A DNA stretch of 64,000 nt from a virus. A program made the translations under genes and the position numbers. How positions within the stretch are numbered: the stretch's first letter is position 1; every line of letters starts with the position of its first letter. Below are positions 1 through 64,000 of this stretch, one piece after another. Where the stretch lies: IMG/VR virus record IMGVR_UViG_3300027917_000019, positions 1-64,000 of that record; one strand, given 5' to 3'. The notes beneath the pieces were generated by a model. It was not told where the DNA came from. It did not search any database and saw only the letters and a list, made by a program, of their open reading frames with translations.

Positions 1-10
1 CAGAGGAGGA

Positions 11-34
11 GGCTGGGGTCGGTTGACCCCAGCC
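11..34. terminator. Perfect 10-bp hairpin, possible terminator of the leftward gene
   Basis: GGCTGGGGTC, loop GGTT, GACCCCAGCC. It lies just past the 3' end of the leftward gene at 82-381 but has no T-run, so terminator function is uncertain. Related GGGGTC-N4-GACCCC palindromes occur near 1689-1727, so this may instead belong to a repeat family. Confidence 0.5.
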
Positions 35-81
35 CCCTACCCTGCCCGCCGGCCGGAGCCGACGGGTGGGGTGTGTAGACC

Positions 82-381
82 CTAGCAGGGGCGCAGGGCT
101 TCGAGGGTGGCCAGGATCTCCCGGGCGCCGTCCACGTCTCCCGCCTCCTCGGCGGCCATGTAGTCCACGAGGAGGCTCTGGATCTCCTTTTCGCTGGCGT
201 TCCGGGCCTTCCGGTAGTTGCGGCGGATGTTGAAGCCGCGCGACTTTCCGGCCGAATCGCCAGCCTTGCGAGCCTGCACACACTCGGGGACGGTTCCGAC
301 GCGATCGGAGGTATCGGAATCGTGGTCAGGGGTCACGGGGGCGAGAACGGCGAGGGAATCGGTCTGGTGAAGTACGGTCAT
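82..381 (-). CDS. Small hypothetical protein, 99 aa
   Basis: I do not recognise this protein. The ATG at 381 has a good ribosome-binding site upstream on the minus strand (TAGGAGAG, about 7 nt away). The middle is basic (GKSRGFNIRRNYRKARN) and the C-terminal half is acidic and helical, ending in a predicted amphipathic helix. It is the only convincing gene in the first 3.4 kb and is transcribed leftward, out of the repeat region. Confidence 0.6.
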   Translation of the reverse strand: MTVLHQTDSLAVLAPVTPDHDSDTSDRVGTVPECVQARKAGDSAGKSRGFNIRRNYRKARNASEKEIQSLLVDYMAAEEAGDVDGAREILATLEALRPC

Positions 382-398
382 TTTCTCTCTCCTAGTTT

Positions 399-485
399 CG
401 TGGCGACATTGCCACGGTATTTGATGCGAAAGGTTGGGGCGATTACCTTTCGCGTCAAATACCGGGGCAACCTTGCCAGGGTTGC
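399..485. repeat. Three consecutive hairpins upstream of the first gene
   Basis: The stems are CGTGGC/GCCACG (399-416), a 20-bp stem with one G:T pair (415-434 with 445-464, loop 10 nt) and GGCAACC/GGTTGCC (466-485). No reading frame explains them. The long middle stem is strong enough to form in RNA or as a DNA cruciform. Confidence 0.75.
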
Positions 486-670
486 CTATACCGGTTCGCT
501 ACTCTCACAAAGAAGGTTGACTATTTGCTCTGTGATTTTGCTGTTTCCACTGGGAATGCTGTTAGGCTCATCTCCCGCCGTTACTTTGTCCCTTTGTTTC
601 TTTCCTTTCTTTGGGCTTCCCGTTTTAGGCGTTCAGTGGCAGGGCTTTGTCCGTTTTCACGGTACCCCTA

Positions 671-819
671 GGATCACAGTGTGATCCCCAACACTTGTTC
701 CATGTATCACGCCTAGGAATGTTTCCCAACATTCCCCGTTGCGACTGCGCTCCCTGTATATTCCTACCTGCTTTTATGTTTGATCGTCGGTCCTACCTTC
801 CGGGGTTATCTAGTAACCC
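671..819. repeat. Three further hairpins in the gene-free leader
   Basis: GGATCACA-G-TGTGATCC (671-687), GGAATGTT-TCCC-AACATTCC (716-735) and GGGTTA-TCTAG-TAACCC (803-819). I see no supported gene from 382 to 3490. Open frames at 322-1645 lack ribosome-binding sites and contain repeats. Confidence 0.7.
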
Positions 820-1956
820 TGCCGGGGCGGTATCGATCCACGTTAGAAAAGCAGGCCAGGGATTCCCTTCCCATAACCCGCGCAGAATGCGTGATTAGAA
901 ACCGTGTTTGATTGTCAATGGAAAAACCCCGACTGCAAACCAGGATACAGGGGCGGCCCGTCCACCTGGCGACCATCGGGGAATCACTGAACAAATGGCC
1001 CCACCGTTTTTTACCACCCTGTCAAAAAACGCCAAGGGGCGCCAGGGTCGCGGGGCCGGCCGGAGCCGGGCTGGCGAGCACCCCTATTCGGGGGCCGGAG
1101 CCACCCCAAACCTCTGCAGCACCCGTGCCAGCGCCAAATTCCCTAATGATTTCAAGCACTTACGAGCGGCCCGTAAGTATGCGGAATCATTGAGGAATTT
1201 GGGCATGACCTAAGTATGCGGAATCATTGAGGAATTCGGGAAACTACTGCGCTTTAGTTCAGTGTCTTGTGAACAAAGGTTTACAGAAGGCGTGTGAACA
1301 AAGGTTTACGAGCCAAATTCCCTAATGATTTCAAGGGTTTGCATGACCATACATCCTAAGTATGCGGAATCATTAGGGAATTCGGCCCCATGCGAGCTCG
1401 CGGGCGACAAATTCCCTAATGATTTCAAGGGTTTAGATATATGGTCACGTAAGTATGCGGAATCATTAGGGAATTTTGACCTTACCCTCCGCGCGCCCGC
1501 ATGCGAGAGGGCCGAATTCCCTAATGATTTCAAGGGTTTAGATGTATGGTCACGTAAGTATGCGGAATCATTGGGTTTTTGGCCCTACGCGCGCGTGCGC
1601 GCTCGCCCAGCCGCAGCGAATTCCGTAATGATTTCGGGGGTTTAGATGTATGGTCACGTAAGTATGCGGAATCATTGAGCTTTTCAGCTGGGGTCTAGAG
1701 ACCCCAGGCGGGGTCGGCTGACCCCATATAACTTTGCATGAATTAAGCTAATTCATGGGGACAAGTAGCCCCAGTGAGCTAAGTATGCGGAATCATTGAG
1801 CTTTTTGGTGGAGACTTTTGTACCCACCCGTAAACCCTTGAAATCATTGAGCTTTCGGCAAACACTGCACAAATGTTCAGGAAAACCGCCGGCCCGGGGA
1901 GCTGGCGCCGAATTCCCCAATGATTTCGCATACTGAACAAAATACTGAACAAAACC

Positions 1957-2547
1957 CTGAACAAGTGTTCAACGCTAAGTATGCGGAATCATTACACTTT
2001 TCGGTTTCAGCGAGCTAAACCCTTGAAATCATTGAGCTTTCGGCGATTGATCCAGATCAACCGCGCCGGCCGGCGTTTTACTGAACCTTTGTTCAGGCTA
2101 ATCCGCTAAGTACTTGAAATCATTGCACTTTTTAAGGGTATACCCCGAAAACCTCAATGATTTCGAGCACTTACCGTAACACTATAATCCAGTGTCACTG
2201 TAACCCCGCCGCGCGGCCGTGACACTGAACACTTGTTCAGTAGGGTGTAAAAATACACTCTCACTGTAACCACGGCGCGCGGCCGAAACCTGGAAAGTCT
2301 GGAATGGCCCTATGTGACCCTATGTGACCCTATGTGACCATACATGCGAGTGACCATACATGCGAGTGACCATACATGGCCCTATGTGGCCCTATGTGAC
2401 AGCCTGTCACACCCTATGAAAAGTTTGCAGAGCAGCCCCGAATTCCGCAGTGATATCAAACACTTACAAGACCCTTTCCCGAATTCCTCAATGATATCAA
2501 GTACTTAGAATTCTGCACAAATACTGGATCTTTGAACATTTGTTCAG
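1957..2547. promoter_or_regulatory. Four GAAC-N4-GTTC palindromes
   Basis: CTGAAC-AAGT-GTTCAA (1957-1972), CTGAAC-CTTT-GTTCAG (2081-2096), CTGAAC-ACTT-GTTCAG (2225-2240) and TTGAAC-ATTT-GTTCAG (2532-2547). Half-sites (CTGAACA) also occur near 1932-1950. The pattern matches the Gram-positive LexA box GAAC-N4-GTTC. LexA binding is inference. Confidence 0.55.
2306..2400. repeat. Tandem short repeats CCCTATGTGA / CCATACATG
   Basis: Three CCCTATGTGA-like units are followed by two copies of CCATACATGCGAGTGA, then CCATACATGG and two CCCTATGTG units. The same CCATACAT word appears inside the spacers of the AATCATT repeats and again at 2925-3333. Confidence 0.75.
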
Positions 2548-2924
2548 GTATATATGGCAACTTTTCTTGAATGATTCCGCATACTTACATGTATGGCAAT
2601 CTCTAAGGCCCGGAAATGACCCCCCCTGGTACCACCCTACCAGCGACCCCCCGAAACGCCTTAGACGGGCTGCTAGGGCCCTTTACGTGGAAAGTAGTAT
2701 TCTACCCTTGTATTCTACTAGGTGACTAATCTAACCCCTCGAAATCACTACGCTTTTCCCGAAACTGGCCAATCGGCCTAACGAATTCCACAATGATTTC
2801 CTACGCCGCGCCGCGTCAATTCCCTAACCCCGCGATATTACACACTTTTTCGACGTACCCCTCCATAACTACGCGAAATCATTACCCTTTTCCCGATACC
2901 CCTATATGGGGACTATGATCCCAA

Positions 2925-3333
2925 TGTCAGACCATACGGACATCCGTGTCATGCGTGTCAAAAAGTACACGGACATCTATGTCATAGTAACCTACTATTC
3001 ACAGTGTAAACCCTTGTTCACGTATGATCCAAATGTCGTACCATGTATGGTCAAACCACGACATTTATGTCATACCCCCTATATGGGGTGGCTACTGGCA
3101 TAGCCTGTACAAAGGTTCAGAGTATCCATATGGGGACTACCCACCCCGTGCCCGCGTGACCATATGTGACCATACATGGCCCTATATGGCCATACCCGCG
3201 CGTGACCATGCGTGACGCTACGTGACCATACGTGGCCATGCCCCTATGTGACCATACATGGCCCTACGCGCGCCCCTGGGGGCTGCCCTACGTGACCCTA
3301 TGTGCCGTGACCATACATGTAGTGTATGGTCAC
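2925..3333. repeat. TGACCATACAT repeat field ending in an 11-bp palindrome
   Basis: Many variants of GTGACCATACATG, CCCTATATGG and GACCATACG lie in both orientations. At 3307-3333 GTGACCATACA and TGTATGGTCAC form a perfect 11-bp stem with loop TGTAG. No supported reading frame covers the region. Confidence 0.7.
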
Positions 3334-3490
3334 AGGCGGCCGGCCAGGGGCACTGAACGGGCGTGCAGTGTGGCCCCACGGCACACCCCCAAATAGGGTG
3401 TATCCAATAGGCCACACTGAACAAGCACGCAGGGGGTTTCCTTACGTAGTAGGCGCCTAACAGGTAACCATCTGAGCCTCTATACCTTTT

Positions 3491-3724
3491 TCAGAAAATT
3501 AATTCAGAATTTTCGTAGAAAAGGTTCAACTCTATATTGAAGAGGTAGTAGACCAGAATCCTGATAACACCCCTCTCATAGTTCGAAAGACACCCGTTGA
3601 GACTCACTAGCTGGTCAGCCTCTACTACTAGCTGTCTTTGAAGGTCATCTACGTTCAGGAGCAGACGACCATCGCAGCTATCTTGACCAAGCCAACCTTC
3701 ACAGTAGTATTCGTATTCAGTCAT
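3491..3724 (-). CDS. Tandem-array small protein, member 21 (77 aa)
   Basis: This is the last gene of the leftward operon. It carries the family pattern: N-terminal YEYYC..W, a central LVVE box, then a YERxV..LxxYLFN helix. It has the longest N-terminal spacer of the left-end members plus an extra tail. It shares 1 nt with the preceding gene. Function is unknown. Confidence 0.75.
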   Translation of the reverse strand: MTEYEYYCEGWLGQDSCDGRLLLNVDDLQRQLVVEADQLVSLNGCLSNYERGVIRILVYYLFNIELNLFYENSELIF

Positions 3725-3915
3725 TAGTGTCCACAGTCGACATCAAAGAGATAATCAATCAGAAATCGTAGAGCACTCCTTTCGTAGTTCTCACGATGCC
3801 GTTTATAGAATGCTACTTGAAAAGCCTCTACGACTAGCTGCTTTTCAAGAGTCTCGTACAGGTATCGCAGCTCATACCTCACGTAGCTTTCACAAAAGTA
3901 TTCGTAGTCACTCAT
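3724..3915 (-). CDS. Tandem-array small protein, member 20 (63 aa)
   Basis: It shows the full family pattern: YEYFC at the N-terminus, KQLVVEAFQ in the middle and YERSALRFL..YLFD at the C-terminus. It abuts member 19. Close in length and sequence to member 19, it is probably a recent duplicate. Function is unknown. Confidence 0.78.
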   Translation of the reverse strand: MSDYEYFCESYVRYELRYLYETLEKQLVVEAFQVAFYKRHRENYERSALRFLIDYLFDVDCGH

Positions 3916-4107
3916 TTAGATTCCGCAATCTATATCGAAGAGGTAGCGGATCAGAATCCGGATGACGTTTCTTTCAAAGTATCTGTGATACCTTTTAAGC
4001 GTGATCAGCTGCGAAGGCTCTATTACTAGTTTGTTTTGTAGGACTGGTATTAGGCGCTGAAGTGTGTAATCTGACCAAACTGCACAAAGGCGTTCATATT
4101 CAGTCAT
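3916..4107 (-). CDS. Tandem-array small protein, member 19 (63 aa)
   Basis: Family pattern YERLC..W, NKLVIEPSQL, FERNVIRILIRYLFD, ending DIDCGI (member 20 ends DVDCGH). It overlaps the end of member 18 by 8 nt, suggesting translational coupling. Function is unknown. Confidence 0.78.
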   Translation of the reverse strand: MTEYERLCAVWSDYTLQRLIPVLQNKLVIEPSQLITLKRYHRYFERNVIRILIRYLFDIDCGI

Positions 4108-4321
4108 GGTTCACTTCGACGGGGACGGGATAGTACTTTGGGAGTGTGGTATCGAAGAGATATTGAACTATGAGCCAGACGACGTTTCTCTCGTAACACT
4201 CAAGACCAAACTGAAAACGCATTAGCTGATCTTTCTCTATGACTAGTTGATTCTCGTTTTCAACTAATTCGTACTCTACCCAGTGTGCGCAGTAGAACTC
4301 GTAGTCAGTTTCCCATTTCAT
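4100..4321 (-). CDS. Tandem-array small protein, member 18 (73 aa)
   Basis: Family pattern YEFYC..W, NQLVIEKDQL, YERNVVWLIVQYLFD, followed by a proline-rich tail. The start has the best ribosome-binding site of the array (TAGGAG, 4 nt before ATG), so translation may re-enter here. Function is unknown. Confidence 0.8.
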   Translation of the reverse strand: MKWETDYEFYCAHWVEYELVENENQLVIEKDQLMRFQFGLECYERNVVWLIVQYLFDTTLPKYYPVPVEVNHD

Positions 4322-4342
4322 AGGACTCCTAAACGGGGTGGT

Positions 4343-4573
4343 TCATCCTCGATACTCATACCAGTCGCGTGCGCCCGTAGCTGATACTTTCACGTCCCAG
4401 AAGAATAGAACTAGGATATATATGACGTGAATCTCCCAGGACCTGATATCAGCGTAAAGCCTTCTTCGTTCTAGACCTTCTTCTAGGACTAGATTGTCCT
4501 TGAGAGCTTCTAGGTCTTGTTCTATCCAGTTTTCGTAGTAGGACTTATATTCGTAGTACTTATATTTAGACAT
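4343..4573 (-). CDS. Tandem-array small protein, member 17 (76 aa)
   Basis: A divergent member: tyrosine-rich N-terminus, DNLVLEEGLE box, WEIHVIYILVLFFWD helix (FWD in place of LFD). A 21-nt gap separates it from member 18. Function is unknown. Confidence 0.75.
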   Translation of the reverse strand: MSKYKYYEYKSYYENWIEQDLEALKDNLVLEEGLERRRLYADIRSWEIHVIYILVLFFWDVKVSATGARDWYEYRG

Positions 4574-4584
4574 AGATTACGACA

Positions 4585-4797
4585 TCAGCGTTGGCTTAAG
4601 TAGTCTGGGACGTTGAAAGCGCCGTATGCGTTGACGTCCCAGAGGTACATAACTAAGAGCCATATAACACCTCTCTCAAAGTTCCCGACGTTACTTACAA
4701 GCCATGCTACTTGATTAGCCTCTACAACTAGTTGGCCTTCAATGGCATTAAGAGGGTGGTTTACCCAACCTTCGCAGTGGTACTCGTATTCAGTCAT
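4585..4797 (-). CDS. Tandem-array small protein, member 16 (70 aa)
   Basis: MTEYEYHCEGW resembles the start of member 21. It has the GQLVVEANQV box and FERGVIWLLVMYLWD helix. It overlaps member 15 by 8 nt. Function is unknown. Confidence 0.78.
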   Translation of the reverse strand: MTEYEYHCEGWVNHPLNAIEGQLVVEANQVAWLVSNVGNFERGVIWLLVMYLWDVNAYGAFNVPDYLSQR

Positions 4798-5008
4798 TCT
4801 GATGATATTTCCAGTATTCGTCCAAAGTAACGTCTATATTTGCATTAAAGAGGTAGTAGATTAGAACGAGGAGTACGTGGAGTTCAAAGTTGTTAATATC
4901 ACTCGTAAGGAGTGCCCATTGACCAGGCTCTATTACTAGCTGTTTTTCAACGACTCTTACGTCGTCTCGTATCCAGCGTTGGTAATAAGGTTTGTATGTT
5001 AACGTCAT
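4790..5008 (-). CDS. Tandem-array small protein, member 15 (72 aa)
   Basis: MTLTYKPYYQRWI start, KQLVIEPGQW box, FELHVLLVLIYYLFN helix. It is closely similar to member 14 at the N-terminus (local duplication) and overlaps it by 4 nt. Function is unknown. Confidence 0.78.
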   Translation of the reverse strand: MTLTYKPYYQRWIRDDVRVVEKQLVIEPGQWALLTSDINNFELHVLLVLIYYLFNANIDVTLDEYWKYHQND

Positions 5009-5232
5009 GGTATGTTGTTCAAGAACTGGTCTTCAGTGTAGTCTGAAATGTATTCAGCAACTGTAATATCGAAGAGGTAAGAAAACAGACAGTAGAGGAC
5101 TTGGCGTTCAAAACACCTAATATCATGCCGGAGATCCGCTAGGTCGTCGTGCTCTATTACTAGACCACATTTGATTATATCTAAGTGGTTTTCTATCCAG
5201 CGTTGATGGTAAGATTTGTATGTTAGTGACAC
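5005..5232 (-). CDS. Tandem-array small protein, member 14 (75 aa)
   Basis: MSLTYKSYHQRWI start, CGLVIEHDDL box, FERQVLYCLFSYLFD helix, acidic tail. It overlaps member 15 by 4 nt. Function is unknown. Confidence 0.78.
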   Translation of the reverse strand: MSLTYKSYHQRWIENHLDIIKCGLVIEHDDLADLRHDIRCFERQVLYCLFSYLFDITVAEYISDYTEDQFLNNIP

Positions 5233-5233
5233 A

Positions 5234-5428
5234 CTACTTCCAAAGATCTAGGTCTATATCAAAGAGAAACCGAACAACTGTAAATAGGGAATGTTTTTCA
5301 AAGTGTTTCTTATAGGATTTGATTACGGCCAACTCCACGGCTTCTACTACTAATTCATCGGCAGCACTCCATACATACCTTTGTAAGAAGGCGAGGTAGT
5401 CTTTGTTGTAGCTGTAACGAATTATCAT
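5234..5428 (-). CDS. Tandem-array small protein, member 13 (64 aa)
   Basis: DELVVEAVEL box, then FEKHSLFTVVRFLFD. The N-terminus is YNKDYLAFLQRYVW. It is separated from member 14 by 1 nt. Function is unknown. Confidence 0.76.
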   Translation of the reverse strand: MIIRYSYNKDYLAFLQRYVWSAADELVVEAVELAVIKSYKKHFEKHSLFTVVRFLFDIDLDLWK

Positions 5429-5443
5429 ACAGTATCTCCAGAC

Positions 5444-5635
5444 TTATATAGCCGTATCGAAGAGATACCAAACAAGACAAAACAAGGTATATGCTTCATA
5501 GTTTTTCTTGTAGTACTTAATTGTAGTCAACAAGTCTGTTTCTATCACCAAACTGTTAGAAGCTAAAGCTGTTTCTACAAGCTCCTGTAATTGGTCCTGA
5601 TAATAAGAGCTGTACCTAATCGCGTTATCGTACAT
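5444..5635 (-). CDS. Tandem-array small protein, member 12 (63 aa)
   Basis: NSLVIETDLL box, YEAYTLFCLVWYLFD helix. It has the same length and layout as member 13. Function is unknown. Confidence 0.76.
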   Translation of the reverse strand: MYDNAIRYSSYYQDQLQELVETALASNSLVIETDLLTTIKYYKKNYEAYTLFCLVWYLFDTAI

Positions 5636-5677
5636 GTCTAAGGCGCCTAAAGGATTGGAATTTAATCGGCATGAGTA

Positions 5678-5863
5678 CTATTCTCGTAGAAAACACAAAA
5701 AGTTGACGAAAAGTCGCACGATAGCTTCGTTACGAAGAGATAGTTCTTGTTTGATCCGAGACAATGCTTCTTCCTCTATGACTAGGCGCCCCTGGATCTC
5801 CCTTACGGAGCTTTTAAGCCACCACTCGTAATAGTTGTAAGAAAAACTACGTAGACCAGCCAT
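5678..5863 (-). CDS. Tandem-array small protein, member 11 (61 aa)
   Basis: GRLVIEEEAL box, but the final helix reads AIVRLFVNFLCFLRE and so lacks the usual LFD. A 42-nt gap follows. Function is unknown. Confidence 0.72.
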   Translation of the reverse strand: MAGLRSFSYNYYEWWLKSSVREIQGRLVIEEEALSRIKQELSLRNEAIVRLFVNFLCFLRE

Positions 5864-5868
5864 ATCTT

Positions 5869-6093
5869 TCAGATTCGAATTCGAATTCGATTATCAAACA
5901 AAAACAATACGAGGACTTGTATAACGTGCTGACTAAGCCAACGTTGATATGTTTCGAGGTTGTCCAATTGCTGTTCTTCTACTACCAATCCAGGAGATAC
6001 TATTTCAATCTCCATTTTTAACCACCTCTGGTAAACAGGGTCATACTGAAGGGGGAGTATTGAGGACCGCATGCGCTCCAACATGTTGTTCAT
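5869..6093 (-). CDS. Tandem-array small protein, member 10 (74 aa)
   Basis: PGLVVEEQQLDNL box and HVIQVLVLFLFD helix. The C-terminus NRIRIRI is encoded by a short ATTCGA repeat (about 5874-5890), a likely slippage site. It is joined to member 9 by an ATGA overlap. Function is unknown. Confidence 0.75.
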   Translation of the reverse strand: MNNMLERMRSSILPLQYDPVYQRWLKMEIEIVSPGLVVEEQQLDNLETYQRWLSQHVIQVLVLFLFDNRIRIRI

Positions 6094-6290
6094 TCGAACC
6101 CCGCAGGAAAGTATATGTGTTCACCAAAACAGAAGGAGAATACAACCCCAACTACGTGAATTTCATACCAATCTTTGCAGCTGTAGATACTATCTAATTG
6201 CTGTTCTTCTATTACCAACTGCGTAGAAGCTTGGTCGAGGTGCGCTGCTAGTACTCTTTTGTAGACACGCATGTTGGAAAGATAGTCCAT
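6090..6290 (-). CDS. Tandem-array small protein, member 9 (66 aa)
   Basis: TQLVIEEQQLDSI box (nearly the same as member 10) and IHVVGVVFSFCFG helix. I chose the ATG at 6290, 1 nt after the member 8 stop. A longer frame starting at 6338 would overlap member 8 by 47 nt. Function is unknown. Confidence 0.7.
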   Translation of the reverse strand: MDYLSNMRVYKRVLAAHLDQASTQLVIEEQQLDSIYSCKDWYEIHVVGVVFSFCFGEHIYFPAGFE

Positions 6291-6291
6291 A

Positions 6292-6510
6292 TTACCAGTC
6301 TGCTCCATAAGGCAGTTCACAACCAAAGAGAATGGCAACTACTTTCTTGATGTAAGCTTTTTCCAAATCACAACGCAACCCTACCAACATCCTTACCGTC
6401 GCATCTTCTACAACCAGCTGATATGAACATTCTTCAATGATGCTCTCAATACTCCTTTCAAGAATATTGTTATACCAACGTATTTGGTCAATGTCTACCG
6501 TGCCCATCAT
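6292..6510 (-). CDS. Tandem-array small protein, member 8 (72 aa)
   Basis: YQLVVEDATV box and AYIKKVVAILFG helix. The ATG at 6510 forms an ATGA overlap with the member 7 stop and is preferred to the TTG at 6519. Function is unknown. Confidence 0.72.
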   Translation of the reverse strand: MMGTVDIDQIRWYNNILERSIESIIEECSYQLVVEDATVRMLVGLRCDLEKAYIKKVVAILFGCELPYGADW

Positions 6511-6755
6511 AGCCACCAAGGATGGCCAGTAAAGTCTATGTTAGTATCGTTGAATAGGTATCGGAACAACATCATTACCAAAAGCCCATTTACATGCATA
6601 AGTGCCGATTGTATGTCAACAAGGTCTTTTTCTTCTACTGCTAGATAATCTTCTACCCTCTGCATTAGAAGGTTAAGATTCTCGACCTCTGTCTCCATTC
6701 GATACTGAATGATGCATACATCTATGTAAAAAGTAGCGTTGTTGTAGTCACTCAT
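6507..6755 (-). CDS. Tandem-array small protein, member 7 (82 aa)
   Basis: DYLAVEEKDL box and LLVMMLFRYLFN helix. The start MSDYNNATF at 6755 follows a GAGAAG ribosome-binding site, so the upstream TTG at 6764 is rejected. It has a longer N-terminal region than its relatives. Function is unknown. Confidence 0.74.
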   Translation of the reverse strand: MSDYNNATFYIDVCIIQYRMETEVENLNLLMQRVEDYLAVEEKDLVDIQSALMHVNGLLVMMLFRYLFNDTNIDFTGHPWWL

Positions 6756-6764
6756 ACTTCTCAA

Positions 6765-6944
6765 CTAAGGGCAAGTATCAAAGAGGTAGTAAATCAGAAC
6801 GCGAATGATATGTTTTTCAAAATTCTCTTTCTCTCTTTCAATAATCCTCAAAAGCCTCTTTTCTACTACCAGTGAGTCTTTGACTGCCTGCACGTCCTGA
6901 TTTAGCCAGTACTGATAGTGTGGGGAATATACCTCGTATTTCAT
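6765..6944 (-). CDS. Tandem-array small protein, member 6 (59 aa)
   Basis: A short gene that is easily missed. It begins MKYEVYSPHYQYW, has DSLVVEKRLL as its box and ends NFEKHIIRVLIYYLFDTCP, all typical of the family. Its ATG forms an ATGA overlap with the stop of member 5, which strongly supports translation. It is the smallest intact member. Confidence 0.78.
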   Translation of the reverse strand: MKYEVYSPHYQYWLNQDVQAVKDSLVVEKRLLRIIEREKENFEKHIIRVLIYYLFDTCP

Positions 6945-7153
6945 GAGTTTTCATCCAAGGTGCACAGGAAGTCTGCAACGCTCTGCACCCACCACTCCAT
7001 AGCGTGCTTGTGGAGGTTTCTGAGGCGTCTAACATCGGGTTGCTCTAGGACCAGCTGCTGACCGTTTAGGAGGCGGTGCGTGGCTTTTAGGGCCCTTGTT
7101 TCGTGAACTAGAGCCCACCGCACTGCAGTGCTGGCTGGGTCATAATCAGTCAT
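6941..7153 (-). CDS. Tandem-array small protein, member 5 (70 aa)
   Basis: QQLVLEQPDVRRL box, WWVQSVADFLCTLDE end. More divergent, with no LFD motif. It overlaps member 4 by 8 nt and member 6 by 4 nt. Function is unknown. Confidence 0.72.
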   Translation of the reverse strand: MTDYDPASTAVRWALVHETRALKATHRLLNGQQLVLEQPDVRRLRNLHKHAMEWWVQSVADFLCTLDENS

Positions 7154-7340
7154 TTAGTATTTTCTCAAGAAATTCAACAAAGATATATACCCACTCAGTA
7201 GCAATTGTTTCTCTACAATCCTCTATAAATTTCACTTGGCCCTGTTCCACGACAAGCACTGCTTTGAGTAGCACATGCCAGGTCTCTATTATCACTTGAT
7301 AACTGTGTATGATTTGTTTTCGTCGTGAGGAATAGTACAT
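7146..7340 (-). CDS. Tandem-array small protein, member 4 (64 aa)
   Basis: AVLVVEQGQVKFI box, TEWVYIFVEFLEKIL helix. It shares 1 nt with member 3. Function is unknown. Confidence 0.72.
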   Translation of the reverse strand: MYYSSRRKQIIHSYQVIIETWHVLLKAVLVVEQGQVKFIEDCRETIATEWVYIFVEFLEKILND

Positions 7341-7573
7341 TACTCTTCTCTAAGGTACTCAAGAACTCCTTGAAAAAGCGCAACCCATCCACGATTTATT
7401 AGTTCTTTATTAAACCGTAGGTCATTTATGTCAAGATGCTCAAGCGTCAATCGCCTACCGTTTTTTAACCTAGAAATATACTGAACGAGTTGGTCTTCTC
7501 TATCCGTCACCCAGTCAACGTTTCCAAACACAGGATGACCTCGATATACACCAATCTGTCGAAGTGTGCCCAC
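7340..7573 (-). CDS. Tandem-array small protein, member 3 (77 aa, GTG start)
   Basis: A distant member: RRLTLEHLDINDL takes the place of the LVVE box and GWVALFQGVLEYLREE the final helix. The GTG at 7573 has a weak ribosome-binding site, so the start is uncertain. Function is unknown. Confidence 0.62.
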   Translation of the reverse strand: MGTLRQIGVYRGHPVFGNVDWVTDREDQLVQYISRLKNGRRLTLEHLDINDLRFNKELINRGWVALFQGVLEYLREE

Positions 7574-7586
7574 AGCAATACCATAA

Positions 7587-7620
7587 GGCCGAATTGGGTA
7601 AGTGCAATCCCAATTCGGCC
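7587..7620. terminator. Perfect 12-bp hairpin inside the array
   Basis: GGCCGAATTGGG, loop TAAGTGCAAT, CCCAATTCGGCC, between members 2 and 3. No T-run follows on the minus strand, so it may be a processing or attenuation structure instead of a simple terminator. Confidence 0.6.
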
Positions 7621-7646
7621 CTTACATATACCCTCATAGGTATAGG

Positions 7647-7892
7647 CTACAGAAACAACCACTTAAGTAGATAGTACACTACTTGTTGTTCACCGAGTTT
7701 CGCATGTTCTGTACAAACACCTAGTGTTTCTAAATCAACATGCTCTGCAACCAGCTTATCATCGTAAGCTTCTACTCGCTCTTTAAGCGTAAGCTTCCTA
7801 GCACGCCAGGTAGTAATCCAGTATGACAACGAGTCGTCGAGCAGCGCATGGAGAATGGTTTGGCCATGCTTAGTGACGATAACCTTACTCAT
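7647..7892 (-). CDS. Tandem-array small protein, member 2 (81 aa)
   Basis: Extended basic N-terminus, then DKLVAEHVDLETL and QQVVYYLLKWLFL. It overlaps member 1 by 8 nt. Function is unknown. Confidence 0.72.
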   Translation of the reverse strand: MSKVIVTKHGQTILHALLDDSLSYWITTWRARKLTLKERVEAYDDKLVAEHVDLETLGVCTEHAKLGEQQVVYYLLKWLFL

Positions 7893-8097
7893 CTAAGCTC
7901 CACTCTAATATTTCCTGCAGCGCATATATCCACCGCTGATTAATGCACTCTTTTCCGTTCTCAAGCACCAAAAGATCATAGCCTTCTGTAACAAGCTGAT
8001 TTTCTACACGCACTACATTATCATGTAAATCTTGTGTGTAGTTAAGGGCCCATCGGGTCCAATAGCTTATCCATGCTAATCTAGGTTCCCTTTTCAC
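7885..8097 (-). CDS. Tandem-array small protein, member 1 (70 aa, GTG start)
   Basis: The first family member in transcription order. It has the NQLVTEGYDLLVL box and WIYALQEILEWSLDE end. The final EWSL recalls the WSLL tails of nearby proteins but is followed by DE. Function is unknown. Confidence 0.7.
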   Translation of the reverse strand: MKREPRLAWISYWTRWALNYTQDLHDNVVRVENQLVTEGYDLLVLENGKECINQRWIYALQEILEWSLDE

Positions 8098-8102
8098 GAA
8101 AA

Positions 8103-8183
8103 CTAACCATAGCTAAGCCAAGTCCCCAGAACAACTAGAGAAACAAACAAAACAGCATTCAGGTAGTATTCTACTGGATTCAT
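8103..8183 (-). CDS. 26-aa membrane micropeptide
   Basis: It starts MNPVEYYL, then has one hydrophobic helix (NAVLFVSLVVLGTW) and ends LSYG. The ATG forms an ATGA overlap with the stop of the upstream gene, which supports translation. It is probably a single-pass inner-membrane peptide. Function is unknown. Confidence 0.6.
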   Translation of the reverse strand: MNPVEYYLNAVLFVSLVVLGTWLSYG

Positions 8184-8389
8184 AGCTTGGTAGAAAGCCT
8201 GCGATTGATATTCAGTGCAACAATACCCTCCAACACTGCAACAGTCGCAGACTCATATTCCTCATGAACCTGATAGTTCGTCTTGTCATCGATAGCTACA
8301 AGACCAATCTTCCCGTTTTCCTTCTCGATGATGTGTAGTGTGAAACTAGAAAGTGTTTGGTCTTCGCGCTTCTCTTCAGACTTTGTCAT
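8180..8389 (-). CDS. Hypothetical protein, 69 aa
   Basis: The ATG at 8389 overlaps the upstream stop as ATGA, so this start is preferred to 8401. It is charged at the N-terminus (MTKSEEKRED) and then beta-rich. It does not belong to the LVVE family. Function is unknown. Confidence 0.65.
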   Translation of the reverse strand: MTKSEEKREDQTLSSFTLHIIEKENGKIGLVAIDDKTNYQVHEEYESATVAVLEGIVALNINRRLSTKL

Positions 8390-8583
8390 AGTAGATTCCA
8401 TTCTCCGGCCTCCTCGTCGATGTATGGTCTAGTGTCCTTTGGAGGGACTTGAACCCATTTATATCCAAGCGCCGTTTTTTCAGTCTTGTGGTACGTAATA
8501 TTGAAAGTACTGGTGTTATAGTGATCAGGATTTCCCCAAGCTGCCGCGCTGTAATCAACACCGCCAATATAAAGGTCACTCAC
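8386..8583 (-). CDS. Hypothetical protein with C-terminal EWNLL tail, 65 aa
   Basis: The GTG at 8583 overlaps the upstream TGA (GTGA), preferred to the GTG at 8595. The body is beta-rich. It ends DEEAGEWNLL, a variant of the (E/D)WSLL tail found on four other proteins in this window. Function is unknown. Confidence 0.66.
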   Translation of the reverse strand: MSDLYIGGVDYSAAAWGNPDHYNTSTFNITYHKTEKTALGYKWVQVPPKDTRPYIDEEAGEWNLL

Positions 8584-8921
8584 AACAAGCTCCACTCTCC
8601 CTCTTCACTAGGGTCGTACAATTCAAGCTCTGTCAGGTCTACAAACGTAATAACCCCACGAGCTTCTACATTTACCCCAAAGTAGTTGCTGTCCACAGTA
8701 TATCCAGATCCATGGTCAGATACAGACGCTGTGTGCTTCTTAGCAACCAAGCGCTCTTCAGATTTCGTCCCATCCGGCCAGCGAACTTTTACTATCTGCC
8801 CCGCAATCAAGGTGATACCACGAGAACGAGACGCAGTACCTGCAGTTGATAGGCCCTCGCCGCTATAGGCGTAATAGATGTAGCCCCAATCATCGAACCT
8901 TTCAATCTTCCTATAACTCAC
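8580..8921 (-). CDS. Hypothetical protein with C-terminal EWSLL tail, 113 aa
   Basis: Beta-rich, with IVKVRWPDG and a glycine- and serine-rich centre, possibly a small SH3-like barrel. It ends PSEEGEWSLL. It is coupled by a 4-nt overlap to the next gene, which carries the related tail. Function is unknown. Confidence 0.68.
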   Translation of the reverse strand: MSYRKIERFDDWGYIYYAYSGEGLSTAGTASRSRGITLIAGQIVKVRWPDGTKSEERLVAKKHTASVSDHGSGYTVDSNYFGVNVEARGVITFVDLTELELYDPSEEGEWSLL

Positions 8922-8924
8922 ATG

Positions 8925-9119
8925 TCACCCACAGCCGGCGCCTGTCTGGCGAGGCTCCTCTTTCTCCTCGGACGGGTGGTCTACCGTAGCGCGTAATTCG
9001 TTGACAGCAGCAGTCAGGTCTTCAATCAGTACCTGTAAAATGACAAGGTCAGCCTTAACGTTGTTCAATTCGGCTCGCATGCACGTCAAGTCTAGTTGTG
9101 TAAAGTCCATCGCCCGCAT
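8925..9119 (-). CDS. Coiled-coil hypothetical protein, 64 aa
   Basis: First gene of the leftward operon. The ATG at 9119 follows an AGGAAGG ribosome-binding site; the longer frame from 9182 is less likely. Leucine and valine heptads run through the middle, followed by an acidic tail and a terminal GAGCG. Function is unknown. Confidence 0.6.
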   Translation of the reverse strand: MRAMDFTQLDLTCMRAELNNVKADLVILQVLIEDLTAAVNELRATVDHPSEEKEEPRQTGAGCG

Positions 9120-9489
9120 CGTAAGCACCTTCCTGCACGTCGTCAAGAGGTTATGAAAGGGATCGTTTTGAAAACGAAGCATTCAAGGTGTAAACTAACA
9201 TCAGAATAGACCCTTAAATAAGTACTTGTCTGTGAATAGATCACCATTTCTAGCTTGTTTTCACAAAACGAGGTGTTAGAATGGTGCTGAAGACTGCTCA
9301 GAATGGCCCTATTTGGTGTTGACAGGGGTTATGGTAGTGCTTATTTGGTACCTAACTAGGTATTACGAGTACGTGGAGAGATCCGGGCTGGTCTGACGGC
9401 CTGAAATTATGCCCCGTGGGTATACCTATCTTGTATGCGGGCCGTTGTCCGGACCAAAATAGGGACAGACTTTAAAAGAGGGACAGTAC
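9120..9489. other. Divergent intergenic control region
   Basis: This lies between the leftward small-gene operon and the rightward genes. A sigma70-like site TTGACA-N17-TATTTG lies at 9319-9347 and a weaker TTGTTT-N16-TAGAAT near 9258-9285. I see no gene here and no clear leftward promoter. Confidence 0.5.
9319..9347 (+). promoter_or_regulatory. Sigma70-type promoter
   Basis: TTGACA, 17 bp, TATTTG. It faces the rightward genes beginning at 9490. The -10 box is imperfect. Confidence 0.5.
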
Positions 9490-9855
9490 ATGAGTGAGGA
9501 CCAAGACATTTGTCGAATAGTTCTACATCTGATTGAACCTGATGAAACGTTAGAGTTCGCGGTGGTTAGATCTGAAGTAGTACACTTTCTATCTGTGGTT
9601 AACAACCTGAACACAGTGTTCGTAAACATAAATGGAACAGGTATTCCAATCCGCCGCATCGCCTCCTATAATGAAGAAGACATGAACGGTGAGAGTGTTT
9701 ACAATAAGGCATTTATCTACACATCCCTGCCTATTCAAACAGTCGTACTTCCCCCAGCAACAGGATCCCCCCCATCGTTACCAAACGTCACAACAAGCGA
9801 GGACTGGTATCTGCACGCAGGTGACATAGGTCCCCTAAAGAAGGAAGGCTTCTGA
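9490..9855 (+). CDS. Hypothetical protein, 121 aa
   Basis: I do not recognise it. It starts MSEDQDICR, with mixed alpha/beta composition and a proline-rich segment near residues 85-95. It is first in a run of rightward small genes and its stop overlaps the next start (TGATG). Confidence 0.65.
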   Translation: MSEDQDICRIVLHLIEPDETLEFAVVRSEVVHFLSVVNNLNTVFVNINGTGIPIRRIASYNEEDMNGESVYNKAFIYTSLPIQTVVLPPATGSPPSLPNVTTSEDWYLHAGDIGPLKKEGF

Positions 9856-10157
9856 TGGCTATTCGAGCAACGACACATTCACCCCGTAGGACTAATAAGC
9901 CTACCTCTAAGGATGTCGATGTAGTAAAGATGATCGTAACTCTACACTCTGGTGCTGAGTTTGAGGCTGTCGGCGGCCGTGACGACGCTATTGATTTTCA
10001 CAGGCGTTTCAAAAAGTGGGTAGACGGTCAAGTTCACAAAACAGATAACCACAAGATTGTATTCTTTGGTGGTATTTACTTTGCCGCGAATGCTGTCGCT
10101 GTATATTCTGCTGAAGATATGGATGGGAAGAAGGTAGACCTTGGCCCCGCACATTGA
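9855..10157 (+). CDS. Hypothetical protein, 100 aa
   Basis: A basic N-terminus (about 20 residues) precedes a compact alpha/beta region. The start overlaps the previous stop. The segment IASYNEEDMNGESV in the upstream protein resembles VAVYSAEDMDGKKV here, so the two may be distant paralogues. Function is unknown. Confidence 0.62.
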   Translation: MAIRATTHSPRRTNKPTSKDVDVVKMIVTLHSGAEFEAVGGRDDAIDFHRRFKKWVDGQVHKTDNHKIVFFGGIYFAANAVAVYSAEDMDGKKVDLGPAH

Positions 10158-10548
10158 TGTGCCTGAAGGTAAAGACGTAATAGACGTTTTCCACAAGTGG
10201 CACGCAAAGCTTGACAGTGAAAACAGAGAGATAATCTTCTCTGTATCTACACAATATTATTTGGAAGAAGGACAGGCTGATCTTCTTGACCCAGAAGATG
10301 AGACGAAGTGGACCAAGGTTTTGGTACTACCTTTTCCTAAGGATAATGTTGTAACCGAGAAAGGTGAGATGTTAGTCGGCGCGTCTGTTCCTACTTTCTT
10401 TGACACAGAACAGCTCAAAAAACGGTTCATCCCTATAGACGACTTTGTACAAGTCGTCTATAAGATGGTTGAACAGATAAACGCCGATTTAGAAAACGCA
10501 ATGCTATTGCAGCAAATGGAAGATAACGCTGAGTGGAGTCTTCTGTAG
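10141..10548 (+). CDS. Hypothetical protein with C-terminal EWSLL tail, 135 aa (TTG start)
   Basis: The TTG at 10141 has AAGAAGG spaced 6 nt before it. GTG at 10159 is the alternative. It is acidic, with a C-terminal helix ending MEDNAEWSLL. Function is unknown. Confidence 0.62.
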   Translation: MAPHIDVPEGKDVIDVFHKWHAKLDSENREIIFSVSTQYYLEEGQADLLDPEDETKWTKVLVLPFPKDNVVTEKGEMLVGASVPTFFDTEQLKKRFIPIDDFVQVVYKMVEQINADLENAMLLQQMEDNAEWSLL

Positions 10549-10562
10549 TTATTTGTTAGGGG

Positions 10563-10591
10563 TTGACAAACAGAAATGTTTGACGTGGATA
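10563..10591 (+). promoter_or_regulatory. Promoter TTGACA-N17-TGGATA
   Basis: The predicted transcription start falls within a few bases of the ATG at 10596, so the message may be leaderless or nearly so. Confidence 0.5.
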
Positions 10592-10595
10592 CCTA

Positions 10596-11030
10596 ATGAT
10601 AATAGTCAATGATTTCATATTTATCAAAGTGTTTCCAGACTTATTCTGGGCACAGTGTGGAGATGGTTGGTTACTGCTTGGGGCTGAGTCATTAGCACAA
10701 GACCCCCACATCCTAGCAGCGGTGACGTATGATTCTGAAGTTAAAACAGGAAGGTTTGTACATCTGGTAAAGGCAGACATGCGTCTGAAGGCTGACAAGA
10801 TTTCTGGCGATGACGTGTACTATTCAACAGGTCAAACAAGCCCTCGTGCTCTTATGACAACATATCCAGACTTTGTGTACATAGTACAAGCCGATAACAG
10901 TGATGATCTAAAAGGGCACATTCTAGAACTACTATTCAGGAGTGATGTTCCTACTCCTAGTGTACCTTCTGAAAAAGTAGACCGTCGCCCAAGTTTTGAA
11001 GATCTTGAGGGAGATTGGTCCCTTCTGTGA
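10596..11030 (+). CDS. Hypothetical protein with C-terminal DWSLL tail, 144 aa
   Basis: Begins MIIVNDFIFIKVF, mixed alpha/beta. The last residues are EDLEGDWSLL. No ribosome-binding site precedes the ATG, consistent with a leaderless transcript from the promoter at 10563. Function is unknown. Confidence 0.62.
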   Translation: MIIVNDFIFIKVFPDLFWAQCGDGWLLLGAESLAQDPHILAAVTYDSEVKTGRFVHLVKADMRLKADKISGDDVYYSTGQTSPRALMTTYPDFVYIVQADNSDDLKGHILELLFRSDVPTPSVPSEKVDRRPSFEDLEGDWSLL

Positions 11031-11556
11031 TCTTTCTTCACTTTCTTTCCTCACACCCATTGACAACCCTTGGTATTACCCCCAATTTAGATCAGACGGT
11101 TTAAGGGTAAGGCTTAATTCTCAGACTAAAGAGTTAGTAGTTATGTACGGTGAAGATATAGATGCTATTGACGTAGTAGACTGTGTATTCGAGTACTATG
11201 ATAAATACGGTAAGCGTATTACATTTGACGACCTAATAGAACTAGAAGACGACCAGAAATACGGTATAGTCGGTGTGTGGGTAAACTGGGTAGGAGAAGA
11301 AGTTATTACTACCACTTGGAATGGTGTACCTGTCTATCCTATAGAGGAGAAGGAAGGTCCTGACCCTCTCATCTTTGAGACTGTCTGTCATCGGGAAGAT
11401 CGGTACCGAAATATCATTCGTAGGTACTCTACACTGGATAGGGCTATAGAGGGGCATCGAACCGCTGTTTTGCAAGCAGGTGGTGATCCTGATTCAAATT
11501 ACGACAACATGCCTGACTGGATGCCTCCGTACTTCCTAGACTCGGATTTTTACTGA
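10996..11556 (+). CDS. Hypothetical protein of the W(D/N)W-GE family, up to 186 aa
   Basis: The start is uncertain: TTG at 10996 would overlap the previous gene by 35 nt, and the next ATG is at 11143. The C-terminal half (VGVWVNWVGEEVITT, later EGH, GGDPD, PDWMPPY) is homologous to the next two genes, which are shorter. Function is unknown. Confidence 0.6.
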   Translation: MKILREIGPFCDLSSLSFLTPIDNPWYYPQFRSDGLRVRLNSQTKELVVMYGEDIDAIDVVDCVFEYYDKYGKRITFDDLIELEDDQKYGIVGVWVNWVGEEVITTTWNGVPVYPIEEKEGPDPLIFETVCHREDRYRNIIRRYSTLDRAIEGHRTAVLQAGGDPDSNYDNMPDWMPPYFLDSDFY

Positions 11557-11557
11557 G

Positions 11558-11833
11558 ATGACTAACACATATGTTGCTCCCTCAGGGTATATACTTGTAA
11601 AAGCTTGGGTAGACTGGCTTGGAGAGACTGTGGTTGAAACTTCAAGGGCACGTGAAAAAGGAAGGTATATTACGTTTGTGTCTACAAAGAACGGGCCGAT
11701 AGGCCCTGTTGCTTTCTATGACACGCTTGAAGACGCCGAAAAGGGGCATGACCTTGAAGTTAAATCTCATGGTGGTGACCCCGAAGGTTTTTACCCTCGT
11801 CCAGATTGGTATATCAAACGAGTGTGTGGGTGA
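11558..11833 (+). CDS. W(D/N)W-GE family protein, 91 aa
   Basis: It carries VKAWVDWLGETVVET near the start and GDPEGFYPRPDWYIK at the end. It is a tandem paralogue of the next gene: 11605-11631 and 11915-11941 are identical DNA. Tryptophan-rich and probably beta. Function is unknown. Confidence 0.65.
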   Translation: MTNTYVAPSGYILVKAWVDWLGETVVETSRAREKGRYITFVSTKNGPIGPVAFYDTLEDAEKGHDLEVKSHGGDPEGFYPRPDWYIKRVCG

Positions 11834-11837
11834 ACTA

Positions 11838-12191
11838 GTGCCTTATTTTGATATCAACACTCTAGATATTCATAAGGACTATCTGTCTCCTACAGGTTAC
11901 CAAGTTATAAACGTTTGGGTAGACTGGCTTGGAGAGACTGTAATTGAGACTGTCTTTGATAGTGCTTCGAATGCCAGGATTGAGTACACTTCTGAGTATA
12001 CTCCTACCTTGTTTTACACGTATGTGGCTACACATAAGGGGGCTATAACTTCTCTTAATGATTACTTGACTGTGCAGGAAGCTAAGGACGGGCATGTTGC
12101 TTTAGTTAGGGCTCATGGAGGCAATCCTGAAGGTTTTTACCCTCGTCCAGATTGGTACATCAAAAGTGTCGCTAACATCGTTCGTTTTTAA
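11838..12191 (+). CDS. W(D/N)W-GE family protein, 117 aa (GTG start)
   Basis: Second copy of the family, with NVWVDWLGETVIET and GNPEGFYPRPDWYIK plus an insertion of about 25 residues in the middle. The GTG at 11838 follows the previous stop by 4 nt. A frame open from 11709 is only the extension of this one. Confidence 0.62.
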   Translation: MPYFDINTLDIHKDYLSPTGYQVINVWVDWLGETVIETVFDSASNARIEYTSEYTPTLFYTYVATHKGAITSLNDYLTVQEAKDGHVALVRAHGGNPEGFYPRPDWYIKSVANIVRF

Positions 12192-12372
12192 GGGTTTGGT
12201 AATATTGCTGGTAGGTTGTGGCTCTACCATCACTATGACCCTTCCTAACTTGCAGAAGGGTACTTGTACTGGTGACGAGAATGTTCGCTACTGTGTTGAA
12301 GCAAATGGTACCTCTTGGTTGTGCACCCGCTCTGGTACGTGGTGGGAGTGTACGGTGACCCCTAATGACTAA
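12166..12372 (+). CDS. Putative small lipoprotein, about 68 aa
   Basis: A hydrophobic stretch ends in a lipobox (LVILLVGC), followed by a cysteine-rich domain (CTGDENVRYC, WLC, WWEC), suggesting a lipid-anchored, disulfide-stabilised surface protein. The start codon is uncertain (GTG 12166 proposed). It overlaps its neighbours at both ends. Function is unknown. Confidence 0.5.
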   Translation: MSLTSFVFKGLVILLVGCGSTITMTLPNLQKGTCTGDENVRYCVEANGTSWLCTRSGTWWECTVTPND

Positions 12373-12601
12373 CGCGGAAATTCGTGAATGGTTTACGCCT
12401 GCAGAGGATTGTGTTCCTAACAGACATGCGGTCATCACTTATGAGACAGACTGCTGGTGTGTTCTAGTAGAAGAGTACATTGTTTCCACAAAGACTCCTC
12501 GGAAGATTGTACACAGTGCTCATGGGTATGGGTCAACCGTTTGGGAGGCACTAGTTAATGCTATAGCGGAGTGGGGCCGCACTAGGTGTGGTGCCATTTA
12601 G
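12365..12601 (+). CDS. Hypothetical protein, 78 aa
   Basis: ATG at 12365 overlaps the end of the preceding lipoprotein frame. A conserved-looking C-terminal segment (GSTVWEALVNAIAEWG) resembles the domain found in small phage proteins that act on one substrate sample, but I cannot assign it. It is last in the operon, before a terminator. Confidence 0.6.
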   Translation: MTNAEIREWFTPAEDCVPNRHAVITYETDCWCVLVEEYIVSTKTPRKIVHSAHGYGSTVWEALVNAIAEWGRTRCGAI

Positions 12602-12620
12602 CTCAATGTTGTCAAAATAA

Positions 12621-12640
12621 AACCCCGCGCTTGCGGGGTT
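12621..12640. terminator. Hairpin terminator
   Basis: AACCCCGC-GCTT-GCGGGGTT, 8-bp stem, A-rich before and AT-rich after. It ends the 9490-12601 gene run. Confidence 0.7.
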
Positions 12641-12951
12641 TACAAATTAAAGACACTGATTTGTGCGTTACGTGGTTTGTTATATATAAGAACTGCTTTG
12701 AACTATCTCAGATAGCTGGTGCTGCTAACAGATAGCTCGATATTTGAAAATTATCAATACACCTAATGCGACACATTCCGGGCTTGTGCTAGATTTATCG
12801 GTACCAGGGTTATACATGGTAGTTGCAACTATACGCTCCACAGAGCAGATAGTTGCAAATAATATTGTTTTTATTTAGTTATGTTTTTTCCACAATACCG
12901 TTATACCTTCGCTGCGCGTTGTTATGTACAATCTCTGTTATCAGGATAGGT
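12641..12951. other. Gene-free stretch with a repeated TAGTTGCAA motif
   Basis: The palindrome TAGTTGCAACTA at 12820-12831 is followed by TAGTTGCAA at 12850-12858, and AGATAGCT occurs twice near 12709-12736. These could be operators for the promoter at 12952. I see no gene here. Confidence 0.45.
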
Positions 12952-12980
12952 TTGACAAGTGTGATGTTCTCAGTTACACT
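12952..12980 (+). promoter_or_regulatory. Promoter TTGACA-N17-TACACT
   Basis: Near-consensus. The -10 box ends 5 nt before the GTG start of the metalloprotease, so the transcript would be leaderless. Confidence 0.7.
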
Positions 12981-12985
12981 AAAGT

Positions 12986-13657
12986 GTGTCCAGATGGTTG
13001 AATTTCTTAGGATTTCTGGTATTGGCCCTGTTTATCGAGGCATGCATACCAACATCCTTGAAACTAGATAGTGGTCCCATGCTGGTCCCTATAACGCAAG
13101 CAGGTTACCACTGGACTCCTGACCGCTTCCCTATTCCAGTATATGTACATCCGCAGATGGACCCTATCCGCAAGTTGGCTGTATTACTAGCCATAGACCA
13201 GTGGAACGAGTCTGTAGGTGGTGACGTGTTTGAGTACATAGACGCTCCTCCCAACTGGCCCATGTTTGAAGAGAACGGAGCGTTTACAGCATTGGGATTT
13301 GTTAGTGTGGAGGAAGGGCTTGTTGGTGTTGACCCAGATATGAACGTACAGCGTAATGCGTGGGCAGCTGTTTCTCTCAGACCTGGAAGGTACGAACTTC
13401 TAGGTGAGATTCATGGGGCTAGGGTTATGATTGGTACACACGTATCCGGTCTAGAAGACGCCGCTCGGATCACATTCCATGAGCTTGGGCACTGTTTAGG
13501 CTTGGCACATGATGGAAATGATCGTACAAGCATCATGTACTATAGCGCCACTCTTTCTATGAGTCAGCATCTACAGGAAGAGGATTTGGCCTATGTTAGA
13601 CAACAAGTGGGGACTTGGACTGCTGTCGAGGTCTTCCGTGAGTCACTCCAACTCTGA
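12986..13657 (+). CDS. Metzincin-type zinc metalloprotease lipoprotein, 223 aa
   Basis: A lipoprotein signal peptide with a hydrophobic core and cysteine at residue 20 (LFIEAC-IP) precedes a matrixin-like domain. The zinc site HELGHCLGLAH lies near residues 166-176, with a downstream Met-turn (SIMYY). This predicts an extracellular, membrane-anchored endopeptidase of the M10 type. The GTG start sits directly at the predicted transcription start. Its target is unknown; it may modify the host surface during infection. A second lipoprotein protease lies at 29278-29988. Confidence 0.8.
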   Translation: MSRWLNFLGFLVLALFIEACIPTSLKLDSGPMLVPITQAGYHWTPDRFPIPVYVHPQMDPIRKLAVLLAIDQWNESVGGDVFEYIDAPPNWPMFEENGAFTALGFVSVEEGLVGVDPDMNVQRNAWAAVSLRPGRYELLGEIHGARVMIGTHVSGLEDAARITFHELGHCLGLAHDGNDRTSIMYYSATLSMSQHLQEEDLAYVRQQVGTWTAVEVFRESLQL

Positions 13658-13853
13658 GTTATGGCATTTGCTGTTTGATCTTCAAATTCTCGTAAACGGG
13701 CATTGTGACGTTACAACTACTCCAGAATACGATGATGCAGTAGAAGCTTTTGATCCAGAACATGATGAAAGATACAGAGCGGCCATGTTGAAGGCTCGGG
13801 AGGCTTGTCCAGCAACGATTGACGATGAGGAGGGAGATTGGAGCCTCCTCTGA
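13638..13853 (+). CDS. Hypothetical protein with C-terminal DWSLL tail, 71 aa
   Basis: The GTG at 13638 has GAGG at the right spacing and overlaps the protease end by 20 nt; a longer frame from 13593 is possible. It is acidic and helical, ending DDEEGDWSLL, the most conserved version of the shared tail. Function is unknown. Confidence 0.62.
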   Translation: MSHSNSELWHLLFDLQILVNGHCDVTTTPEYDDAVEAFDPEHDERYRAAMLKAREACPATIDDEEGDWSLL

Positions 13854-13854
13854 C

Positions 13855-13883
13855 TTGACAAGTATGAGGATTGGTCTTATGTT
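13855..13883 (+). promoter_or_regulatory. Promoter TTGACA-N17-TATGTT
   Basis: It sits directly after the preceding stop codon and drives the HAD phosphatase gene and probably the RNR genes. Confidence 0.7.
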
Positions 13884-13886
13884 CAG

Positions 13887-13911
13887 GACACGCAGTTTAT
13901 GCGTGTCTTTT
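13887..13911 (+). promoter_or_regulatory. 5' hairpin plus T-run in a leader
   Basis: GACACGCA-GTTTA-TGCGTGTC then TTTT. It lies at the predicted 5' end of the transcript, so it could protect the end or attenuate transcription before the gene at 13925. Confidence 0.6.
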
Positions 13912-13924
13912 CAATTGAGGAACT

Positions 13925-14518
13925 ATGAAGACAGTATTTGTTATCGACATCGACACATCGATTGCGAACAACGATGAGAGAGCTAAGCTCCTCGATAAAG
14001 AATGCATGGTGTGTTTAGCTAAGATTGGTGAGCACAAACCAGATAAGTGCCCTACATGTGGCTCATCTGATTTTAAGGTGTCTCAGTCTTCTTGGGATTC
14101 TTTCTTATCTCCGTCTGTGATGAAGACGGATACTCCAGTGCCAAAGGCTCAGGTTGCTATCCGCAGGATGCGTGAACTCGGTATGGAGTTTCACTTCATT
14201 ACCGGACGTGGTGAGAATCTGAGAAAGGTCACTGAAGAGTGGTTGCAAGAACATTTCGGTTGGGACCCAGCCAGAGAAGCTCTGTACATGAGGGGCATAG
14301 AAGACGAAGGTGTTGCAGCTTCTGTGTACAAGGAGGGTGCTCTTAAGCGCCTGATCAAAGAGTACGGGTTGCAGGATTCTAGGTTTATCTTCATGGAGGA
14401 CGACAAACACGTGTTTCGAATGTTTCAACAGTACGGGATAGTCATTCAATGTCCAGAGGGTTGGGAGCATTGGGTTCCTGATGTTGCTTCTGGTGTGGAG
14501 CCTACGTGGAAACGATGA
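13925..14518 (+). CDS. HAD-superfamily phosphatase with zinc-ribbon insertion, 197 aa
   Basis: HAD motif I is DIDTS (D8, D10), motif II TGRG, a lysine lies in VYKEGALKR and motif IV is EDDKHV. An inserted zinc ribbon uses CMVC (27-30) and CPTC (42-45) in the cap position. The fold is that of nucleotide or polynucleotide 3'-phosphatases of phages. The substrate is not determined; an end-healing or nucleotide role is plausible beside the RNR. GAGG lies before the ATG. Confidence 0.75.
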   Translation: MKTVFVIDIDTSIANNDERAKLLDKECMVCLAKIGEHKPDKCPTCGSSDFKVSQSSWDSFLSPSVMKTDTPVPKAQVAIRRMRELGMEFHFITGRGENLRKVTEEWLQEHFGWDPAREALYMRGIEDEGVAASVYKEGALKRLIKEYGLQDSRFIFMEDDKHVFRMFQQYGIVIQCPEGWEHWVPDVASGVEPTWKR

Positions 14519-14616
14519 ACATGGAATCTTTTCTTTTCTTCTTAGGGCTGTGGGTTGTCATACTAGCTTTCCCAGTTATTTGGTTCATGTATAATGACTA
14601 CAAGCAACGTAAGTAG
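14515..14616 (+). CDS. 33-aa membrane micropeptide
   Basis: MNMESFLFF, then one transmembrane helix (LGLWVVILAFPVIWFM), then YNDYKQRK. It is coupled by ATGA to the phosphatase stop. Probably a single-pass membrane protein with a basic cytoplasmic tail. Confidence 0.55.
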   Translation: MNMESFLFFLGLWVVILAFPVIWFMYNDYKQRK

Positions 14617-14926
14617 TGTTAAGTGTGCGTATGATGAGGGGAACTACTCGTTTACTCTACAGCAGCTTGGTTACCCTGCGTTTGTAGTACCAGAAGGTTA
14701 CCTACAGCGACTTGTTGATGTGTTCCTGGAACCAAGTGAATATGAATTGTCTGAGAGCCTTTGGAACACTTTTCGCGTGACAGAAGCTGAACAATCTCTT
14801 ATACTTGAACGATCCAGCAAGGGCAAGTCCGTGCTGTTGATGAAGCTGTCCAAATCAGCCGCTAAGCAGTTGGCTGAGAAGATAGAAAGTATCCACGGGT
14901 CTGTGATTCGTTCTTATACTTGGTAG
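14594..14926 (+). CDS. Hypothetical protein, 110 aa
   Basis: Mixed alpha/beta with a C-terminal helix (SKSAAKQLAEKIESIHG). It overlaps the micropeptide before it and abuts the RNR gene, so it may be co-expressed with it. I do not recognise the family. Confidence 0.62.
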   Translation: MTTSNVSSVKCAYDEGNYSFTLQQLGYPAFVVPEGYLQRLVDVFLEPSEYELSESLWNTFRVTEAEQSLILERSSKGKSVLLMKLSKSAAKQLAEKIESIHGSVIRSYTW

Positions 14927-14934
14927 GGAAGAGT

Positions 14935-16908
14935 ATGCGAGATTTCAAGCTTTCCGCTGGGTTCCTCGATCAATTTCGAGGACGCCAGCCGGAGTGGGGC
15001 CCTGTTGGGTATGTTTCATACAAGCGCACATACGCCAGACAAAAAGACGACGGTACTGTTGAGGAGTTTTGGGAGACCTGTGCTAGAGTCGTTGAAGGTG
15101 TCTACAGTGCTCAGAAGAGACACTGCAGAGAGCTGAAGCTTCCCTGGAAGAACGAGAAGTCTCAGAGATCTGCACAAGAGATGTTCACGAGGATGTGGGA
15201 GTTCAAATGGCTCCCTCCCGGACGTGGCCTCTGGATGATGGGCACAGACTATGTCGACCGTGTAGGCGGTGCGGCATTGAACAGTTGTGGATTCGTCTCT
15301 ACGAAGGGTATAACCGAAGACTTCGCAGATCCCTTCGTGTGGATGATGGACATGCTCATGCTTGGCGTTGGTGTTGGCTTTGACACCAAGGGTGCGGGGC
15401 TTGTTCGCATTCAGGAACCAAGGAAGGGGGATGACATTCATGTTGTTGAAGATTCGAGAGAAGGTTGGATCGATCTCGTTAGGAGAGTACTTACTGCATA
15501 CTCTGGGCGCGGTAATCTTCCTAACAGTGTTGACTGGAGTTTGGTTCGCCCCTTGGGCAGCCCTATTCGTGGATTTGGAGGCACTGCCTCTGGACCCGGT
15601 CCTTTGGATGAGTTGGTAACGTCTATACAGGAAATTCTCAATGAACTGGTCGGAAAAACGATCACTTCAGAAGCTATTGTGGATCTTTGTAATCTCATCG
15701 GCAGGTGTGTTGTCTCTGGTAACGTGCGACGCTCTGCTGAAATAGCTTTTGGCGATCCACATGATCAAAGCTTTTTGGAGTTGAAAGACCCCCGTAAGCA
15801 CCGTATAGCTTTGAAACACCACAGGTGGGCATCAAACAACTCTATCTTTGCCGACGTTGGGATGGACTACTCAATCGTTGCAGAGATGACCGCCAAGAAT
15901 GGTGAGCCTGGCTATGAATGGCTAGAGAACGCTCAGGACTATGGCAGAATGGGAGGACTTCCGAACTATCGCGACAAGCGCGCGATGGGTGGAAATCCTT
16001 GCCTTGAGCAGACTCTTGAGGATAGAGAGTTGTGTTGCCTGGTTGAAACGTTCCCCAGTCGTCATGATAGCTACGAAGACTACGAAAAAACACTCAAGTA
16101 CGCCTACTTGTACGCCAAGAGTGTCACACTAGTCTCTACGCATGATTTTCGAACCAATGCAGTGATGATGAGGAATCGCCGCATTGGTTGTTCCATGTCT
16201 GGAATTTCAGAGGCTATGGCTAAGCAAGGTCGCCGCGAGTTCTTCACGTGGTGCGATCAAGGGTACAACTACCTTGAAGAGCTTGACGATGTTTACTCCG
16301 AGTGGCTTTGTATCCCTAGGAGTATCAAGAAGACCTCTGTCAAGCCTTCTGGTACTGTATCTCTTCTCCCGGGCGTTACACCGGGCATCCATTATCCACA
16401 CGCTGAGTACTACATTCGTAGGATCCGTTTTCAAGAGGACCATCCGATCGTTGATGCCCTCTATCAGTGTGGGTACACTATAGAGAAGGACACGTATAGT
16501 CCGAATACAGTTGTAGTGGAGTTCCCTGTACAGTCTAGTCGTTACGACCGTAGTAAGGACGAAGTAAGTATGTGGGAACAGCTTGAGAATGCGGCTCAGA
16601 TGCAGCAGTACTGGGCTGACAATCAGGTAAGCGTTACAGTTACTTTCAAGCCTGAAGAGGCTAAAGACATCAAATATGCTCTAGAATTGTACGAAGTGCG
16701 TTTGAAGGGTGTGAGCTTTTTGCCTGTGGAAGAGCACGGCTACGAACAAGCTCCGTACGAAACAATCACTGCAGAACAGTATTATGAGCGAGCCTCTAGG
16801 TTGGACTACGAAAAGCTTCCCAAGATACTTCAGGCTCAACAGACTCTCCACGATACAACAGAAAGATTCTGTGATGGAGATTCTTGTGTAGTAGTTCGCA
16901 AAGCTTGA
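14935..16908 (+). CDS. nrdJ: Class II (adenosylcobalamin-dependent) ribonucleoside-triphosphate reductase, 657 aa
   Basis: Makes deoxynucleotides from ribonucleotides. The monomeric Lactobacillus-type enzyme is recognised by NSCGF (first active cysteine, about 117-120), NPCLEQ (thiyl-radical cysteine, about 353-358), ELCCLVE and PSGTVSLLPGVTPGIHYPHA in the barrel. The C-terminal redox pair is CDGDSC (about 645-650). Length is slightly below that of cellular forms (about 720-740). The ATG at 14935 follows AGGGAAGAG; an upstream TTG at 14920 is less likely. Use of B12 suggests a host that imports or makes cobalamin. Confidence 0.93.
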   Translation: MRDFKLSAGFLDQFRGRQPEWGPVGYVSYKRTYARQKDDGTVEEFWETCARVVEGVYSAQKRHCRELKLPWKNEKSQRSAQEMFTRMWEFKWLPPGRGLWMMGTDYVDRVGGAALNSCGFVSTKGITEDFADPFVWMMDMLMLGVGVGFDTKGAGLVRIQEPRKGDDIHVVEDSREGWIDLVRRVLTAYSGRGNLPNSVDWSLVRPLGSPIRGFGGTASGPGPLDELVTSIQEILNELVGKTITSEAIVDLCNLIGRCVVSGNVRRSAEIAFGDPHDQSFLELKDPRKHRIALKHHRWASNNSIFADVGMDYSIVAEMTAKNGEPGYEWLENAQDYGRMGGLPNYRDKRAMGGNPCLEQTLEDRELCCLVETFPSRHDSYEDYEKTLKYAYLYAKSVTLVSTHDFRTNAVMMRNRRIGCSMSGISEAMAKQGRREFFTWCDQGYNYLEELDDVYSEWLCIPRSIKKTSVKPSGTVSLLPGVTPGIHYPHAEYYIRRIRFQEDHPIVDALYQCGYTIEKDTYSPNTVVVEFPVQSSRYDRSKDEVSMWEQLENAAQMQQYWADNQVSVTVTFKPEEAKDIKYALELYEVRLKGVSFLPVEEHGYEQAPYETITAEQYYERASRLDYEKLPKILQAQQTLHDTTERFCDGDSCVVVRKA

Positions 16909-16933
16909 CGAAGAATACCTAGTACGCTACAAT
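16905..16933 (+). promoter_or_regulatory. Promoter TTGACG-N17-TACAAT
   Basis: The -35 overlaps the RNR stop codon (TGA within TTGACG). It drives the tail-fibre-like operon from 16976. Confidence 0.82.
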
Positions 16934-16975
16934 TTGAATACCTTTAGACTACGTTATTAGTGTAGGAAGTGTGAT

Positions 16976-17329
16976 ATGAATCCTGTTGTTGCAAGTACAA
17001 TTTTGGCCCCTTCTGGAGATTCTCCGGACGCTTCTGGTAACTACACTAGAGATTTACAGACACTGTCAGGGACGGGAACTGCTGAGTCTCATAATGCACG
17101 AAAGCTGACCGCCGGTTCAATGGCGACCCTCGTTGTAGGGGAAGCTTCCGTACGGGTTGTCTTTAGATCCGCTGCGGGTCTTGCTGATGTAGTAGCTATA
17201 GACTCTATGATTTTTGCTGCTGGCAGTACGTTCACATGGACAGTGGATAAGTACACACGCCACGTTTACGTTGAAGCGGCTAATGGAACCTCTCCTTATG
17301 AGGCTTGGGTGTGGAGATCTAGTACATGA
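16976..17329 (+). CDS. Probable structural beta protein, 117 aa
   Basis: ATG after AGGAAG. It is rich in serine, threonine, glycine and beta-forming residues, with no cysteines. It precedes the large fibre-like protein and overlaps it by ATGA. Probably a small tail or decoration protein. Confidence 0.6.
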   Translation: MNPVVASTILAPSGDSPDASGNYTRDLQTLSGTGTAESHNARKLTAGSMATLVVGEASVRVVFRSAAGLADVVAIDSMIFAAGSTFTWTVDKYTRHVYVEAANGTSPYEAWVWRSST

Positions 17330-19620
17330 GCTTTGTTTTCCCGCAGTCTCGTAGACATTCCTCTTCAGGACTGATCTATAGAGGCAGAGGTTTGATCCAG
17401 GAGGTTGATGCTAGCCCCGTCTTGTTCAAGATATCTGACGGGTTTCAGTCTCGTGCGTCTACAGCCTGGTGGGTAAGTGATGACGGTACAGAGGTTTTAG
17501 AGTTTCCTGCTGGGTATCCTAGGCTGGTAAACGGCTACGTTGTCATTGAGGGTCCCGTGAATAACCTCATCGATGACAATCCGAAGGATATTACAACTAC
17601 TGGAGGATGGGCTCCGGTCGACGTTTCAGGTGATTACACAGTTGATCGCAACGCGGGGGTAGCGCCAGATGGTACTACCACTGCCGCCCGCCACAACTTC
17701 GGCGCAAATTTTTCCGACCGGGTCTCCACCGACAACGTCGGCGGCCTCATGGTGGCGAACGCTACTTACGTTTTCGAAGTCTGGGCTAGGACGGAAAGCG
17801 GAACGAAGAATTTCCGGATTTCTCTCACCAACGGCGTTGGTGGACAGATAACGAGCGGACATAACCTGGCTACAACTACATGGCAGAGATTCACCTTTGA
17901 ATCAACCATGCCGGCGTCTCCTGTCGCGGCGAATATGCGGGCCTGGTTGTACAATGCCTCTACAGCAGACGCCGGTTCCGTTCTGTTTTGGGGAGCAACG
18001 TGTCAATATGCACTAGACGATCTCCACCCTGCACCGGTACTTGAGGCTAGTGCAACTAAACCGCTAGATGTATATGACTTCAATCCGTCTATTGGAGAGG
18101 TTCCACAGAGTTTTTTTGACGACGGCTTTGTTTTGGTGACCCGCCCTTACTATGCAGCATCAGAACATATCACACAAGGCAATAGTGAGTATCTCATTGA
18201 TTGGAATACTTCTAACGCACAACTGCTGTTGAACAACGGTAGCAGTACCTTCAGATTTCGCGATACTGCAGGTACAATCTTTACAACAGGATCTTGTGCT
18301 TGGAATGAGCGTGACATAGTAACTCACGTCGTTGATTTCGACGAACTCATGTATCGAGTGTTGGTTAACGGTGTGCTAGATGAGCAGGTATCTATAGGCC
18401 CTTCATCTAGCGTTCTTTGGGATGCTGCATCGGCTTATACTCAAATGCGTATAGGGGCTGAGACTGCAGCTGGATCAGCACCAGCGTATGTGGAGTTTTT
18501 GGATAACGTACAACCCATTTCAGAATCTTCGTACGTCAAGGGTCAGATACTTATTGATTGGGCGGCAGATTGGGATAGTTATTCTCGTGCTGGTGAAGCC
18601 AGCTATATGTTTTCTGAAACTGAAATGAGGTGGGCTCCTGCTGGTGTTTTGCGTGATGATACCTTAGATTATCGTTGTTCTGAGAATGGTGGCGGGGGTG
18701 TTTTTCTTGAAAGTGCATCTACAAACCTACTTACGGACGATCCTATGGATCAAAGAGGGTGGGCTGTATCTGGTGCTACTAGAACAGATGGAACATCAGG
18801 AAGTTTTTTGGACGGCTCCACCCCGACTGAGGTTACTTGGTTAACCGGTGCTGGGTCTAATAGGTTGATAGGAGACTTTACTGGAGCAGCTAGCACTGAT
18901 TACATCATTAGTGCTTATGTTAGAGCTAAATCAGGGAATCCAAACATACAGTTGGCACTGTTTGATGACATTACCGGTGTACAGAAAGGGTCTGTTGAAA
19001 CCGCATTAGTGGGTGAGTGGTTGCGTTTTGATACTATAGCCACAACCGGAGCAGGTTCAACTTCTTTTGAAATTCGTTTGTATTGTGACGGATCTGGTGT
19101 GGGGGTTGTGGAAGTGAGTGGCTTTCAAGTAGAAATCAAACCTTCAGGAGATAGTGCTCCTACTTCACTAATTCGTACGGCAGGAGCTACTAGACCTGTT
19201 GACTTGTTGGGCATAGCTAATACATCCCTTCCTGTTAGGCATGGTGTAGAACTTACTTATCGTCCGATTTATTCAAATACAGAAGCTACGAGTAACTTCG
19301 GTGTTTTTGTCACGTCCTATATCGCTGGAAATCAGGGCTATGCCGAACGCAAAAATAATGGGGGTCTCATGCTCCGAGATACCGGCGGGATTCGAGCAGT
19401 GACCGGCGCACTTACCTACAGCCGCGATCAGTTACTTACTTACCGTATGTTCGAGAATTCTGAGATTCGCGCGATAGGTCACACGTCAGGTGACGGAATC
19501 AATACTTCGGCGGCGTGGGATTTCAACTCTGATGATGTGACGGCTGATTGGTATCCACACAGCTCCTCTAGTGGTGCGGGTGCTGTGTCAGGTATTTTTT
19601 ATCCCATGAGGCAAATGTGA
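17326..19620 (+). CDS. Tail-fibre-like protein with two carbohydrate-binding-type domains, 764 aa
   Basis: Two internally similar jelly-roll-type regions begin NLIDDNPKDITTTGGW (about 83) and NLLTDDPMDQRGWAV (about 465). Each runs to a strand reading F-W-G-A or V-S-G-F-Q and is followed by a second beta segment. This layout is typical of receptor-binding or fibre proteins that contact host polysaccharide. It is coupled to the genes on both sides. The assignment rests on composition and repeats. Confidence 0.65.
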   Translation: MSFVFPQSRRHSSSGLIYRGRGLIQEVDASPVLFKISDGFQSRASTAWWVSDDGTEVLEFPAGYPRLVNGYVVIEGPVNNLIDDNPKDITTTGGWAPVDVSGDYTVDRNAGVAPDGTTTAARHNFGANFSDRVSTDNVGGLMVANATYVFEVWARTESGTKNFRISLTNGVGGQITSGHNLATTTWQRFTFESTMPASPVAANMRAWLYNASTADAGSVLFWGATCQYALDDLHPAPVLEASATKPLDVYDFNPSIGEVPQSFFDDGFVLVTRPYYAASEHITQGNSEYLIDWNTSNAQLLLNNGSSTFRFRDTAGTIFTTGSCAWNERDIVTHVVDFDELMYRVLVNGVLDEQVSIGPSSSVLWDAASAYTQMRIGAETAAGSAPAYVEFLDNVQPISESSYVKGQILIDWAADWDSYSRAGEASYMFSETEMRWAPAGVLRDDTLDYRCSENGGGGVFLESASTNLLTDDPMDQRGWAVSGATRTDGTSGSFLDGSTPTEVTWLTGAGSNRLIGDFTGAASTDYIISAYVRAKSGNPNIQLALFDDITGVQKGSVETALVGEWLRFDTIATTGAGSTSFEIRLYCDGSGVGVVEVSGFQVEIKPSGDSAPTSLIRTAGATRPVDLLGIANTSLPVRHGVELTYRPIYSNTEATSNFGVFVTSYIAGNQGYAERKNNGGLMLRDTGGIRAVTGALTYSRDQLLTYRMFENSEIRAIGHTSGDGINTSAAWDFNSDDVTADWYPHSSSSGAGAVSGIFYPMRQM

Positions 19621-20090
19621 TTGTAGTTTTACGAAATCGAGATACAGTTGATTTCGGTCCTCCAAGTGGTGAGGCTCCGGATCTTATTCCTACGCCACAG
19701 CTGCCCGGTACTTGGACACAAATAGTACAAGGGCATACAGGGTGGGTTTACCTTACAGACCCTGATGGGGATAACTTCTGGTGGTATACTGCTCTTGATG
19801 GTTCAGATTTCGGGTATCCGACGAAGATTGTAGGGATGGTTACTGCTACAACTCCTGCCGGACGTGCGAAGCTCAAGGCGTTTGCACTGGCTAGTGACAG
19901 CGCGTGGTCTCTCAAAGAACTACGCGCGGATGTAGGTGTTCAGGCTACAGCTATCAAGACCGCTTGGAAAATGTCTCGTCGTAACAGCGCTGGGGATGTT
20001 ATTGAGGCAATTGCAATGTCAAGGACAATCGCAGGGTTTAATTACCAACAAGAGGCTGAAGACCTCAATACTGTGGAGGATCTTCCGTGA
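19617..20090 (+). CDS. Tail-fibre-associated protein, 157 aa (GTG start)
   Basis: GTG overlaps the previous stop. It has a proline-rich start, a beta domain and a C-terminal helix with many alanines. The position suggests a fibre accessory or chaperone. The family was not recognised. Confidence 0.55.
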   Translation: MIVVLRNRDTVDFGPPSGEAPDLIPTPQLPGTWTQIVQGHTGWVYLTDPDGDNFWWYTALDGSDFGYPTKIVGMVTATTPAGRAKLKAFALASDSAWSLKELRADVGVQATAIKTAWKMSRRNSAGDVIEAIAMSRTIAGFNYQQEAEDLNTVEDLP

Positions 20091-20497
20091 CTGAAAAGTT
20101 TGACCCCATGCACCTTCTACTTGAGATCAAGGAGGGGCTTGAAAATACCAATTCCAGCTTCGAACAGCATATGAAAGACGCTGAGATTGACCGTGCCCAC
20201 TTGACATATCTATGTGATCAAGTTCATTCATTGAGTAGAATGATCATGTATGATAACGGTAAAGACTCCATATTGACTAAACTCAATAAACTAAACTCTG
20301 AAGTATCAGCAGTACGTGAAGATACTGTAGAGAATAGAGACAACATTCGATCTTTGGTGAACTCTCTACTAAGCAGAACTCCTGAACCTTCATTCGCATC
20401 TGTCACTCGTGCGCGTTGGATAGCTATTGGTAAGATTGCAGGGTTGCTAGCTTTAGCTATTCCAGGCTTGTTAGCCTTTTTTTCTAACTTTGGTTGA
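20087..20497 (+). CDS. Coiled-coil protein with C-terminal membrane helix, 136 aa
   Basis: GTG start overlapping the previous stop. A long heptad-rich region (residues about 10-95) is followed by one transmembrane segment (IGKIAGLLALAIPGLLAFF). This is the layout of XhlA-type or holin-accessory proteins, so a lysis role is possible. Function is inferred. Confidence 0.55.
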   Translation: MTEKFDPMHLLLEIKEGLENTNSSFEQHMKDAEIDRAHLTYLCDQVHSLSRMIMYDNGKDSILTKLNKLNSEVSAVREDTVENRDNIRSLVNSLLSRTPEPSFASVTRARWIAIGKIAGLLALAIPGLLAFFSNFG

Positions 20498-20503
20498 ACT
20501 GAT

Positions 20504-20866
20504 GTGAACAACTCTAAGTTACTGCTATTTTGGATCCCGTTGGTGTCTGTGCTTTTGATGGTCATCTGGGGGTTTGTGGGCTGGTTTAGTCTTGGTATTG
20601 AGAAGGCGGGAGTTTTAGGAGACGCTATGTCTCCTATTTCTGCGCTCATTACTGCCTTTGCCCTAGGCGCTGCCTTGTATTCTTTGGATGTTCAGCGTAA
20701 AGCTTTCGAGACTCACAAATCAGAACAAGAGAAGCTGAGAGAGCAGTCTACAGAGGCTGAGAAGTTTGATAGATTCATACACAGGCTTGAACAGCTGGAT
20801 TCACAACACCACATTTCGGCACAATGTCCGTGGTGCGATTTGCTGGAAAAAGCGAAACAAAAGTAA
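20504..20866 (+). CDS. Two-helix membrane protein, 120 aa
   Basis: Transmembrane segments at about 6-30 and 40-60 are followed by a charged coiled coil and a CPWC pair near the C-terminus. GTG start. It may act with the preceding membrane protein, for example in lysis or membrane remodelling. The function is not certain. Confidence 0.6.
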   Translation: MNNSKLLLFWIPLVSVLLMVIWGFVGWFSLGIEKAGVLGDAMSPISALITAFALGAALYSLDVQRKAFETHKSEQEKLREQSTEAEKFDRFIHRLEQLDSQHHISAQCPWCDLLEKAKQK

Positions 20867-20885
20867 GTATGACGACGTGTGAGGG

Positions 20886-20914
20886 TTGACGTCTGCGATT
20901 CTCATACTTATGTT
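20886..20914 (+). promoter_or_regulatory. Promoter TTGACG-N17-TATGTT
   Basis: It lies 31 bp before the ATG of the phosphoesterase gene. Confidence 0.72.
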
Positions 20915-20944
20915 GTCATACGCAGGTCTTTGAGAGGAAATTAT

Positions 20945-22309
20945 ATGCCCAGACCCCTAGACTATGTTCATAAGGAAATTCTTCGTGTAGCTGCCGAATT
21001 GGAGATAGATCCAAGAGGTTCAGATTACACACGCAGAACTTTTCTTCGTCATGGCCGCAGCGCTTCCTTGGAGTGGACAGAAGGGCCCGACGGTTCTCTA
21101 GTAGCTACTCCAGATGAATTGGGGCATAGAGCTTCTGCTGTAACCAAGCATGACCTTGAAATTTTGGGAGGTTGGGCTAAAGTTCGGCATGATGCTGCGC
21201 ACGTAGCCGGAATTCCTGCAGAAAAGAATCTCGCCGCTGTTCGTGGCGTTGAGCTTCGAAATCTATACGTTCGAAGGCTGGAACGAAAAGTAGGAACTGC
21301 GGAGTATTTTCAAGGACTTCTTTCTGAGGTCTTTGAGGATGTTTTTTCTAAGAACGTAGTTGCCTTAACTACAAGTAGTTATGTCAAGCAGAAGAAAGAC
21401 CCCAAGAAGATTTTGACTCTGCTTTGGTCTGACCTACACTTTGGTGTGGATGTTCATGATTATGAGGTGCTTGAAAGCCGCTTTAACTGGAAGGTTGCTT
21501 CAAGAAGGTTGGCTAAGCTGTGTCAAGAAGCAGTTGAATGGGGAGATCCTCTAAATACGCATCTTCGTGTGATTTTGAACGGTGACATCATGCAGGGGGT
21601 AATTCACCTCAATGATGCAAACATTCGTCCCATGACAGAGCAGATTTGGGGAGCTACTGCCATTCTTACTAGTGCTTTGGATTTTCTTCGTCGTCATTTT
21701 GGTAGGGTTACTGTAGAGTGTCTTCCAGGTAACCATGACCGCATGACGTATAGAGATTCGAGTCGTTCTACTACACAGCGTTGGGATTCTCACTCCCATT
21801 CTGTGTATCTTGCGCTGAAGCAGGCGTTTAGGAACGATAAGGGGATTGTTTTTAACGTTCCTACTACTGGCATCAGCTTGTCTAGCGATATGAACAGTGG
21901 TTACATTCTTGCAACTCATGGAGATGTTGAACCTGATCCTAAGAACGTCTCTAAGAAGATAGACACTGAACGCTTGGCTATAAAGCTCTTGAAACTCAAA
22001 GAGGGTGAGGCTGTTGATCAAAAGGTTAGTGTTGCGCTATTTGGACACTGGCACACCCCTACAATTCAGATGTTGCCTACAGGCACGTGGATTATCGTCA
22101 ATGGTTCTCTCATTGGGGCTGAGTTGTTTGGTCAGAATGTGATTGGGGAGTTTAAGTCACAGTCAGCACAGGTGATGTTCGATTCTGTCCCTGGAGAACC
22201 TTTGAACAAGATTCGTATCGTAAAGGTAGGGGACGCTGATGATGTTGATGACTACAACAAAATCATTCCAGTTCCCGCTATCATTGAGGAAGGTCAACTT
22301 GTAGTCTAA
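20945..22309 (+). CDS. Calcineurin-like metallophosphoesterase, 454 aa
   Basis: Metal-binding motifs appear in order: SDLHFG, NGDIMQG, GNHDR, THGD and GHWHTP. This is the signature of binuclear phosphoesterases acting on phosphodiesters or phosphomonoesters. About 160 N-terminal residues carry a separate helical region. The ATG at 20945 follows GAGAGG and the promoter; an upstream GTG frame from 20879 would start inside the promoter. The substrate is unknown; DNA or nucleotide cleavage is likely. Confidence 0.85.
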   Translation: MPRPLDYVHKEILRVAAELEIDPRGSDYTRRTFLRHGRSASLEWTEGPDGSLVATPDELGHRASAVTKHDLEILGGWAKVRHDAAHVAGIPAEKNLAAVRGVELRNLYVRRLERKVGTAEYFQGLLSEVFEDVFSKNVVALTTSSYVKQKKDPKKILTLLWSDLHFGVDVHDYEVLESRFNWKVASRRLAKLCQEAVEWGDPLNTHLRVILNGDIMQGVIHLNDANIRPMTEQIWGATAILTSALDFLRRHFGRVTVECLPGNHDRMTYRDSSRSTTQRWDSHSHSVYLALKQAFRNDKGIVFNVPTTGISLSSDMNSGYILATHGDVEPDPKNVSKKIDTERLAIKLLKLKEGEAVDQKVSVALFGHWHTPTIQMLPTGTWIIVNGSLIGAELFGQNVIGEFKSQSAQVMFDSVPGEPLNKIRIVKVGDADDVDDYNKIIPVPAIIEEGQLVV

Positions 22310-22318
22310 GGGGACTTG

Positions 22319-22834
22319 ATGACTATTATTGTGCTAGACACAGATAAGACCTCAGTGGTGTTAGCTGCTGACCAAATGTGGGTTGAAGCTGAACTAATAA
22401 CCAAATATAGCTCCAAGCTCGTGCCCATCATGAGAGGTACTAGAGTAATTGGAATGATAGGGACTGCTGGCAGTGCTAGAAAAGGCATGCAGTTTGAGCA
22501 ACTAATCCTTTCTGAGTTCAGGAAGTCCACGGCTAGTGCTAATCCCTTGGAACTTTTGCGCACTGTTATAGACACTTCTTGGGAGGCTAAGAAGTGTCCG
22601 CAAGCAATTGTGGTCTTGCGGGGTGTGGGCTACGTTGTAGACGAAGACGGATTGGTAACTCAACAGGATAGGTTTGCAATAGGCACTGGAGCGCATATTG
22701 CTCTTGGTGCGATGTGGGGGCGCAAGGGGACGGCTGCCCGGCTCGCTAAATTTGGGTGTGAGGCTGCATGCGCGCTAATTACCAACTGTGGGGGTAAAAT
22801 AGACGTGTTTGAAATGCCTAGACAATCTTCTTGA
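22319..22834 (+). CDS. HslV / proteasome-beta-like Ntn hydrolase, 171 aa
   Basis: MTIIV places a threonine right after the initiator methionine, so removal of Met exposes a Thr1 nucleophile as in HslV. An aspartate matches D17 (AADQ), a lysine near 32 (SSKL) matches K33, and FAIGTGAHIALGA matches the GSGGNYALSA segment; the length is close to HslV (about 175 aa). The protein would form a barrel protease. No HslU-like ATPase is in the window. The ATG after AAGGGG is preferred to the TTG before it. Confidence 0.7.
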   Translation: MTIIVLDTDKTSVVLAADQMWVEAELITKYSSKLVPIMRGTRVIGMIGTAGSARKGMQFEQLILSEFRKSTASANPLELLRTVIDTSWEAKKCPQAIVVLRGVGYVVDEDGLVTQQDRFAIGTGAHIALGAMWGRKGTAARLAKFGCEAACALITNCGGKIDVFEMPRQSS

Positions 22835-22858
22835 CACTCACACTTAGTATGATAGACT
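22831..22858 (+). promoter_or_regulatory. Promoter TTGACA-N16-TAGACT
   Basis: The -35 overlaps the stop codon of the HslV-like gene. It drives the ribbon-helix-helix gene. Confidence 0.6.
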
Positions 22859-22890
22859 CCAGTTATTACTTTATTCCCACTTGAGGGCTT

Positions 22891-23040
22891 ATGACTACTG
22901 ACAAGAAAAACAAGGTGCGTACTAGCATCACAATCGACCCTGATCTTTTGGCCTCCGTTAGAAAGGACGCAGAACACTCTGTAAGTGCTTACATTGAGGA
23001 CGCCCTTAGATTTTACAGAAAGTCAAGGGGTGAAGAGTGA
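22891..23040 (+). CDS. Ribbon-helix-helix DNA-binding protein, 49 aa
   Basis: A short gene. Basic N-terminus, then a beta strand TSITIDPDLLASV and two helices (VRKDAEHSVSAYIEDALRFY), the CopG/Arc fold. It probably dimerises and represses transcription, perhaps of its own promoter. GAGGG lies before the ATG and the next gene overlaps its stop (GTGA). Confidence 0.78.
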   Translation: MTTDKKNKVRTSITIDPDLLASVRKDAEHSVSAYIEDALRFYRKSRGEE

Positions 23041-23486
23041 CCATAGGAAATGAGGAGTACATCTCCACGCTTGAGGATTTGTCTAGCGACCTGGAGAAGG
23101 GCTACGCTCGCGGAGAGGGGGGATTCCAGCTAGAGGCTTTAGAGGCCGCTCAAGAAGCGCTAGCGTTCGGACAAGCCCTTTGGAACCTCTTTGAGGATCA
23201 GGCGTTGCACACAGGAGATAAGGCTCCAGATTATGATATGATGCTTAATTATATCGATGCTCTAAATGGTGAGCTTGCGGCTGCGGTATTGTTTTTGGTA
23301 AACAACAAGGTGGATGCTACTAGGGCGCTCAACATGGCTGCAGACAACCTTGAAAAGATGGAAACAGAATCGGTGGAAATTCCCTTGGTAGTGCTCAAGG
23401 GATACCGTAGGCTCGCTAAGCGTGTTAAGAATACTCAAGCAATCTTGAATGCGCGCAATATTACAAAGCTAGTACCATCTAAGTAG
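23037..23486 (+). CDS. Helical hypothetical protein, 149 aa
   Basis: GTG overlaps the RHH stop. Almost entirely helical, with many alanines and leucines and a basic C-terminus. It could be a partner of the RHH protein, or unrelated. Function is unknown. Confidence 0.6.
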   Translation: MTIGNEEYISTLEDLSSDLEKGYARGEGGFQLEALEAAQEALAFGQALWNLFEDQALHTGDKAPDYDMMLNYIDALNGELAAAVLFLVNNKVDATRALNMAADNLEKMETESVEIPLVVLKGYRRLAKRVKNTQAILNARNITKLVPSK

Positions 23487-23490
23487 CTTA

Positions 23491-23519
23491 TTGACTGGAT
23501 CATGTCGGCATGATAAAAT
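23491..23519 (+). promoter_or_regulatory. Promoter TTGACT-N17-TAAAAT
   Basis: A strong match with a 26-nt leader before the first beta-helix gene. Confidence 0.82.
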
Positions 23520-23545
23520 TCCTGGTGTAAACCAAGGGTTTTATC

Positions 23546-24973
23546 ATGCCGTCTCCAATTACAGACATAGATCGAAGTATTCGCAGACTCGAAGGTAAGG
23601 TTGTCATCAGAACAACCGCCCCTCTGGATATCTATGTGAACGGAGTTACTGGAGATGATAGTAACCCTGGCACTGCTGAAGCACCTCTAGAGACCATCGG
23701 TGCTGCATATCAACTGATTCCAGATCGTGTCTCGAACCGCGTGATTGTCCATCTTGGGCCACACAGTGGTGATGGGTACCGAATACCGCTTCTTCGTAAC
23801 AGATTTACGGACAAGAACATCTATGTGGTGGGTGAAGTAGACACGGTTCTATACACAGGTACAGTGGCTGCGGGCAGTGATGACCACACGCTGGTAGATA
23901 GCGTTGGTGGTTTCACTACCGACGAGTATATGACCAGATCTATTGAGATCTTGACAGGAGCAGCTGCCGGTGATCGTCGTACTGTATTTGGACACGATGC
24001 TACTACCATAACGCCTCTAGCTCAGTTTAGTGCCGCCTTGCAGGCTGGAGATACGTATAGAATCTTCGAACCTGCTGTGATTGTACGAGAACCCGGCCCT
24101 GATAAGAGCATCTACTGGGCAGAGGGTGTTCGTGGTAGCTCTACTGGAAAGCATGATCTTTATACTGGAATCTTCTTTGTAAACCTGACTGTTTCTTTGT
24201 ATAACATTCTAGGAGACCAGAACTTAGTCAATACTAACAGTGTAACTGGGTTTTATGGTTGTAACACTCGCTACAACGGTCTAGCGTCGGTGGGTAGCCA
24301 CGATTCAGTTTTCCTGGCTGGTATGGACCAAAATATCAATGGAGTAGGTGCAGTAGCTCTTGGTCCTGAAGCGGATTTTGACTTGCCCAGCAGAACAAGC
24401 TGGAGGGGTTGGGGTTTGGCTTATGCTCAAGACAATCTAGATGATAGTTACATGGCTGGAGGATTCCACAGTGGCTATTGGATTTTTGGAGACTTGGGGC
24501 ACATCATCAGGTCGGGGAACGTCACTATCTGGAACTGTAGGTGTCCAGGTAGGATTGGTGTACTAAACAACTCTGAAGACCCTGTTATCATTCGTATTTA
24601 CGGGGTCTATAACAAGATTCCTGCTGAAATTGAAAACTACCTGGATGTTGATGGTCCTAATGTTGATTTGACTTTGAGCGTCGTCAACATCACTACTACA
24701 ACTAACCCAGGAATTAAGGCTCAGCGCGGCGCACATGTGTATATAGCAGGGGCTACAACAATCGATTCTGGTTCTCAAATAGGGATTTTGGCACAAACCG
24801 GTGCTGTTGTAACGTTTTCAGGTGCTGCAGCCCCAACTATTACTACTACTGGAAATGATACTGAAGTTGTAAATGCCGAGGGTGTTAATGCAACTCGTGC
24901 CATGTCTGGATACGACGCGCTAGGTAAACATATTGCTGCTCCAGATGGAACTGTAATCAAGAGAGTGTTCTAA
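23546..24973 (+). CDS. Beta-helix tail protein, copy 1, 475 aa
   Basis: N-terminal anchor ITDIDRSIRRLEG is followed by LDIYVNGVTGDDSNPGT, the usual start of right-handed beta-helix (pectate-lyase-like) phage proteins, then parallel beta repeats. The C-terminus ATRAMSGYDALGKHIAAPDG is shared with the next gene. Probably a receptor-binding or depolymerase protein. Confidence 0.75.
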   Translation: MPSPITDIDRSIRRLEGKVVIRTTAPLDIYVNGVTGDDSNPGTAEAPLETIGAAYQLIPDRVSNRVIVHLGPHSGDGYRIPLLRNRFTDKNIYVVGEVDTVLYTGTVAAGSDDHTLVDSVGGFTTDEYMTRSIEILTGAAAGDRRTVFGHDATTITPLAQFSAALQAGDTYRIFEPAVIVREPGPDKSIYWAEGVRGSSTGKHDLYTGIFFVNLTVSLYNILGDQNLVNTNSVTGFYGCNTRYNGLASVGSHDSVFLAGMDQNINGVGAVALGPEADFDLPSRTSWRGWGLAYAQDNLDDSYMAGGFHSGYWIFGDLGHIIRSGNVTIWNCRCPGRIGVLNNSEDPVIIRIYGVYNKIPAEIENYLDVDGPNVDLTLSVVNITTTTNPGIKAQRGAHVYIAGATTIDSGSQIGILAQTGAVVTFSGAAAPTITTTGNDTEVVNAEGVNATRAMSGYDALGKHIAAPDGTVIKRVF

Positions 24974-26403
24974 TGGGTACCACAGACATAGACAGGCGTA
25001 TAGATATACTGGAAGGGCGTACTCTTCATTCGACCACAGGTACCCTTGACATCTATGTCTCTGGTGTAAGTGGAGATGACTCAGCCGCAGGCACTGAGAG
25101 TGCTCCTATTGCTACTATCGCTGAGGCTTACCGACGGACCCCTGACATAGTTAGAGATCCTGTTCGTATTCATTTGGGGCCTCATGCAGGTGCTGGGTAC
25201 GAGATTCCAACTTTTCAAAACAAGAAGCTGTATAACAACGTTTATGTATTCAGTGACGAGACTACAACACTTTCCACAGGTATTGCAGATGCGGGAGGTA
25301 GTGTAAACGCTCTTGTAGACACCGTTGGAGGGTTTACAGTAGACGAGCATCTTGGTGTCTCTATCGAGATCCTGACTGGTGATGCAGCCGGAGACCGTAG
25401 AATGGTGACAGCAAACACTGCTGACACTTTTACACCCTCTGCTCCGTTCAGTGCTGCTATTTCTGCTGGAGACACCTATCGTTTGTTTGAACCTTCTGTA
25501 GTAGTTTTCTGTGAAGAAGGATTACCAGCAACTCCTGGTTCTGGTTTGGTTGCTAAGAACGCAGGTAACTTCGGAAGACTTGGAGATTCCCTTTCTCCCT
25601 TTGGTATTGATGATGGTCGCGGGATGTTGGTGTTTGCTAACCTGATCTGGGACACTACATCAGTTGAAGGCGGTTTGGCTTCTTCTACTATAGCTTTTTG
25701 GGGGATAAAGATAACCGGAGATGATTGGCAGCCTATTTCTCAAGGTGATTCGCTAGTACTGATGGGAATGGATGTATCTCAACCGAGTGCGTTTGCCCCG
25801 ATGTATGATTTGGGAGCAAAAAGCAGCACAAGCTGGAAAGGATGGGGAGTTTCCCAAACCAACGCACCTGGAGGTATGTCATTCTTTACAAAAGCTAGTG
25901 GCTACATAATTTCAGGGCCTGCTGGAACGCTGGGAATTCAACAAAGTGCTCAGGTTGTCCTTTACGGGGGACGAATTCTAGCTGGACTTATTTCTTTTTC
26001 TCCCGGGCAATTGCCTAACCCACACAGCATGTTGATTAAGGGAGCGTCTGCATCACTTCCGTTCATAATAGACGGCAAAGTGACCCTACAAGGGCTTAAC
26101 GTAAAAGCACAGTTTCTCTGGTGTACTATAGATTCTGCTGAAGATGGTGTTGCTGTATTGGACGGTGCTGAGTGCAGGCTTGGGTCCACTACCATTACAG
26201 TGACTGGAACCAACGATGGTATAGTAGCTAGTACTCAAGGAAAGGTTACGTTTTCCAACGTAACTGTGAATGTGGCTACAGGTGTAGAGACTCGCGTAAC
26301 GGACGCAGAGGGTGTTGACGTTACTAGGACAATTGCTGCATACGATGCTAAAGGGAAGTACATTGCAGTCTCAGACGGTACTGTTATCCAAAGGGTAATC
26401 TAA
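24973..26403 (+). CDS. Beta-helix tail protein, copy 2, 476 aa
   Basis: Tandem paralogue of copy 1: the same anchor (TDIDRRIDILEG), LDIYVSGVSGDDSAAGT, and C-terminus VTRTIAAYDAKGKYIAVSDG. The middle is diverged, which suggests alternative receptor specificity. It overlaps copy 1 by 1 nt. Confidence 0.75.
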   Translation: MGTTDIDRRIDILEGRTLHSTTGTLDIYVSGVSGDDSAAGTESAPIATIAEAYRRTPDIVRDPVRIHLGPHAGAGYEIPTFQNKKLYNNVYVFSDETTTLSTGIADAGGSVNALVDTVGGFTVDEHLGVSIEILTGDAAGDRRMVTANTADTFTPSAPFSAAISAGDTYRLFEPSVVVFCEEGLPATPGSGLVAKNAGNFGRLGDSLSPFGIDDGRGMLVFANLIWDTTSVEGGLASSTIAFWGIKITGDDWQPISQGDSLVLMGMDVSQPSAFAPMYDLGAKSSTSWKGWGVSQTNAPGGMSFFTKASGYIISGPAGTLGIQQSAQVVLYGGRILAGLISFSPGQLPNPHSMLIKGASASLPFIIDGKVTLQGLNVKAQFLWCTIDSAEDGVAVLDGAECRLGSTTITVTGTNDGIVASTQGKVTFSNVTVNVATGVETRVTDAEGVDVTRTIAAYDAKGKYIAVSDGTVIQRVI

Positions 26404-26984
26404 TGACTGGTAGTCTAGGATCTTTGAATTTGACTCCCGAGCTTACTGAAGCTTTGGAGAAGGCGTGTGGTGCTGTCTATGAACTAGAACGTATACACGT
26501 CCCCGCAGTCACTCCTTCTGCAGCTTCAAACTCTCCCGGAAAACAACCAACCGTTGTTTTGGTGAATGCTTCTATTCTTGGGCTAGCAATGACCGTAGAT
26601 ACTGATGATGCTTTGCGGTTGTACAAGCTACCCTTTAGTTATGCGGGTAACGCTTCATTCCATGTACATTGGACTAAATCTACCAATACAGACGATTCTG
26701 GAAAGACAGTTCGTTGGAGAATTAGTTATACTGTTTTCGACGGTAAGACTGAAGAGGTTACTGGAGCACCAGCTACTGTTGAGTACGAAGATACCTATGT
26801 AGACTCTGGAACAACTACTCGCTATGTATATTGTACTCCAGACATCCTTGTTGATGGTGAATTTGAATCGGCGCACTATGTGGGTGTGAAGATTGAGGCT
26901 ATTTCCCCCTCTGCAGGTACGCCGTTGACAGACCCCGTCGTTGTTTCATTGGATCTGGTTTACGATCAACAGATTCACCTTTGA
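26403..26984 (+). CDS. Structural beta protein, 193 aa
   Basis: An N-terminal helix precedes a beta-sandwich-type region with FHVHWTKS and YVGVKIEAIS. It follows the beta-helix pair with a 1-nt overlap and may attach or cap them. Confidence 0.6.
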   Translation: MTGSLGSLNLTPELTEALEKACGAVYELERIHVPAVTPSAASNSPGKQPTVVLVNASILGLAMTVDTDDALRLYKLPFSYAGNASFHVHWTKSTNTDDSGKTVRWRISYTVFDGKTEEVTGAPATVEYEDTYVDSGTTTRYVYCTPDILVDGEFESAHYVGVKIEAISPSAGTPLTDPVVVSLDLVYDQQIHL

Positions 26985-26996
26985 GTAAAAAAAGGC

Positions 26997-27024
26997 TTGA
27001 CGGTACCTATAGGTATGCTATCAT
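26997..27024 (+). promoter_or_regulatory. Promoter TTGACG-N16-TATCAT
   Basis: It lies 7 nt before the ATG of the small gene at 27032. Confidence 0.65.
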
Positions 27025-27031
27025 GAGGGAT

Positions 27032-27157
27032 ATGTTGTCTAAGCGCTATACATCTTTGTCGAAATCCCTAGCCTTCCTCGCAGAAGGACAGGGATGGTGC
27101 GCCTTTGTACAACCAATTCATGTGCGCGATAATAACACGGAGGACGGCTCCGCATAG
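27032..27157 (+). CDS. Small protein, 41 aa
   Basis: MLSKRYTSLSKSLAF start; single cysteine in GWCAF. It has its own promoter and terminator, so it is an isolated unit. The predicted transcription start lies at the ATG. Function is unknown. Confidence 0.5.
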   Translation: MLSKRYTSLSKSLAFLAEGQGWCAFVQPIHVRDNNTEDGSA

Positions 27158-27182
27158 ACTTACAGGTAGGTCATATTGCAAC

Positions 27183-27213
27183 GCCGTCCCGGATTTCCGA
27201 GACGGCTTTTTTT
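27183..27213 (+). terminator. Intrinsic terminator
   Basis: GCCGTC-C-CGG, loop ATTT, CCG-A-GACGGC, followed by seven T. It separates the tail genes from the tRNA island. Confidence 0.85.
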
Positions 27214-27223
27214 GTTTGTGGGG

Positions 27224-27252
27224 TTGACAAGAGGTTCGAGGGTACCTAGATT
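27224..27252 (+). promoter_or_regulatory. Promoter TTGACA-N17-TAGATT of the tRNA island
   Basis: The predicted transcription start is about 4 nt before the first tRNA. Confidence 0.75.
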
Positions 27253-27262
27253 CCCTCCACAC

Positions 27263-27335
27263 GCTGTCGAAGCTAAACAGGCGAAGCACCTGGTTCTTAC
27301 CCAGGCAATAGGGGGTTCGAGTCCCTCCGGCAGTA
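27263..27335 (+). tRNA. tRNA-Lys(CTT)
   Basis: Acceptor GCTGTCG/CGGCAGT, loop TTCTTAC, canonical T-loop TTCGAGT. No CCA is encoded. Confidence 0.88.
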
Positions 27336-27336
27336 C

Positions 27337-27412
27337 TCGGGATTAGCTCAGCGGTAGAGCGACGGTCTCTGACACCGTGTCAGCGGGGGTTCGAATCCCT
27401 CATCCCGGACCA
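27337..27412 (+). tRNA. tRNA-Gln(CTG)
   Basis: Acceptor TCGGGAT/ATCCCGG, loop CTCTGAC, encoded CCA. Confidence 0.9.
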
Positions 27413-27413
27413 T

Positions 27414-27489
27414 TGTAGGGTAGGCTAACTGGGAAGCCGCCTGACTGTTACTCAGGAAGATGCAGGTTCGAAGCCTGCCCCTACAGCCA
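27414..27489 (+). tRNA. tRNA-Asn(GTT), copy 1
   Basis: Acceptor TGTAGGG/CCCTACA, loop CTGTTAC, encoded CCA. Confidence 0.9.
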
Positions 27490-27492
27490 CCC

Positions 27493-27521
27493 TTGACAGG
27501 GTTTGTGATCGTGACTATGTT
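27493..27521 (+). promoter_or_regulatory. Promoter TTGACA-N17-TATGTT
   Basis: An internal promoter that would feed the segment with aberrant tRNAs and Y-like RNAs. Confidence 0.6.
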
Positions 27522-27610
27522 GCGATACTTGACAACTCAATAGGTAGATTTTCGTGCTTCCTTAGGAAGTACTGTCAGTGCGGCCCAATTACGGTCGACG
27601 ACTGACTTAT

Positions 27611-27733
27611 GCCTGGGTAGTATAAAGTCCAGCCGTGCCCAATGTCCGGTTATACGCCGATTGAAGCGGATGGTGAGAAAGTACACTTGAACTTAGAATT
27701 CAAGAGGTGGTGGTTTGAATCCATCCCCGGGAG
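27611..27733 (+). tRNA. Aberrant tRNA-like RNA (Leu/Ser-like)
   Basis: The 3' part has a T-arm GGTGG-TTTGAAT-CCATC and acceptor strand CCCGGGA that pairs imperfectly with GCCTGGG at 27611. The D-loop is expanded. A stem CTTGAA/TTCAAG with loop CTTAGAA looks like a Leu(TAG) anticodon arm but sits where a variable arm would be. About 120 nt in all. Probably not a normal decoder. Confidence 0.4.
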
Positions 27734-27762
27734 ACACTTTTGAGAGTCTTTAGGCTCTCTAT

Positions 27763-27833
27763 ACCGAAGCAGCTCTGGCAGAGCACCCACACATGGTGGG
27801 AGGTCGGTGGTTTAAATCCATCCTTCGGTGCCA
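27763..27833 (+). tRNA. Aberrant tRNA-like RNA (CAT-containing loop)
   Basis: Acceptor ACCGAAG/CTTCGGT and D-arm are good and CCA is encoded. The anticodon stem CCCAC/GTGGG encloses only 5 nt (ACATG) and the T-loop is TTTAAAT. Decoding is doubtful. Confidence 0.5.
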
Positions 27834-27837
27834 TTAT

Positions 27838-27921
27838 GGGACAGTAGCTCAGGATAGAGCGCTTGTATCCGTCATCGAGCGTGACAAGAGGTCGGAGAGT
27901 CGACACCTCCCTGTCCCCCCA
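27838..27921 (+). tRNA. Aberrant tRNA-like RNA with 17-nt anticodon loop
   Basis: Acceptor GGGACAG/CTGTCCC, normal D-arm and encoded CCA, but CTTGT/ACAAG encloses 17 nt and the T-loop is GTCGACA with an A:C pair. No anticodon can be assigned. Confidence 0.5.
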
Positions 27922-27925
27922 TTTT

Positions 27926-27990
27926 TGGTGAATGCAACAGCGATTACATCAAACCATACTGAACAAATATCACTGTTATTTTTGTCACCG
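27926..27990 (+). ncRNA. Y-RNA-like element A
   Basis: Outer stem TGGTGA/TCACCG, inner stem ACAG-C-GAT / ATC-A-CTGT, loop starting TACATC, and 3' internal loop TATTTTTG. It lies 4 nt after a tRNA-like CCA and 5 nt before tRNA-Trp. Elements B, C and D share this layout with different stem sequences that preserve pairing. The proposed partner is the Ro60 protein at 38873. Confidence 0.65.
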
Positions 27991-27995
27991 CTTTT

Positions 27996-28069
27996 ACGTC
28001 GTAGAGTCATGGCGACCAAACTGCCTCCAAAACAGTTCTGAGAGGGTTCGATTCCTTCACGGCGTGCCG
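27996..28069 (+). tRNA. tRNA-Trp(CCA)
   Basis: Acceptor ACGTCGT/ACGGCGT, anticodon loop CTCCAAA, C:A pair at positions 31-39, short D-loop, canonical T-loop. The 3' end is encoded as CCG. Confidence 0.78.
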
Positions 28070-28070
28070 A

Positions 28071-28205
28071 CAGTTTAGAGAATGCCTGAGTTGGGATTAC
28101 ATCGCTTGAACACGACGATTGCAGGTTCGATTCCTGTCCACTCCACCATATGGGGTGGCCTATGGTAGGTAGAAAAACATCTCTCTCGCTTTTGTCTCTA
28201 AACTG
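28071..28205 (+). ncRNA. yrlA-like: YrlA-type Y RNA with permuted tRNA-like module (element D)
   Basis: Outer stem CAGTTTAGAGA/TCTCTAAACTG (11 bp), internal loop with TCGCTTTTG on the 3' side, inner stem GGGAT/ATCTC, then TACATC. Inside, in permuted tRNA order, are a T-arm (GCAGG-TTCGATT-CCTGT, 28121-28137), acceptor strand CCACTCC, ACCA, TAT, acceptor strand GGGGTGG (28152-28158) and a D-arm-like CCTA-TGG-TAGG. YrlA RNAs have this design, with the Ro-binding stem in place of the anticodon arm. It lies 1 nt after tRNA-Trp and 5 nt before tRNA-Arg. Confidence 0.78.
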
Positions 28206-28210
28206 CATTT

Positions 28211-28286
28211 GCTCCGGTAGCTCAGAGGAAGAGCACAACGCTACGAACGTTGGATTGCGGGGGTTCGAATCCCTCTCGGAGTGCCA
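28211..28286 (+). tRNA. tRNA-Arg(ACG)
   Basis: Acceptor GCTCCGG/TCGGAGT, loop CTACGAA, encoded CCA directly followed by element B. Confidence 0.9.
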
Positions 28287-28370
28287 TGGTGGATGCGATT
28301 TGTGATTACATCTCTGAGTAAGTGATCTTGAGCTACGGCTCATGCAAACATCACAGTCATTTTGCCACCA
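28287..28370 (+). ncRNA. Y-RNA-like element B
   Basis: Outer stem TGGTGG/CCACCA and inner stem TGTGAT/ATCACA, both compensated relative to A and C. The loop starts TACATC and holds a hairpin TGAGC-TACG-GCTCA. The 3' internal loop is GTCATTTTG. It begins at the base after the upstream CCA and ends 5 nt before the next tRNA-like gene. Confidence 0.65.
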
Positions 28371-28375
28371 ACTAT

Positions 28376-28442
28376 TACGCGGTAGACTAAATGCAAGTTG
28401 CCCTAAGGGGAGATGGTGGGTCGCATCCATCCCGCGTAGCCA
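28376..28442 (+). tRNA. Mini tRNA-like RNA without a normal anticodon arm
   Basis: Perfect acceptor TACGCGG/CCGCGTA with encoded CCA, D-stem GACT/AGTT, T-arm GGTGG-GTCGCAT-CCATC. Only 14 nt separate the D and T arms, room for a CCC-TAA-GGG stub. At 67 nt it cannot decode normally. Confidence 0.55.
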
Positions 28443-28443
28443 A

Positions 28444-28518
28444 GCTTCGGTAGCTCAGTGGTAGAGCGCTTGCCTGAAGAGCAGGGCGTCGGGGGTTCAA
28501 TTCCCTCTCGAAGCACCA
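28444..28518 (+). tRNA. tRNA-Phe(GAA)
   Basis: Acceptor GCTTCGG/TCGAAGC, loop CTGAAGA, encoded CCA directly followed by element C. Confidence 0.9.
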
Positions 28519-28590
28519 CGGTGAATAGATAAATGATTACATCGCTGTTTTGGTTAACTGCTATCCTACGTCATTGTCGTTTTGTCACCG
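28519..28590 (+). ncRNA. Y-RNA-like element C
   Basis: Outer stem CGGTGA/TCACCG, inner stem AATGAT/GTCATT, loop starting TACATC, 3' internal loop GTCGTTTTG. It begins at the base after the tRNA-Phe CCA and ends 3 nt before tRNA-Asp. Confidence 0.65.
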
Positions 28591-28593
28591 TCT

Positions 28594-28667
28594 GCTACGT
28601 TGTGCATCTGGGATGCAGATCGGCTGTCTACCGGTTGAGATGGGTTCGATTCCCATACGTAGCGCCA
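28594..28667 (+). tRNA. tRNA-Asp(GTC)
   Basis: Acceptor GCTACGT/ACGTAGC, loop CTGTCTA, short 5-nt D-loop, encoded CCA. Confidence 0.85.
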
Positions 28668-28743
28668 CGGAATATAGCTGAGGCTGGTTTAGCACCACGT
28701 TAGGGGCGTGGAGACATCGGTTCGAATCCGGTTATTCCGACCA
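28668..28743 (+). tRNA. tRNA-Pro(AGG)
   Basis: Acceptor CGGAATA/TATTCCG, loop TTAGGGG, encoded CCA. Its last two bases are also the first two of the next tRNA. Confidence 0.88.
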
Positions 28744-28817
28744 GGGTATAGCTGAGGTTGGTTTAGCACCGCGTTCGGGGCGCGGAGACGGGGGTTCGAA
28801 TCCCTCTACCTTGACCA
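28742..28817 (+). tRNA. tRNA-Pro(CGG)
   Basis: Acceptor CAGGGTA/TACCTTG, loop TTCGGGG, encoded CCA. It overlaps the preceding tRNA by 2 nt. Confidence 0.88.
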
Positions 28818-28818
28818 T

Positions 28819-28876
28819 GGGTATAATGGCTCGGCCCTAAAATGAGCACGCAGCCACGGGCGCATCGTGGCACTTG
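28819..28876 (+). pseudogene. 5'-half tRNA remnant
   Basis: GGGTATA acceptor strand, D-arm GCTC/GAGC and a hairpin GCCACG-GGCGCAT-CGTGGC, then no T-arm. It abuts the Tyr tRNA, whose 3' acceptor strand could pair with it. Confidence 0.4.
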
Positions 28877-28964
28877 GGGTGCTTCGCACGTTGGCAGTGC
28901 AGCCTGTCTGTAAAACAGGTCGGGACATAGATCCTAGGGGTTTCGACTACCTCAGTACCCACCA
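28877..28964 (+). tRNA. tRNA-Tyr(GTA)
   Basis: Acceptor GGGTGCT/AGTACCC, loop CTGTAAA, long variable arm, T-arm GGGGT-TTCGACT-ACCTC, encoded CCA. Confidence 0.85.
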
Positions 28965-28965
28965 T

Positions 28966-29040
28966 TCACAGGTAACTCAGTGGTAGAGTGTCTGGCTGTT
29001 AACCAGGTCGTCGCGGGTTCGATTCCTGCCCTGTGAGCCA
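28966..29040 (+). tRNA. tRNA-Asn(GTT), copy 2
   Basis: Acceptor TCACAGG/CCTGTGA, loop CTGTTAA, encoded CCA. Confidence 0.9.
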
Positions 29041-29041
29041 T

Positions 29042-29116
29042 TGTCCTGTCGTCTAACGGTGAAGGCGTCCGGCTGATAACCGGAAAACGAAGGTTCAACT
29101 CCTTCCAGGACAACCA
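29042..29116 (+). tRNA. tRNA-Ile(GAT)
   Basis: Acceptor TGTCCTG/CAGGACA, loop CTGATAA, encoded CCA. Confidence 0.9.
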
Positions 29117-29117
29117 C

Positions 29118-29203
29118 ACAGGTGTGGCGGAATGGCAGACGCGCTAGACTAAGGATCTAGTGTCCGAAAGGACGTGGAGGTTCGACTCCTCTCATCTGTA
29201 CCA
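29118..29203 (+). tRNA. tRNA-Leu(AAG)
   Basis: Acceptor ACAGGTG/CATCTGT, loop CTAAGGA, long variable arm GTCC/GGAC, encoded CCA. Confidence 0.9.
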
Positions 29204-29210
29204 AATTATG

Positions 29211-29285
29211 GTGGCTGTAGTGTAACGGTTAGCACAACTGGTTGTGGTCCAGTTAGTGAGGGTTCAAATCCCTCCAGTCACACCA
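29211..29285 (+). tRNA. tRNA-His(GTG)
   Basis: Acceptor GTGGCTG/CAGTCAC, loop TTGTGGT, encoded CCA. A G precedes position 1, as expected for His. Its 3' end overlaps the protease gene on the other strand. Confidence 0.9.
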
Positions 29286-29988
29286 CTCCGGGCACAACAC
29301 CACGGCGTCTGAGAACCTCTTCAACAGACGTTCTGTGTACGATACCTACCATATTCCAGGCGCCACGTCGCCATCCCCAAGAGACTAGCCCAACAATCTC
29401 TCCGGAATCGTTGAAAACGGGTCCACCACTCATTCCAGGGTACACAACAGCATTGATGAGTGTGTACGGCATTCCGTCGGATCCGGATCTAAGTGGGGAT
29501 ACTACTTGTCCACGACTGAAGTAGAAGACGTAACCAATGGGGTTTCCAAAAGCCTGGACAGAGTCTCCATAAGTCACGTCAGTAGTTGACACGGAAGCTG
29601 TGCCGTGGTGGGCTCTAGACAGTACAGAGTCTGGTGAAAGTAGAGCAACATCCTCTACGTCCCACACAATCTCTGGATGAAACAGATACGTGTTTGAAAA
29701 CTTTCCGGTGGCTACGTCATAATCTTGAAACGTACCAATCAACACTTCATCATTAACGTTGCCGTCAAAGTCTATGACACAGTGTGCGGCAGTTACAACG
29801 TAAGAATGTACAAAGGCACCAGAACAATAAGGGCGTAGTTCTCCAGATTCAGTTTTGAAAACTAATGTAGCAACGGTATCAAAATTGTCGAGTATGGATT
29901 GTTCGGGAGTAACTGGGGTAGTAACTACTTGCGTAGGAACGCAGGAAAGTAGTACTGAAGATAGGAAGACCAATAGTGCCTTGTGCAT
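29278..29988 (-). CDS. Trypsin-like serine protease lipoprotein, 236 aa
   Basis: The lipobox LLSC places the lipidated cysteine at residue 16. The catalytic triad is H69 (TAAHC), D113 (DVEDVALL) and S187 (GMSGGP), the chymotrypsin/S1 fold. It would be anchored outside the membrane. It is the only leftward gene in the tRNA island, with TAGGAG before its ATG. Its C-terminus overlaps tRNA-His. The target is unknown; surface-protein cleavage or superinfection exclusion are possibilities. Confidence 0.85.
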   Translation of the reverse strand: MHKALLVFLSSVLLSCVPTQVVTTPVTPEQSILDNFDTVATLVFKTESGELRPYCSGAFVHSYVVTAAHCVIDFDGNVNDEVLIGTFQDYDVATGKFSNTYLFHPEIVWDVEDVALLSPDSVLSRAHHGTASVSTTDVTYGDSVQAFGNPIGYVFYFSRGQVVSPLRSGSDGMPYTLINAVVYPGMSGGPVFNDSGEIVGLVSWGWRRGAWNMVGIVHRTSVEEVLRRRGVVPGVV

Positions 29989-30004
29989 TTACAACTCCTA
30001 CCCC

Positions 30005-30033
30005 TCGACATTTCAAGTAAAACCTAGTATCAT
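30005..30033 (+). promoter_or_regulatory. Promoter TCGACA-N17-TATCAT
   Basis: It precedes tRNA-Gln(TTG) by 13 nt and is divergent from the serine protease gene. Confidence 0.6.
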
Positions 30034-30046
30034 TGTAGCAGCTTAT

Positions 30047-30120
30047 TCCCGGTTCGTCTAATGGTAAGACGCTAGGCTTTGACCCTGGCTACGTGGGTTC
30101 GATTCCTACACCGGGTACCA
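30047..30120 (+). tRNA. tRNA-Gln(TTG)
   Basis: Acceptor TCCCGGT/ACCGGGT with a U:U first pair (weak first pairs are usual for Gln), loop CTTTGAC, encoded CCA. Confidence 0.87.
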
Positions 30121-30123
30121 TAT

Positions 30124-30200
30124 GGGTCCGTAGCTCAATCAGGCAGAGCATCCGGCTTTTAACCGGGCGGTTGTGGGTTCAATTCCCTCCGGGCCTACCA
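30124..30200 (+). tRNA. tRNA-Lys(TTT)
   Basis: Acceptor GGGTCCG/CGGGCCT, loop CTTTTAA, encoded CCA. Confidence 0.9.
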
Positions 30201-30201
30201 A

Positions 30202-30289
30202 GCTAGGGTGGCGAAATAGGCAGACGCGCCAGACTTAGGATCTGGTATCTTAATCAGATGTGCAGGTTCGATTCCTGTCCCTAGTACCA
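30202..30289 (+). tRNA. tRNA-Leu(TAG)
   Basis: Acceptor GCTAGGG/CCCTAGT, loop CTTAGGA, long variable arm, encoded CCA. Confidence 0.9.
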
Positions 30290-30300
30290 ATGTAATATTT

Positions 30301-30377
30301 GGGCCCTTAGCTCACGTTGGGAGAGCGCTGGCCTTGCAAGCCGGAGGTAGAGGGATCGTCACCCTCAGGGTCCACCA
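30301..30377 (+). tRNA. tRNA-Ala(TGC)
   Basis: Acceptor GGGCCCT/AGGGTCC, loop CTTGCAA, T-loop ATCGTCA (unusual), encoded CCA. Confidence 0.85.
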
Positions 30378-30382
30378 AATAT

Positions 30383-30456
30383 GCGGGATTAGCTGAGAGG
30401 CTTAGCACTACGTTTACACCGTGGAGACGGGGGTTCGATTCCCTCATCCCGTACCA
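30383..30456 (+). tRNA. tRNA-Val(TAC)
   Basis: Acceptor GCGGGAT/ATCCCGT, loop TTTACAC, encoded CCA. Confidence 0.88.
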
Positions 30457-30457
30457 T

Positions 30458-30532
30458 GCCCTTCTAGTACAGTGGTTAGTACACCTCTTTGGTATAGAGG
30501 AAAGCAGAGTTCGATTCTCTGGCAGGGCTCCA
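30458..30532 (+). tRNA. tRNA-Thr(GGT)
   Basis: Acceptor GCCCTTC/GCAGGGC (one mismatch), loop TTGGTAT, encoded CCA. Confidence 0.85.
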
Positions 30533-30533
30533 T

Positions 30534-30617
30534 GGTCGAGGGTCTCACTGCCCGTAGCAGTATCCGTAAAGGACTCCGTTACGCCAGCGGGTCGGAACAC
30601 CCGGCCCTCGACCACCA
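30534..30617 (+). ncRNA. Cloverleaf RNA with CCA end but no tRNA consensus bases
   Basis: Acceptor GGTCGAG/CTCGACC (extendable to 9 bp) then ACCA. Arms: CTGC-CCGTA-GCAG, CGTAA-9 nt-TTACG, and GGTCG-GAACACC-CGGCC. It has no GG in the D-loop, no normal 7-nt anticodon loop and no TTCRA T-loop. It sits between two ordinary tRNAs with 1-2 nt gaps. It could be a degenerate tRNA or a tRNA mimic. Confidence 0.5.
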
Positions 30618-30619
30618 AT

Positions 30620-30712
30620 GGAAGGGTCGTCACGGATGGTAGAGTGTGGCCGCCTGGAAAGCGGTTTGGCGTAATAAGCGTCATGTGGGTTCGAATCCCT
30701 CCCCTTCCGCCA
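30620..30712 (+). tRNA. tRNA-Ser(GGA)
   Basis: Acceptor GGAAGGG/CCCTTCC, loop CTGGAAA, long variable arm, encoded CCA. Confidence 0.9.
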
Positions 30713-30717
30713 AGTTT

Positions 30718-30792
30718 GCTCCTGTAGCATAACGGAAATGTAGGCGGCTTCTAACCGCTTGGATGGGGGTTCGACTCCCTCCAGGAGTGCCA
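30718..30792 (+). tRNA. tRNA-Arg(TCT)
   Basis: Acceptor GCTCCTG/CAGGAGT, loop CTTCTAA, encoded CCA. Confidence 0.9.
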
Positions 30793-30793
30793 C

Positions 30794-30869
30794 AGTCCTG
30801 TAGCTCAGCGGAAGAGCACCGACCTCCTAAGTCGGGATAGCGAGGGTTCGATTCCCTCCAGGACTGCCA
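30794..30869 (+). tRNA. tRNA-Arg(CCT)
   Basis: Acceptor AGTCCTG/CAGGACT, loop CTCCTAA, encoded CCA. Confidence 0.9.
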
Positions 30870-30879
30870 AGGAGTGGAC

Positions 30880-31095
30880 ATGAAATATCTGGGTATACTG
30901 TTTGTACTAGTAATGATCGGCTGTTCTGGTATTAATGCGTGGGAATCATCTCGCGCAGTAGATCATTGTCTTGAATTGAGAGACAATATAAAGTACCACT
31001 CTCATCGTTGTGCGAGTGCAATATTAAACGAGTCTTTCAAACACTGCAAAGCAGCAGAAGACGCGATTGTTACGTATCGCACGTACTGTTTGTGA
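30880..31095 (+). CDS. Small cysteine-rich lipoprotein, 71 aa
   Basis: MKYLGILFVLVMIGC is a lipoprotein signal with the lipobox MIGC. The mature part has four further cysteines (HCLEL, RCASA, HCKAA, YCL) and would be a lipid-anchored, disulfide-bonded helical domain. AGGAG lies 5 nt before the ATG. A surface role is likely; exact function unknown. Confidence 0.72.
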   Translation: MKYLGILFVLVMIGCSGINAWESSRAVDHCLELRDNIKYHSHRCASAILNESFKHCKAAEDAIVTYRTYCL

Positions 31096-31099
31096 TTTA

Positions 31100-31174
31100 G
31101 CGCCTGTAACTCAGCGGTAGAGTGCTTGCTTGACTCGCAGGAAGTCAGGGGTTCGAATCCCTTCGGGCGCACCA
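31100..31174 (+). tRNA. tRNA-Val(GAC)
   Basis: Acceptor GCGCCTG/CGGGCGC, loop TTGACTC, encoded CCA. Confidence 0.9.
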
Positions 31175-31195
31175 CTCTTATAGCGGAGAGTTACT

Positions 31196-31600
31196 ATGAC
31201 TGAAACTGATTTCGTAATCTTCGTTGGAATCACTGGAGTTATTCTAGGATTCGCTCTTCTCTGGTTCATGACTCAATTTGCTGGCGATGATTCAGAGACT
31301 GTCAAGCCGACAGAAGTACCACAGCTTAGTGAAGACGATGCAGAAGAAGCATCTGTTGCTAAGTTGGTGTTTGGTTGGGGTGCTTTTGCCTGGCTGGTAG
31401 GGATTATCGGTGGCGGGGTGTTTTTTGGGCTCGTAGGAGCCCTGCTTGGTGCTTTGATCGCTTCGGTTGCCGGGGCGCTTGGTGTTTCAGCGTATATGCT
31501 ACTTAGTGAGCGTTGGGCAGCAAGGAAGGTTGCGCTGGCAGTTGAGACCTCAGAAGAGGAAGAGTCTGAGGTATTGGTCTGTCAGACAGAACGTAGCTGA
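31196..31600 (+). CDS. Membrane protein with three predicted helices, 134 aa
   Basis: Hydrophobic segments at about 6-27, 58-78 and 80-102; glycine-rich (GGGVFFGLVGALLGALI). Acidic linker and acidic C-terminus. GGAG lies before the ATG. Function is unknown. Confidence 0.65.
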   Translation: MTETDFVIFVGITGVILGFALLWFMTQFAGDDSETVKPTEVPQLSEDDAEEASVAKLVFGWGAFAWLVGIIGGGVFFGLVGALLGALIASVAGALGVSAYMLLSERWAARKVALAVETSEEEESEVLVCQTERS

Positions 31601-31607
31601 GAATTCC

Positions 31608-31665
31608 ACACTCACTAGTTACTGTGTTCTTGCGCCGCGTCGGTGAGAGTAGAACTAGTGAGTGT
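31608..31665. repeat. 13-bp inverted repeat with 32-nt loop
   Basis: ACACTCACTAGTT and AACTAGTGAGTGT, between the membrane protein and tRNA-Leu. It has no T-run. It could be an RNA structure or a recombination or protein site. Confidence 0.65.
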
Positions 31666-31671
31666 AGATTT

Positions 31672-31758
31672 GGGGTTGTGGCGGAATTGGCAGACGCGCC
31701 GGTCTCAAAAGCCGGTGCCAGAAATGGCGTGTGGGTTCGAGTCCCACCGGCCCTACCA
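31672..31758 (+). tRNA. tRNA-Leu(CAA)
   Basis: Acceptor GGGGTTG/CGGCCCT, loop CTCAAAA, long variable arm, encoded CCA. Confidence 0.88.
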
Positions 31759-31803
31759 AATCTAAGTTAAGCTATAAGATATTTACGTTATTAGGAGTTT
31801 CCT

Positions 31804-32193
31804 GTGGAAAAGTTTTAGGAAATCAATTCAAACCAAAAGCTGTATGTTGTAACTCGTCGAGACCTCCCAGCCGGAGTTCAAGCAGTACAGGCGGGACACG
31901 CTCTAGTTGGTTACAGCCTAAATAATAAGACAATGTTTGAGAACTGGGCCACAGTCTCAAACTACTTGTGTTATCTATCCGTTTCGGATGAAAAGTCTCT
32001 AGCAGCCTTGTGTGATGAGGCTGAACGTCGCGGTATCAAGTTCTACGCTTTTCGAGAATCCGATCTAGATGATGCCTTGACAGCGGTCTGCTTCGAACCT
32101 ACGTTAGAAACTCGCAAGCTCATGTCGGGTTTGCCTCTCGCATTTCGCGAGTTTGTGGGTGAAGCGACTTTACGAGTTCAAAGGCAGCCCTAA
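31804..32193 (+). CDS. Peptidyl-tRNA hydrolase 2-like protein with in-frame UAG at codon 5
   Basis: KLYVVTRRDLPAGVQAVQAG followed by HALVGYSL is the N-terminal signature of the PTH2 family, which releases peptides from dropped-off peptidyl-tRNA. The only good start is GTG 31804, 6 nt after TTAGGAG, reading MEKF then TAG (31816) then EINSNQKLYVV. No ATG, GTG or TTG occurs in frame between the TAG and 31933, which lies inside the domain. The gene is therefore broken or read through. A tRNA with anticodon CTA lies 53 nt downstream. Length with read-through is 129 aa, normal for PTH2. Confidence 0.7.
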
Positions 32194-32245
32194 ATGCGTT
32201 TAGCAACTCGTCCTTTAGATTGTTGAAAATCTGCAATTTGGAGGA

Positions 32246-32317
32246 GCCCTATTAGCTCAGTGGTAGAGCAGCGGCCTCTAAAACCGTGGTGGGTGGGTTC
32301 GAATCCCTCATGGGGCG
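32246..32317 (+). tRNA. Amber-suppressor tRNA, anticodon CTA
   Basis: Acceptor GCCCTAT/ATGGGGC, D-arm GCTC-AGTGGTA-GAGC, anticodon loop CTCTAAA with C:A at 31-39, T-loop TTCGAAT with one T:T mismatch in the stem, discriminator G, then CTA in place of CCA. Loop and C:A pair match the phage tRNA-Trp (CTCCAAA) except for one base, suggesting descent from it. Confidence 0.75.
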
Positions 32318-32336
32318 CTAAAGATGATATACTAAT

Positions 32337-32411
32337 GGACCCGTCGTCTAGTGGTGAGGGCATGCGTCTTATACGCGCAAGATGAAGGTTCGATTCCTTC
32401 CGGGTCTACCA
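32337..32411 (+). tRNA. tRNA-Ile(TAT)
   Basis: Acceptor GGACCCG/CGGGTCT, loop CTTATAC, encoded CCA. Confidence 0.87.
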
Positions 32412-32412
32412 T

Positions 32413-32492
32413 GCTGGCGTAGCCCAATCCAGGCAGAGGCAGCCGCCTTAAAACCGGTAACAGTGTGGGTTCGACTCCCTCCGTCAGCACCA
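32413..32492 (+). tRNA. tRNA with anticodon TAA (Leu codon UUA), short variable loop
   Basis: Acceptor GCTGGCG/CGTCAGC, loop CTTAAAA, C:C at 31-39, T:T in the T-stem, encoded CCA. Leu tRNAs normally have a long variable arm and this one does not, so amino-acid identity is uncertain. Confidence 0.65.
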
Positions 32493-32534
32493 ACCGTTAT
32501 AGCAAGAGGTATCTACATGTTTTAGGAGTCTACT

Positions 32535-33071
32535 ATGTCTGCGCACGCAACCCTACTTCTCAACTCAACTTACGAACCTCTCAAGATTATTCCTTGGCAG
32601 AGGGCTATCACTATGTGGTGGTCAGACAAGGTTGAAATTGTTGAGGAGTATGATGATTTTGATCTAAAGTCAATGTCTATCACAATGAAGTGCCCGGCTG
32701 TTGTGCGTTTGTTGAAGTACGTTAAGGGAAATCGTAACAAGGTAAAGTTCTCTCGTATCAACGTGTTTGCACGAGACAACTTCACCTGTCAGTACTGTGG
32801 AACGCAGCCTGGCACGAGGAACTTGACGTATGACCACGTGCTTCCTAAGTCTCGTGGTGGTAAGACTATTTGGGATAACATCGTCACTTGTTGCTTATCT
32901 TGTAACAGCAAGAAGGCTGACAGTACGCCACAAGAGGCTCACATGAAGCTAAAGAAGCTTCCTACAAAGCCTCGCCAGCGTCCGGAACTCAAGTTGACTT
33001 TCAACATCCCAAAGACTCCTGATGCCTGGAGGAGCTACCTCTACTGGAATCAGGAATTAGAGCATGACTGA
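32535..33071 (+). CDS. HNH endonuclease, 178 aa
   Basis: Zinc pair C85-C88 (CQYC), HNH core with D100-H101 (TYDHVLPKSRGG), N115, and CLSCN at 120-124. This is the common free-standing phage and actinobacterial HNH form, preceded by a helical N-terminal domain with LLLNSTYEPLKII. It probably nicks or cuts DNA. TTTAGGAG lies before the ATG. Nothing marks it as inserted in another gene. Confidence 0.85.
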   Translation: MSAHATLLLNSTYEPLKIIPWQRAITMWWSDKVEIVEEYDDFDLKSMSITMKCPAVVRLLKYVKGNRNKVKFSRINVFARDNFTCQYCGTQPGTRNLTYDHVLPKSRGGKTIWDNIVTCCLSCNSKKADSTPQEAHMKLKKLPTKPRQRPELKLTFNIPKTPDAWRSYLYWNQELEHD

Positions 33072-33375
33072 TAAGACAGTATGGCTTGAGTGTAAGTGCA
33101 GCGTACCTGAGCATGCGGTTCGTGTTTCATTGGCCAAGTGGGGCGGCCGTGAAGATGACGTAGAGTTGTGGATTGAACCGCAGCTCAGGCTCGCTGACGT
33201 TGGATTTTTCAAGAGAGTTTGGTGGGCAATCAAGATTTTGTTCGGGTATGATCCTGCTTGTTTCACTGAGTGTATCGTTTCTGAGGAATCTCTTGACGAG
33301 TTGTCTACAATCATTGTATCTTACAGGTTGATTAGGAAGTTGAGAAAAGCCCGAGAAGGAAAGTCTAGCCGATAG
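33064..33375 (+). CDS. Hypothetical protein, 103 aa
   Basis: It overlaps the HNH gene by 8 nt. CKC near the start, an amphipathic WWAIKILFGY segment and a basic C-terminus. Its last codons form the 5' acceptor strand of tRNA-Ser(GCT). Function is unknown. Confidence 0.6.
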   Translation: MTDKTVWLECKCSVPEHAVRVSLAKWGGREDDVELWIEPQLRLADVGFFKRVWWAIKILFGYDPACFTECIVSEESLDELSTIIVSYRLIRKLRKAREGKSSR

Positions 33376-33450
33376 TTGGCGACGGCAACGGTTTGCTAAA
33401 CCGTCGAGGATGAAAGTCCCTTATGGGTTCGACCCCCATACTTTCCGCCA
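33358..33450 (+). tRNA. tRNA-Ser(GCT)
   Basis: Acceptor GGAAAGT/ACTTTCC, loop TTGCTAA, long variable arm, encoded CCA. It overlaps the end of the preceding gene by 18 nt. Confidence 0.9.
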
Positions 33451-33454
33451 TTCT

Positions 33455-33559
33455 GGAGGGGTAACTCAGTGAGCGTTTACGTAATCATGAGTGCGTTGCG
33501 CGTGGTAGAGTATCGGGTATTTAACCCGGAAGTCGCTGGTTCGACTCCAGCCCCCTCCC
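33455..33559 (+). tRNA. tRNA-like (Lys TTT-like) with large D-loop insertion
   Basis: Acceptor GGAGGGG/CCCCTCC and T-arm GCTGG-TTCGACT-CCAGC are perfect. D-stem ACTC/GAGT encloses about 40 nt where 7-9 are normal. The anticodon arm TCGGG-TATTTAA-CCCGG lacks U33. No CCA follows (CCTA). Confidence 0.5.
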
Positions 33560-33583
33560 CTAACGTTTGATAGTGAGGGTGAT

Positions 33584-33934
33584 ATGATTAGTGATAAGAC
33601 CATTTCTGCCGTAGTGTCTAAGGCGATGGAGCAGCATGCAAAGAAGGTTGCAGCCTCAGCAGTAGAGGGTGCAATTGAGCGTAAGGTAAAGGGCCTCATC
33701 GACGAAGAAGTTGATAAGCAACTAAAGAATCTGCAAAAGACAATTGCAGCTGAGGTACCTAAGGCCCTCAAAGCGTATCTACACACGAAGACAGGCGATA
33801 GGTATAGTGGTAAGAAGACTCCCCTACAGCGAGCAATTGAGCGTAAGATTAGGGTAAAGGATCTTGACGCGGCTGTTGATGAATTCTTCAATGGATATGA
33901 ACTAGCGTTTGTAGAGTCAGAAGAAACTGAATAG
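33584..33934 (+). CDS. Basic helical protein, 116 aa
   Basis: Strongly helical and lysine- and alanine-rich (AMEQHAKKVAASAVEGAIER), with a basic middle. GAGGGTGAT lies before the ATG. The small gene at 34579 has similar composition. Possibly nucleic-acid binding; unproven. Confidence 0.6.
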   Translation: MISDKTISAVVSKAMEQHAKKVAASAVEGAIERKVKGLIDEEVDKQLKNLQKTIAAEVPKALKAYLHTKTGDRYSGKKTPLQRAIERKIRVKDLDAAVDEFFNGYELAFVESEETE

Positions 33935-33940
33935 TTTAAT

Positions 33941-34030
33941 GGTAGGTCAAGCAAATTGGCGATTGCACCCGGTTTGAACCCGGACGAGGTGTAGAAGCCC
34001 TTGGGGGTTCGACTCCCTCACCTACCGCCA
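33941..34030 (+). tRNA. tRNA-Ser(TGA)
   Basis: Acceptor GGTAGGT/ACCTACC, loop TTTGAAC, long variable arm, encoded CCA. Confidence 0.9.
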
Positions 34031-34037
34031 GGTAAAT

Positions 34038-34256
34038 ATGAAGTGTCCAAGTTGTGGCTCACAGGGTGCAGAAGTATTGTTTACCAGTGTTTCTTGCCCA
34101 AATGAGGAATGCCAGTGGTATGACGAGTCAGTACTGAAGAGTATTGCTGAACGGGCACTTGTATTAGACGAGTTTATAAAGACACTATTGGATGTAGAGG
34201 AAGAGGATACGGACAAGACGCCAGTGTGGCACCCAACCCTTCCTTTTATCGACTAG
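34038..34256 (+). CDS. Zinc-ribbon protein, 72 aa
   Basis: MKCPSCGSQGAEVLF then CPNEEC form a four-cysteine zinc ribbon; the rest is acidic. AGG lies before the ATG, 7 nt after tRNA-Ser. Function is unknown. Confidence 0.68.
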   Translation: MKCPSCGSQGAEVLFTSVSCPNEECQWYDESVLKSIAERALVLDEFIKTLLDVEEEDTDKTPVWHPTLPFID

Positions 34257-34278
34257 GAGATACTGCCATGCTTTAATT

Positions 34279-34458
34279 ATGGCACGTACACATCACCACA
34301 ATCGTGGTTGGGCTAAACGTCGAATGAACAAGGATCACAAAGAAGATCGTCGTTTGTGTCAAAGACGTTTTCGTAGTATACAGAGAGGGATGATACATCA
34401 CGAACGTTGGGATGATATTCCAAGGTTCCGTAGAGACAGTGGGTGGTTGACATGGTAG
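34279..34458 (+). CDS. Very basic small protein, 59 aa
   Basis: Begins MARTHHHNRGWAKRRMNKDH, rich in Arg and His. It probably binds nucleic acid or phosphate. The nearest ribosome-binding site (AGGAGA) serves a three-codon frame ATG CTT TAA at 34268, so re-initiation may be used. Confidence 0.5.
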   Translation: MARTHHHNRGWAKRRMNKDHKEDRRLCQRRFRSIQRGMIHHERWDDIPRFRRDSGWLTW

Positions 34459-34578
34459 AAAGCATTTTGACCAGCGTCACGACTACGCAGTGAATCACAA
34501 GACCGGTAAGCAGATTTGCTACAAAGCCTATTGCAAGGGGCACGTTTCGGACTTATGGTGATGCGGAAGGAGACACGT

Positions 34579-34833
34579 ATGGACTTTGAGAAGGAAATTA
34601 CAAAGGCTCAGAAGACTGCAGCCCAAAAGGCTATGAAGGAAGCGGCTGCTCGAACACTCAACGATCTTGCAACGGATCTTGGTAAGAAAGTTGCTGCTAC
34701 ATGGTTTAAGACTCACCGCAAAGAACTGGAGCAAGAACTAGCAGAAGCTCTAGAAGAGCTTTGGCCGGGGATTCTTGAAAAGACTGCACAACGTTGGGCG
34801 AAGGAAGCTGAACTAACGGTGGATGGTTGGTGA
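34579..34833 (+). CDS. Helical protein, 84 aa
   Basis: The ATG follows AAGGAG. Charged helices rich in Ala, Lys and Glu, with WFKTHRKELEQELAEALEELW. Coupled to the next gene (TGATG). Function is unknown. Confidence 0.62.
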   Translation: MDFEKEITKAQKTAAQKAMKEAAARTLNDLATDLGKKVAATWFKTHRKELEQELAEALEELWPGILEKTAQRWAKEAELTVDGW

Positions 34834-35063
34834 TGAAAATTGTAGCAACAAACGAACAGCTGTATCTGGTGGATATCTATGATCTCGGGGATATCGGTGA
34901 AGAAACACCAGATCAGCAGCGCTTCAACAGGGATATCACGGTCCCTAGTAACCTTTTGTTCATGGAGTATGCTGAGTACCTGCAGACTCTCTATTCACAG
35001 GCAGCTGGGGAACGAGAGTTTCAAGAAAGGCGTGATTCCATGAAGGTTGTGGTGTCTGGATGA
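34833..35063 (+). CDS. Hypothetical protein, 76 aa
   Basis: The start overlaps the previous stop. Acidic, mixed alpha/beta. Its end overlaps the deformylase start (ATGA), so these genes are translationally coupled. Function is unknown. Confidence 0.6.
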   Translation: MKIVATNEQLYLVDIYDLGDIGEETPDQQRFNRDITVPSNLLFMEYAEYLQTLYSQAAGEREFQERRDSMKVVVSG

Positions 35064-35572
35064 CTGTTCGTTCCATCAGTGTGTGGCCTCACGAGGTTTT
35101 GCGTGAGGTAGCAGAAGCTGTAGAGGATGTGCATGCTGAAGAGGTTGTGCAACTGGTCAAAGACCTTCGTGACACGACAACGGCTTACAGGGCCCACGGT
35201 GTTGCTGCTCCACAGATAGGTGTGTCAAAGCGGGTCATTATCGTACGAGACGGTGAGATACATAGGGTCCTAATTAACCCAGAGTATCTCACCACCTCTG
35301 CAGTCCCCATTACTTCGTTTGAAGGTTGTTTGTCCTTTCCTGGCGTAAGAGTGAAGATTAAGCGTGCAGATTCTGTGCATATTTCGTACTTAGATGAACA
35401 TGGACACGCTCATTCTTGGGAAGCAGAAGGTTTGTCTGCGGTGGCGGTTCAACACGAGATTGATCACCTGAATGGCGTTGTCATGATAGATCATCTTTCA
35501 AAGTTGGAGCGCAACATAGCTCTACGGCGCCTCAAGAAGGTTAAGAAGAGGTTGGGAGCATACGCTGCATGA
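35060..35572 (+). CDS. def: Peptide deformylase, 170 aa
   Basis: Removes the formyl group from new proteins. The three conserved motifs are GVAAPQIG (47-54), EGCLS with metal ligand C90, and QHEIDHLNG with ligands H132 and H136 and catalytic E133. Full length for a bacterial enzyme. Phage deformylases occur in several large phages. It fits the initiator tRNA and other translation genes nearby. Confidence 0.95.
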   Translation: MTVRSISVWPHEVLREVAEAVEDVHAEEVVQLVKDLRDTTTAYRAHGVAAPQIGVSKRVIIVRDGEIHRVLINPEYLTTSAVPITSFEGCLSFPGVRVKIKRADSVHISYLDEHGHAHSWEAEGLSAVAVQHEIDHLNGVVMIDHLSKLERNIALRRLKKVKKRLGAYAA

Positions 35573-35769
35573 ACTTTGATATCGTGGCTATTACTCGACA
35601 GGCTGAATCTCGGGGGTGGAAAGTAAAGCCAACTAAGAGCGGTCATTACTGTTTCTTGGCTCCTGACAAGAGTATTCGGCCAATATATGTCTCATCTACT
35701 CCTAGTGATTGGAGAGCTATTCACAAGATTAAGGCACAGTTTCGGCGGGCAGGGTTGGAGTTGAGTTGA
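35569..35769 (+). CDS. HicA-like small RNA-binding protein, 66 aa
   Basis: The pattern RGWKVKPTKSGHYCFLAPD matches the HicA/dsRBD-like fold (GW, G-H, K), with a C-terminal helix. It is coupled to the deformylase. No antitoxin partner of HicB type is beside it, so a toxin role is uncertain. Confidence 0.65.
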   Translation: MNFDIVAITRQAESRGWKVKPTKSGHYCFLAPDKSIRPIYVSSTPSDWRAIHKIKAQFRRAGLELS

Positions 35770-35939
35770 TGAACACCAAGGATGTTAAAAAACACGGGGA
35801 TCCGTTGCCATGTTGTAATGGTTACATCTACTATGACGGCCGCTGTGGTGATGGTCCGATACCAATCCACGAAAAAACGTGTCCTGTCGGCAAGCGCGAG
35901 GAGGCTGAGTGGGCATATTGGAGTCGCGAGCGCAGATAG
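35769..35939 (+). CDS. Small cysteine protein, 56 aa
   Basis: MNTKDVKKHG, then CC, C and C in LPCCNGYIYYDGRCG and KTCPVG. It overlaps the previous stop by 1 nt. Probably zinc-binding. Function is unknown. Confidence 0.6.
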   Translation: MNTKDVKKHGDPLPCCNGYIYYDGRCGDGPIPIHEKTCPVGKREEAEWAYWSRERR

Positions 35940-35948
35940 GATTAACAC

Positions 35949-35976
35949 TTGACAACACCGTAAAAGGTGTTACACT
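35949..35976 (+). promoter_or_regulatory. Promoter TTGACA-N16-TACACT with palindromic spacer
   Basis: The spacer reads AACACC-GTAAAA-GGTGTT including its edges, a 6-bp inverted repeat that could be an operator. It faces tRNA-Glu(CTC). Confidence 0.65.
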
Positions 35977-35986
35977 GAGGCTCTTC

Positions 35987-36063
35987 GGCCCTATCGTCTA
36001 CGTTGGTTAGGACGCTAGCCTCTCACGCTGGAAAACCCGGATCGTCGCCGGGTAGGGTCACCA
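35987..36063 (+). tRNA. tRNA-Glu(CTC)
   Basis: Acceptor GGCCCTA/TAGGGTC, loop CTCTCAC, T-loop ATCGTCG, encoded CCA. Confidence 0.87.
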
Positions 36064-36072
36064 AGGGGTATC

Positions 36073-36678
36073 ATGCAAAAGATCAAGTATCTACTTTCAG
36101 TTTTGAAGCTTTTCTATAGGTATATACGTGCCTTTTCTACGGGTTGGACACCGTATGATTATCGTCAGGCTGGAAGGCTTCTTAAGGAACAATACTTGGG
36201 TACTGCTGTTGAGCTTTTTCATGACGGTAAGTTCTCTAGGTTGGATTTGTTGAAGCTGGATTCATGTTTGCCTATGAGTGATGAGGGAATTGCTGCGTTG
36301 AAGAATCCGGAAAAGGCGCCTCTTCTACCGGATCCTTATCGCAAACACAGCGGGACCGGAATTGCCGATCTACCCCTACCGCCGTATCCGATAGAACCAC
36401 CTGCTCCTGGAGTTGGTCCAAACTATTCAAATGTACCGAGGCGTTCAAAGGGCCTTTCTAAGGCAGCGTTTCAGCAACTAGCTGGAGGGTATGTTTCTCG
36501 AAGCGGTGGCGTCAATGAGCTTGAACGAGTTTCTTTTGAGTTAGAGAATGCTAAGAAGATCCTTGCAGTGGCACAAGAGCGTTATGATAAGGTACTAGAG
36601 CAACACATTCCCATAACTGTTGCTGAATATTACGAGCGCCTTGACAAGTCTGATACAGACCCACAGAATTCTCATTGA
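36073..36678 (+). CDS. Hypothetical protein, 201 aa
   Basis: A basic, aromatic N-terminus (LLSVLKLFYRYIRAF) could be a membrane anchor. It is followed by a proline-rich linker (near 95-115) and a C-terminal coiled coil. AGGGG lies before the ATG. Function is unknown. Confidence 0.6.
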   Translation: MQKIKYLLSVLKLFYRYIRAFSTGWTPYDYRQAGRLLKEQYLGTAVELFHDGKFSRLDLLKLDSCLPMSDEGIAALKNPEKAPLLPDPYRKHSGTGIADLPLPPYPIEPPAPGVGPNYSNVPRRSKGLSKAAFQQLAGGYVSRSGGVNELERVSFELENAKKILAVAQERYDKVLEQHIPITVAEYYERLDKSDTDPQNSH

Positions 36679-36683
36679 AATTT

Positions 36684-36763
36684 CGCGGGGTAGGGGAGTT
36701 AGGTCGTCCCCGCTAGGCTCATACCCTGGAGATCGCAGCGTTCGAATCCTGCCCCCGCAACCA
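36684..36763 (+). tRNA. Initiator tRNA-fMet(CAT)
   Basis: CGCGGGG/CCCCGCA with the C1:A72 mismatch typical of bacterial initiators, loop CTCATAC, encoded CCA. The anticodon stem lacks the full GGG:CCC set, with AGG/CCT. Confidence 0.85.
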
Positions 36764-36764
36764 A

Positions 36765-36839
36765 GGCCCGGTCGTCTAGCGGCTAGGACAACAGCCTTTC
36801 AAGCTGTGAACCGGAGTTCGATTCTCCGTCGGGTCACCA
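36765..36839 (+). tRNA. tRNA-Glu(TTC)
   Basis: Acceptor GGCCCGG/TCGGGTC, loop CTTTCAA, encoded CCA. Confidence 0.9.
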
Positions 36840-36840
36840 T

Positions 36841-36915
36841 GGCAACACACTCGGGATGAGTACGCGACTCTCATAAGGTCGTCGGCATAGAGTTCGAGTC
36901 TCTTCGTTGCTACCA
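36841..36915 (+). tRNA. tRNA(CAT), elongator Met or Ile2
   Basis: Acceptor GGCAACA/CGTTGCT with one mismatch, loop CTCATAA, short D-loop, encoded CCA. Met versus lysidine-modified Ile cannot be told from sequence here. Confidence 0.78.
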
Positions 36916-37159
36916 TGAATGTGCGTTGTGGTGAGATACACAAGTTCTTTGAGGAGCTTGCCAGAGTTTTTCCCTTCAAAGTCCTATACGTAACGAACCT
37001 CCTGGCAGAGGGGTGGCCGTTAGAATCGGCCCACATTCAGCAGTTTGTCTAGAACGAGTGTGGTCCTCCTACCATAATCGCTAGAGTGCTACAGTCCGCG
37101 CCTACCCGGCGTGGCGTCCTATGAGGGCACGGGACGAAAAAAAACAGAGGCCCTCATTT

Positions 37160-37234
37160 GCGGCTATAGTTCAGTGGTAGAACGTCACGTTGCCAACGTG
37201 AATGTCGCGGGTTCGAATCCCGCTTGCCGCTCCA
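37160..37234 (+). tRNA. tRNA-Gly(GCC)
   Basis: Acceptor GCGGCTA/TTGCCGC (one mismatch), loop TTGCCAA, encoded CCA. Confidence 0.88.
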
Positions 37235-37419
37235 ATACCCACAAACCTTTCGGATATGTGCCGGACCAGTTGAAGGCAGGGTATTTCTTCGGTCCAATCG
37301 CGGCTCTTATGACCTAAAAAGACTGAGTATGCGGTGTTGCTTTTTGACCCACTCAAGAAGATAAATCCTATGGCTCTGCAGAAGAGGAGTTGTAGGTGGA
37401 CTGCTTAGCGGTAGTCTTT

Positions 37420-37442
37420 GAGGGGCTTAGCGGCTCCTCTTT
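37420..37442 (+). terminator. Hairpin between Gly tRNAs
   Basis: GAGGGGC-TTAGCG-GCTCCTC then TTTG, a weak terminator or processing site. Confidence 0.5.
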
Positions 37443-37516
37443 GCGGGTGTGATGTAGTGGTAACATGGAAGCCTTCCAAGCTTTTCTCATGGGTTCGAAT
37501 CCCTTCACCCGCTCCA
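37443..37516 (+). tRNA. tRNA-Gly(TCC)
   Basis: Acceptor GCGGGTG/CACCCGC, loop CTTCCAA, encoded CCA. Confidence 0.88.
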
Positions 37517-37517
37517 T

Positions 37518-37590
37518 GACACGGTCCATCTGGGATGGTGTTTGGTTGCAACCCAAATTGAGGTCGGTTCGATTCCGACTCGTGTCTCCA
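37518..37590 (+). tRNA. tRNA-Cys(GCA)
   Basis: Acceptor GACACGG/TCGTGTC, loop TTGCAAC, encoded CCA. Confidence 0.88.
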
Positions 37591-37709
37591 TGTCCTTAGA
37601 AGCGCTTATAGTAGGTCCCGCTATTGTGGTTGGTTTTGTAGTTGGCACCGTGATTATTTACGGCGGGGCGTTTTTAATGGGAAGGTTGTTGTACAGATGG
37701 CTGTCCTGA
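37590..37709 (+). CDS. 39-aa membrane peptide
   Basis: MSLEALIVGPAIVVGFVVGT starts a single hydrophobic helix with small residues, then RLLYRWLS. It overlaps the next gene by 13 nt. No ribosome-binding site is visible, so support is moderate. Confidence 0.42.
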   Translation: MSLEALIVGPAIVVGFVVGTVIIYGGAFLMGRLLYRWLS

Positions 37710-38293
37710 TTCCAGGAAAGTTTCTATATCTAGCAACACCACACACAGCCTCGGTCGCTACTACTCACGCTCTTGCACAACTCCCCGAAGCAAAGACTAC
37801 TCGTTTGGGTGGTTTGGAGAAGTTTGGGCATCTTCCTGTAGCACATCACGCAACTAGAAAAGATGTGGAACCCTACTTGACAGGTACTGAGGTAGTGGTT
37901 ACTACGATACGGAATCCACATGACTTAGTAGTAACGTGGTGGGTTCGTCAGCAAGGGGCCGTCAAGCATTACCTAGGTCCTGGTGCCACTTTCTTAGACT
38001 TTGTGAAAAACGTAGACAAAGTGATTGGCCCGTCGGGTCCTTTTCTACAGGATGGGCAGTTGTTTTGGCACGACGTAGATCGCGTGCTCAGATATGAAAA
38101 CTTAGAGACAGATTTGAACAGTCTTCTTGTAGAACTAAATCTACCTATTGTAACGTTAGAATTAAAGAACGTAACTAAAGACAAAGAACATTGGCGTTCT
38201 TACTACGATGAAGAGAGCTTTGAGGTAGTTAGGGCTCGCTTCGAAAAGGAACTAAAACATTTCGGGGGTGAACTGGTTTCGCCAAGGGAGTAG
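37697..38293 (+). CDS. Sulfotransferase-like protein, 198 aa
   Basis: TPHTASVATTHAL resembles the PAPS 5'-phosphate loop, TTIRNPHDLVVTWW the 3'-phosphate segment, and the C-terminal FEVVRARFEKELKHFG the usual closing helix of sulfotransferase-like proteins. Similar proteins occur in phages. The acceptor is unknown. The last 30 nt are also the 5' end of the tmRNA gene. Confidence 0.65.
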   Translation: MAVLIPGKFLYLATPHTASVATTHALAQLPEAKTTRLGGLEKFGHLPVAHHATRKDVEPYLTGTEVVVTTIRNPHDLVVTWWVRQQGAVKHYLGPGATFLDFVKNVDKVIGPSGPFLQDGQLFWHDVDRVLRYENLETDLNSLLVELNLPIVTLELKNVTKDKEHWRSYYDEESFEVVRARFEKELKHFGGELVSPRE

Positions 38294-38548
38294 ACGGTAA
38301 AGACTCGTGCCGGGGCGCCGCTGGCCCCGTAAAAAGCGGCAACCAATAACTGCAGATAACGCAGCCCTTCCTCTCGCGGCCTGATCGCGGAGGCGCTCTA
38401 TAGGTAACGTCTGTCAGTACCTAACCTAATTAGAGTGTCATTCAGAACTGACTTTGTCTTAATTTGAGCTTCTCTTAGTTATTCTACGCACGTCAACCCT
38501 TTACTTGAGCTTTTTTGTACCCGGGTTCGATTCCCGGCACCTCCACCA
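38264..38548 (+). ncRNA. ssrA: Phage tmRNA, tag ADNAALPLAA
   Basis: Rescues stalled ribosomes by tagging unfinished proteins. Acceptor GGGGGTG/CACCTCC, T-arm with GGGTTCGATTCCC, then ACCA. The 5' domain has the hallmark CCCCGTAAAAAGCGGC. The tag frame runs from GCA 38352 to TGA 38382, giving ADNAALPLAA, with the actinobacterial-type LAA end. The first 30 nt overlap the sulfotransferase-like gene. Confidence 0.92.
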
Positions 38549-38549
38549 A

Positions 38550-38624
38550 GCCTTAGTCGTATAATGGCAAATACTTCGCTTTCGTACTGCGAAAATGGGG
38601 GTTCGATTCCTCTCTAAGGCTCCA
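38550..38624 (+). tRNA. tRNA-Thr(CGT)
   Basis: Acceptor GCCTTAG/CTAAGGC, loop TTCGTAC with T:T at 31-39, CCA followed by a second CCA. Confidence 0.83.
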
Positions 38625-38626
38625 CC

Positions 38627-38809
38627 ATGAAACTAACTGGTAGTAAGGCAATCTTTCGAGAGAAAGCTGGTGTGATCAGCGAAGGTCCCATATGGGTCTT
38701 TACCGACACTAAGGGTTGGCTATATCTACACGAGAGTTTCTTTGGACTGTTGTGGCAAGTACTAACTGAATGGCGACACGATCGCCACTTGGTTGGTTTT
38801 CTGCCTTGA
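38627..38809 (+). CDS. Hypothetical protein, 60 aa
   Basis: Beta-rich with many aromatic residues (PIWVFTDTKGWLYLHESFFG). It starts at the second CCA after tRNA-Thr, without a clear ribosome-binding site. Function is unknown. Confidence 0.5.
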   Translation: MKLTGSKAIFREKAGVISEGPIWVFTDTKGWLYLHESFFGLLWQVLTEWRHDRHLVGFLP

Positions 38810-38833
38810 CACACGTGAAATCGTAACTATACT
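38806..38833 (+). promoter_or_regulatory. Promoter TTGACA-N16-TATACT
   Basis: A near-consensus promoter dedicated to the Ro60 gene, with a 33-nt leader carrying ATAGGAG. Confidence 0.82.
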
Positions 38834-38872
38834 GCACCCACTTGTCTCCCATGAAGGGAATAGGAGAATATC

Positions 38873-40483
38873 ATGGCAAATCAGCAGCTTTTCAGCAACA
38901 AGGGTAAGACCCCTAAGACCGATACCGTAAACCGTGCTGGCGGAAAGGCGTATGAGCTAGAGGCGAAGGCCGCTCTTGCGCAGTACGCTGCAACGGGAAT
39001 GTTGGGATCTACCTTCTACGCGAAGGCAGAGGACCATCTTGATGCTGTCTTGGAGCTTGCAAAGGCAGTTCCTCCGAAGTATCTTGCACAGGTGGCTGTG
39101 TACGCTCGCCGTACCGCTCACTTGAAGGATATGCCTGCACTGTTGCTTTCAGTGCTTGCAACTCGTGACACTGAACTTTTCAAGCAGGTTTTCCCGTTGG
39201 TTATCGACAACGGACGTATGGTGAGGAACTTCGTTCAGATCATGCGCTCTGGTGCCGTGGGTCGTACTTCTTTGGGCTCTGCTCCGAAGAAGGCTGTACA
39301 AACCTGGCTTCGCAACCAGTCTGATGAGTACATCTTCAAGGCATCTGTGGGTAATTCTCCGTCCCTTGCTGACGTGATTCGCCTTGTACACCCGCGTCCG
39401 AAGACGAAGTCTCGTGAGGCTCTTTATCGCTATCTTATTGGGCTTCCCATGAAGGGCTACAAGTCCAAGCTTCCGAAGATCGTCAAGGAATTTGAGAAGT
39501 TCAAGACTCAGAAGGCCGAGAAGCGCCAGATTCCTGACGTGCCTTTCCAGATGCTCACCGCTCTAGATCTTTCTGAGGCTGAGTGGTCTAAGATCGCTGA
39601 GAACGGTGCTTGGCAGTTTACGCGCATGAACCTCAACACGTTTGAGCGTCATGGTGTATTCAAGGACTCAAACATGGTGAAGATGATTGCCGATCGTCTT
39701 CAGGATGAGGGACTTGTACTGAAGTCTCGTAACTATCCTTACCAGATGTTTACGTCCTTCAAGGCTACTTCTTCCAAGATTCCTGCGAAGGTTCGTAACG
39801 CTTTGCAGACTGCTTTGGACCACTCTTTCAAGAACGTTCCCGACTACTCAACCATTCTTGACAAGCCGGACGTACATGTGCTTGTAGACGTGTCTGCGTC
39901 TATGGGTGGCCCGGTTTCTGGTCACGGGTACCACACCACTTCTGAGCAGGTAGCACACGTTGATGTGGGTGCTCTGTTCGCAGCGGCTATTCGCGTTCAG
40001 AACGACGAGGGTTTGGTTATTGCATTCAATAACCATGCTCAGGAAGTAGACCTAAACGCGCGTGACTCAATCATCACCAATGCAACAAAGGTTCGTGAGT
40101 GTCTCGGCGGTGGAACCGACTGCTCTGCTCCTCTGCGTTACTTGAATATCAAGAAGGCAACGGGGGATTTGGTGGTTATGATCAGTGACTATGAATCTTG
40201 GTACTCCGTTCAGTCAAAGCACCACAGCGGTCCTGGTTTCATGTCTGGGTCTACTGACATGATGCAGGAGTGGAAGAAGTACAAGAATCGCAACCCGAAG
40301 GCTGTTTTGGTTTGCATCGATACGATTCCTCAGTGCACGACTCAGGCTGTTGGAAAGGACGTACTACTTGTAGGCGGCTTCAACGACAAGGTCTTTGACG
40401 TAATCGCGACTTTCCTTGAGGCCGGTGGGGATGATACCCATTGGGTAAAGGAAATCGAGAAGACTTCTCTTAAGGTAAACTAA
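38873..40483 (+). CDS. rsr: Ro60/TROVE-domain RNA-binding protein, 536 aa
   Basis: An N-terminal HEAT-like TROVE ring (about 1-325) is followed by a von Willebrand A domain with the MIDAS site DVSAS (about 338-342), GGGTDCS and ISDYES. Cellular orthologues (Ro60/Rsr) bind misfolded RNAs and Y RNAs and work with exonucleases such as PNPase in RNA decay and rRNA maturation. Codon use is strongly biased (AAG, GAG, CGT), suggesting high expression. It has its own promoter. The four Y-like RNAs at 27926-28590 are the likely partners. Confidence 0.92.
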   Translation: MANQQLFSNKGKTPKTDTVNRAGGKAYELEAKAALAQYAATGMLGSTFYAKAEDHLDAVLELAKAVPPKYLAQVAVYARRTAHLKDMPALLLSVLATRDTELFKQVFPLVIDNGRMVRNFVQIMRSGAVGRTSLGSAPKKAVQTWLRNQSDEYIFKASVGNSPSLADVIRLVHPRPKTKSREALYRYLIGLPMKGYKSKLPKIVKEFEKFKTQKAEKRQIPDVPFQMLTALDLSEAEWSKIAENGAWQFTRMNLNTFERHGVFKDSNMVKMIADRLQDEGLVLKSRNYPYQMFTSFKATSSKIPAKVRNALQTALDHSFKNVPDYSTILDKPDVHVLVDVSASMGGPVSGHGYHTTSEQVAHVDVGALFAAAIRVQNDEGLVIAFNNHAQEVDLNARDSIITNATKVRECLGGGTDCSAPLRYLNIKKATGDLVVMISDYESWYSVQSKHHSGPGFMSGSTDMMQEWKKYKNRNPKAVLVCIDTIPQCTTQAVGKDVLLVGGFNDKVFDVIATFLEAGGDDTHWVKEIEKTSLKVN

Positions 40484-40498
40484 GAGGGGATGGTGACA

Positions 40499-40514
40499 GC
40501 CGGGAAAGACCGGC
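40499..40514 (+). other. Small hairpin before tRNA-Thr(TGT)
   Basis: GCCGG-GAAAGA-CCGGC, right after the Ro60 gene; possibly a processing or weak termination signal. Confidence 0.45.
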
Positions 40515-40519
40515 ACTAA

Positions 40520-40595
40520 GCCTCAGTAGCTCAATGGCTAGAGCACCTGCCTTGTAAGCAGGGGGTTATGAGTTCGACTCTCATCTGAGGCTCCA
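40520..40595 (+). tRNA. tRNA-Thr(TGT)
   Basis: Acceptor GCCTCAG/CTGAGGC, loop CTTGTAA, encoded CCA. Confidence 0.9.
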
Positions 40596-40661
40596 AAGCA
40601 CTCTAACTACTTGTGCTTTGACACTATACCTAAAGGTTACTTAATCGTTAAGTAAAGTGGA

Positions 40662-40696
40662 CCCCTGCTAGGCTATAAGCTTAGCGGGGGTTTTTA
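40662..40696 (+). terminator. Intrinsic terminator of the tRNA island
   Basis: 12-bp stem from 40662-40673 with 40679-40690, loop TATAA, then TTTTT-A-TTT. Confidence 0.85.
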
Positions 40697-40702
40697 TTTA
40701 GG

Positions 40703-40731
40703 TTGCTACTATTGCCTATATTTGCTAAACT
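40703..40731 (+). promoter_or_regulatory. Promoter TTGCTA-N17-TAAACT
   Basis: The -10 ends 6 nt before the GTG at 40738, predicting a leaderless message for the head operon's first gene. Confidence 0.68.
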
Positions 40732-40737
40732 CACGGT

Positions 40738-41037
40738 GTGCTTACTGTGGCTTGGCCTAGTACGACAGACTGCAACGCTCAGGTCTGGAGGATTTTAGAC
40801 TTGAGCGGTATGACTAAAAGTGTGAGAGAATCCAAGAACTTTACCCGCGCAGGGTTTGTGTACTTGGATGGTGTGCGTGTATCTGGGTTTAAGACTACAG
40901 TTGCTACAGGTTCGTTGTTTGTCTTGGAAATTCGCTTTCCTAATGGTAAGATAGTATCTAGAGAAATTCGCTTGGTTACTTCAACGCCTCCGAGACAACA
41001 AAGAAACCCCAACCCTACCAACAACTACCGTGGCTGA
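40738..41037 (+). CDS. S4-like RNA-binding domain protein, 99 aa
   Basis: MTKSVRESKNFTRAGFVYLD followed by GVRV has the spacing of S4 domains (R...I..G.V.V.G). S4 proteins bind structured RNA, often rRNA or tRNA. GTG start at the predicted transcription start. It belongs functionally with the translation island, though it precedes the head genes. Confidence 0.58.
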   Translation: MLTVAWPSTTDCNAQVWRILDLSGMTKSVRESKNFTRAGFVYLDGVRVSGFKTTVATGSLFVLEIRFPNGKIVSREIRLVTSTPPRQQRNPNPTNNYRG

Positions 41038-41225
41038 TGTATAAACCACACGTTATATGCCCTTACTGTGGGACAACCATAGAAGCTAAGGTAAGTGGTA
41101 CTACCTTGGATGGCCTTGCACACGGCTATCAGCCGGCTTGTTCCTGTGCTGAAAGTCAGCGTGCGTGGGAACTAGAACATCGTGCGCGCATAGAAGCCCG
41201 TAAACGAGCTAAGAGAGGCAAATGA
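41037..41225 (+). CDS. Zinc-finger protein, 62 aa
   Basis: CPYC and CSC (ICPYCGT, ACSCAES) suggest one zinc site; the C-terminus is a basic helix (RARIEARKRAKRGK). Overlaps both neighbours. Function is unknown. Confidence 0.62.
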   Translation: MYKPHVICPYCGTTIEAKVSGTTLDGLAHGYQPACSCAESQRAWELEHRARIEARKRAKRGK

Positions 41226-41758
41226 AAATAGGAAAGTATATAACTTACCTATGGACGTGGCCATTTGATGTTTTTGTATGGCTCGTGTGGGTGCTACCGT
41301 TTCGCGCGTTGTGGGGTGAGAACTTGCGTTGGGAGGAGGGGTCTCTTGTATTCAATCTTACTGAAGACAGTTGGCCGTCCAGAACGTGGTATAAGGATTG
41401 GCTGGGTACGTCTATTTGTCATGCAATAATGTACTCACACAACACACCACAGGATCAAATTCCACCACACAGAATAGTTGTACATGAGCAACACCATGTG
41501 AAGTGGTTTGAGGGGATAGTGCTTTCGGCACTAGTTTTGGCGCTTGTGGTTCTTGGTGTTCTAGGGGCAGCTGGTTTGTGGACCTACGCTCTTGTTTGTG
41601 GTTTTCTTATATATAGTTTGAGCTACCCACTACAGTTTCTAGGAAATTTCTTTGTGGCGTGGTTGCTTACTGGAAGACCATATCGTGACAGCTTTCATGA
41701 ACAAGCAGCCTATGCAGTAGACTTTAAGTACCAACGTACTGGAAAGAGGGACACATGA
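41222..41758 (+). CDS. Membrane protein with HExxH-type motif, 178 aa
   Basis: Three hydrophobic segments, one near the N-terminus and two after residue 95. Between them lies VVHEQHHVKWFEG, a possible zinc site, with a second HEQAAY near the end. It may be a membrane metallopeptidase or only metal-binding. Overlaps the next gene as ATGA. Confidence 0.58.
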   Translation: MKIGKYITYLWTWPFDVFVWLVWVLPFRALWGENLRWEEGSLVFNLTEDSWPSRTWYKDWLGTSICHAIMYSHNTPQDQIPPHRIVVHEQHHVKWFEGIVLSALVLALVVLGVLGAAGLWTYALVCGFLIYSLSYPLQFLGNFFVAWLLTGRPYRDSFHEQAAYAVDFKYQRTGKRDT

Positions 41759-42441
41759 GATCAGTTTCAAAGAAGAGACCGTCAGTTAATCCTAGAGCGC
41801 TCCCGAAGGTTTCTAGAAGTCGTCGAAAGTACCAAGACTCTGTTGAGGTAGCAGGCAACCGTGAGCGCACTAACCAAGGCTATCGTATTGCGGGAACCAC
41901 TTGTGCTGATTATGAAACATTCTTTGAGTACGTCAGTGAAGGACAAGTTACGGATAAGGTTGTTAGTAAGGACAAAATTAGAACGTACCGAATAATGAGT
42001 GGGCAGGGTTTTGCTATTCTAGAGAAGAATGGTGTGCAGAAGTCCGTTGTTCTTGTTGCGGGGCAGGAACTTACTGTAGAAGCCGGTATTGCTCACCAAC
42101 TGATTACCACATCAACAAACGAGTTGGAGATTGTTGTAATCCAATCTTCTAAGTATGAAGACAGCATTACTGTTCTTGAGAAGTCTTCAACAACTGCTCA
42201 GCTGGCCGCAAAATTGATGAAGTCTACGTCTAACGAGGAGGCTGTTCAAAAGACAGTCAACTCAGTGCGTCGTAGTAGATCAAAGGCTGCAGAGCAACAA
42301 GCTCAACTTGCTGCAGAGCGTGGACGTCGTGCCCCGACGCCGCCTCCAGATGTTCAAACCGCTGCAGCAGCTGGAGACCCCACCTTTTCTGTGAATTTGC
42401 CTCCTTCATTTGGACGTGATCTAAGAGGAGCAGACGGCTGA
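41755..42441 (+). CDS. Cupin-like protein, 228 aa
   Basis: The middle (about 45-145) has cupin features: RTYRIMSGQGFAILE, VLVAGQELTVEAGIAHQL, and short beta strands. The N-terminus is basic; the C-terminal third is a charged helix with an alanine- and proline-rich linker. It opens the head-gene cluster; a structural or assembly role is possible. Confidence 0.58.
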   Translation: MRSVSKKRPSVNPRALPKVSRSRRKYQDSVEVAGNRERTNQGYRIAGTTCADYETFFEYVSEGQVTDKVVSKDKIRTYRIMSGQGFAILEKNGVQKSVVLVAGQELTVEAGIAHQLITTSTNELEIVVIQSSKYEDSITVLEKSSTTAQLAAKLMKSTSNEEAVQKTVNSVRRSRSKAAEQQAQLAAERGRRAPTPPPDVQTAAAAGDPTFSVNLPPSFGRDLRGADG

Positions 42442-42443
42442 TA

Positions 42444-45400
42444 ATGAACCGATTGTACATTTCCACAGATCTGGTCAAGGCAGTGGGTGCTCGCTACGGT
42501 AAGACTGTCCCTCCCAAGGGTGCTCCTACTGATGCACCCGCTGTTCCTAAGGCTCCTGCTCCAGGTGCCGGCCAGGAAGTGGATTACGTACAATCAGACA
42601 AGCCACCCCCCGGTAACCTCGGAAGGACTGAGGGAGGCTATTGGCGTGTTCCTAAGGGGGCGGTGAGTCCCAAGTCTGGAAAGGTTGAAGACGAGAAGGT
42701 CAAGCGAGAGGCTGCCAAGGAGGAGATGTCCAAGGACCCTCTGAAGACAGATGAGGACCCTCCCAAGGAGGCAGATGTTGAAGGCGCTGCAAAGATCCAG
42801 GAGCAGGCTACACAGCCTGACGTAGATCCTCTCAAGGAGGGTGCTCCTGAGGGAGAGGATGGCCCTGCTCAAATGCAGGCTATGATTACTAGGGACATGC
42901 GGCAGCAGCTTGCTGACCTTGGTCACGATAAAGACGCTGTGGGACGTATGACTCCACAAGAAGCAGCGGACCACATAGCCTCTGGAAAGACTGTAGGTAA
43001 GGAGCCTGGTGGGGGTGCTCCTACCATCGCAGAGCCTGATAAGCCTTTTCCTGGAAAGGAACCGCTAACCCTCAAGGACCCGCAGGCTACGTTTGCTACT
43101 ATGGACCCCGAGGCACATGCCAGCACAGACCCCATGGGGCATTATGTCCACGCTGGAATTGCAGAGAAGCTTGGAGACAAGAAGCTTGCACACTTCCATC
43201 GTGAACAGGCTCGCTCAAAGGTTGGAGCGGAGGAAGAAGATCCTAACCGCCGTGGTATTTACCACCACGAGTTGGCTACTAAGCTTCAAGCTGCTGGAAT
43301 GCACGAGGAAGCTGCACACCACAGAGATGCTGCGGCACGTGCAGTCGAGGCTCGCGTGGCTGCTGAAGCTGCTACCCAAAAAGACGCATCTAAGGTTACA
43401 GATGTTGAAGGAATAGCTTCTAAGCGTCAAGCTGAGAAAATGAGGCAAGAGGCTGAGCTTGGTGTTGCGGATACTATGCTGAAGCCCCCTGCTGAAGGTG
43501 CGCCTAAGGCAGCAGAGGCTAAGGCTGAGCCACCTAGTGGTGCTGAGCCCCCTGCTCCTAAAGGATCAGCTACAACGACACAACAAGACAAGGGGCAAAC
43601 TCAGCCTGGTGTTGATACGCTTAGACAACAACAAATGGCCGCTCAGAAGCGCGCTATTGAGGAATTCCATGAGGCAGGCCAGAAGCATGAAAAGGCTTCC
43701 GCTGACTATAAGAAGAAAGTTTCTGAGTATGAGGCTAAGCTCAAGGAACATGCGGATGCTAGAAAGGAGCACGCTGCTGACTTGAAGAAGGTTAGCCAGA
43801 AGCTGAAGGATGTTCGTGATAACAAGCCTGTAAAGGACGACAGTGAGCTTAACAAGTTGAAGAAGAAAATGAAGGCTGTTCGTATGGAGGCGGCTCGTCA
43901 TAAGGACGAGCTGTCTCCTCAGCATGAGAAGCATGCGAAGGCTATTGAGAAGGTTAAGCAGAGTATTGCTAGTCACCAAAAGAAGCTCAGCGCTGCTGAA
44001 AAGAAGTTGAAGGCCCACCAAAAGAAGAAGCTAGTTCGTGGTGAGATGTCAAAGGATGCTTTTGAAACTGCGTCTAAGAATCACCACGCGGCAGGTGTTA
44101 AACTACAAGATAAGTACGATAAGCTAAAGCAGAAGGGCGCAGATCTGTCTGCTCAACACAAGGTCATTAAGCAAGCCAGCGACTCTTACAAGGCAGACCA
44201 CAAGAAGCAGCAAGTTACCTATCGTGAGAAGCTTCGTAAGATGCAGGAGAAGCACGACAAGTTGAAGGAAACTATCGGCGCCAAGCACGCCAAGGCTGTA
44301 GAAGCACACAAGAAGAAGCTAAAGACCGCTCAAGCCGCTGTGGACAAGCATAAGGCTAAGAAGGATAAGCTCCCTGAGAAGCCCAAGAAGGTTTCAGGAA
44401 AGCCTCCGGAAGCTCCGGCTGGTAAGCCTAAGTCTGATGAAGAGAAGATGGCACACAGCGAGCACCAGGCAAGTGCTCGTAAGATGCGAGAGAATATCGA
44501 ATCTCACCTGCGGGATAACCCGGATCTGGACCCGGCTGCTAAGAGTAAGTTGATGAAGCTTCATGAGATGGCAGCACGGCATGAACATATCCAAAATGTT
44601 CCCACCTCAGACCAGAAGAAGGAGATGAGAGACTTGAGTTCTCGTGCTAAGGAGCACGGAGCCGATCGTCATCACTCAGAGGTCAAGGCTGAGCAGGATG
44701 CAAAGGCTGCTAAGGAGCAAGAAAAGGCTGACAAGCAGAAGGCTCGTGAAGATAAGGAATTCGCGCGCAAGCGTGCTGACGCTGAAAAGCGTGTACAAGC
44801 AGAGCATGCTAACACCCCCAGACCTCCTGAGAATGAGTTTGAACAGGCAGAGGTACTACAACACGCAGGAGCAGCCGAAACGGCTCTTGAAAATATACAG
44901 TCACATCTCGATGATGGAGATCTCGATGACGAGACTAGGGCTAACCTAGAAGAGATGGTTTCTAAGCTGGAAGAACATTCAAAGCTTGATACGGTTCCCA
45001 CAGAAGACCAAAAGGCAGAACTGAAGAAGATTCAGAGTCTTACAAAGCAACACGGTAGTAAGCACTTCCACGATACCGCTGAAGGCAAGCAGGCTGTTGC
45101 CGGGGCTGCTCCTATTAAGAAGGAGTCTGCACCTTCGCGTGTCGCGACGACTGGAAGGCGTGGTACTGGTTTGTCTAGCATCTATCGCAGGGCCTCTGCG
45201 TTTGGAAGTAAGATGGGAGCGGCAGCTGCATCCCCGTACGGCGGTGCCGGTTCGTTTGCAGACACTCTAGACTATGCCGGCCAAGGTGCAGCTACAGGCG
45301 GTCATTATCTCCTGAACAGTGGGAAGAAAAAGCCCACCAGTAAGCCAGTAGGAAAGCCTGCAGGAGATACAAAGGTGTCTCCTTCGGAAGAAAAAGACAT

Positions 45401-45494
45401 GGCCAGGTTGTCTAGTAAGCGTGCAAAGGCGAAAGACCAGTCCAAGACTCAGAAGAGTATAAACAGCAATCCTAGTCTTTGGGTAAGAAAGTAA
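42444..45494 (+). CDS. Large charged coiled-coil head-cluster protein, 1016 aa
   Basis: It starts with LYISTDLVKAV, then an EVDYVQSDKPP...TEGGYW-VPKG module shared with the MuF protein. A very long Lys/Glu/Ala coiled coil follows (about 380-640 and 690-860), with a final glycine- and alanine-rich segment. Two similar stretches (ESHLRDNPDLD and QSHLDDGDLD) point to internal duplication. The position between cupin and portal suggests an internal-head or scaffold-associated protein. Function is unproven. Confidence 0.6.
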   Translation: MNRLYISTDLVKAVGARYGKTVPPKGAPTDAPAVPKAPAPGAGQEVDYVQSDKPPPGNLGRTEGGYWRVPKGAVSPKSGKVEDEKVKREAAKEEMSKDPLKTDEDPPKEADVEGAAKIQEQATQPDVDPLKEGAPEGEDGPAQMQAMITRDMRQQLADLGHDKDAVGRMTPQEAADHIASGKTVGKEPGGGAPTIAEPDKPFPGKEPLTLKDPQATFATMDPEAHASTDPMGHYVHAGIAEKLGDKKLAHFHREQARSKVGAEEEDPNRRGIYHHELATKLQAAGMHEEAAHHRDAAARAVEARVAAEAATQKDASKVTDVEGIASKRQAEKMRQEAELGVADTMLKPPAEGAPKAAEAKAEPPSGAEPPAPKGSATTTQQDKGQTQPGVDTLRQQQMAAQKRAIEEFHEAGQKHEKASADYKKKVSEYEAKLKEHADARKEHAADLKKVSQKLKDVRDNKPVKDDSELNKLKKKMKAVRMEAARHKDELSPQHEKHAKAIEKVKQSIASHQKKLSAAEKKLKAHQKKKLVRGEMSKDAFETASKNHHAAGVKLQDKYDKLKQKGADLSAQHKVIKQASDSYKADHKKQQVTYREKLRKMQEKHDKLKETIGAKHAKAVEAHKKKLKTAQAAVDKHKAKKDKLPEKPKKVSGKPPEAPAGKPKSDEEKMAHSEHQASARKMRENIESHLRDNPDLDPAAKSKLMKLHEMAARHEHIQNVPTSDQKKEMRDLSSRAKEHGADRHHSEVKAEQDAKAAKEQEKADKQKAREDKEFARKRADAEKRVQAEHANTPRPPENEFEQAEVLQHAGAAETALENIQSHLDDGDLDDETRANLEEMVSKLEEHSKLDTVPTEDQKAELKKIQSLTKQHGSKHFHDTAEGKQAVAGAAPIKKESAPSRVATTGRRGTGLSSIYRRASAFGSKMGAAAASPYGGAGSFADTLDYAGQGAATGGHYLLNSGKKKPTSKPVGKPAGDTKVSPSEEKDMARLSSKRAKAKDQSKTQKSINSNPSLWVRK

Positions 45495-45497
45495 CCC

Positions 45498-46247
45498 ATG
45501 AAGCTATACATCGATTTGAATAAAGCAGTCAGTCAGACACCCAACACTGGGGTAGATACTCCGTTGGAAGACCAATCTGTTGAAGAGTATAAGACCTCCT
45601 TTGCTCGCCGCCCGGTAGGTGTAGCTGCTGGCGAAGAAAATGATCCTGATGATCCCAAGGTTGGTAAGCGTTGGAATCGCGCTTCTGACACTGAGGTATC
45701 CGAGCGTAAGGCTAGACAGAAGAAGCGTACAGCAGACGCAGCAGCGGAAGGGTTGATTAAGCCTCCAATTAAGAAGGCACAACCTTTTGATGGTGGGTTT
45801 ACAAGAGAAGAAGCTGAGCGTGCTGCCGACAGTTTGAAGGTTGATTTTAGTGAAGAGAAGTTTGGTCTTAGTGAATTTGTCGCAGGAATTAACGTAGAGC
45901 GCGAGCATGCTGACGTTAGTAAGGATGCTTCAACACTAGGTAAGATTACTCTTGCACACCTTCGTGAAACTCCAGACTACTACAAGAAACTCAAGCAAGT
46001 AGAGAAGAGTGTTGATATTCTAAAGAGTATTAACAACAAGCTTGCTACCGAAAAAGCTAGGCGAATGCCTAACATACGAGAGCAAGAGTTTTTGATGGAT
46101 GTCCTTGGGTATTCTCAGGAAGACATCACCAAGGGTGTTGCTGTCATTACCGGACGTAATAGGCGTTTGTTCAATAGGTGGTTGTGTGATAGACTAGCTA
46201 ATTCCACCTCTGACCTGCTAAAGTCCGTAGGAGCTGACATTGGCTAA
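45498..46247 (+). CDS. Head-cluster hypothetical protein, 249 aa
   Basis: Starts MKLYIDLNKAVSQ, similar to the start of the previous protein (LYISTDLVKAV). Acidic and helical, with a compact C-terminal domain. It overlaps the portal gene by 8 nt. Function is unknown. Confidence 0.6.
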   Translation: MKLYIDLNKAVSQTPNTGVDTPLEDQSVEEYKTSFARRPVGVAAGEENDPDDPKVGKRWNRASDTEVSERKARQKKRTADAAAEGLIKPPIKKAQPFDGGFTREEAERAADSLKVDFSEEKFGLSEFVAGINVEREHADVSKDASTLGKITLAHLRETPDYYKKLKQVEKSVDILKSINNKLATEKARRMPNIREQEFLMDVLGYSQEDITKGVAVITGRNRRLFNRWLCDRLANSTSDLLKSVGADIG

Positions 46248-47973
46248 CGACTACGAAAGTTGGAATGACCATATCAAGCAGTGGCGCGATGCAACTGCAA
46301 ACGTACCCGTATTGGTTCGTGAAGACATTCTGAAGGGGAAATATCGTCCTAGTAAGCCTACAGAGGGTATTCGTGCCCTCATGGAAGATCCGCTTTCCAT
46401 TCAATACTCTCTGGGGTATAAGGATCGCAAATATTCTCTTACGTACGATGTACTAAAGCAGACGGTCCAGAATCTAGCAATTTTGTCTGCAATCGTACAG
46501 ACGCGCACTCATCAGGTAGCTTCGTTTGCAGTACCGTTTAGATCTTCAAAGAGCCTTGGGTATGTTATCAAGCACAAGGATTCAACCAGAGAGACCACTA
46601 AGAGTGAGCGCCAGATGATCCAGGATATGGAGAAGTTCATCTATAATTGCGGCGCAGCAGAGCCAAATCCACACAACAAAGGCTTTGTAAGAGATGATTT
46701 TGAAACATTCCTGAAGAAGATTGTAAGAGACTCTCTTGTTTACGACCAGTGTTGTTTTGAAATTGTTCCAGACCGCTCTGGACAGCCATATGAGTTCATG
46801 GCTGTAGATGCCAGCACTATTAGGTTGGCTGCACAGAATCAGGTATTCGGTCCCAATAATACATGGTTTGACCGTCCACCTGTGGCAAATAACAAAGCCC
46901 GCCATACGAATCTCTCTAATCCGTACACTACCTTGCGTATGTATGGTAAGGATGCGCGAAAGAAGGCGGCGTTCGTACAGCTTATAAATGGGCAGATTGA
47001 GAACGTTTTCGCTAGAGATGAGCTTGCTTTTGGTGTGCGTAATCCACGTTCTGACATCTACATCCAAGGGTACGGATACGGTGAGATTGAGCAGCTGATT
47101 ACCATTATCACTGCACATCTGTATGCTGAAGAATACAACAGACGTTTCTTCATGCAGGGCAGCGCTCCCAAGGGTTTGTTGAATTTGAAGGGTGATGCTA
47201 TGACGCCGGACCAGCTTGAAGGTTTCCGACGTCAGTGGCGTGCTAATCTTGAAGGTGTTGAAAACGCTTGGCGCACTCCCATTCTTCAGGCCGAACAGGG
47301 TATTGATTGGATTAACCTCAACCCCACTAACCGTGAAATGGAATACGGGCAGTGGATGGAATATCTAATTAAGATTACTTGTGGAGTGTTTCTTATCGAC
47401 CCTGCTGAGTTGAACTTTGACCTTGCCGGAGGAGTTCAACAGACCCCCTTGTTTGAGTCCAGTTCTGAGTGGAAACTCAAGGCATCTCGTGACAGGGGTC
47501 TTCGTCCGCTTCTTCGCTTCATTGCGAAGATGATCAATGATAATATCATCGCAAAGATTGATGACCACTTTGTCTTTGATTTTGTAGGACTTGATGAGCT
47601 TACTGAGCAAGAAAAACACGAGCTTCGCAAGGAGCAGGTCGCTTCCTACATGACTCTTAATGAGATTCGTGATGCAGAAGATCTGCCGCGCGTGCTGGGT
47701 GGAGATATGATTCTCAACCCAACATATACTCAAGCACTTCAGGTCATGCAGCAGATGCAGCAGGCTGAGCAGGCACAACAAGGTCAAGAGCAGCCTGGAC
47801 AAGCACCACAGCAAGCTGCCCCTGCCGGTGGAGAAGAAGAGAGCGCTCCTGAGCCTTCTCCAGACTACTCCGACAACTTTACGAAGTCTTTGTCTAGAGA
47901 TAGGCCCATTCTGGAGATTTCTGTAGGGGAAGATTATGACGAGTGGCTAGAGGTATGGCGTGATGACTCGTAA
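46240..47973 (+). CDS. Portal protein, 577 aa (TTG start)
   Basis: Forms the dodecameric DNA gate at the capsid vertex. Helical start, then the portal core (LSAIVQTRTHQVASF, FLKKIVRDSLVYDQCCFEI and FMAVDASTIRL), the crown helices and a glutamine-rich C-terminus. TTG has TAGGAG at 7 nt, the best signal available. This fits HK97-type portals, upstream of MuF, protease and capsid as usual. Confidence 0.85.
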   Translation: MANDYESWNDHIKQWRDATANVPVLVREDILKGKYRPSKPTEGIRALMEDPLSIQYSLGYKDRKYSLTYDVLKQTVQNLAILSAIVQTRTHQVASFAVPFRSSKSLGYVIKHKDSTRETTKSERQMIQDMEKFIYNCGAAEPNPHNKGFVRDDFETFLKKIVRDSLVYDQCCFEIVPDRSGQPYEFMAVDASTIRLAAQNQVFGPNNTWFDRPPVANNKARHTNLSNPYTTLRMYGKDARKKAAFVQLINGQIENVFARDELAFGVRNPRSDIYIQGYGYGEIEQLITIITAHLYAEEYNRRFFMQGSAPKGLLNLKGDAMTPDQLEGFRRQWRANLEGVENAWRTPILQAEQGIDWINLNPTNREMEYGQWMEYLIKITCGVFLIDPAELNFDLAGGVQQTPLFESSSEWKLKASRDRGLRPLLRFIAKMINDNIIAKIDDHFVFDFVGLDELTEQEKHELRKEQVASYMTLNEIRDAEDLPRVLGGDMILNPTYTQALQVMQQMQQAEQAQQGQEQPGQAPQQAAPAGGEEESAPEPSPDYSDNFTKSLSRDRPILEISVGEDYDEWLEVWRDDS

Positions 47974-48823
47974 CGTATTACCCATAAGGCTATTGATAGC
48001 TCTTGATACTTCTGCTAGAATTCCTAACACCACTAGTGTATCTAAGAGTGTTGACTCCGCTATGGAAAAGGTTCCTGAAAAGGACAAGATTTCGAAGCCA
48101 TTCCAGTCTGAAGCTCAGCGGGGTAAATTCTATGCCATGGCAGAACAGGGTAAGATCTCTGAGGAAACTGTGGAAGAGTGGGAGCATGCAACTCCAAAAG
48201 GTAAGAAGCTCCCAAGGAAGAAAAAGATGAATAAGGCTCTAACAGACGCGATTGAGATTTTGAAGGCAGTTGCCTGTATGCCAGTTTCTGGCGACAAGCT
48301 AGAGAAGGACGCTACTGAGAAGGGCGTTTCTAAGGCGGCAGGGGCTCCTCCAGTGGGCGGTGAAGAGCGCAGGGTGTCTAAGCCTGTAGCTCCAAAGGTG
48401 GCCCCGGGAGCGTCTCCTGTGGGCGGCGAAGCTAAGAGAACGCCTGGTGCTTCAAGTTATGGTTCAAAGGGGACTAGCTACAACCCCATGAATAAGAGTG
48501 CTGAAGATGAGGATGTTGACAAGGCTCTTAAGTCTTCGGCAATTGTAGGCATTGCCCGCCGCATGCGGCTGCACGACTATTCTGCCGGCGTTGCTGGTGA
48601 TCAGCCCGTTATCGGTACAAACCGTGTGAGGAACGATCATGAACCTCCGGTAGTTCCTGTTCGTAGGGTTGAGACTCCAGAGCCTACGAAGGTTGTTGTA
48701 GACACATTTGTAGATTGTGAGCAGTGTGGTTGCGTATATAAGAGTTTAGGCAAGTGCCCTAAGTGTTCTAAAATTTCAGAATTGGGCGGCGAAGCGATTC
48801 CGTTTCATTTCCGAGGTCGTTGA
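47963..48823 (+). CDS. Head-cluster protein with zinc finger, 286 aa
   Basis: Contains FQSEAQRGKFYAMAEQGKIS followed by WEHATPKGKKLP, a module seen in many phage head-cluster proteins. It also has two copies of APPVGGE/ASPVGGEA, and a C-terminal CEQCGC...CPKC zinc site. It overlaps the portal end. Probably an assembly or minor capsid factor. Confidence 0.6.
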   Translation: MTRNVLPIRLLIALDTSARIPNTTSVSKSVDSAMEKVPEKDKISKPFQSEAQRGKFYAMAEQGKISEETVEEWEHATPKGKKLPRKKKMNKALTDAIEILKAVACMPVSGDKLEKDATEKGVSKAAGAPPVGGEERRVSKPVAPKVAPGASPVGGEAKRTPGASSYGSKGTSYNPMNKSAEDEDVDKALKSSAIVGIARRMRLHDYSAGVAGDQPVIGTNRVRNDHEPPVVPVRRVETPEPTKVVVDTFVDCEQCGCVYKSLGKCPKCSKISELGGEAIPFHFRGR

Positions 48824-49233
48824 TGTTGTACCTGCGTCACGATCTCATAAAGGGTGACTCTTCCACCAAGCCTGAGAAGGCTAAGAAAGAAGGAGGAGCC
48901 TCATCCAAAACCGGTGAGCAGCGTGGAGGCAAGTATGTTGCCCGCGTTCAAACTGGTTATGAGAAGGACGGTAGTCCTCGATATAAGTACTTTGATACTC
49001 TAGAAGAAAGAGATAAGTACTTACAGAGTCGTGGTACTAGTGGTGACGGAAAGAAGCGTCTTAAGGACAAGCTCACTGATGAGCAAAAAGAAGCAAAGCA
49101 AAAACAGAAAGTTAGCCATGGTAAGGTAGAGTCCGGCAAGCTTTTTGTAGCCAAGGACAAAAAAGAAAAGAAGGAATCGGAGGAAGATACTAAGAAGAGT
49201 ATTTCCGTTTTCATCTGGAGGCTAGAAGAATGA
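48823..49233 (+). CDS. Head-cluster hypothetical protein, 136 aa
   Basis: Starts MLYLRHDLIKGD (the N-terminal motif again) and ends KKSISVFIWRLEE. The middle is a lysine- and glutamate-rich coil. Overlaps both neighbours. Function is unknown. Confidence 0.58.
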   Translation: MLYLRHDLIKGDSSTKPEKAKKEGGASSKTGEQRGGKYVARVQTGYEKDGSPRYKYFDTLEERDKYLQSRGTSGDGKKRLKDKLTDEQKEAKQKQKVSHGKVESGKLFVAKDKKEKKESEEDTKKSISVFIWRLEE

Positions 49234-49703
49234 GTCATTTCCCGCGTAAGCCTGTTCGTTTCATTGAGGCGAATGATGAGCTATTGGACATACAAAAGGC
49301 CGTAGCCTCAGATATGCGTACTTCCACAGATTATGGTGGGCCTACTGAAACTGCATACCCTGCACAGTCAGAACCGCAGTATCGTACGCCCCATGATCGT
49401 GTTAGCGGTAACGAGATGTTTCGTAGGTACCCAGACGGAAGCCTTGATTATGCATATGCTAAAGACAAGGTAGTAGAAGCTGTACATAAGGTGCGTGATG
49501 GGGGTGTCTTGACGTCCGTGGAGCGTGTAGCTCTTAGTTGCATGTTTCCTCACATGTTTTCTGGTGTAGACTCTGGTGTATCTGCAGCAGTTCGCGCTGT
49601 AAATCTACGCCTTTCTGCAGAAGAGTCTATGAAGGTTGCCTTGTTGGTTGCTAAGCATCTCAGCCAGGAAATGTCCTTCATGCACTCTAGCCACGCACGA
49701 TGA
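49230..49703 (+). CDS. Head-cluster hypothetical protein, 157 aa
   Basis: The N-terminal half is extended and polar; the C-terminal half is helical. ATGA coupling on both sides. No family recognised. Confidence 0.58.
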   Translation: MSHFPRKPVRFIEANDELLDIQKAVASDMRTSTDYGGPTETAYPAQSEPQYRTPHDRVSGNEMFRRYPDGSLDYAYAKDKVVEAVHKVRDGGVLTSVERVALSCMFPHMFSGVDSGVSAAVRAVNLRLSAEESMKVALLVAKHLSQEMSFMHSSHAR

Positions 49704-49915
49704 AGATTAGGACAAACCTATCTCCTGAACAGTTGGAGAATATTGCTAAAGGCATTAAGGTCGCTGCTGATAAACAGCGCGTTAGACCGTATGTTCCGGA
49801 AAACAACGCAGAGTCTGAGTTGCTTAGAAAAGCAGACAGTGCCCTTGATCTAATGCTAGACAGTTTACAAGAAGAAGTAGCAAACATATTGCTAGATAAG
49901 GAACACAATGAGTGA
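49700..49915 (+). CDS. Hypothetical protein, 71 aa
   Basis: Helical and charged, between two head-cluster genes that overlap it. Function is unknown. Confidence 0.55.
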   Translation: MKIRTNLSPEQLENIAKGIKVAADKQRVRPYVPENNAESELLRKADSALDLMLDSLQEEVANILLDKEHNE

Positions 49916-50366
49916 ATGGTGGAGTCCGAAGCCTCGCCGCGAATTGAACAAGTCCGGCCTCTTTTCCTACGATGAGGGAGAAGTGAAGATCGAAAAGAGT
50001 CAACCTAATCGCTGGAAGCAGCAACGTGACGCTGACGGAACTCCGCACACTCGTGGTGGTCCCAGCGCGCTTGCGCCTCCTCTTGCAGGCCCTGCGTTGT
50101 TCATTGCTGACATGGAGAAGGCCACCTCTGGAGATGATGGTCCACAGCCGAGGATAGAAGACGCGGAAAAGGTCGTTAAGGCATACTTGGAACTTTCCCA
50201 AGATCTTATCGCTAAGGGATTTGGGGATACTGTTAGAGCCGCAGGAAAGCAAATCAGTGCTGGTGCTAAGGAAGGTGCTAGTGCTGTCAATAAGCTGACA
50301 AATGTCGTTTCAAAGGTAAGTCCTGGAGCAAAGTCTTGCTCCGCAGATGACGACGACGACGAATAA
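49908..50366 (+). CDS. Head-cluster hypothetical protein, 152 aa
   Basis: Begins MSEWWSPKPRRELNKSGLF. A proline- and glycine-rich middle (GGPSALAPPLAGPALF) is followed by helices and an acidic end DDDDDE. It precedes the MuF gene by 7 nt. Confidence 0.58.
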   Translation: MSEWWSPKPRRELNKSGLFSYDEGEVKIEKSQPNRWKQQRDADGTPHTRGGPSALAPPLAGPALFIADMEKATSGDDGPQPRIEDAEKVVKAYLELSQDLIAKGFGDTVRAAGKQISAGAKEGASAVNKLTNVVSKVSPGAKSCSADDDDDE

Positions 50367-50373
50367 GGGTTGA

Positions 50374-53055
50374 ATGCCGCTAACGAAGGGTAAACTGGAG
50401 AAGCTACGCCAGGCGGTAAAGCTTCATGTGAACTGGTTTGTCGCGGCTATCTTAGGAGAGGACGCGCTTACAGCACAGGAGCGTGCTGAGCTTGAGAAGT
50501 TTAAGAAGCTTCCTAAGCAGGCTCTAAGCTTAATTGAGCGTGGATTTGTCCTTGGGCGTCTTAAGTCCATCTTCAAAAAGAAAGAATGGAAGGGCCTTTC
50601 TTGGGAAGACTTTATAGATTTAGCCAAGCGTCAATCTCTTTCACCTCTAGAGAAGCTCGTATTGCAGCAGGCTAAGCTGTCAGCGGCTCAGCACATCAAA
50701 GGTCTCGCCGACGACATCGCCGCTGGCGTTTTCAACCAGCTAGCAAAGACTACCAATCAGGTCGTCAGCGAGGCGTCTCTCAAACAAATCATCAGTGATG
50801 AAGTTCAGCTTGCAGTTCTAGAGAAGAAGTCCTACACACAACTCGCTTCAAGTCTAGCGGCAAAGACAAAGACGCAGTATGGGTACAAGTGGGAACAAAT
50901 CTCTAGGACAGAACTCCACTCTGCTAAGACTCACGGACTTGCTCAGGCGATTATCAACAAGGTAGATGTCTACAAGCACAGTAAGGGCATCGATTCCATG
51001 GTTTCCCTCGTTCCAAAGCCTGGAACTTGTCCAGACTGTGCAAGGCACTATCTAGATAAGAGCGGAAATCCTAGGGTATTCTCACTGAGACAGTTGATGG
51101 GGGCAGGGTCTAACGCTGATCCTGGTGTTGTTCATAAGAAGACAAAGGGTGTGCATTTGCAATGGAAGACTACACTTCCGCCGTTGCACCCAAACTGTCG
51201 TTGTGAGTTGGTGTTCATTCCTCCTGGGTATACGTGGGTGAACGCACAGCTTACACTGACCAATCCAAGCGTACTAAAGAAGGCCATCGGGGATTCTAAG
51301 CTTAGTGGAACAGTAAAGCCGCAAGGGCCTGCGAGTGCAAAGGCATCTGGACCTGTCAATCCTCCAACTATCCCCGGTATCAAGAGTCCTGGGCAGGCTG
51401 ACAACGGTGGCCGTCCTGCGGCTCCTAAGTCTGCTTGGGCAGGCATGGAAGTTGACTACATTCCTAAAGCAGGGACAGCAGAGAAGCCTGAGGGTGCTGT
51501 TGGAGACACTGAGTCTAGTTGGGTTGTCCCGAAGGGCTTTAGACCGGGTAAGGCTCTCACCCCTGAGCAGGAAGCTCAGAAGAAGCAATTGGAGAAGCAA
51601 GCAGCCATTGAGTATGGTAAGGCAGACAATCCGCACGCTGAGATTCTAAGCCACCTAAGCAAGGGTGAGTTTACCGATATGCGCCAGCTTTCTGGGGATG
51701 AAGCTGGGCTATCAGGGATGGCTACATATCTTGTGCAGTTTAAGGATGGCCCCCGAGGGCTGTTGAAGGCGACTACTAAGAAGCTATATGCCAACTCTGG
51801 AGACCCTGAGCTGCTTCAAATTGGTGAGGGAACAACTATTCCTGGAACAGGCCCACAACGCGAAGCAGCTGCATACAACATGCATATGCAGTTTGGTTTG
51901 AAAGACCATGTTCCTCCTACAACAACGCGAATACACAATGGGGCTAATCACTCCATTCAAAGTTGGGCAGAAGGATTTGGACCTGCCAGAAGCATGCTCA
52001 GTTCTGCAGAAAAAGAAGAATCTGGCGTGGTGGTTGCTGGAGAAGGGGCTAAGAAGTCCACAGCAACTAATGAAGTAAAGAGCTTGTTGGAGAGGTGCCC
52101 TGCAGATAAGAAGGAGGCTCTAAAGCAGAAGCTCTTCGAAGGGGCTACTATGAACATCGTCTGCAACAACGGAGACGGGCATAACGGTAATATTCTCGTC
52201 AAAGAAGACTTCAGTGATGTTCGCTTCATAGACAACTCCGCTAGTTTTGGGCACGGCATGGTAGGTGTGTCTAGTGAAATCCACGGAGACATGCACAACG
52301 CTGGAATGAAGCTGAAAGTTCCGGACCACCTCATGGAGAAGTTCTCAAAGACTTCTTACGGAGATATACAAAAGGCTACAAAGGGACTTGACGATAGAGA
52401 ATCTGCTCAGACGTTTCTTCGTATGCGTTACGTTCAGCATTTGATGGATACTGAGGGACATCTTGATTTTGAAAAGTTTCGTCCAGAAGTCATGGGTCCC
52501 GGTGGTGGTGGTCCCCGTATTGGTATGTGGAATGGCTCAGGCTTTGAACAAGTTCTTGATTATGCAAAGAGGCGTGAGAAGGGAGAGCTTGCGCACGATC
52601 AGTTTGTTGCGTTTGCCAAGGATTTCATATCCTCTGCACAAGATGAGAACCACCCCGACAACAAGTCTGTTAGTGCTATGTTTGCTAAACAGTCTCCGCA
52701 AGATGTTCTTATTAGTGGGGAGGAGTTTTACGACAAGCATGTGGTTCCTAACTCTGAGGCAGGAGAACACCCTTCTGTAGCTGCTGAGCGTAAGAAGATG
52801 GAGCGCGCACATACACTACAAGACGCTCCCGGCTCTTCGGCTCCTTCTGGAAAGAAGTCTGAGTTTGAACCAAAACGCACACAAGTCTCTACCAAAGAGT
52901 GGATGGCTGCTTCAAAACCAGTGAGCACTAAAGCACAGAGCCCTAAAGCACACAAGACTTCTGCAGAACCAATTGGCACTAAAGCAGCCAAGCCTTCACG
53001 CATTAAGAAGTCACTATCTCTCTACATTGACGACCCAGGTCGACCTTGGTCTTGA
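50374..53055 (+). CDS. MuF head-morphogenesis protein fused to a kinase-like domain, 893 aa
   Basis: The MuF domain (about 130-290) is seen from ISRTELHSA, GTCPDCARH and LPPLHPNCRCEL. A linker carries the EVDYI...VPKG module. The C-terminal half (about 420-740) has PI3K/HipA-like kinase features: a lysine in GLLKATTKK, a catalytic loop NGDGHNGNILV and a metal-binding RFIDNS. MuF proteins can carry effector domains packaged with DNA. The end reads KKSLSLYIDDPG. Kinase activity is inferred. Confidence 0.75.
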   Translation: MPLTKGKLEKLRQAVKLHVNWFVAAILGEDALTAQERAELEKFKKLPKQALSLIERGFVLGRLKSIFKKKEWKGLSWEDFIDLAKRQSLSPLEKLVLQQAKLSAAQHIKGLADDIAAGVFNQLAKTTNQVVSEASLKQIISDEVQLAVLEKKSYTQLASSLAAKTKTQYGYKWEQISRTELHSAKTHGLAQAIINKVDVYKHSKGIDSMVSLVPKPGTCPDCARHYLDKSGNPRVFSLRQLMGAGSNADPGVVHKKTKGVHLQWKTTLPPLHPNCRCELVFIPPGYTWVNAQLTLTNPSVLKKAIGDSKLSGTVKPQGPASAKASGPVNPPTIPGIKSPGQADNGGRPAAPKSAWAGMEVDYIPKAGTAEKPEGAVGDTESSWVVPKGFRPGKALTPEQEAQKKQLEKQAAIEYGKADNPHAEILSHLSKGEFTDMRQLSGDEAGLSGMATYLVQFKDGPRGLLKATTKKLYANSGDPELLQIGEGTTIPGTGPQREAAAYNMHMQFGLKDHVPPTTTRIHNGANHSIQSWAEGFGPARSMLSSAEKEESGVVVAGEGAKKSTATNEVKSLLERCPADKKEALKQKLFEGATMNIVCNNGDGHNGNILVKEDFSDVRFIDNSASFGHGMVGVSSEIHGDMHNAGMKLKVPDHLMEKFSKTSYGDIQKATKGLDDRESAQTFLRMRYVQHLMDTEGHLDFEKFRPEVMGPGGGGPRIGMWNGSGFEQVLDYAKRREKGELAHDQFVAFAKDFISSAQDENHPDNKSVSAMFAKQSPQDVLISGEEFYDKHVVPNSEAGEHPSVAAERKKMERAHTLQDAPGSSAPSGKKSEFEPKRTQVSTKEWMAASKPVSTKAQSPKAHKTSAEPIGTKAAKPSRIKKSLSLYIDDPGRPWS

Positions 53056-53079
53056 CTCCTCCCACATAGGTGATATCAT
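53052..53079 (+). promoter_or_regulatory. Promoter TTGACT-N16-TATCAT
   Basis: The -35 overlaps the MuF stop codon and the -10 ends 6 nt before the ATG at 53086. Confidence 0.65.
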
Positions 53080-53085
53080 ACTACC

Positions 53086-53310
53086 ATGCCACGAGAACAC
53101 GAACACGAACTCTTCGACAATACAAAAGGTAAGTCTTTAGGCAAAGCCTGGTGGAATCCTGACACTGAGAAGATTGAGTGCAGCAACCACACTGTGTTGA
53201 AGATGATTTTCAACAACCACTCTCTTGCTTCTAAATCTGACAAAGCTTTGATTAGCAATCTAGCTCGGGCCTTCAAGTCAGGTTACATAACTGCGAGGTT
53301 GGTCAAGTGA
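53086..53310 (+). CDS. Hypothetical protein, 74 aa, probably leaderless
   Basis: Begins MPREHEHELFDN, basic in the C-terminal half. The ATG coincides with the predicted transcription start and has no ribosome-binding site. Function is unknown. Confidence 0.58.
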   Translation: MPREHEHELFDNTKGKSLGKAWWNPDTEKIECSNHTVLKMIFNNHSLASKSDKALISNLARAFKSGYITARLVK

Positions 53311-53825
53311 GTGACTATATTCGTGTGTTTGAACTGAAGGGATTGGATGAGAACTTTGATGACGATCTGTCAAAGTCAATTCTAGAAATTCACCTAGATA
53401 AAGCATTGCACCCACAAGAAGCTGTTGAGAAGTCTCTGTACAACTTCGATTTAGATACGCCAGACGGCGTAGATCGCCTGTTAGAGCTTCTCCCAATACT
53501 AGACCCCGAGATTATAAACGAGGTTTATCAAGAGATTTTTCCTGGGTATCCTGTGGATACCCTCGCTCCGCGTATGGCTCGTTTAGAGTTGCGGGGTTAT
53601 TTAATGGACTACTTGGCGAATAATGGAACACAAGAAGGACAAGGAGCTGGAGAAGAAGCGGCAACTGCAGGAGGACCTGGATCGCCTGGCGAAGAGCCGC
53701 GATCTGAGGTACCAGGAGCCCAGCCTTCTGAGGAAGCTGGGGCAGCGGGTGTTCCTCCAGAACCTGAGCCTGGTGCCCAAGCTGACGAAGCTGAAGTTGT
53801 TGAGCCTGGGGCTGCACCCAGCTGA
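53307..53825 (+). CDS. Head-cluster protein with acidic low-complexity tail, 172 aa
   Basis: Residues 1-105 are a helical domain; the rest is Pro/Glu/Gly/Ala-rich. The tail region (53623-53825) is also read in another frame by the next gene. GTG start overlaps the previous stop. Function is unknown. Confidence 0.6.
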   Translation: MSDYIRVFELKGLDENFDDDLSKSILEIHLDKALHPQEAVEKSLYNFDLDTPDGVDRLLELLPILDPEIINEVYQEIFPGYPVDTLAPRMARLELRGYLMDYLANNGTQEGQGAGEEAATAGGPGSPGEEPRSEVPGAQPSEEAGAAGVPPEPEPGAQADEAEVVEPGAAPS

Positions 53826-53925
53826 TATAGATTATCTCCTCAACAAGAAACATCTTGTTGAGGTTCGTGACCCTGTCACCAAAATATGCTACTATTCAGT
53901 CAATATTGATCCAGTAGGTGAGTGA
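53623..53925 (+). CDS. Overlapping-frame coiled-coil protein, 100 aa
   Basis: ATG at 53623, frame +1 relative to the preceding gene for about 200 nt. MEHKKDKELEKKRQLQEDLD begins a basic coiled coil; the C-terminal part HPADIDYLLNKKH continues past the upstream stop. Codon choice in this frame is strongly CTG/AAG/GAG, and it fills what would otherwise be a 92-nt gap, both supporting expression. Confidence 0.55.
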   Translation: MEHKKDKELEKKRQLQEDLDRLAKSRDLRYQEPSLLRKLGQRVFLQNLSLVPKLTKLKLLSLGLHPADIDYLLNKKHLVEVRDPVTKICYYSVNIDPVGE

Positions 53926-55273
53926 TACGTTGCCTGTAGAGGATAACATCAACAAGGCGTTTGGCCTACCTGAAGGAATAGACGCGGACCACGAGTATGT
54001 TTACCGCTCGGGGGAACGTGGTATCTATGATTTCTGGTACAAGGACCGCGCAGGAAACTACTGGAAATATACTAACGCACCGGAGGGCCATCAGGATTAC
54101 GATCCGTATGGTGGCGCTGCGATGCTAATAGCCGACCAGCCCATGCCTCATACCGCTCCTCAGTTTTATTCCGAGGATGGTAGAAAGCTCCATGTGGCTG
54201 TCCCGCAAGGGATGGAACTTACAAGAAACGAAGCATACGACCCTGAGAACCCGCGTAGTGTTTGGTACGGCGTGTACCAATCTGAGGACGGCGAGCCTCG
54301 CTTTGTCTACTACGACGCCGACGTGCGAGAGAATCTAGACCTCTGGGTTCAATATATGCTTCGTGTAACCGACGCTGGCCTAGTGTCTTATCGTAAGTAT
54401 GCATCTAAACTCTTTGAGTCTCCACACCCTAAGGACCGTATTATCGGTGTGATGCTCATGCTGGTCGACCAGGGTTTCTACGATGCATTTGAACTTGCGC
54501 AGGCTAGAGTTGAAGACGTGGAGTATGTCGACAACACCATAAAGTTGTTGAGCCGTAAGTTGGTATGTGACATTGGGCTGGTCGACTTTTTCACGTCAAT
54601 AACGAGTAAGCGCATTCCCAGCGATCCTCTGTTTGTACTAGACACGGTACACGGTAAAGAGCCGCTTGGCGAGCGTCATTTCTACAGCATTTTCAAGGCT
54701 TTGAAGGTGTCTCCACATGTTCTTTTGTACTGGCATGCGTCACAAATGTTTAGTCGTATTGTGCACAGACTTGCTGCCAATCATACACCTCTTGAAGAGG
54801 TAGAAGAGCGTGCATACGCAGAACTTGCTTTGGCATTGAACACGGTAGAAGACGTCACCCACCTTGTTGACTACAAGGTGAAGGAGGCGTTGTTGCGCAA
54901 TTATGAACCAATTGAGGAGCCTGAAGTAAGTGGTGAATCAACCCCTGCGCAAGACGTGGCAGAACAAGAGCCCGTTGCAAAAAGCATTCTTCGTACTGGT
55001 GGTGATAGCTTCGGCGTTGCTACCGTTTGGTCTGATCTTGTTGCTCGTAGACCCGATGAGCAGGAATTCAGTGTCTGGCTTCATGCTACGCCTTTGCACG
55101 ATACTACGGAGGAAGAGCAGGCAGAGATTGAAGAACAGCTAGTCGCTCAGCAGGAAGAAGCAGATCAGGAGGCTCCTCCTGAAGGGGGTGGTGGAGGTCC
55201 TGAAGCGCCCAATATGGGTACGTCTCCTACTCCTTCCGAAGGAAAGTTGCCGGCAGGAGAAGCTAGCGAATGA
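53918..55273 (+). CDS. Head-cluster protein, 451 aa (GTG start)
   Basis: N-terminal aromatic beta region (YDFWYKDRAGNYWKYTNAP), helical middle, then a long Glu/Gly/Pro-rich tail. Overlaps both neighbours. No known family recognised; the position suggests a minor head protein. Confidence 0.6.
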   Translation: MSDTLPVEDNINKAFGLPEGIDADHEYVYRSGERGIYDFWYKDRAGNYWKYTNAPEGHQDYDPYGGAAMLIADQPMPHTAPQFYSEDGRKLHVAVPQGMELTRNEAYDPENPRSVWYGVYQSEDGEPRFVYYDADVRENLDLWVQYMLRVTDAGLVSYRKYASKLFESPHPKDRIIGVMLMLVDQGFYDAFELAQARVEDVEYVDNTIKLLSRKLVCDIGLVDFFTSITSKRIPSDPLFVLDTVHGKEPLGERHFYSIFKALKVSPHVLLYWHASQMFSRIVHRLAANHTPLEEVEERAYAELALALNTVEDVTHLVDYKVKEALLRNYEPIEEPEVSGESTPAQDVAEQEPVAKSILRTGGDSFGVATVWSDLVARRPDEQEFSVWLHATPLHDTTEEEQAEIEEQLVAQQEEADQEAPPEGGGGGPEAPNMGTSPTPSEGKLPAGEASE

Positions 55274-56235
55274 TTTTCGACGCACTAGAAGACATAGTCA
55301 AGGCTCGCAAGGCTAAGGGGCTGGATAGTTGGAAGAAGCTAGATCACCTGAAGGACAAGCTTCAAGGTAAGCAAGCTTCTCACATCACATTCACCACCTG
55401 CTATCCTGGACAGGAGGGAACTAAGAAACACCTCGGTTCTGCTTCTGGAAACCTTCATTTTGTGCTTGGGTACGTTAGCCCTGGTTTTCATGTTGCTCCC
55501 TATCATTGGCAACTAGTCGACCCGAACCTAACTGACCAAGAAGCAGCGGCAAAGAAGCACCCCACAAACCCCAGATACTGGAAAGACTCAGGACTACCGA
55601 TTGAAGATGAGGGAGACTTTGACCTCGGTAAGCCTCACAAGTTGTCACAGAATAGTGCCAACTCAGTGGCAAGAGCTTCTGTTAGAAAGACAGGGGCTAT
55701 GCAGGTCAAGTCTGGGTATGGAAAGTATGTTGCTGTCCCTGGAGAGGGGGCTGTCTACTCTCTTTCTAACGGGCATGTTTACAAGTGGGACGTTATCAAG
55801 GAATCTTTCTTTGCAGCAACTCAGCCTGATGTCACAGAGGCTATGAACGAGTCTGAGGAGGCTCCTGAGGTAGAAAAGAGTCTTAGAGGTCCCAGGGAGC
55901 CTTTCAGTGACTTTGTCTATCCTCTTGTGCGTAGACACTTCCCGAAGCCTGGATCTGTCTTTGACGCCGGTTCTGTAAAAGTACTGGTGAAATCAGACCG
56001 CGTAGTATTTTTCGATGAAAACAAGGACCCTACATACATTAAGGTGTTTGACCGTGTGTATGACCACTTTGATTTGAAAAAAGGTGGTGACATCCACCCA
56101 TCTATCCTGCTACAATTCGCAGTACACTATCTAGGCGTAAATCAACAAGAACTTGCTCAATTTGTTCACAATGAGGAAACTACAACTGGTGACGATTCTT
56201 CTCCTAATGTAATACAGAGGAACTCTAGTGGATAA
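55270..56235 (+). CDS. Head-cluster protein, 321 aa
   Basis: Alpha/beta with YGKYVAVPGEGAVYSLSNG in the middle and an EKSLRGP segment near 202. ATGA-coupled to the previous gene. Function is unknown. Confidence 0.6.
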   Translation: MIFDALEDIVKARKAKGLDSWKKLDHLKDKLQGKQASHITFTTCYPGQEGTKKHLGSASGNLHFVLGYVSPGFHVAPYHWQLVDPNLTDQEAAAKKHPTNPRYWKDSGLPIEDEGDFDLGKPHKLSQNSANSVARASVRKTGAMQVKSGYGKYVAVPGEGAVYSLSNGHVYKWDVIKESFFAATQPDVTEAMNESEEAPEVEKSLRGPREPFSDFVYPLVRRHFPKPGSVFDAGSVKVLVKSDRVVFFDENKDPTYIKVFDRVYDHFDLKKGGDIHPSILLQFAVHYLGVNQQELAQFVHNEETTTGDDSSPNVIQRNSSG

Positions 56236-56449
56236 TGCACTCTGTTGCACGAAATGTGGTGAAGTCGTCATTAAGTCGATGGGTACTTCAACGAAAATCC
56301 GTGCTAAAGTATTAGTGGTTAGAGATAACCAAACATTTGCTGTATGTAAAGGGTGTGACAGCGAGATACCTGTACCGCTCGTAATGAATGAAACTATGGC
56401 AAAGGCTTTAGGAAAAACTGCCAAGCTAAGACTTTACGTTAGAAAATAG
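56228..56449 (+). CDS. Zinc-ribbon protein, 73 aa (GTG start)
   Basis: CTKCGE and CKGCDS form a zinc ribbon separated by a beta hairpin. AGAGGA lies before the GTG. Such small proteins sit near head genes in several phages (Com-like), but the role here is unknown. Confidence 0.65.
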   Translation: MDNALCCTKCGEVVIKSMGTSTKIRAKVLVVRDNQTFAVCKGCDSEIPVPLVMNETMAKALGKTAKLRLYVRK

Positions 56450-56452
56450 TGC

Positions 56453-56481
56453 TTGACAACCTGTTTAGCCTAGACTAAACT
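56453..56481 (+). promoter_or_regulatory. Promoter TTGACA-N17-TAAACT
   Basis: Strong match, facing the protease-scaffold-capsid genes. Confidence 0.82.
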
Positions 56482-56506
56482 TATCAAACGGTTGAATGAA
56501 CTCCAA

Positions 56507-56544
56507 ATAGGGAGATCACCTTCGGGTGGTTTCCCTTTTTTTTT
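56507..56544 (+). terminator. UUCG-capped hairpin with T-run in the leader (attenuator-like)
   Basis: GGGAGATCACC-TTCG-GGTGGTTTCCC, all 11 positions paired counting G:T, then a run of nine T. It lies between the promoter and the protease ATG, so it would end about 50-nt transcripts or attenuate the capsid operon. Confidence 0.82.
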
Positions 56545-56551
56545 AGGTTTT

Positions 56552-57295
56552 ATGGGCTGGATCGATAACGATACTTTTGAATTCTGGATGCCGGCGCAAG
56601 CTATTTCTTTGACGAAGTCTAAGAAAAACGGTGCTGACGCAGAAGGACGACGTTGGGTTCAGGGAATTGCTTCTACTAGCTCTAGAGACCTACAAGGCGA
56701 GATCATTGAACAGCAGGGGATTGATTTCTCTTATTTTGTAAAGCACGGCTTTTTCAACTGGGACCACAAAGAAGGTCCTGATAATAAGGTTGGAGAGCCT
56801 ACTGAGTGTAAACTCACCAAGAACGGGCTTTGGGTCAAGGGTTTTCTTTGGAAGAATAAGGCGAGAGCAGACGACATCTGGGAACAGATGAACTCTATGG
56901 CTTCTTCAGGTTCTTCCCGCAGAATGGGATTCTCCATTCAAGGAAAAGTCAAGAGACGCTCAGGGAACGTTATTAAAGAGTGTTGGATTCAAGACATAGC
57001 AATTACGGCTTGTCCTGTGAATACCTCCACTTGGGCTGAAATCGCCAAGAGCCTGTCTGCACAGACCTGGGATCTCAGCAAGTCCCTAGAGGAAGATGAG
57101 GAAAAGGCGCTTAGCGCGGGCGGTTCTCCGCTGGTTCCTGAATCTCTCGAAGGGAAACAAAAGGACGTCAAGACATTGGATAAGAGTCTTACGTTCGAAG
57201 AATCTGTGGCATGGATTAGTTCCACCACTGGTATGCCTGACGACGCAGCAGAAGCAGCGGCTAGGGTAATTTTCTCAGTACTCACTAAGGAGTGA
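56552..57295 (+). CDS. Prohead protease, 247 aa
   Basis: Processes scaffold and capsid proteins during head maturation. Herpes-assemblin-like fold of HK97 proteases: catalytic H72 (NWDHKEG) and S128 (RRMGFSIQG), with ITACPVN downstream. The ATG at 56552 lies after the hairpin; the longer frame from 56492 would translate through it. Followed by scaffold and capsid genes, the standard order. Confidence 0.88.
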   Translation: MGWIDNDTFEFWMPAQAISLTKSKKNGADAEGRRWVQGIASTSSRDLQGEIIEQQGIDFSYFVKHGFFNWDHKEGPDNKVGEPTECKLTKNGLWVKGFLWKNKARADDIWEQMNSMASSGSSRRMGFSIQGKVKRRSGNVIKECWIQDIAITACPVNTSTWAEIAKSLSAQTWDLSKSLEEDEEKALSAGGSPLVPESLEGKQKDVKTLDKSLTFEESVAWISSTTGMPDDAAEAAARVIFSVLTKE

Positions 57296-57302
57296 AACCG
57301 AC

Positions 57303-58274
57303 ATGAGCGATCAGACTGTAAAGCAGGACGACCTCGCGAAGGCACTCGCTGGACTTCAGGAAATTGCAAAGGGTCATTCTTCTCGTGGTACCGCTACCAC
57401 GAAGGTAGAATCCATGCGCGATTCTGGGGCTGGCGCAGGTTCTGATGCGGGATCTACTCAGGTCTATCACACGCCGTCAAACTCTGAACCCGGAAGCTGG
57501 GCTGGTTCTACTGCTAGAACCGTCCCGGAAGACGGTGCTACCGATTCTGTTGGTCCTGATGGAACAGACTATGTAGCTCAGGGTAAGGTGATGAAGTCCA
57601 TCATCGAAAAGATGGCTAAGGGCCTTCCACTTACTGCGGACGAAGCTTCCTTCTACGCAGCTATTGCTAAGGGCGGCATGCCCGACTTCTTGAAGAAGGA
57701 CGACAAGAAGGACAAGGACGACGCTGAAAAGTCCGTTAAGAAGTCAGATGATGACGACGCGGACGACAAGGATGACAAGATGGGTAAGTCTTTGTCTGAC
57801 CACGCAGCGGAAGACGACACAGTTTCTAAGGGTCTTGAAGTCTCTGAGTTCTTGGCTGGATTCGCATCAGTCATTCACAAGAGCCTCCAGTCTACTGAAG
57901 AGCGTGTTGTTGCTCGCGTTCTCAAGGCACTCGCTAGCGATGCTGAAGGTACGGGCGAGTTCAACAAGTCTCTTGCAGAGGCGGTTGGTCGTCTTGCAGA
58001 GTCCGTGGCGGCAGTTTCTCAGCGTGTAGATCAGGTTGAGTCTCAGCCTGCGCATGCTCCGCGCGCTGCTCACAATGTACAGGTCCTCGAAAAGGGCTCG
58101 TATGATGGTCCTGCGGGGGGAGAACCCCTCAGCAAGGCTCTAGTAGCTGCAACACTTGTCGAACTAGTACAGCGCGGTGAAGCTACCACGCAAGACGTTC
58201 TAAAGTTCGACTCATCCCAGACTCTTTCACCTCGACTTGAGCAGAAGGTTCGTGCTGCTCTCGGCGGGCGCTGA
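57303..58274 (+). CDS. Scaffold protein, 323 aa
   Basis: Acidic and helical, with a highly charged Lys/Asp segment (near 140-165) and a coiled-coil C-terminal half. AAGGAG lies before the ATG. The position between protease and capsid and the composition fit a scaffold protein. Confidence 0.75.
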   Translation: MSDQTVKQDDLAKALAGLQEIAKGHSSRGTATTKVESMRDSGAGAGSDAGSTQVYHTPSNSEPGSWAGSTARTVPEDGATDSVGPDGTDYVAQGKVMKSIIEKMAKGLPLTADEASFYAAIAKGGMPDFLKKDDKKDKDDAEKSVKKSDDDDADDKDDKMGKSLSDHAAEDDTVSKGLEVSEFLAGFASVIHKSLQSTEERVVARVLKALASDAEGTGEFNKSLAEAVGRLAESVAAVSQRVDQVESQPAHAPRAAHNVQVLEKGSYDGPAGGEPLSKALVAATLVELVQRGEATTQDVLKFDSSQTLSPRLEQKVRAALGGR

Positions 58275-58294
58275 TAGAATAGGAGTAATCAGAG

Positions 58295-59746
58295 ATGATT
58301 GGACTTCAGGCGTTCTCTAAGAACAATGGCTATAACGGTCCTGGTACCGCTACTGCTGGCGAGATTGAAGAGCTTGCAAAGGCTCTTGAAGCTGGCTATC
58401 AGGTAGGTGCAGGAAAGACCGGAGGAAGTGCCCTCCGCGTCGAGTCCCTTGAGGCTTCCCTTAAGGTACTTACCTTCACTTCTTCCCATATAAAGCTTTG
58501 GAAGAAGATTCCCAAGTCTCCGGCATATTCAACTGTCGAAGAGTATAACCAGCTTACTGATTACGGTGGACAGGCTACTCCGTGGGTACAGGAAGGTGAA
58601 CTTCCCCAGGCCAGCGATAGCTCCTACGTTCGTCGTACTCAGCTCGTAAAGTTCCTCGGAACAGTTCGAGAGGTAACGCACCAGGCTTCACTTGTGCACC
58701 CTGCACACGGTGACTTGATTGCGCTAGAGAATCACAACGGAATTCTCTACTTGCTTGAGCAGGTAGAAAAGTTCCTCTTCGCTGGTGATTCCTCTCTTGC
58801 TGCTGACGGCGAAGCTGAGCAGTGGGATGGTCTTGACGCCCTTATCGATAGCACGGCAGTGCTCGATCTTGAAGGTAATAGCCTTCAGGAGGCAGATATC
58901 GAAGAGGCTTCTAACCTCATCATTGAGTCTTACGGATTCCCCACGGACATGTTCCTTGGAAACCGTACGCACTCTGACCTTACGAAGACGTTCTATCCGC
59001 GTCAGCGCATTCAGATGCCTGCTCCGGTGAACGGCAAGGTTGGTCTCACTGTTTCTTCCATTGCTACGCAGGGTGGAGACATCGAGTTCAATCCTGACAT
59101 CTTCATTAAGCAGACCCCGCCGCCTCCGTCCGCTGCGTCTTCAGTAAACGCTCCGGCAACTCCGGCATCTATTGCATCCGCATTGAATGCTGGTGCATCT
59201 AATGGTGACCACGAGAAGGGCGCTCCTGCTGGTGATACGGACGTTGCTTATGTCGTTACGGCAGCAAACCGCTTCGGCGAGTCTGCTCCTACGGCGGTGC
59301 AGGGTGCTACCACTCAGCTTACGGCAGCTCAGAAGGCGGCTGGAAACACCATTACTCTTACGGTTACAAACCCTGGAACTATTGGTGCATTCCCTCCGGA
59401 ATACTTCAAGATTTATCGTTCCCGTGCACAGGTAGGAACCACCGTCCCGACGGCGCTCTCATCCTACGCTCTTATCGCAACTGTGCCGGCATCTTCCCAG
59501 CTTGCTTCTGGCACGACTGTGGTTGAGGACGTAAACCTTCAGCTTCCGTTTACTTCCACGGCTTATCTTGGTGAGATGAACCCCAACGTGTTGACCTTCC
59601 GTCAGCTTATGCCCATGATGAAGATGGACCTAGCAGTCCTCTCCCCGGCATTCCGTTGGATGATCCTCCTCTACGGAACGCCCATCATGTTCGCTCCGAA
59701 GAAGTGGCTCCGTCTTATCAACATCGGACAGCTTGACACCCGCTGA
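58295..59746 (+). CDS. Major capsid protein with inserted Ig/FN3-like domain, 483 aa
   Basis: HK97-type capsid: N-terminal arm, P-domain and A-domain segments (LGTVREVTHQASLVHP, VEKFLFAGDS). Residues about 275-425 hold an inserted fibronectin-like domain (VAYVVTAANRFGESAP, PEYFKIYRSRA), then the capsid fold resumes (FRQLMPMMKMDLAVLSPAFR). AGGAG lies before the ATG. High-expression codon use. Confidence 0.88.
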   Translation: MIGLQAFSKNNGYNGPGTATAGEIEELAKALEAGYQVGAGKTGGSALRVESLEASLKVLTFTSSHIKLWKKIPKSPAYSTVEEYNQLTDYGGQATPWVQEGELPQASDSSYVRRTQLVKFLGTVREVTHQASLVHPAHGDLIALENHNGILYLLEQVEKFLFAGDSSLAADGEAEQWDGLDALIDSTAVLDLEGNSLQEADIEEASNLIIESYGFPTDMFLGNRTHSDLTKTFYPRQRIQMPAPVNGKVGLTVSSIATQGGDIEFNPDIFIKQTPPPPSAASSVNAPATPASIASALNAGASNGDHEKGAPAGDTDVAYVVTAANRFGESAPTAVQGATTQLTAAQKAAGNTITLTVTNPGTIGAFPPEYFKIYRSRAQVGTTVPTALSSYALIATVPASSQLASGTTVVEDVNLQLPFTSTAYLGEMNPNVLTFRQLMPMMKMDLAVLSPAFRWMILLYGTPIMFAPKKWLRLINIGQLDTR

Positions 59747-59754
59747 GTTGTGTA

Positions 59755-59781
59755 GGTGAGGGGGAGTAACTCCCCCTCACC
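59755..59781 (+). terminator. 13-bp hairpin after the capsid gene
   Basis: GGTGAGGGGGAGT-A-ACTCCCCCTCACC, then TTCC. It may limit transcription past the capsid gene so that capsid mRNA is most abundant. Confidence 0.72.
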
Positions 59782-59792
59782 TTCCACTTATT

Positions 59793-60365
59793 ATGTCTCA
59801 AAACGGCGCAATTAAGGGCACTAGCGATCTAGTTCTTGCTATGCAAGATAAGGCTGAAGTTGCTAAGCGGCGTGCCGGAAGGCGTTCCATTCAGCAATTG
59901 CAAGCGCGTTTGTATGAGAAGTCTAGAGAAGGTCTGTCCACAAGTTCAGGAAACGACCAAATGAAGAGTTTGAAGGTAAGAAGTAATTTTGCACGAGATC
60001 GTGTTATCGTTCTTGGAAATGGAGAACTTGTTCTCCACTTCGACGGTTCTGGTCTCGCAACATTCCCGGAACACCTTCTTCCTCTTTTGCAAGCAGAAAT
60101 GCGCTCTAGGCCGGGACGCTATAGGCTTGAAGAAATTCCGGTACCCTCTCCTGAGCCTAAGGTAGTTGCACCTGTCAAGGTTGAGGCTAAGGTTGCTGAA
60201 CAAGTACAGGAGCAAGTCAAGGAATTGCTTTCCTCTTTGAAAGCCTCGGAAGAAACAGGAGATGCGGAACCTGTTTCTGAAGAAGTTGAAAAGGCTCCTG
60301 AAGTTAAGAAACAACGTCGCCCTAAGCGTCGTCGAACCCGCAAGAAAGAATCTACGGAGGAATAA
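59793..60365 (+). CDS. Head-cluster protein with basic C-terminus, 190 aa
   Basis: It has a helical start and a small beta domain (RVIVLGNGELVLHFDGSG), followed by an acidic coil and a strongly basic end (KKQRRPKRRRTRKKES). Its function is unknown; the end may bind DNA. Confidence 0.6.
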   Translation: MSQNGAIKGTSDLVLAMQDKAEVAKRRAGRRSIQQLQARLYEKSREGLSTSSGNDQMKSLKVRSNFARDRVIVLGNGELVLHFDGSGLATFPEHLLPLLQAEMRSRPGRYRLEEIPVPSPEPKVVAPVKVEAKVAEQVQEQVKELLSSLKASEETGDAEPVSEEVEKAPEVKKQRRPKRRRTRKKESTEE

Positions 60366-60367
60366 TA

Positions 60368-60685
60368 ATGGCTTTTGTACGTCTTATACAAGGCGACCAG
60401 TCTAGTGCTGAATTCGATCAGCTTCGTAGGACCAGTAACGCATTGCTCCTAGTTCTTGAAAATCTGGCAGGTACTACATTCACTACCTTGGCAGACCTTC
60501 AAGAGGCGTTGGCTAATACGCTAAGCACCGGTACAGATAGTGATTTCACTACAGGTACTAGCGCTGATTCGTATGTCGGCACTGGAGTAGAGCTAGTAGG
60601 ACTGCGTCCGATGAACCGCCATCCGGCGCGACCCGGTAGTGTTGGTCAAACGAAGGCAATGGTAACGGACGACGGCGCCAAGTAA
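60368..60685 (+). CDS. Hypothetical protein, 105 aa
   Basis: GGAGGAATAATA before the ATG gives a good ribosome-binding site. Helical N-terminus, threonine-rich middle. Probably a head or decoration protein. Confidence 0.6.
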   Translation: MAFVRLIQGDQSSAEFDQLRRTSNALLLVLENLAGTTFTTLADLQEALANTLSTGTDSDFTTGTSADSYVGTGVELVGLRPMNRHPARPGSVGQTKAMVTDDGAK

Positions 60686-60716
60686 TCGTTTGAATCTAGC
60701 TTTACGCTCGTTCAAG

Positions 60717-60763
60717 AGGAGTATACTATTGTCCGACTGCAATCGGCATGGTATACTCCTTTT
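60717..60763 (+). terminator. Two-part hairpin with short T-run
   Basis: AGGAGTATAC (60717-60726) with GTATACTCCT (60751-60760), inner CCGA/TCGG, then TTT. It lies before the next structural gene. Confidence 0.7.
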
Positions 60764-60783
60764 GTTGTTATACGGAGACCAAC

Positions 60784-61719
60784 GTGACCCCTCTACTTAT
60801 TCAGAATTCGGCAGGGAGCGTAGTAGTATCTCTTGAGACCACGGGTGGATCTTCCGCACTGGGTCTTAGCACTACGGACGTTCAGGTAGACTTGAAGAAA
60901 GATACTGATGCTTTCTTCTCTAACAAGGCTCTTACCGCTCCTGTAGACGCTACCGCAGCTATCGGCTCCGGTGCAGATGGTACGGTTAACTTGGCTGTGC
61001 CTGGATCTGCAGGAAACTCATATACTGTAGAAGTTACAGTTCCTGGTGGTACTTCTGGACTGGTTGCTGCGAAGACCGGGACGGCTGTGACGGTTGCCCT
61101 TGCAGTTACAGCCGGCGTACCGGCCCCAGCACAAAACACGGCAACACTTGTCGCTGCCGCTATTACCGCGCTAGGTACCGAAGTAACGGCCACCGCCTCT
61201 GGAACAGGGGCAGATGCACTTACAGCTGCAGAAGGTCCTACTGCTTTTACTGGTGGTGTAGATGGCGACTTTACTGCGTTAGGTAGCGGAAGCTACGAAC
61301 TTGACTTGGTTGCGGCCGACACTGACATACTTGGGCAGCTTTTCATTCGCTTCAGTGGTCCGACGATTAGGACTATCGTTATTTCTGCTACTGTTGCAGT
61401 AGCTACTGCTAATCCGCCCACACCAGATCTTACTATTCCAACTACCACAATCTTTGGGTATGTTAGAGATGTTAGTGGTGGTGCTGTGGCTGGTGCTTCG
61501 GTCGGTATTCGTGTTTTGAGTACCCCCACATTGTTGCATCCAACCACTGATGGTGTTTTGGTAACTAGTTCTCTTCTAACCACCACTACAGACTCTACAG
61601 GGTTTTTTACCATAGATTTGGTTACAGGATCACAGGTGGATGTTTTCATACCAAGTGCTTCTTATAGGCGCACTTTCACAGTACCGGCTGTTTCAACCAA
61701 CCTCTTTGATATCCCTTGA
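60784..61719 (+). CDS. Structural beta protein with one IGSGADGTV module, 311 aa
   Basis: GTG at 60784 follows GGAG; the longer frame from 60748 begins in the hairpin. It carries one beta module of about 100 residues (IGSGADGTVNLAVPGSAGNS to AEGPTAFTGG) and a C-terminal carboxypeptidase-regulatory-like segment (GYVRDVSGGAVAGASVGIRV). Two diverged copies of the module occur in the next protein. Confidence 0.65.
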   Translation: MTPLLIQNSAGSVVVSLETTGGSSALGLSTTDVQVDLKKDTDAFFSNKALTAPVDATAAIGSGADGTVNLAVPGSAGNSYTVEVTVPGGTSGLVAAKTGTAVTVALAVTAGVPAPAQNTATLVAAAITALGTEVTATASGTGADALTAAEGPTAFTGGVDGDFTALGSGSYELDLVAADTDILGQLFIRFSGPTIRTIVISATVAVATANPPTPDLTIPTTTIFGYVRDVSGGAVAGASVGIRVLSTPTLLHPTTDGVLVTSSLLTTTTDSTGFFTIDLVTGSQVDVFIPSASYRRTFTVPAVSTNLFDIP

Positions 61720-61734
61720 TAAGGAGCGCTCTAA

Positions 61735-63873
61735 GTGGCTGCACCTACTACTGTCAGCGTATCAATAGATGATACTGAATATTCTCGTTATGAAGAGGCA
61801 AAGAACACGATTACAGCTACAGTTGTAATTAGTGGTGGGGCTCCTTATACTCTTGAACCTATTGTAGTGGAGCTTAGAAAGGCTCGTAGATCTCGTGACG
61901 CTGTAGTAGCCACAGCAGTGCTGTACTATAGCGGGTCTACGGATCCTCAAGAAGCTACTACAACGTTTTACCTACCAGATCTTGTAGATCAAGACCTAAT
62001 CAGTTTGATACGTCATGGTAAGTACTTTATACGTGCTGAGCATGAAACCACGTCTGCTAGTGCAGATATAGGAGGCGGCGTTGACGGAACAGTCACTCTC
62101 ATTGCAGATGAAGGAGCAATTGGAAACACATATTCAGTCGAAGTCGTTGTACCTGCCGGAACATCTCCTCTGTCGGTATCCCGTATCGGTAACGCTATTA
62201 CAGTTGACCTCGCTGTGTCTTCTGGAGTTCCTGTCGCCGGATCAAACAGAGCCATCGATATCAGGAATGCAATTATTGCTGCCTATACGGATGTAACTCC
62301 TGTTGTATCAGGAACGGGGCTAGACCCGTTGACTGCTGCAGAGGGTCCTACCTCATTCACAGGCGGGACAGACGCTATCGTCGCTGAGAGTGGTGACTTT
62401 GATATTCGTATCGTAACTGTAGAGAGGCTAAAGAAGGACTACCTGTTTGGTATTCCTTTGAAGTCCACTAACGTTAAGTTGCCTAAGTTTGATCCTGCGT
62501 CTATAACAGGGGTGACGGTAACAGAAGTCTCTGCAACGCACCCTATTGGGTTTGGAGAGCTTTCGTACAATTACTCTACAAACGATACGGCTAATGCTAC
62601 TGCGACAATAGGCTCCGGCGCTGACGGTACTGTTACAGTGACCGCAGACGAAACTGGAACTACGGCTGGGTCTGCTGGAAACTCTCTCTTTGTAGAGGTG
62701 GTGGTTCCTGCAGGAACAAGCGCGTTGAGTGCTGCTTTGGTTGGAAATGTATTGACCATTTCACTCGACGTAACTGGAGGCGTACCTAACGGAGCTGCTA
62801 ACACAGCAACGCTAGTTGCTGCAGCCATCACCGCCCTTGACGAGTTCTCTGCAACAGCTTCTGGCACAGGAGCTACGTCCTTGTCTGTTGCTGAAGGCCC
62901 CACGCAGCTTACTGGTGGGTTAACTGATACTATCCGCATGTTGAGTTGGAAGGGTGGTCCTCTTGTTTCTATACCAACTGCGGGCACATATATCCTTCGT
63001 TCTGGTTTGACGGGGCCTGCCAAGAAGCTCTCTTGCGATACTGCTGGGTCTAACGACTACATCTGTGTTAGAGTAAGGTCTACAGCCTTACTACCTTCCA
63101 ATAACGTTGCTGAAGAGCTTCTCATTGAAACACAAGAGCTAAACGACGATGCCCTTGGAAAGTACCTAGAACAAGCTATTTGTTGGTTGGAGCAGGACCT
63201 GCTAGCCGTTTATTTGGAACCTACCAACGTAGTAACAGACAGAGACCCAACTACCATTCAGTATTCAGCGGGCGTTAACTCACCGACCCCCATCTTTACA
63301 GATACGGATTACGATTTCATTGTTTCTCCGTTGACGTACTTCGTTCCTCGCTCGTCCGGTTCTTGGGTACAGATTTGGACCCCATACCGTCAGATACTTC
63401 GTGTAGACTCTTTGTTTGGGTCTATCGCCAACACCCGAGTGATTGATATTGATCTAGAGTGGATTGAGCACTCTATCCAAGGCGGGCTGATTCAGTTGGT
63501 TCCGTTTAACCAGGAAGTGGCTTTCAACTTCGTAGGTCTTATTTGGGTGAACGCGATTCGCGGTGCTGCCGAGCTTCCAAACTTCTGGCACTTCAACATG
63601 ATCGTTGGTATCCGAGACCTGTGTGGAGACATCATCGAGATCATAGCGAAGAAGGCTGCTATCGAGGCGCTGACGGCTGCAGCGTTGGCTTTCCGTCCTG
63701 GACTAGGGTCTCTTAGCCTAAGCAGAGACGGCATCTCTGAGAGCGTTTCTTACATGACCTCCCAACAGTATGGTATCTATACTGGTACTATTAATTCATA
63801 CAAGGAATGGATTACTGAAAACCAGAAACTCCTTAGAGCTAAGTATCGTGGTCTTGATTGGATGGTTGTCTAA
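61735..63873 (+). CDS. Structural protein with two IGxGxDGTV modules, 712 aa (GTG start)
   Basis: Modules at about 116-215 (IGGGVDGTVTLIADEGAIGN) and 295-405 (IGSGADGTVTVTADETGTTA) resemble the one in the previous protein. The last third (from about 480) is a compact region with YIDLEW-type and aromatic strands. Probably a head-tail connector or decoration protein. Confidence 0.62.
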   Translation: MAAPTTVSVSIDDTEYSRYEEAKNTITATVVISGGAPYTLEPIVVELRKARRSRDAVVATAVLYYSGSTDPQEATTTFYLPDLVDQDLISLIRHGKYFIRAEHETTSASADIGGGVDGTVTLIADEGAIGNTYSVEVVVPAGTSPLSVSRIGNAITVDLAVSSGVPVAGSNRAIDIRNAIIAAYTDVTPVVSGTGLDPLTAAEGPTSFTGGTDAIVAESGDFDIRIVTVERLKKDYLFGIPLKSTNVKLPKFDPASITGVTVTEVSATHPIGFGELSYNYSTNDTANATATIGSGADGTVTVTADETGTTAGSAGNSLFVEVVVPAGTSALSAALVGNVLTISLDVTGGVPNGAANTATLVAAAITALDEFSATASGTGATSLSVAEGPTQLTGGLTDTIRMLSWKGGPLVSIPTAGTYILRSGLTGPAKKLSCDTAGSNDYICVRVRSTALLPSNNVAEELLIETQELNDDALGKYLEQAICWLEQDLLAVYLEPTNVVTDRDPTTIQYSAGVNSPTPIFTDTDYDFIVSPLTYFVPRSSGSWVQIWTPYRQILRVDSLFGSIANTRVIDIDLEWIEHSIQGGLIQLVPFNQEVAFNFVGLIWVNAIRGAAELPNFWHFNMIVGIRDLCGDIIEIIAKKAAIEALTAAALAFRPGLGSLSLSRDGISESVSYMTSQQYGIYTGTINSYKEWITENQKLLRAKYRGLDWMVV

Positions 63874-64000
63874 TGTCTAAAGTATTTGACGTAGACTGGG
63901 ACTTTGCCCTACTTGAAGAGGTAATCCAAAGCCGTGGCGACGATGTCATTCACGAAACGGGAGTTTCGTGTCCGTGTCGTAGGGAGGATGCTTATGCGTC
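63873..64000 (+). CDS. Partial gene, head-tail region (cut by the window)
   Basis: MSKVFDVDWDFALLEEVIQS starts a protein with CPCRRED near residue 34. It overlaps the previous stop by 1 nt and continues beyond the window. The CPC motif is seen in some phage tail-completion proteins, but this is not enough to name it. Confidence 0.5.
   Translation, partial: MSKVFDVDWDFALLEEVIQSRGDDVIHETGVSCPCRREDAYA

What the first reader, a model, noticed from the sequence alone, without database searches (positions are those of the whole stretch)
27926..28590. A family of four Y-RNA-like structured RNAs alternating with tRNAs
Elements at 27926-27990, 28071-28205, 28287-28370 and 28519-28590 share one plan. 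Each has an outer stem, a 5' internal loop after an ATG or ATA, an inner stem ending in GAT (or GGGAT), a loop opening TACATC, and a U-rich 3' internal loop ending TTTTG. Stem sequences differ but pairing is kept: TGGTGA/TCACCG, TGGTGG/CCACCA, CGGTGA/TCACCG, CAGTTTAGAGA/TCTCTAAACTG outside; ACAGCGAT/ATCACTGT, TGTGAT/ATCACA, AATGAT/GTCATT inside. That covariation is seen directly. Each begins 0-4 nt after a tRNA (or tRNA-like) 3' end and ends 3-5 nt before the next, so RNase P and 3' tRNA processing would release them. A Ro60 gene lies 10 kb downstream. Two of the four start at the very base after CCA.
Basis: partly seen in the sequence, partly recalled or inferred. Interest (0 to 1): 0.92.

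Follow-up and report, generated by a model that had tools for sequence, protein, structure and literature searches.

The report
Y RNAs threaded between phage tRNAs
Between the tRNA genes of this phage lie four small RNAs of the Y RNA family, the partners of the Ro60 protein (which the phage also carries), placed so exactly that the enzymes that trim tRNAs would cut them out; relatives with the same placement turn up in dozens of other viruses and some bacteria.

Summary
A covariance model built from 34 elements of other viruses, with no sequence from this phage, finds exactly these four places in the 64 kb window (E 2.8e-10, 4.5e-7, 2.5e-6, 1.7e-4) and nothing else at E<=10. The family has a variable outer helix, an internal loop (5' AAUGC, 3' YUUUUG) and a variable inner helix ending GGAUUACAU; 12 of 13 pairs show compensatory changes. 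In bacterial genomes the same model lands beside Ro60 genes and Rfam YrlA RNAs, so these are Y RNAs. The phage encodes a Ro60 10.3 kb downstream. About 130 relatives from viral contigs show the placement is general: 0-2 nt after a tRNA and, where a tRNA follows closely, 2-6 nt before it. Y RNAs in bacteria and phages are already known; new to my knowledge are the precise interleaving with tRNAs (implying release by tRNA processing), the family size and, in related viruses, Y RNAs carrying 23S rRNA segments. Ro60 binding, RNase P release and function remain untested.

The parts
27926..27990 (+). Y1: short Y RNA (65 nt), open apical loop
   Evidence: R2 hit 27925-27991, 45.4 bits, E 2.8e-10, model without window sequences
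28071..28205 (+). Y2: Y RNA (135 nt) with a YrlA-type permuted tRNA module, 11-bp outer helix
   Evidence: R2 hit 28075-28201, E 2.5e-6; Rfam YrlA aligned over model 1-114, 17.2 bits, below threshold
28121..28172 (+). Permuted tRNA module inside Y2: T-arm GCAGG-TTCGATT-CCTGT (28121-28137), acceptor strands CCACTCC/GGGGTGG (28138-28144/28152-28158) joined by ACCATAT, then a D-arm-like hairpin CCTATGGTAGGTAG
   Evidence: Rfam tmRNA_permuted hit 28121-28158, E 0.004, below its gathering score; MFE fold
28287..28370 (+). Y3: Y RNA (84 nt), loop with a GAGC-TACG-GCTC hairpin
   Evidence: R2 hit E 4.5e-7; Rfam YrlB aligned over model 1-78, 19.0 bits, below threshold; starts at the base after CCA of tRNA-Arg
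28519..28590 (+). Y4: most divergent Y RNA (72 nt)
   Evidence: R2 hit E 1.7e-4; starts at the base after CCA of tRNA-Phe, 3 nt before tRNA-Asp
27838..27921 (+). tRNA-like sequence with acceptor stem GGGACAG/CTGTCCC and CCA, 4 nt before Y1
   Evidence: fold; not called by ARAGORN or Rfam
27996..28068 (+). tRNA-Trp(CCA) between Y1 and Y2
   Evidence: ARAGORN
28211..28286 (+). tRNA-Arg(ACG) between Y2 and Y3
   Evidence: ARAGORN
28375..28442 (+). tRNA-like sequence with acceptor stem TACGCGG/CCGCGTA and GCCA, right after Y3
   Evidence: fold; not called by ARAGORN or Rfam
28444..28518 (+). tRNA-Phe(GAA) before Y4
   Evidence: ARAGORN
28594..28667 (+). tRNA-Asp(GTC) after Y4
   Evidence: ARAGORN
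38873..40483 (+). Ro60 (Rsr) orthologue, 536 aa, with MIDAS motif VDVSASM
   Evidence: Pfam vWA_Ro60 2.1e-12 and TROVE 2.5e-5; PHROG 850 3.1e-35; D. radiodurans Rsr 2nvo 8.5e-14; 46% identical to phage Mx1
27493..27521 (+). nearest upstream promoter-like site on the array strand (others at 27224 and 26997); none found between 27600 and 29320 on that strand
   Evidence: consensus scan only

Best explanation
The four elements are Y RNAs of a phage Ro60 ribonucleoprotein, made as passengers of the tRNA array. Shown: they belong to one RNA family, defined by an outer helix, an internal loop (AUGC / YUUUUG), an inner helix and the GGAUUACAU core, that includes Y RNAs lying beside Ro60 genes in bacteria; element 2 carries the permuted tRNA module typical of YrlA; the phage encodes a Ro60. 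Inferred from position: they have no promoter or terminator of their own; one transcript is cut by the tRNA 3'-processing enzyme just before each Y RNA and by RNase P at the next tRNA, leaving an RNA whose ends are closed by the outer helix plus a tail of about 3-5 nt. Inferred from known bacterial Y RNAs: the outer helix and internal loop bind the outside of the Ro60 ring and gate it, while the variable end acts as an adaptor. The tRNA-like module of Y2 would address the RNP to tRNA-handling enzymes or to PNPase, for decay or surveillance of structured RNA during infection, or act as a decoy for tRNA-cutting defence nucleases. Y1, Y3 and Y4 would be gates or adaptors with other partners.
For: R2 (no window or Mx1 sequence) finds exactly the four elements and both Mx1 copies. 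Covariation: 90.2% of cells paired against 61.5% after shuffling; score 0.736 against 0.239 shuffled and at most 0.27 when slid; 12 of 13 pairs with compensatory change in an RNAalifold structure predicted without guidance. Inner-arm coupling over 133 elements 6.35 against 3.72 +- 0.10 shuffled. R2 run on 274 gammaproteobacterial genomes hits beside a Ro60 gene and an above-threshold YrlA (69.4 bits), and in Ruegeria in a Ro60-YrlA-RtcB cluster where one hit coincides with an Rfam YrlA match. Ro60 in the window. TROVE in 38 of 56 Y-bearing records against 0 of 19 comparison records (Fisher p 6e-8). Gap to the next tRNA 2-6 nt in 32 of the 37 elements followed by a tRNA within 12 nt; the collecting pattern did not constrain this side. 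Promoter-like sites on this strand only upstream of the Y block. RYPER precedent for Y RNA-Ro60-PNPase: PMC4726728.
Against: No expression, processing or binding data for this phage. Rfam's own thresholds for YrlA and YrlB are not reached (17.2 of 69, 19.0 of 97), so the link runs through the new model. Y4 is weak (E 1.7e-4). Two of the flanking 'tRNAs' are degenerate. Two phages with Ro60 or a likely Ro60, Streptomyces NootNoot and Listeria P100, have no recognisable element of this family in the stretches searched, so phage Ro60 does not require it. The comparison records for Ro60 co-occurrence are mostly shorter contigs. The outer helix was used to collect the relatives, so its covariation count is partly selected; the inner helix was not.
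Confidence: 0.88

Rival explanations
1. They are Y RNAs by descent, but here mainly tRNA-maturation spacers or array stabilisers: stable helices that separate tRNAs and present good RNase P and 3' processing sites, with Ro60 binding incidental.
For: The spacing is set to the base on both sides, and phage tRNA arrays need spacing.
Against: A spacer does not need the conserved AAUGC / GGAUUACAU / UUUUG bases or a permuted tRNA module; many relatives are not next to a tRNA (47 of 122 upstream gaps exceed 12 nt; runs of Y RNAs in L063 and L071); Ro60 co-occurs.
Confidence: 0.06
2. Decoy: the Y2 tRNA-like module (and the others indirectly) titrates host anticodon nucleases or tRNA-based defence, with Ro60 only protecting the RNA from decay. 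This is a narrower function for the same RNAs, not a different identity.
For: PMC7790460 proposes that the YrlA tRNA-like domain may competitively inhibit an anticodon nuclease; the phage also carries 38 tRNA genes and a tmRNA, as expected under tRNA-cleaving defence.
Against: Three of the four elements have no tRNA module; the permuted module lacks an anticodon arm; no RtcB or RNA_ligase family match in the record.
Confidence: 0.2
3. The elements are unrelated spacers or decayed tRNAs whose similarity is coincidental or due to recent duplication.
For: Single-sequence folding z-scores are modest for three of the four.
Against: An independent model from other viruses finds exactly these four; the helices differ in sequence and covary across viruses; the scanner gives about 0.3 false hits per shuffled pass against 138 candidates.
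Confidence: 0.01

Closest known systems
Bacterial Y RNAs YrlB and YrlA (Rfam RF02565, RF02553), as in the Salmonella rsr-yrlBA-rtcBA operon
   Same: Same plan and same conserved bases: YrlB consensus GaAUGC..GGAUUACAU..AUC..AUUUG; YrlA consensus GAAUGC + T-arm + permuted tRNA + UUGUC. Model hits sit beside Ro60 and YrlA in bacteria.
   Different: Below Rfam's thresholds; four copies interleaved with tRNAs instead of lying in a Ro60-RtcB operon; no RtcB match in the record.
Deinococcus radiodurans Y RNA in RYPER (Rsr - Y RNA - PNPase)
   Same: Ro60 orthologue present (Rsr 2nvo is the best solved match); Y RNA as tether and gate is the working model (PMC4726728).
   Different: No evidence here for PNPase binding; the DrY sequence was not compared directly.
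Y RNAs reported in phages (mycobacteriophages per Chen et al. 2014, cited in PMC12282133; YrlA in several phages per Sim and Wolin 2018, cited in PMC7765460; candidate Y RNAs near an Rsr homologue in Listeria phage CKA15)
   Same: Phage-borne, with a phage Ro60 and tRNA genes nearby.
   Different: The primary papers were not readable here, so whether interleaving with tRNAs was already described cannot be excluded. In Listeria P100 and Streptomyces NootNoot no member of this sequence family was found.
Vertebrate Y RNAs
   Same: A stem with an internal loop as Ro60-binding site and a variable loop domain.
   Different: [quoted passage not shown] the vertebrate bulged-C site was not tested for.

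Membership tests
Bacterial Y RNA (broad class) | Two helices separated by an internal loop, with conserved core bases and a variable apical module | tested here: met
   R2 hits to all four, E 2.8e-10 to 1.7e-4; RNAalifold structure and pair counts
Bacterial Y RNA (broad class) | Relatives of the same sequence family lie next to Ro60 genes in bacteria | tested here: met
   L169: Ro60, then two R2 hits, then YrlA above threshold; L170 (Ruegeria): Ro60, R2 hit, YrlA, R2 hit that is also a YrlA match, tRNA, R2 hit, RtcB
Bacterial Y RNA (broad class) | A Ro60 gene in the same genome | tested here: met
   38873-40483, vWA_Ro60 2.1e-12, TROVE 2.5e-5
Bacterial Y RNA (broad class) | At least one Y RNA of the set has a tRNA-like domain (abstract of Chen et al. 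2014, from memory) | tested here: met
   Y2 permuted T-arm, acceptor and D-arm-like module
Bacterial Y RNA (broad class) | Binds Ro60 | not testable with these tools
   needs pull-down or gel shift
Rfam RF02553 YrlA | Score above the gathering threshold (69 bits) | tested here: not met
   Y2 17.2 bits over model 1-114; not filed as a member of this narrow family
Rfam RF02565 YrlB | Score above the gathering threshold (97 bits) | tested here: not met
   Y3 19.0 bits over model 1-78; not filed as a member of this narrow family
tRNA (or decayed tRNA) | Cloverleaf in normal order, tRNA covariance model match | tested here: not met
   No ARAGORN or Rfam tRNA match over any of the four elements
Ro60 / Rsr (the protein) | TROVE domain plus C-terminal vWA domain with MIDAS motif | tested here: met
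   VDVSASM, GGGTDCS and ISDYESW read from the alignment
Vertebrate Y RNA | 7-bp helix with bulged C and 3-nt opposite bulge as Ro60 site | not tested
   described in PMC4726728; no vertebrate comparison run

The most novel reading that the evidence does not exclude
Tailed phages run an expanded Ro60 system in which a common Y RNA handle carries interchangeable modules that copy RNAs of the translation machinery: permuted tRNAs, tRNA bodies in normal order and, in some viruses, 23S rRNA segments (GTPase-associated centre; the H69-H71 region). All would be matured for free by tRNA-processing enzymes because the genes are interleaved with tRNAs. The Ro60 RNP would thereby be aimed at, or shield, tRNA and ribosome components during infection.
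Probability: 0.35. Interest if true: 0.9.

Novelty: new variant of a known kind. Interest (0 to 1): 0.7.

Why it matters
What Ro60 and Y RNAs do is an old open question, and most work rests on a few bacteria with one or two Y RNAs. A phage with four Y RNAs of different modules plus its own Ro60, and more than a hundred relatives in viruses, gives natural variation, covariation and a model (R2) to find more. The placement predicts both ends of each RNA almost to the nucleotide, so one small-RNA sequencing experiment tests biogenesis. If tRNA processing releases Y RNAs, that explains how viruses can multiply them without promoters or terminators. The rRNA-like modules in relatives, if real mimics, would tie Ro60 to ribosome parts directly.

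Tried and rejected
Ro60 protein as a single-sequence query against viral contigs: no relatives; the DNA pattern joining a tRNA T-arm to the Y core worked instead, with a permuted-core control giving 9 stretches against 75, two of the 9 being true loci. DNA similarity of the array to known phages: essentially only tRNA matches. Rfam at its own thresholds: only tRNAs and tmRNA reach them. Streptomyces phage NootNoot (41 kb around Ro60) and Listeria phage P100 (50-85 kb not fetched): no member of the family; P100 was tried because abundant unidentified RNAs lie near an Rsr gene in the related phage CKA15 (PMC12282133). YrlB (RF02565) over 274 gammaproteobacterial genomes: nothing, but its control rang nowhere, so uninformative. 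23S mimicry by alignment of whole elements to E. coli 23S: clear for L033; in L030 it rests mainly on one exact 20-nt run; not significant for L016, L034 and L064; in L043 only by the shared 18-nt motif. A motif scan with GAC instead of GAY was my slip and found nothing; repeated correctly. A structure prediction of Ro60 was not run, as sequence evidence suffices.

Full report
WHAT IS THERE. The window is the first 64,000 bases of a 165,819-base viral record. From 27.2 to 40.6 kb it carries 38 tRNA genes and a tmRNA, all on the + strand. Four elements lie in the gaps between tRNAs or tRNA-like sequences: Y1 27926-27990, Y2 28071-28205, Y3 28287-28370, Y4 28519-28590. Each has an outer helix, AATGC or a variant, a helix ending in GAT, then TACATC, and on the 3' side the inner helix partner, a pyrimidine-rich stretch ending TTTTG and the outer helix partner.

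IS IT MORE THAN CHANCE. Four sequences and their single-sequence folds would not settle it: shuffle z-scores are -2.2, -3.1, -1.3 and -1.2. I therefore looked for relatives. Myxococcus phage Mx1 has the closest Ro60 among phages (43% by tblastn; 46% in alignment), a comparable tRNA array, and two elements of the same plan placed 1-2 nt after tRNA-Pro and tRNA-Ile. A pattern joining a tRNA T-arm to ATGC and GAYTACAT gave 75 stretches in IMG/VR, against 9 for the same pattern with the core letters permuted, two of which were the same true loci. A motif-plus-helix scanner over these loci listed 138 candidates (133 distinct with the window's four), against 0.33 false hits per pass on Markov-shuffled loci.

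STRUCTURE AND COVARIATION. RNAalifold on 42 short elements predicts two helices without guidance, with compensatory changes at 12 of 13 pairs. Against that structure 90.2% of cells pair (61.5% after shuffling the 3' letters) and the covariation score is 0.736 (0.239 shuffled; at most 0.27 with the partners slid). The outer helix was used in collecting the elements, so its count is partly selected; the inner helix was not, and it is 80% paired with five of six pairs compensated. Exchanging arms between elements lowers the outer coupling from 8.35 to 5.77 +- 0.12 and the inner from 6.35 to 3.72 +- 0.10. The decisive test: model R2, built from 34 elements of other viruses with no sequence of the window or Mx1, finds in the 64 kb window exactly the four elements (45.4, 34.2, 31.6, 25.2 bits; E 2.8e-10, 4.5e-7, 2.5e-6, 1.7e-4) and nothing else at E<=10. 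It finds both Mx1 elements and nothing in permuted-pattern control loci or E. coli 23S rRNA DNA. A search of the whole record with R2 adds no further place.

WHY Y RNA. First, the conserved bases are those of the Rfam Y RNA consensus sequences: YrlB aligns over its full length with Y3 (GaAUGC, GGAUUACAU, AUC, UUUG in the same places), and YrlA over its full length with Y2. Both are far below Rfam's thresholds, so I do not file the elements in those narrow families. Second, R2 run on 274 gammaproteobacterial genomes found one with two strong neighbouring hits; there a Ro60 gene (vWA_Ro60 1e-16) is followed by the two hits and an above-threshold YrlA (69.4 bits). In the Ruegeria genome reached by the tRNA-linked pattern, the order is Ro60, hit, YrlA, hit that is also a YrlA match, tRNA, hit, RtcB. 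Third, the window encodes a Ro60 at 38873-40483 (vWA_Ro60 2e-12, TROVE 2.5e-5, PHROG 850 3e-35; best solved match D. radiodurans Rsr) with the MIDAS residues in place. Fourth, of the viral records with tRNA-linked elements, 38 of 56 have a TROVE gene, against 0 of 19 records from chance and control matches (Fisher p 6e-8; the comparison contigs are mostly shorter).

ELEMENT 2. Its loop holds a T-arm (GCAGG-TTCGATT-CCTGT), the two acceptor strands in reversed order joined by ACCATAT (CCACTCC...GGGGTGG), and a D-arm-like hairpin: a tRNA opened at the anticodon side and closed at its ends. Rfam sees this as a permuted tmRNA-type acceptor (E 0.004, below its threshold). The same kind of module is in both Mx1 elements and in about 39 of 133 relatives by a crude classifier. 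It is the hallmark of YrlA.

PLACEMENT. Y3 and Y4 begin at the base after an encoded CCA, Y2 two bases after tRNA-Trp; Y1, Y2 and Y4 end 5, 5 and 3 bases before the next tRNA. In the relatives the 5' gap is mostly 0-2 nt (partly imposed by the search pattern), and the 3' gap, which was not imposed, is 2-6 nt in 32 of the 37 elements with a tRNA within 12 nt. Promoter-like sites on this strand occur only upstream of the Y block and no terminator-like site on it occurs within (consensus matches only). The simplest reading is one transcript, cut by the tRNA 3'-end enzyme and RNase P. That is inference. Not all relatives are next to a tRNA: some contigs have runs of nine or ten Y RNAs (L063, L071, L030). 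Acidobacterial, rhodobacteral and myxococcal genome contigs also have tRNA-linked members, so the arrangement is not exclusive to viruses.

MECHANISM. Known bacterial Y RNAs bind Rsr through the lower stem, and in D. radiodurans tether it to PNPase and gate substrate entry (PMC4726728). The simplest mechanism here is the same: helix, loop and core are the Ro60 handle and gate; the variable end is the adaptor. Y2 would recruit tRNA-binding partners or PNPase, or act as a decoy for anticodon nucleases, a role suggested for YrlA in PMC7790460. No RtcB or RNA_ligase match was found in the record, so coupling to RNA repair is not supported here.

WHAT IS KNOWN AND WHAT IS NEW. Y RNAs in bacteria and mycobacteriophages are known (Chen et al. 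2014, cited in PMC12282133), and YrlA in several phages is mentioned in PMC7765460. The primary paper was not available. New to my knowledge, with that caveat: base-exact interleaving of several Y RNAs with tRNAs in a phage array, the size of this family in viruses, and Y RNAs with 23S rRNA-like modules. I rate the finding a new variant of a known kind.

IN PASSING. In L033 a Y RNA right after tRNA-Ala contains the GTPase-associated-centre segment of 23S rRNA (Rfam LSU E 9e-8, below its threshold). In L030, L043, L099 and a Myxococcales contig the Y core is followed within about 15 nt by ACGGTCCTAAGGTAGCGA or its first 16 bases, of the 23S H69-H71 region. L096/L097 have a GTPase-centre segment inside a different long helix. 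These deserve their own study.

Noticed in passing
L033:3251-3551 (+): Y RNA of about 300 nt right after tRNA-Ala whose module contains the 23S rRNA GTPase-associated-centre segment (E. coli 1014-1088; Rfam LSU 36.1 bits, E 9e-8, below threshold): a possible L11-site mimic on a Y RNA handle.
   Followed up: partly
L030:209-412 (+); L043:404-593 (+); L099 about 1324-1575 (-); L143 about 846-1012 (-): Y RNAs in which the core GAYTACAT is soon followed by (TA)ACGGTCCTAAGGTAGC(GA), a highly conserved 23S rRNA stretch (H69-H71); diverged versions may be in L016, L034 and L064.
   Followed up: partly
L096 about 1300-1650 (-); L097 about 8010-8340 (+): Near-identical non-coding RNA in two viral contigs with the same 23S GTPase-centre segment, closed by a 19-nt helix TTGTTATAAAAATAAGTCC/GGACTTATTTTTATAGCAA but without the Y core.
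   Followed up: no
L063, L071, L030: Runs of nine or ten different Y RNAs in single viral contigs, many not next to a tRNA.
   Followed up: partly
L069:697-825 (-); L013:11494-11624 (-); L068:922-1060 (+): Y RNAs whose module looks like a tRNA body in normal, unpermuted order.
   Followed up: no
L101, L104, L111, L120, L145, L150 (Acidobacteria); L105, L123, L127, L129, L142 (Rhodobacterales); L143 (Myxococcales): tRNA-linked Y RNAs in bacterial genome contigs; whether chromosomal, prophage or viral contamination was not resolved.
   Followed up: partly
window 32246-32318: tRNA with CTA anticodon (ARAGORN calls it Pyl), probably an amber-reading tRNA; another lies in L033 at 7101-7174.
   Followed up: no
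window 29278-29988 (-): Trypsin-like protease gene on the opposite strand inside the tRNA array.
   Followed up: no
window 35060-35572; 14920-16908: Phage peptide deformylase within the tRNA array region, and a B12-dependent ribonucleotide reductase upstream.
   Followed up: no
window 27490-27835: Further degenerate tRNA-like sequences (27667-27729, Rfam tRNA 19 bits; 27764-27833 folds as a cloverleaf ending GCCA) missed by ARAGORN: the array may hold more unusual tRNAs.
   Followed up: no
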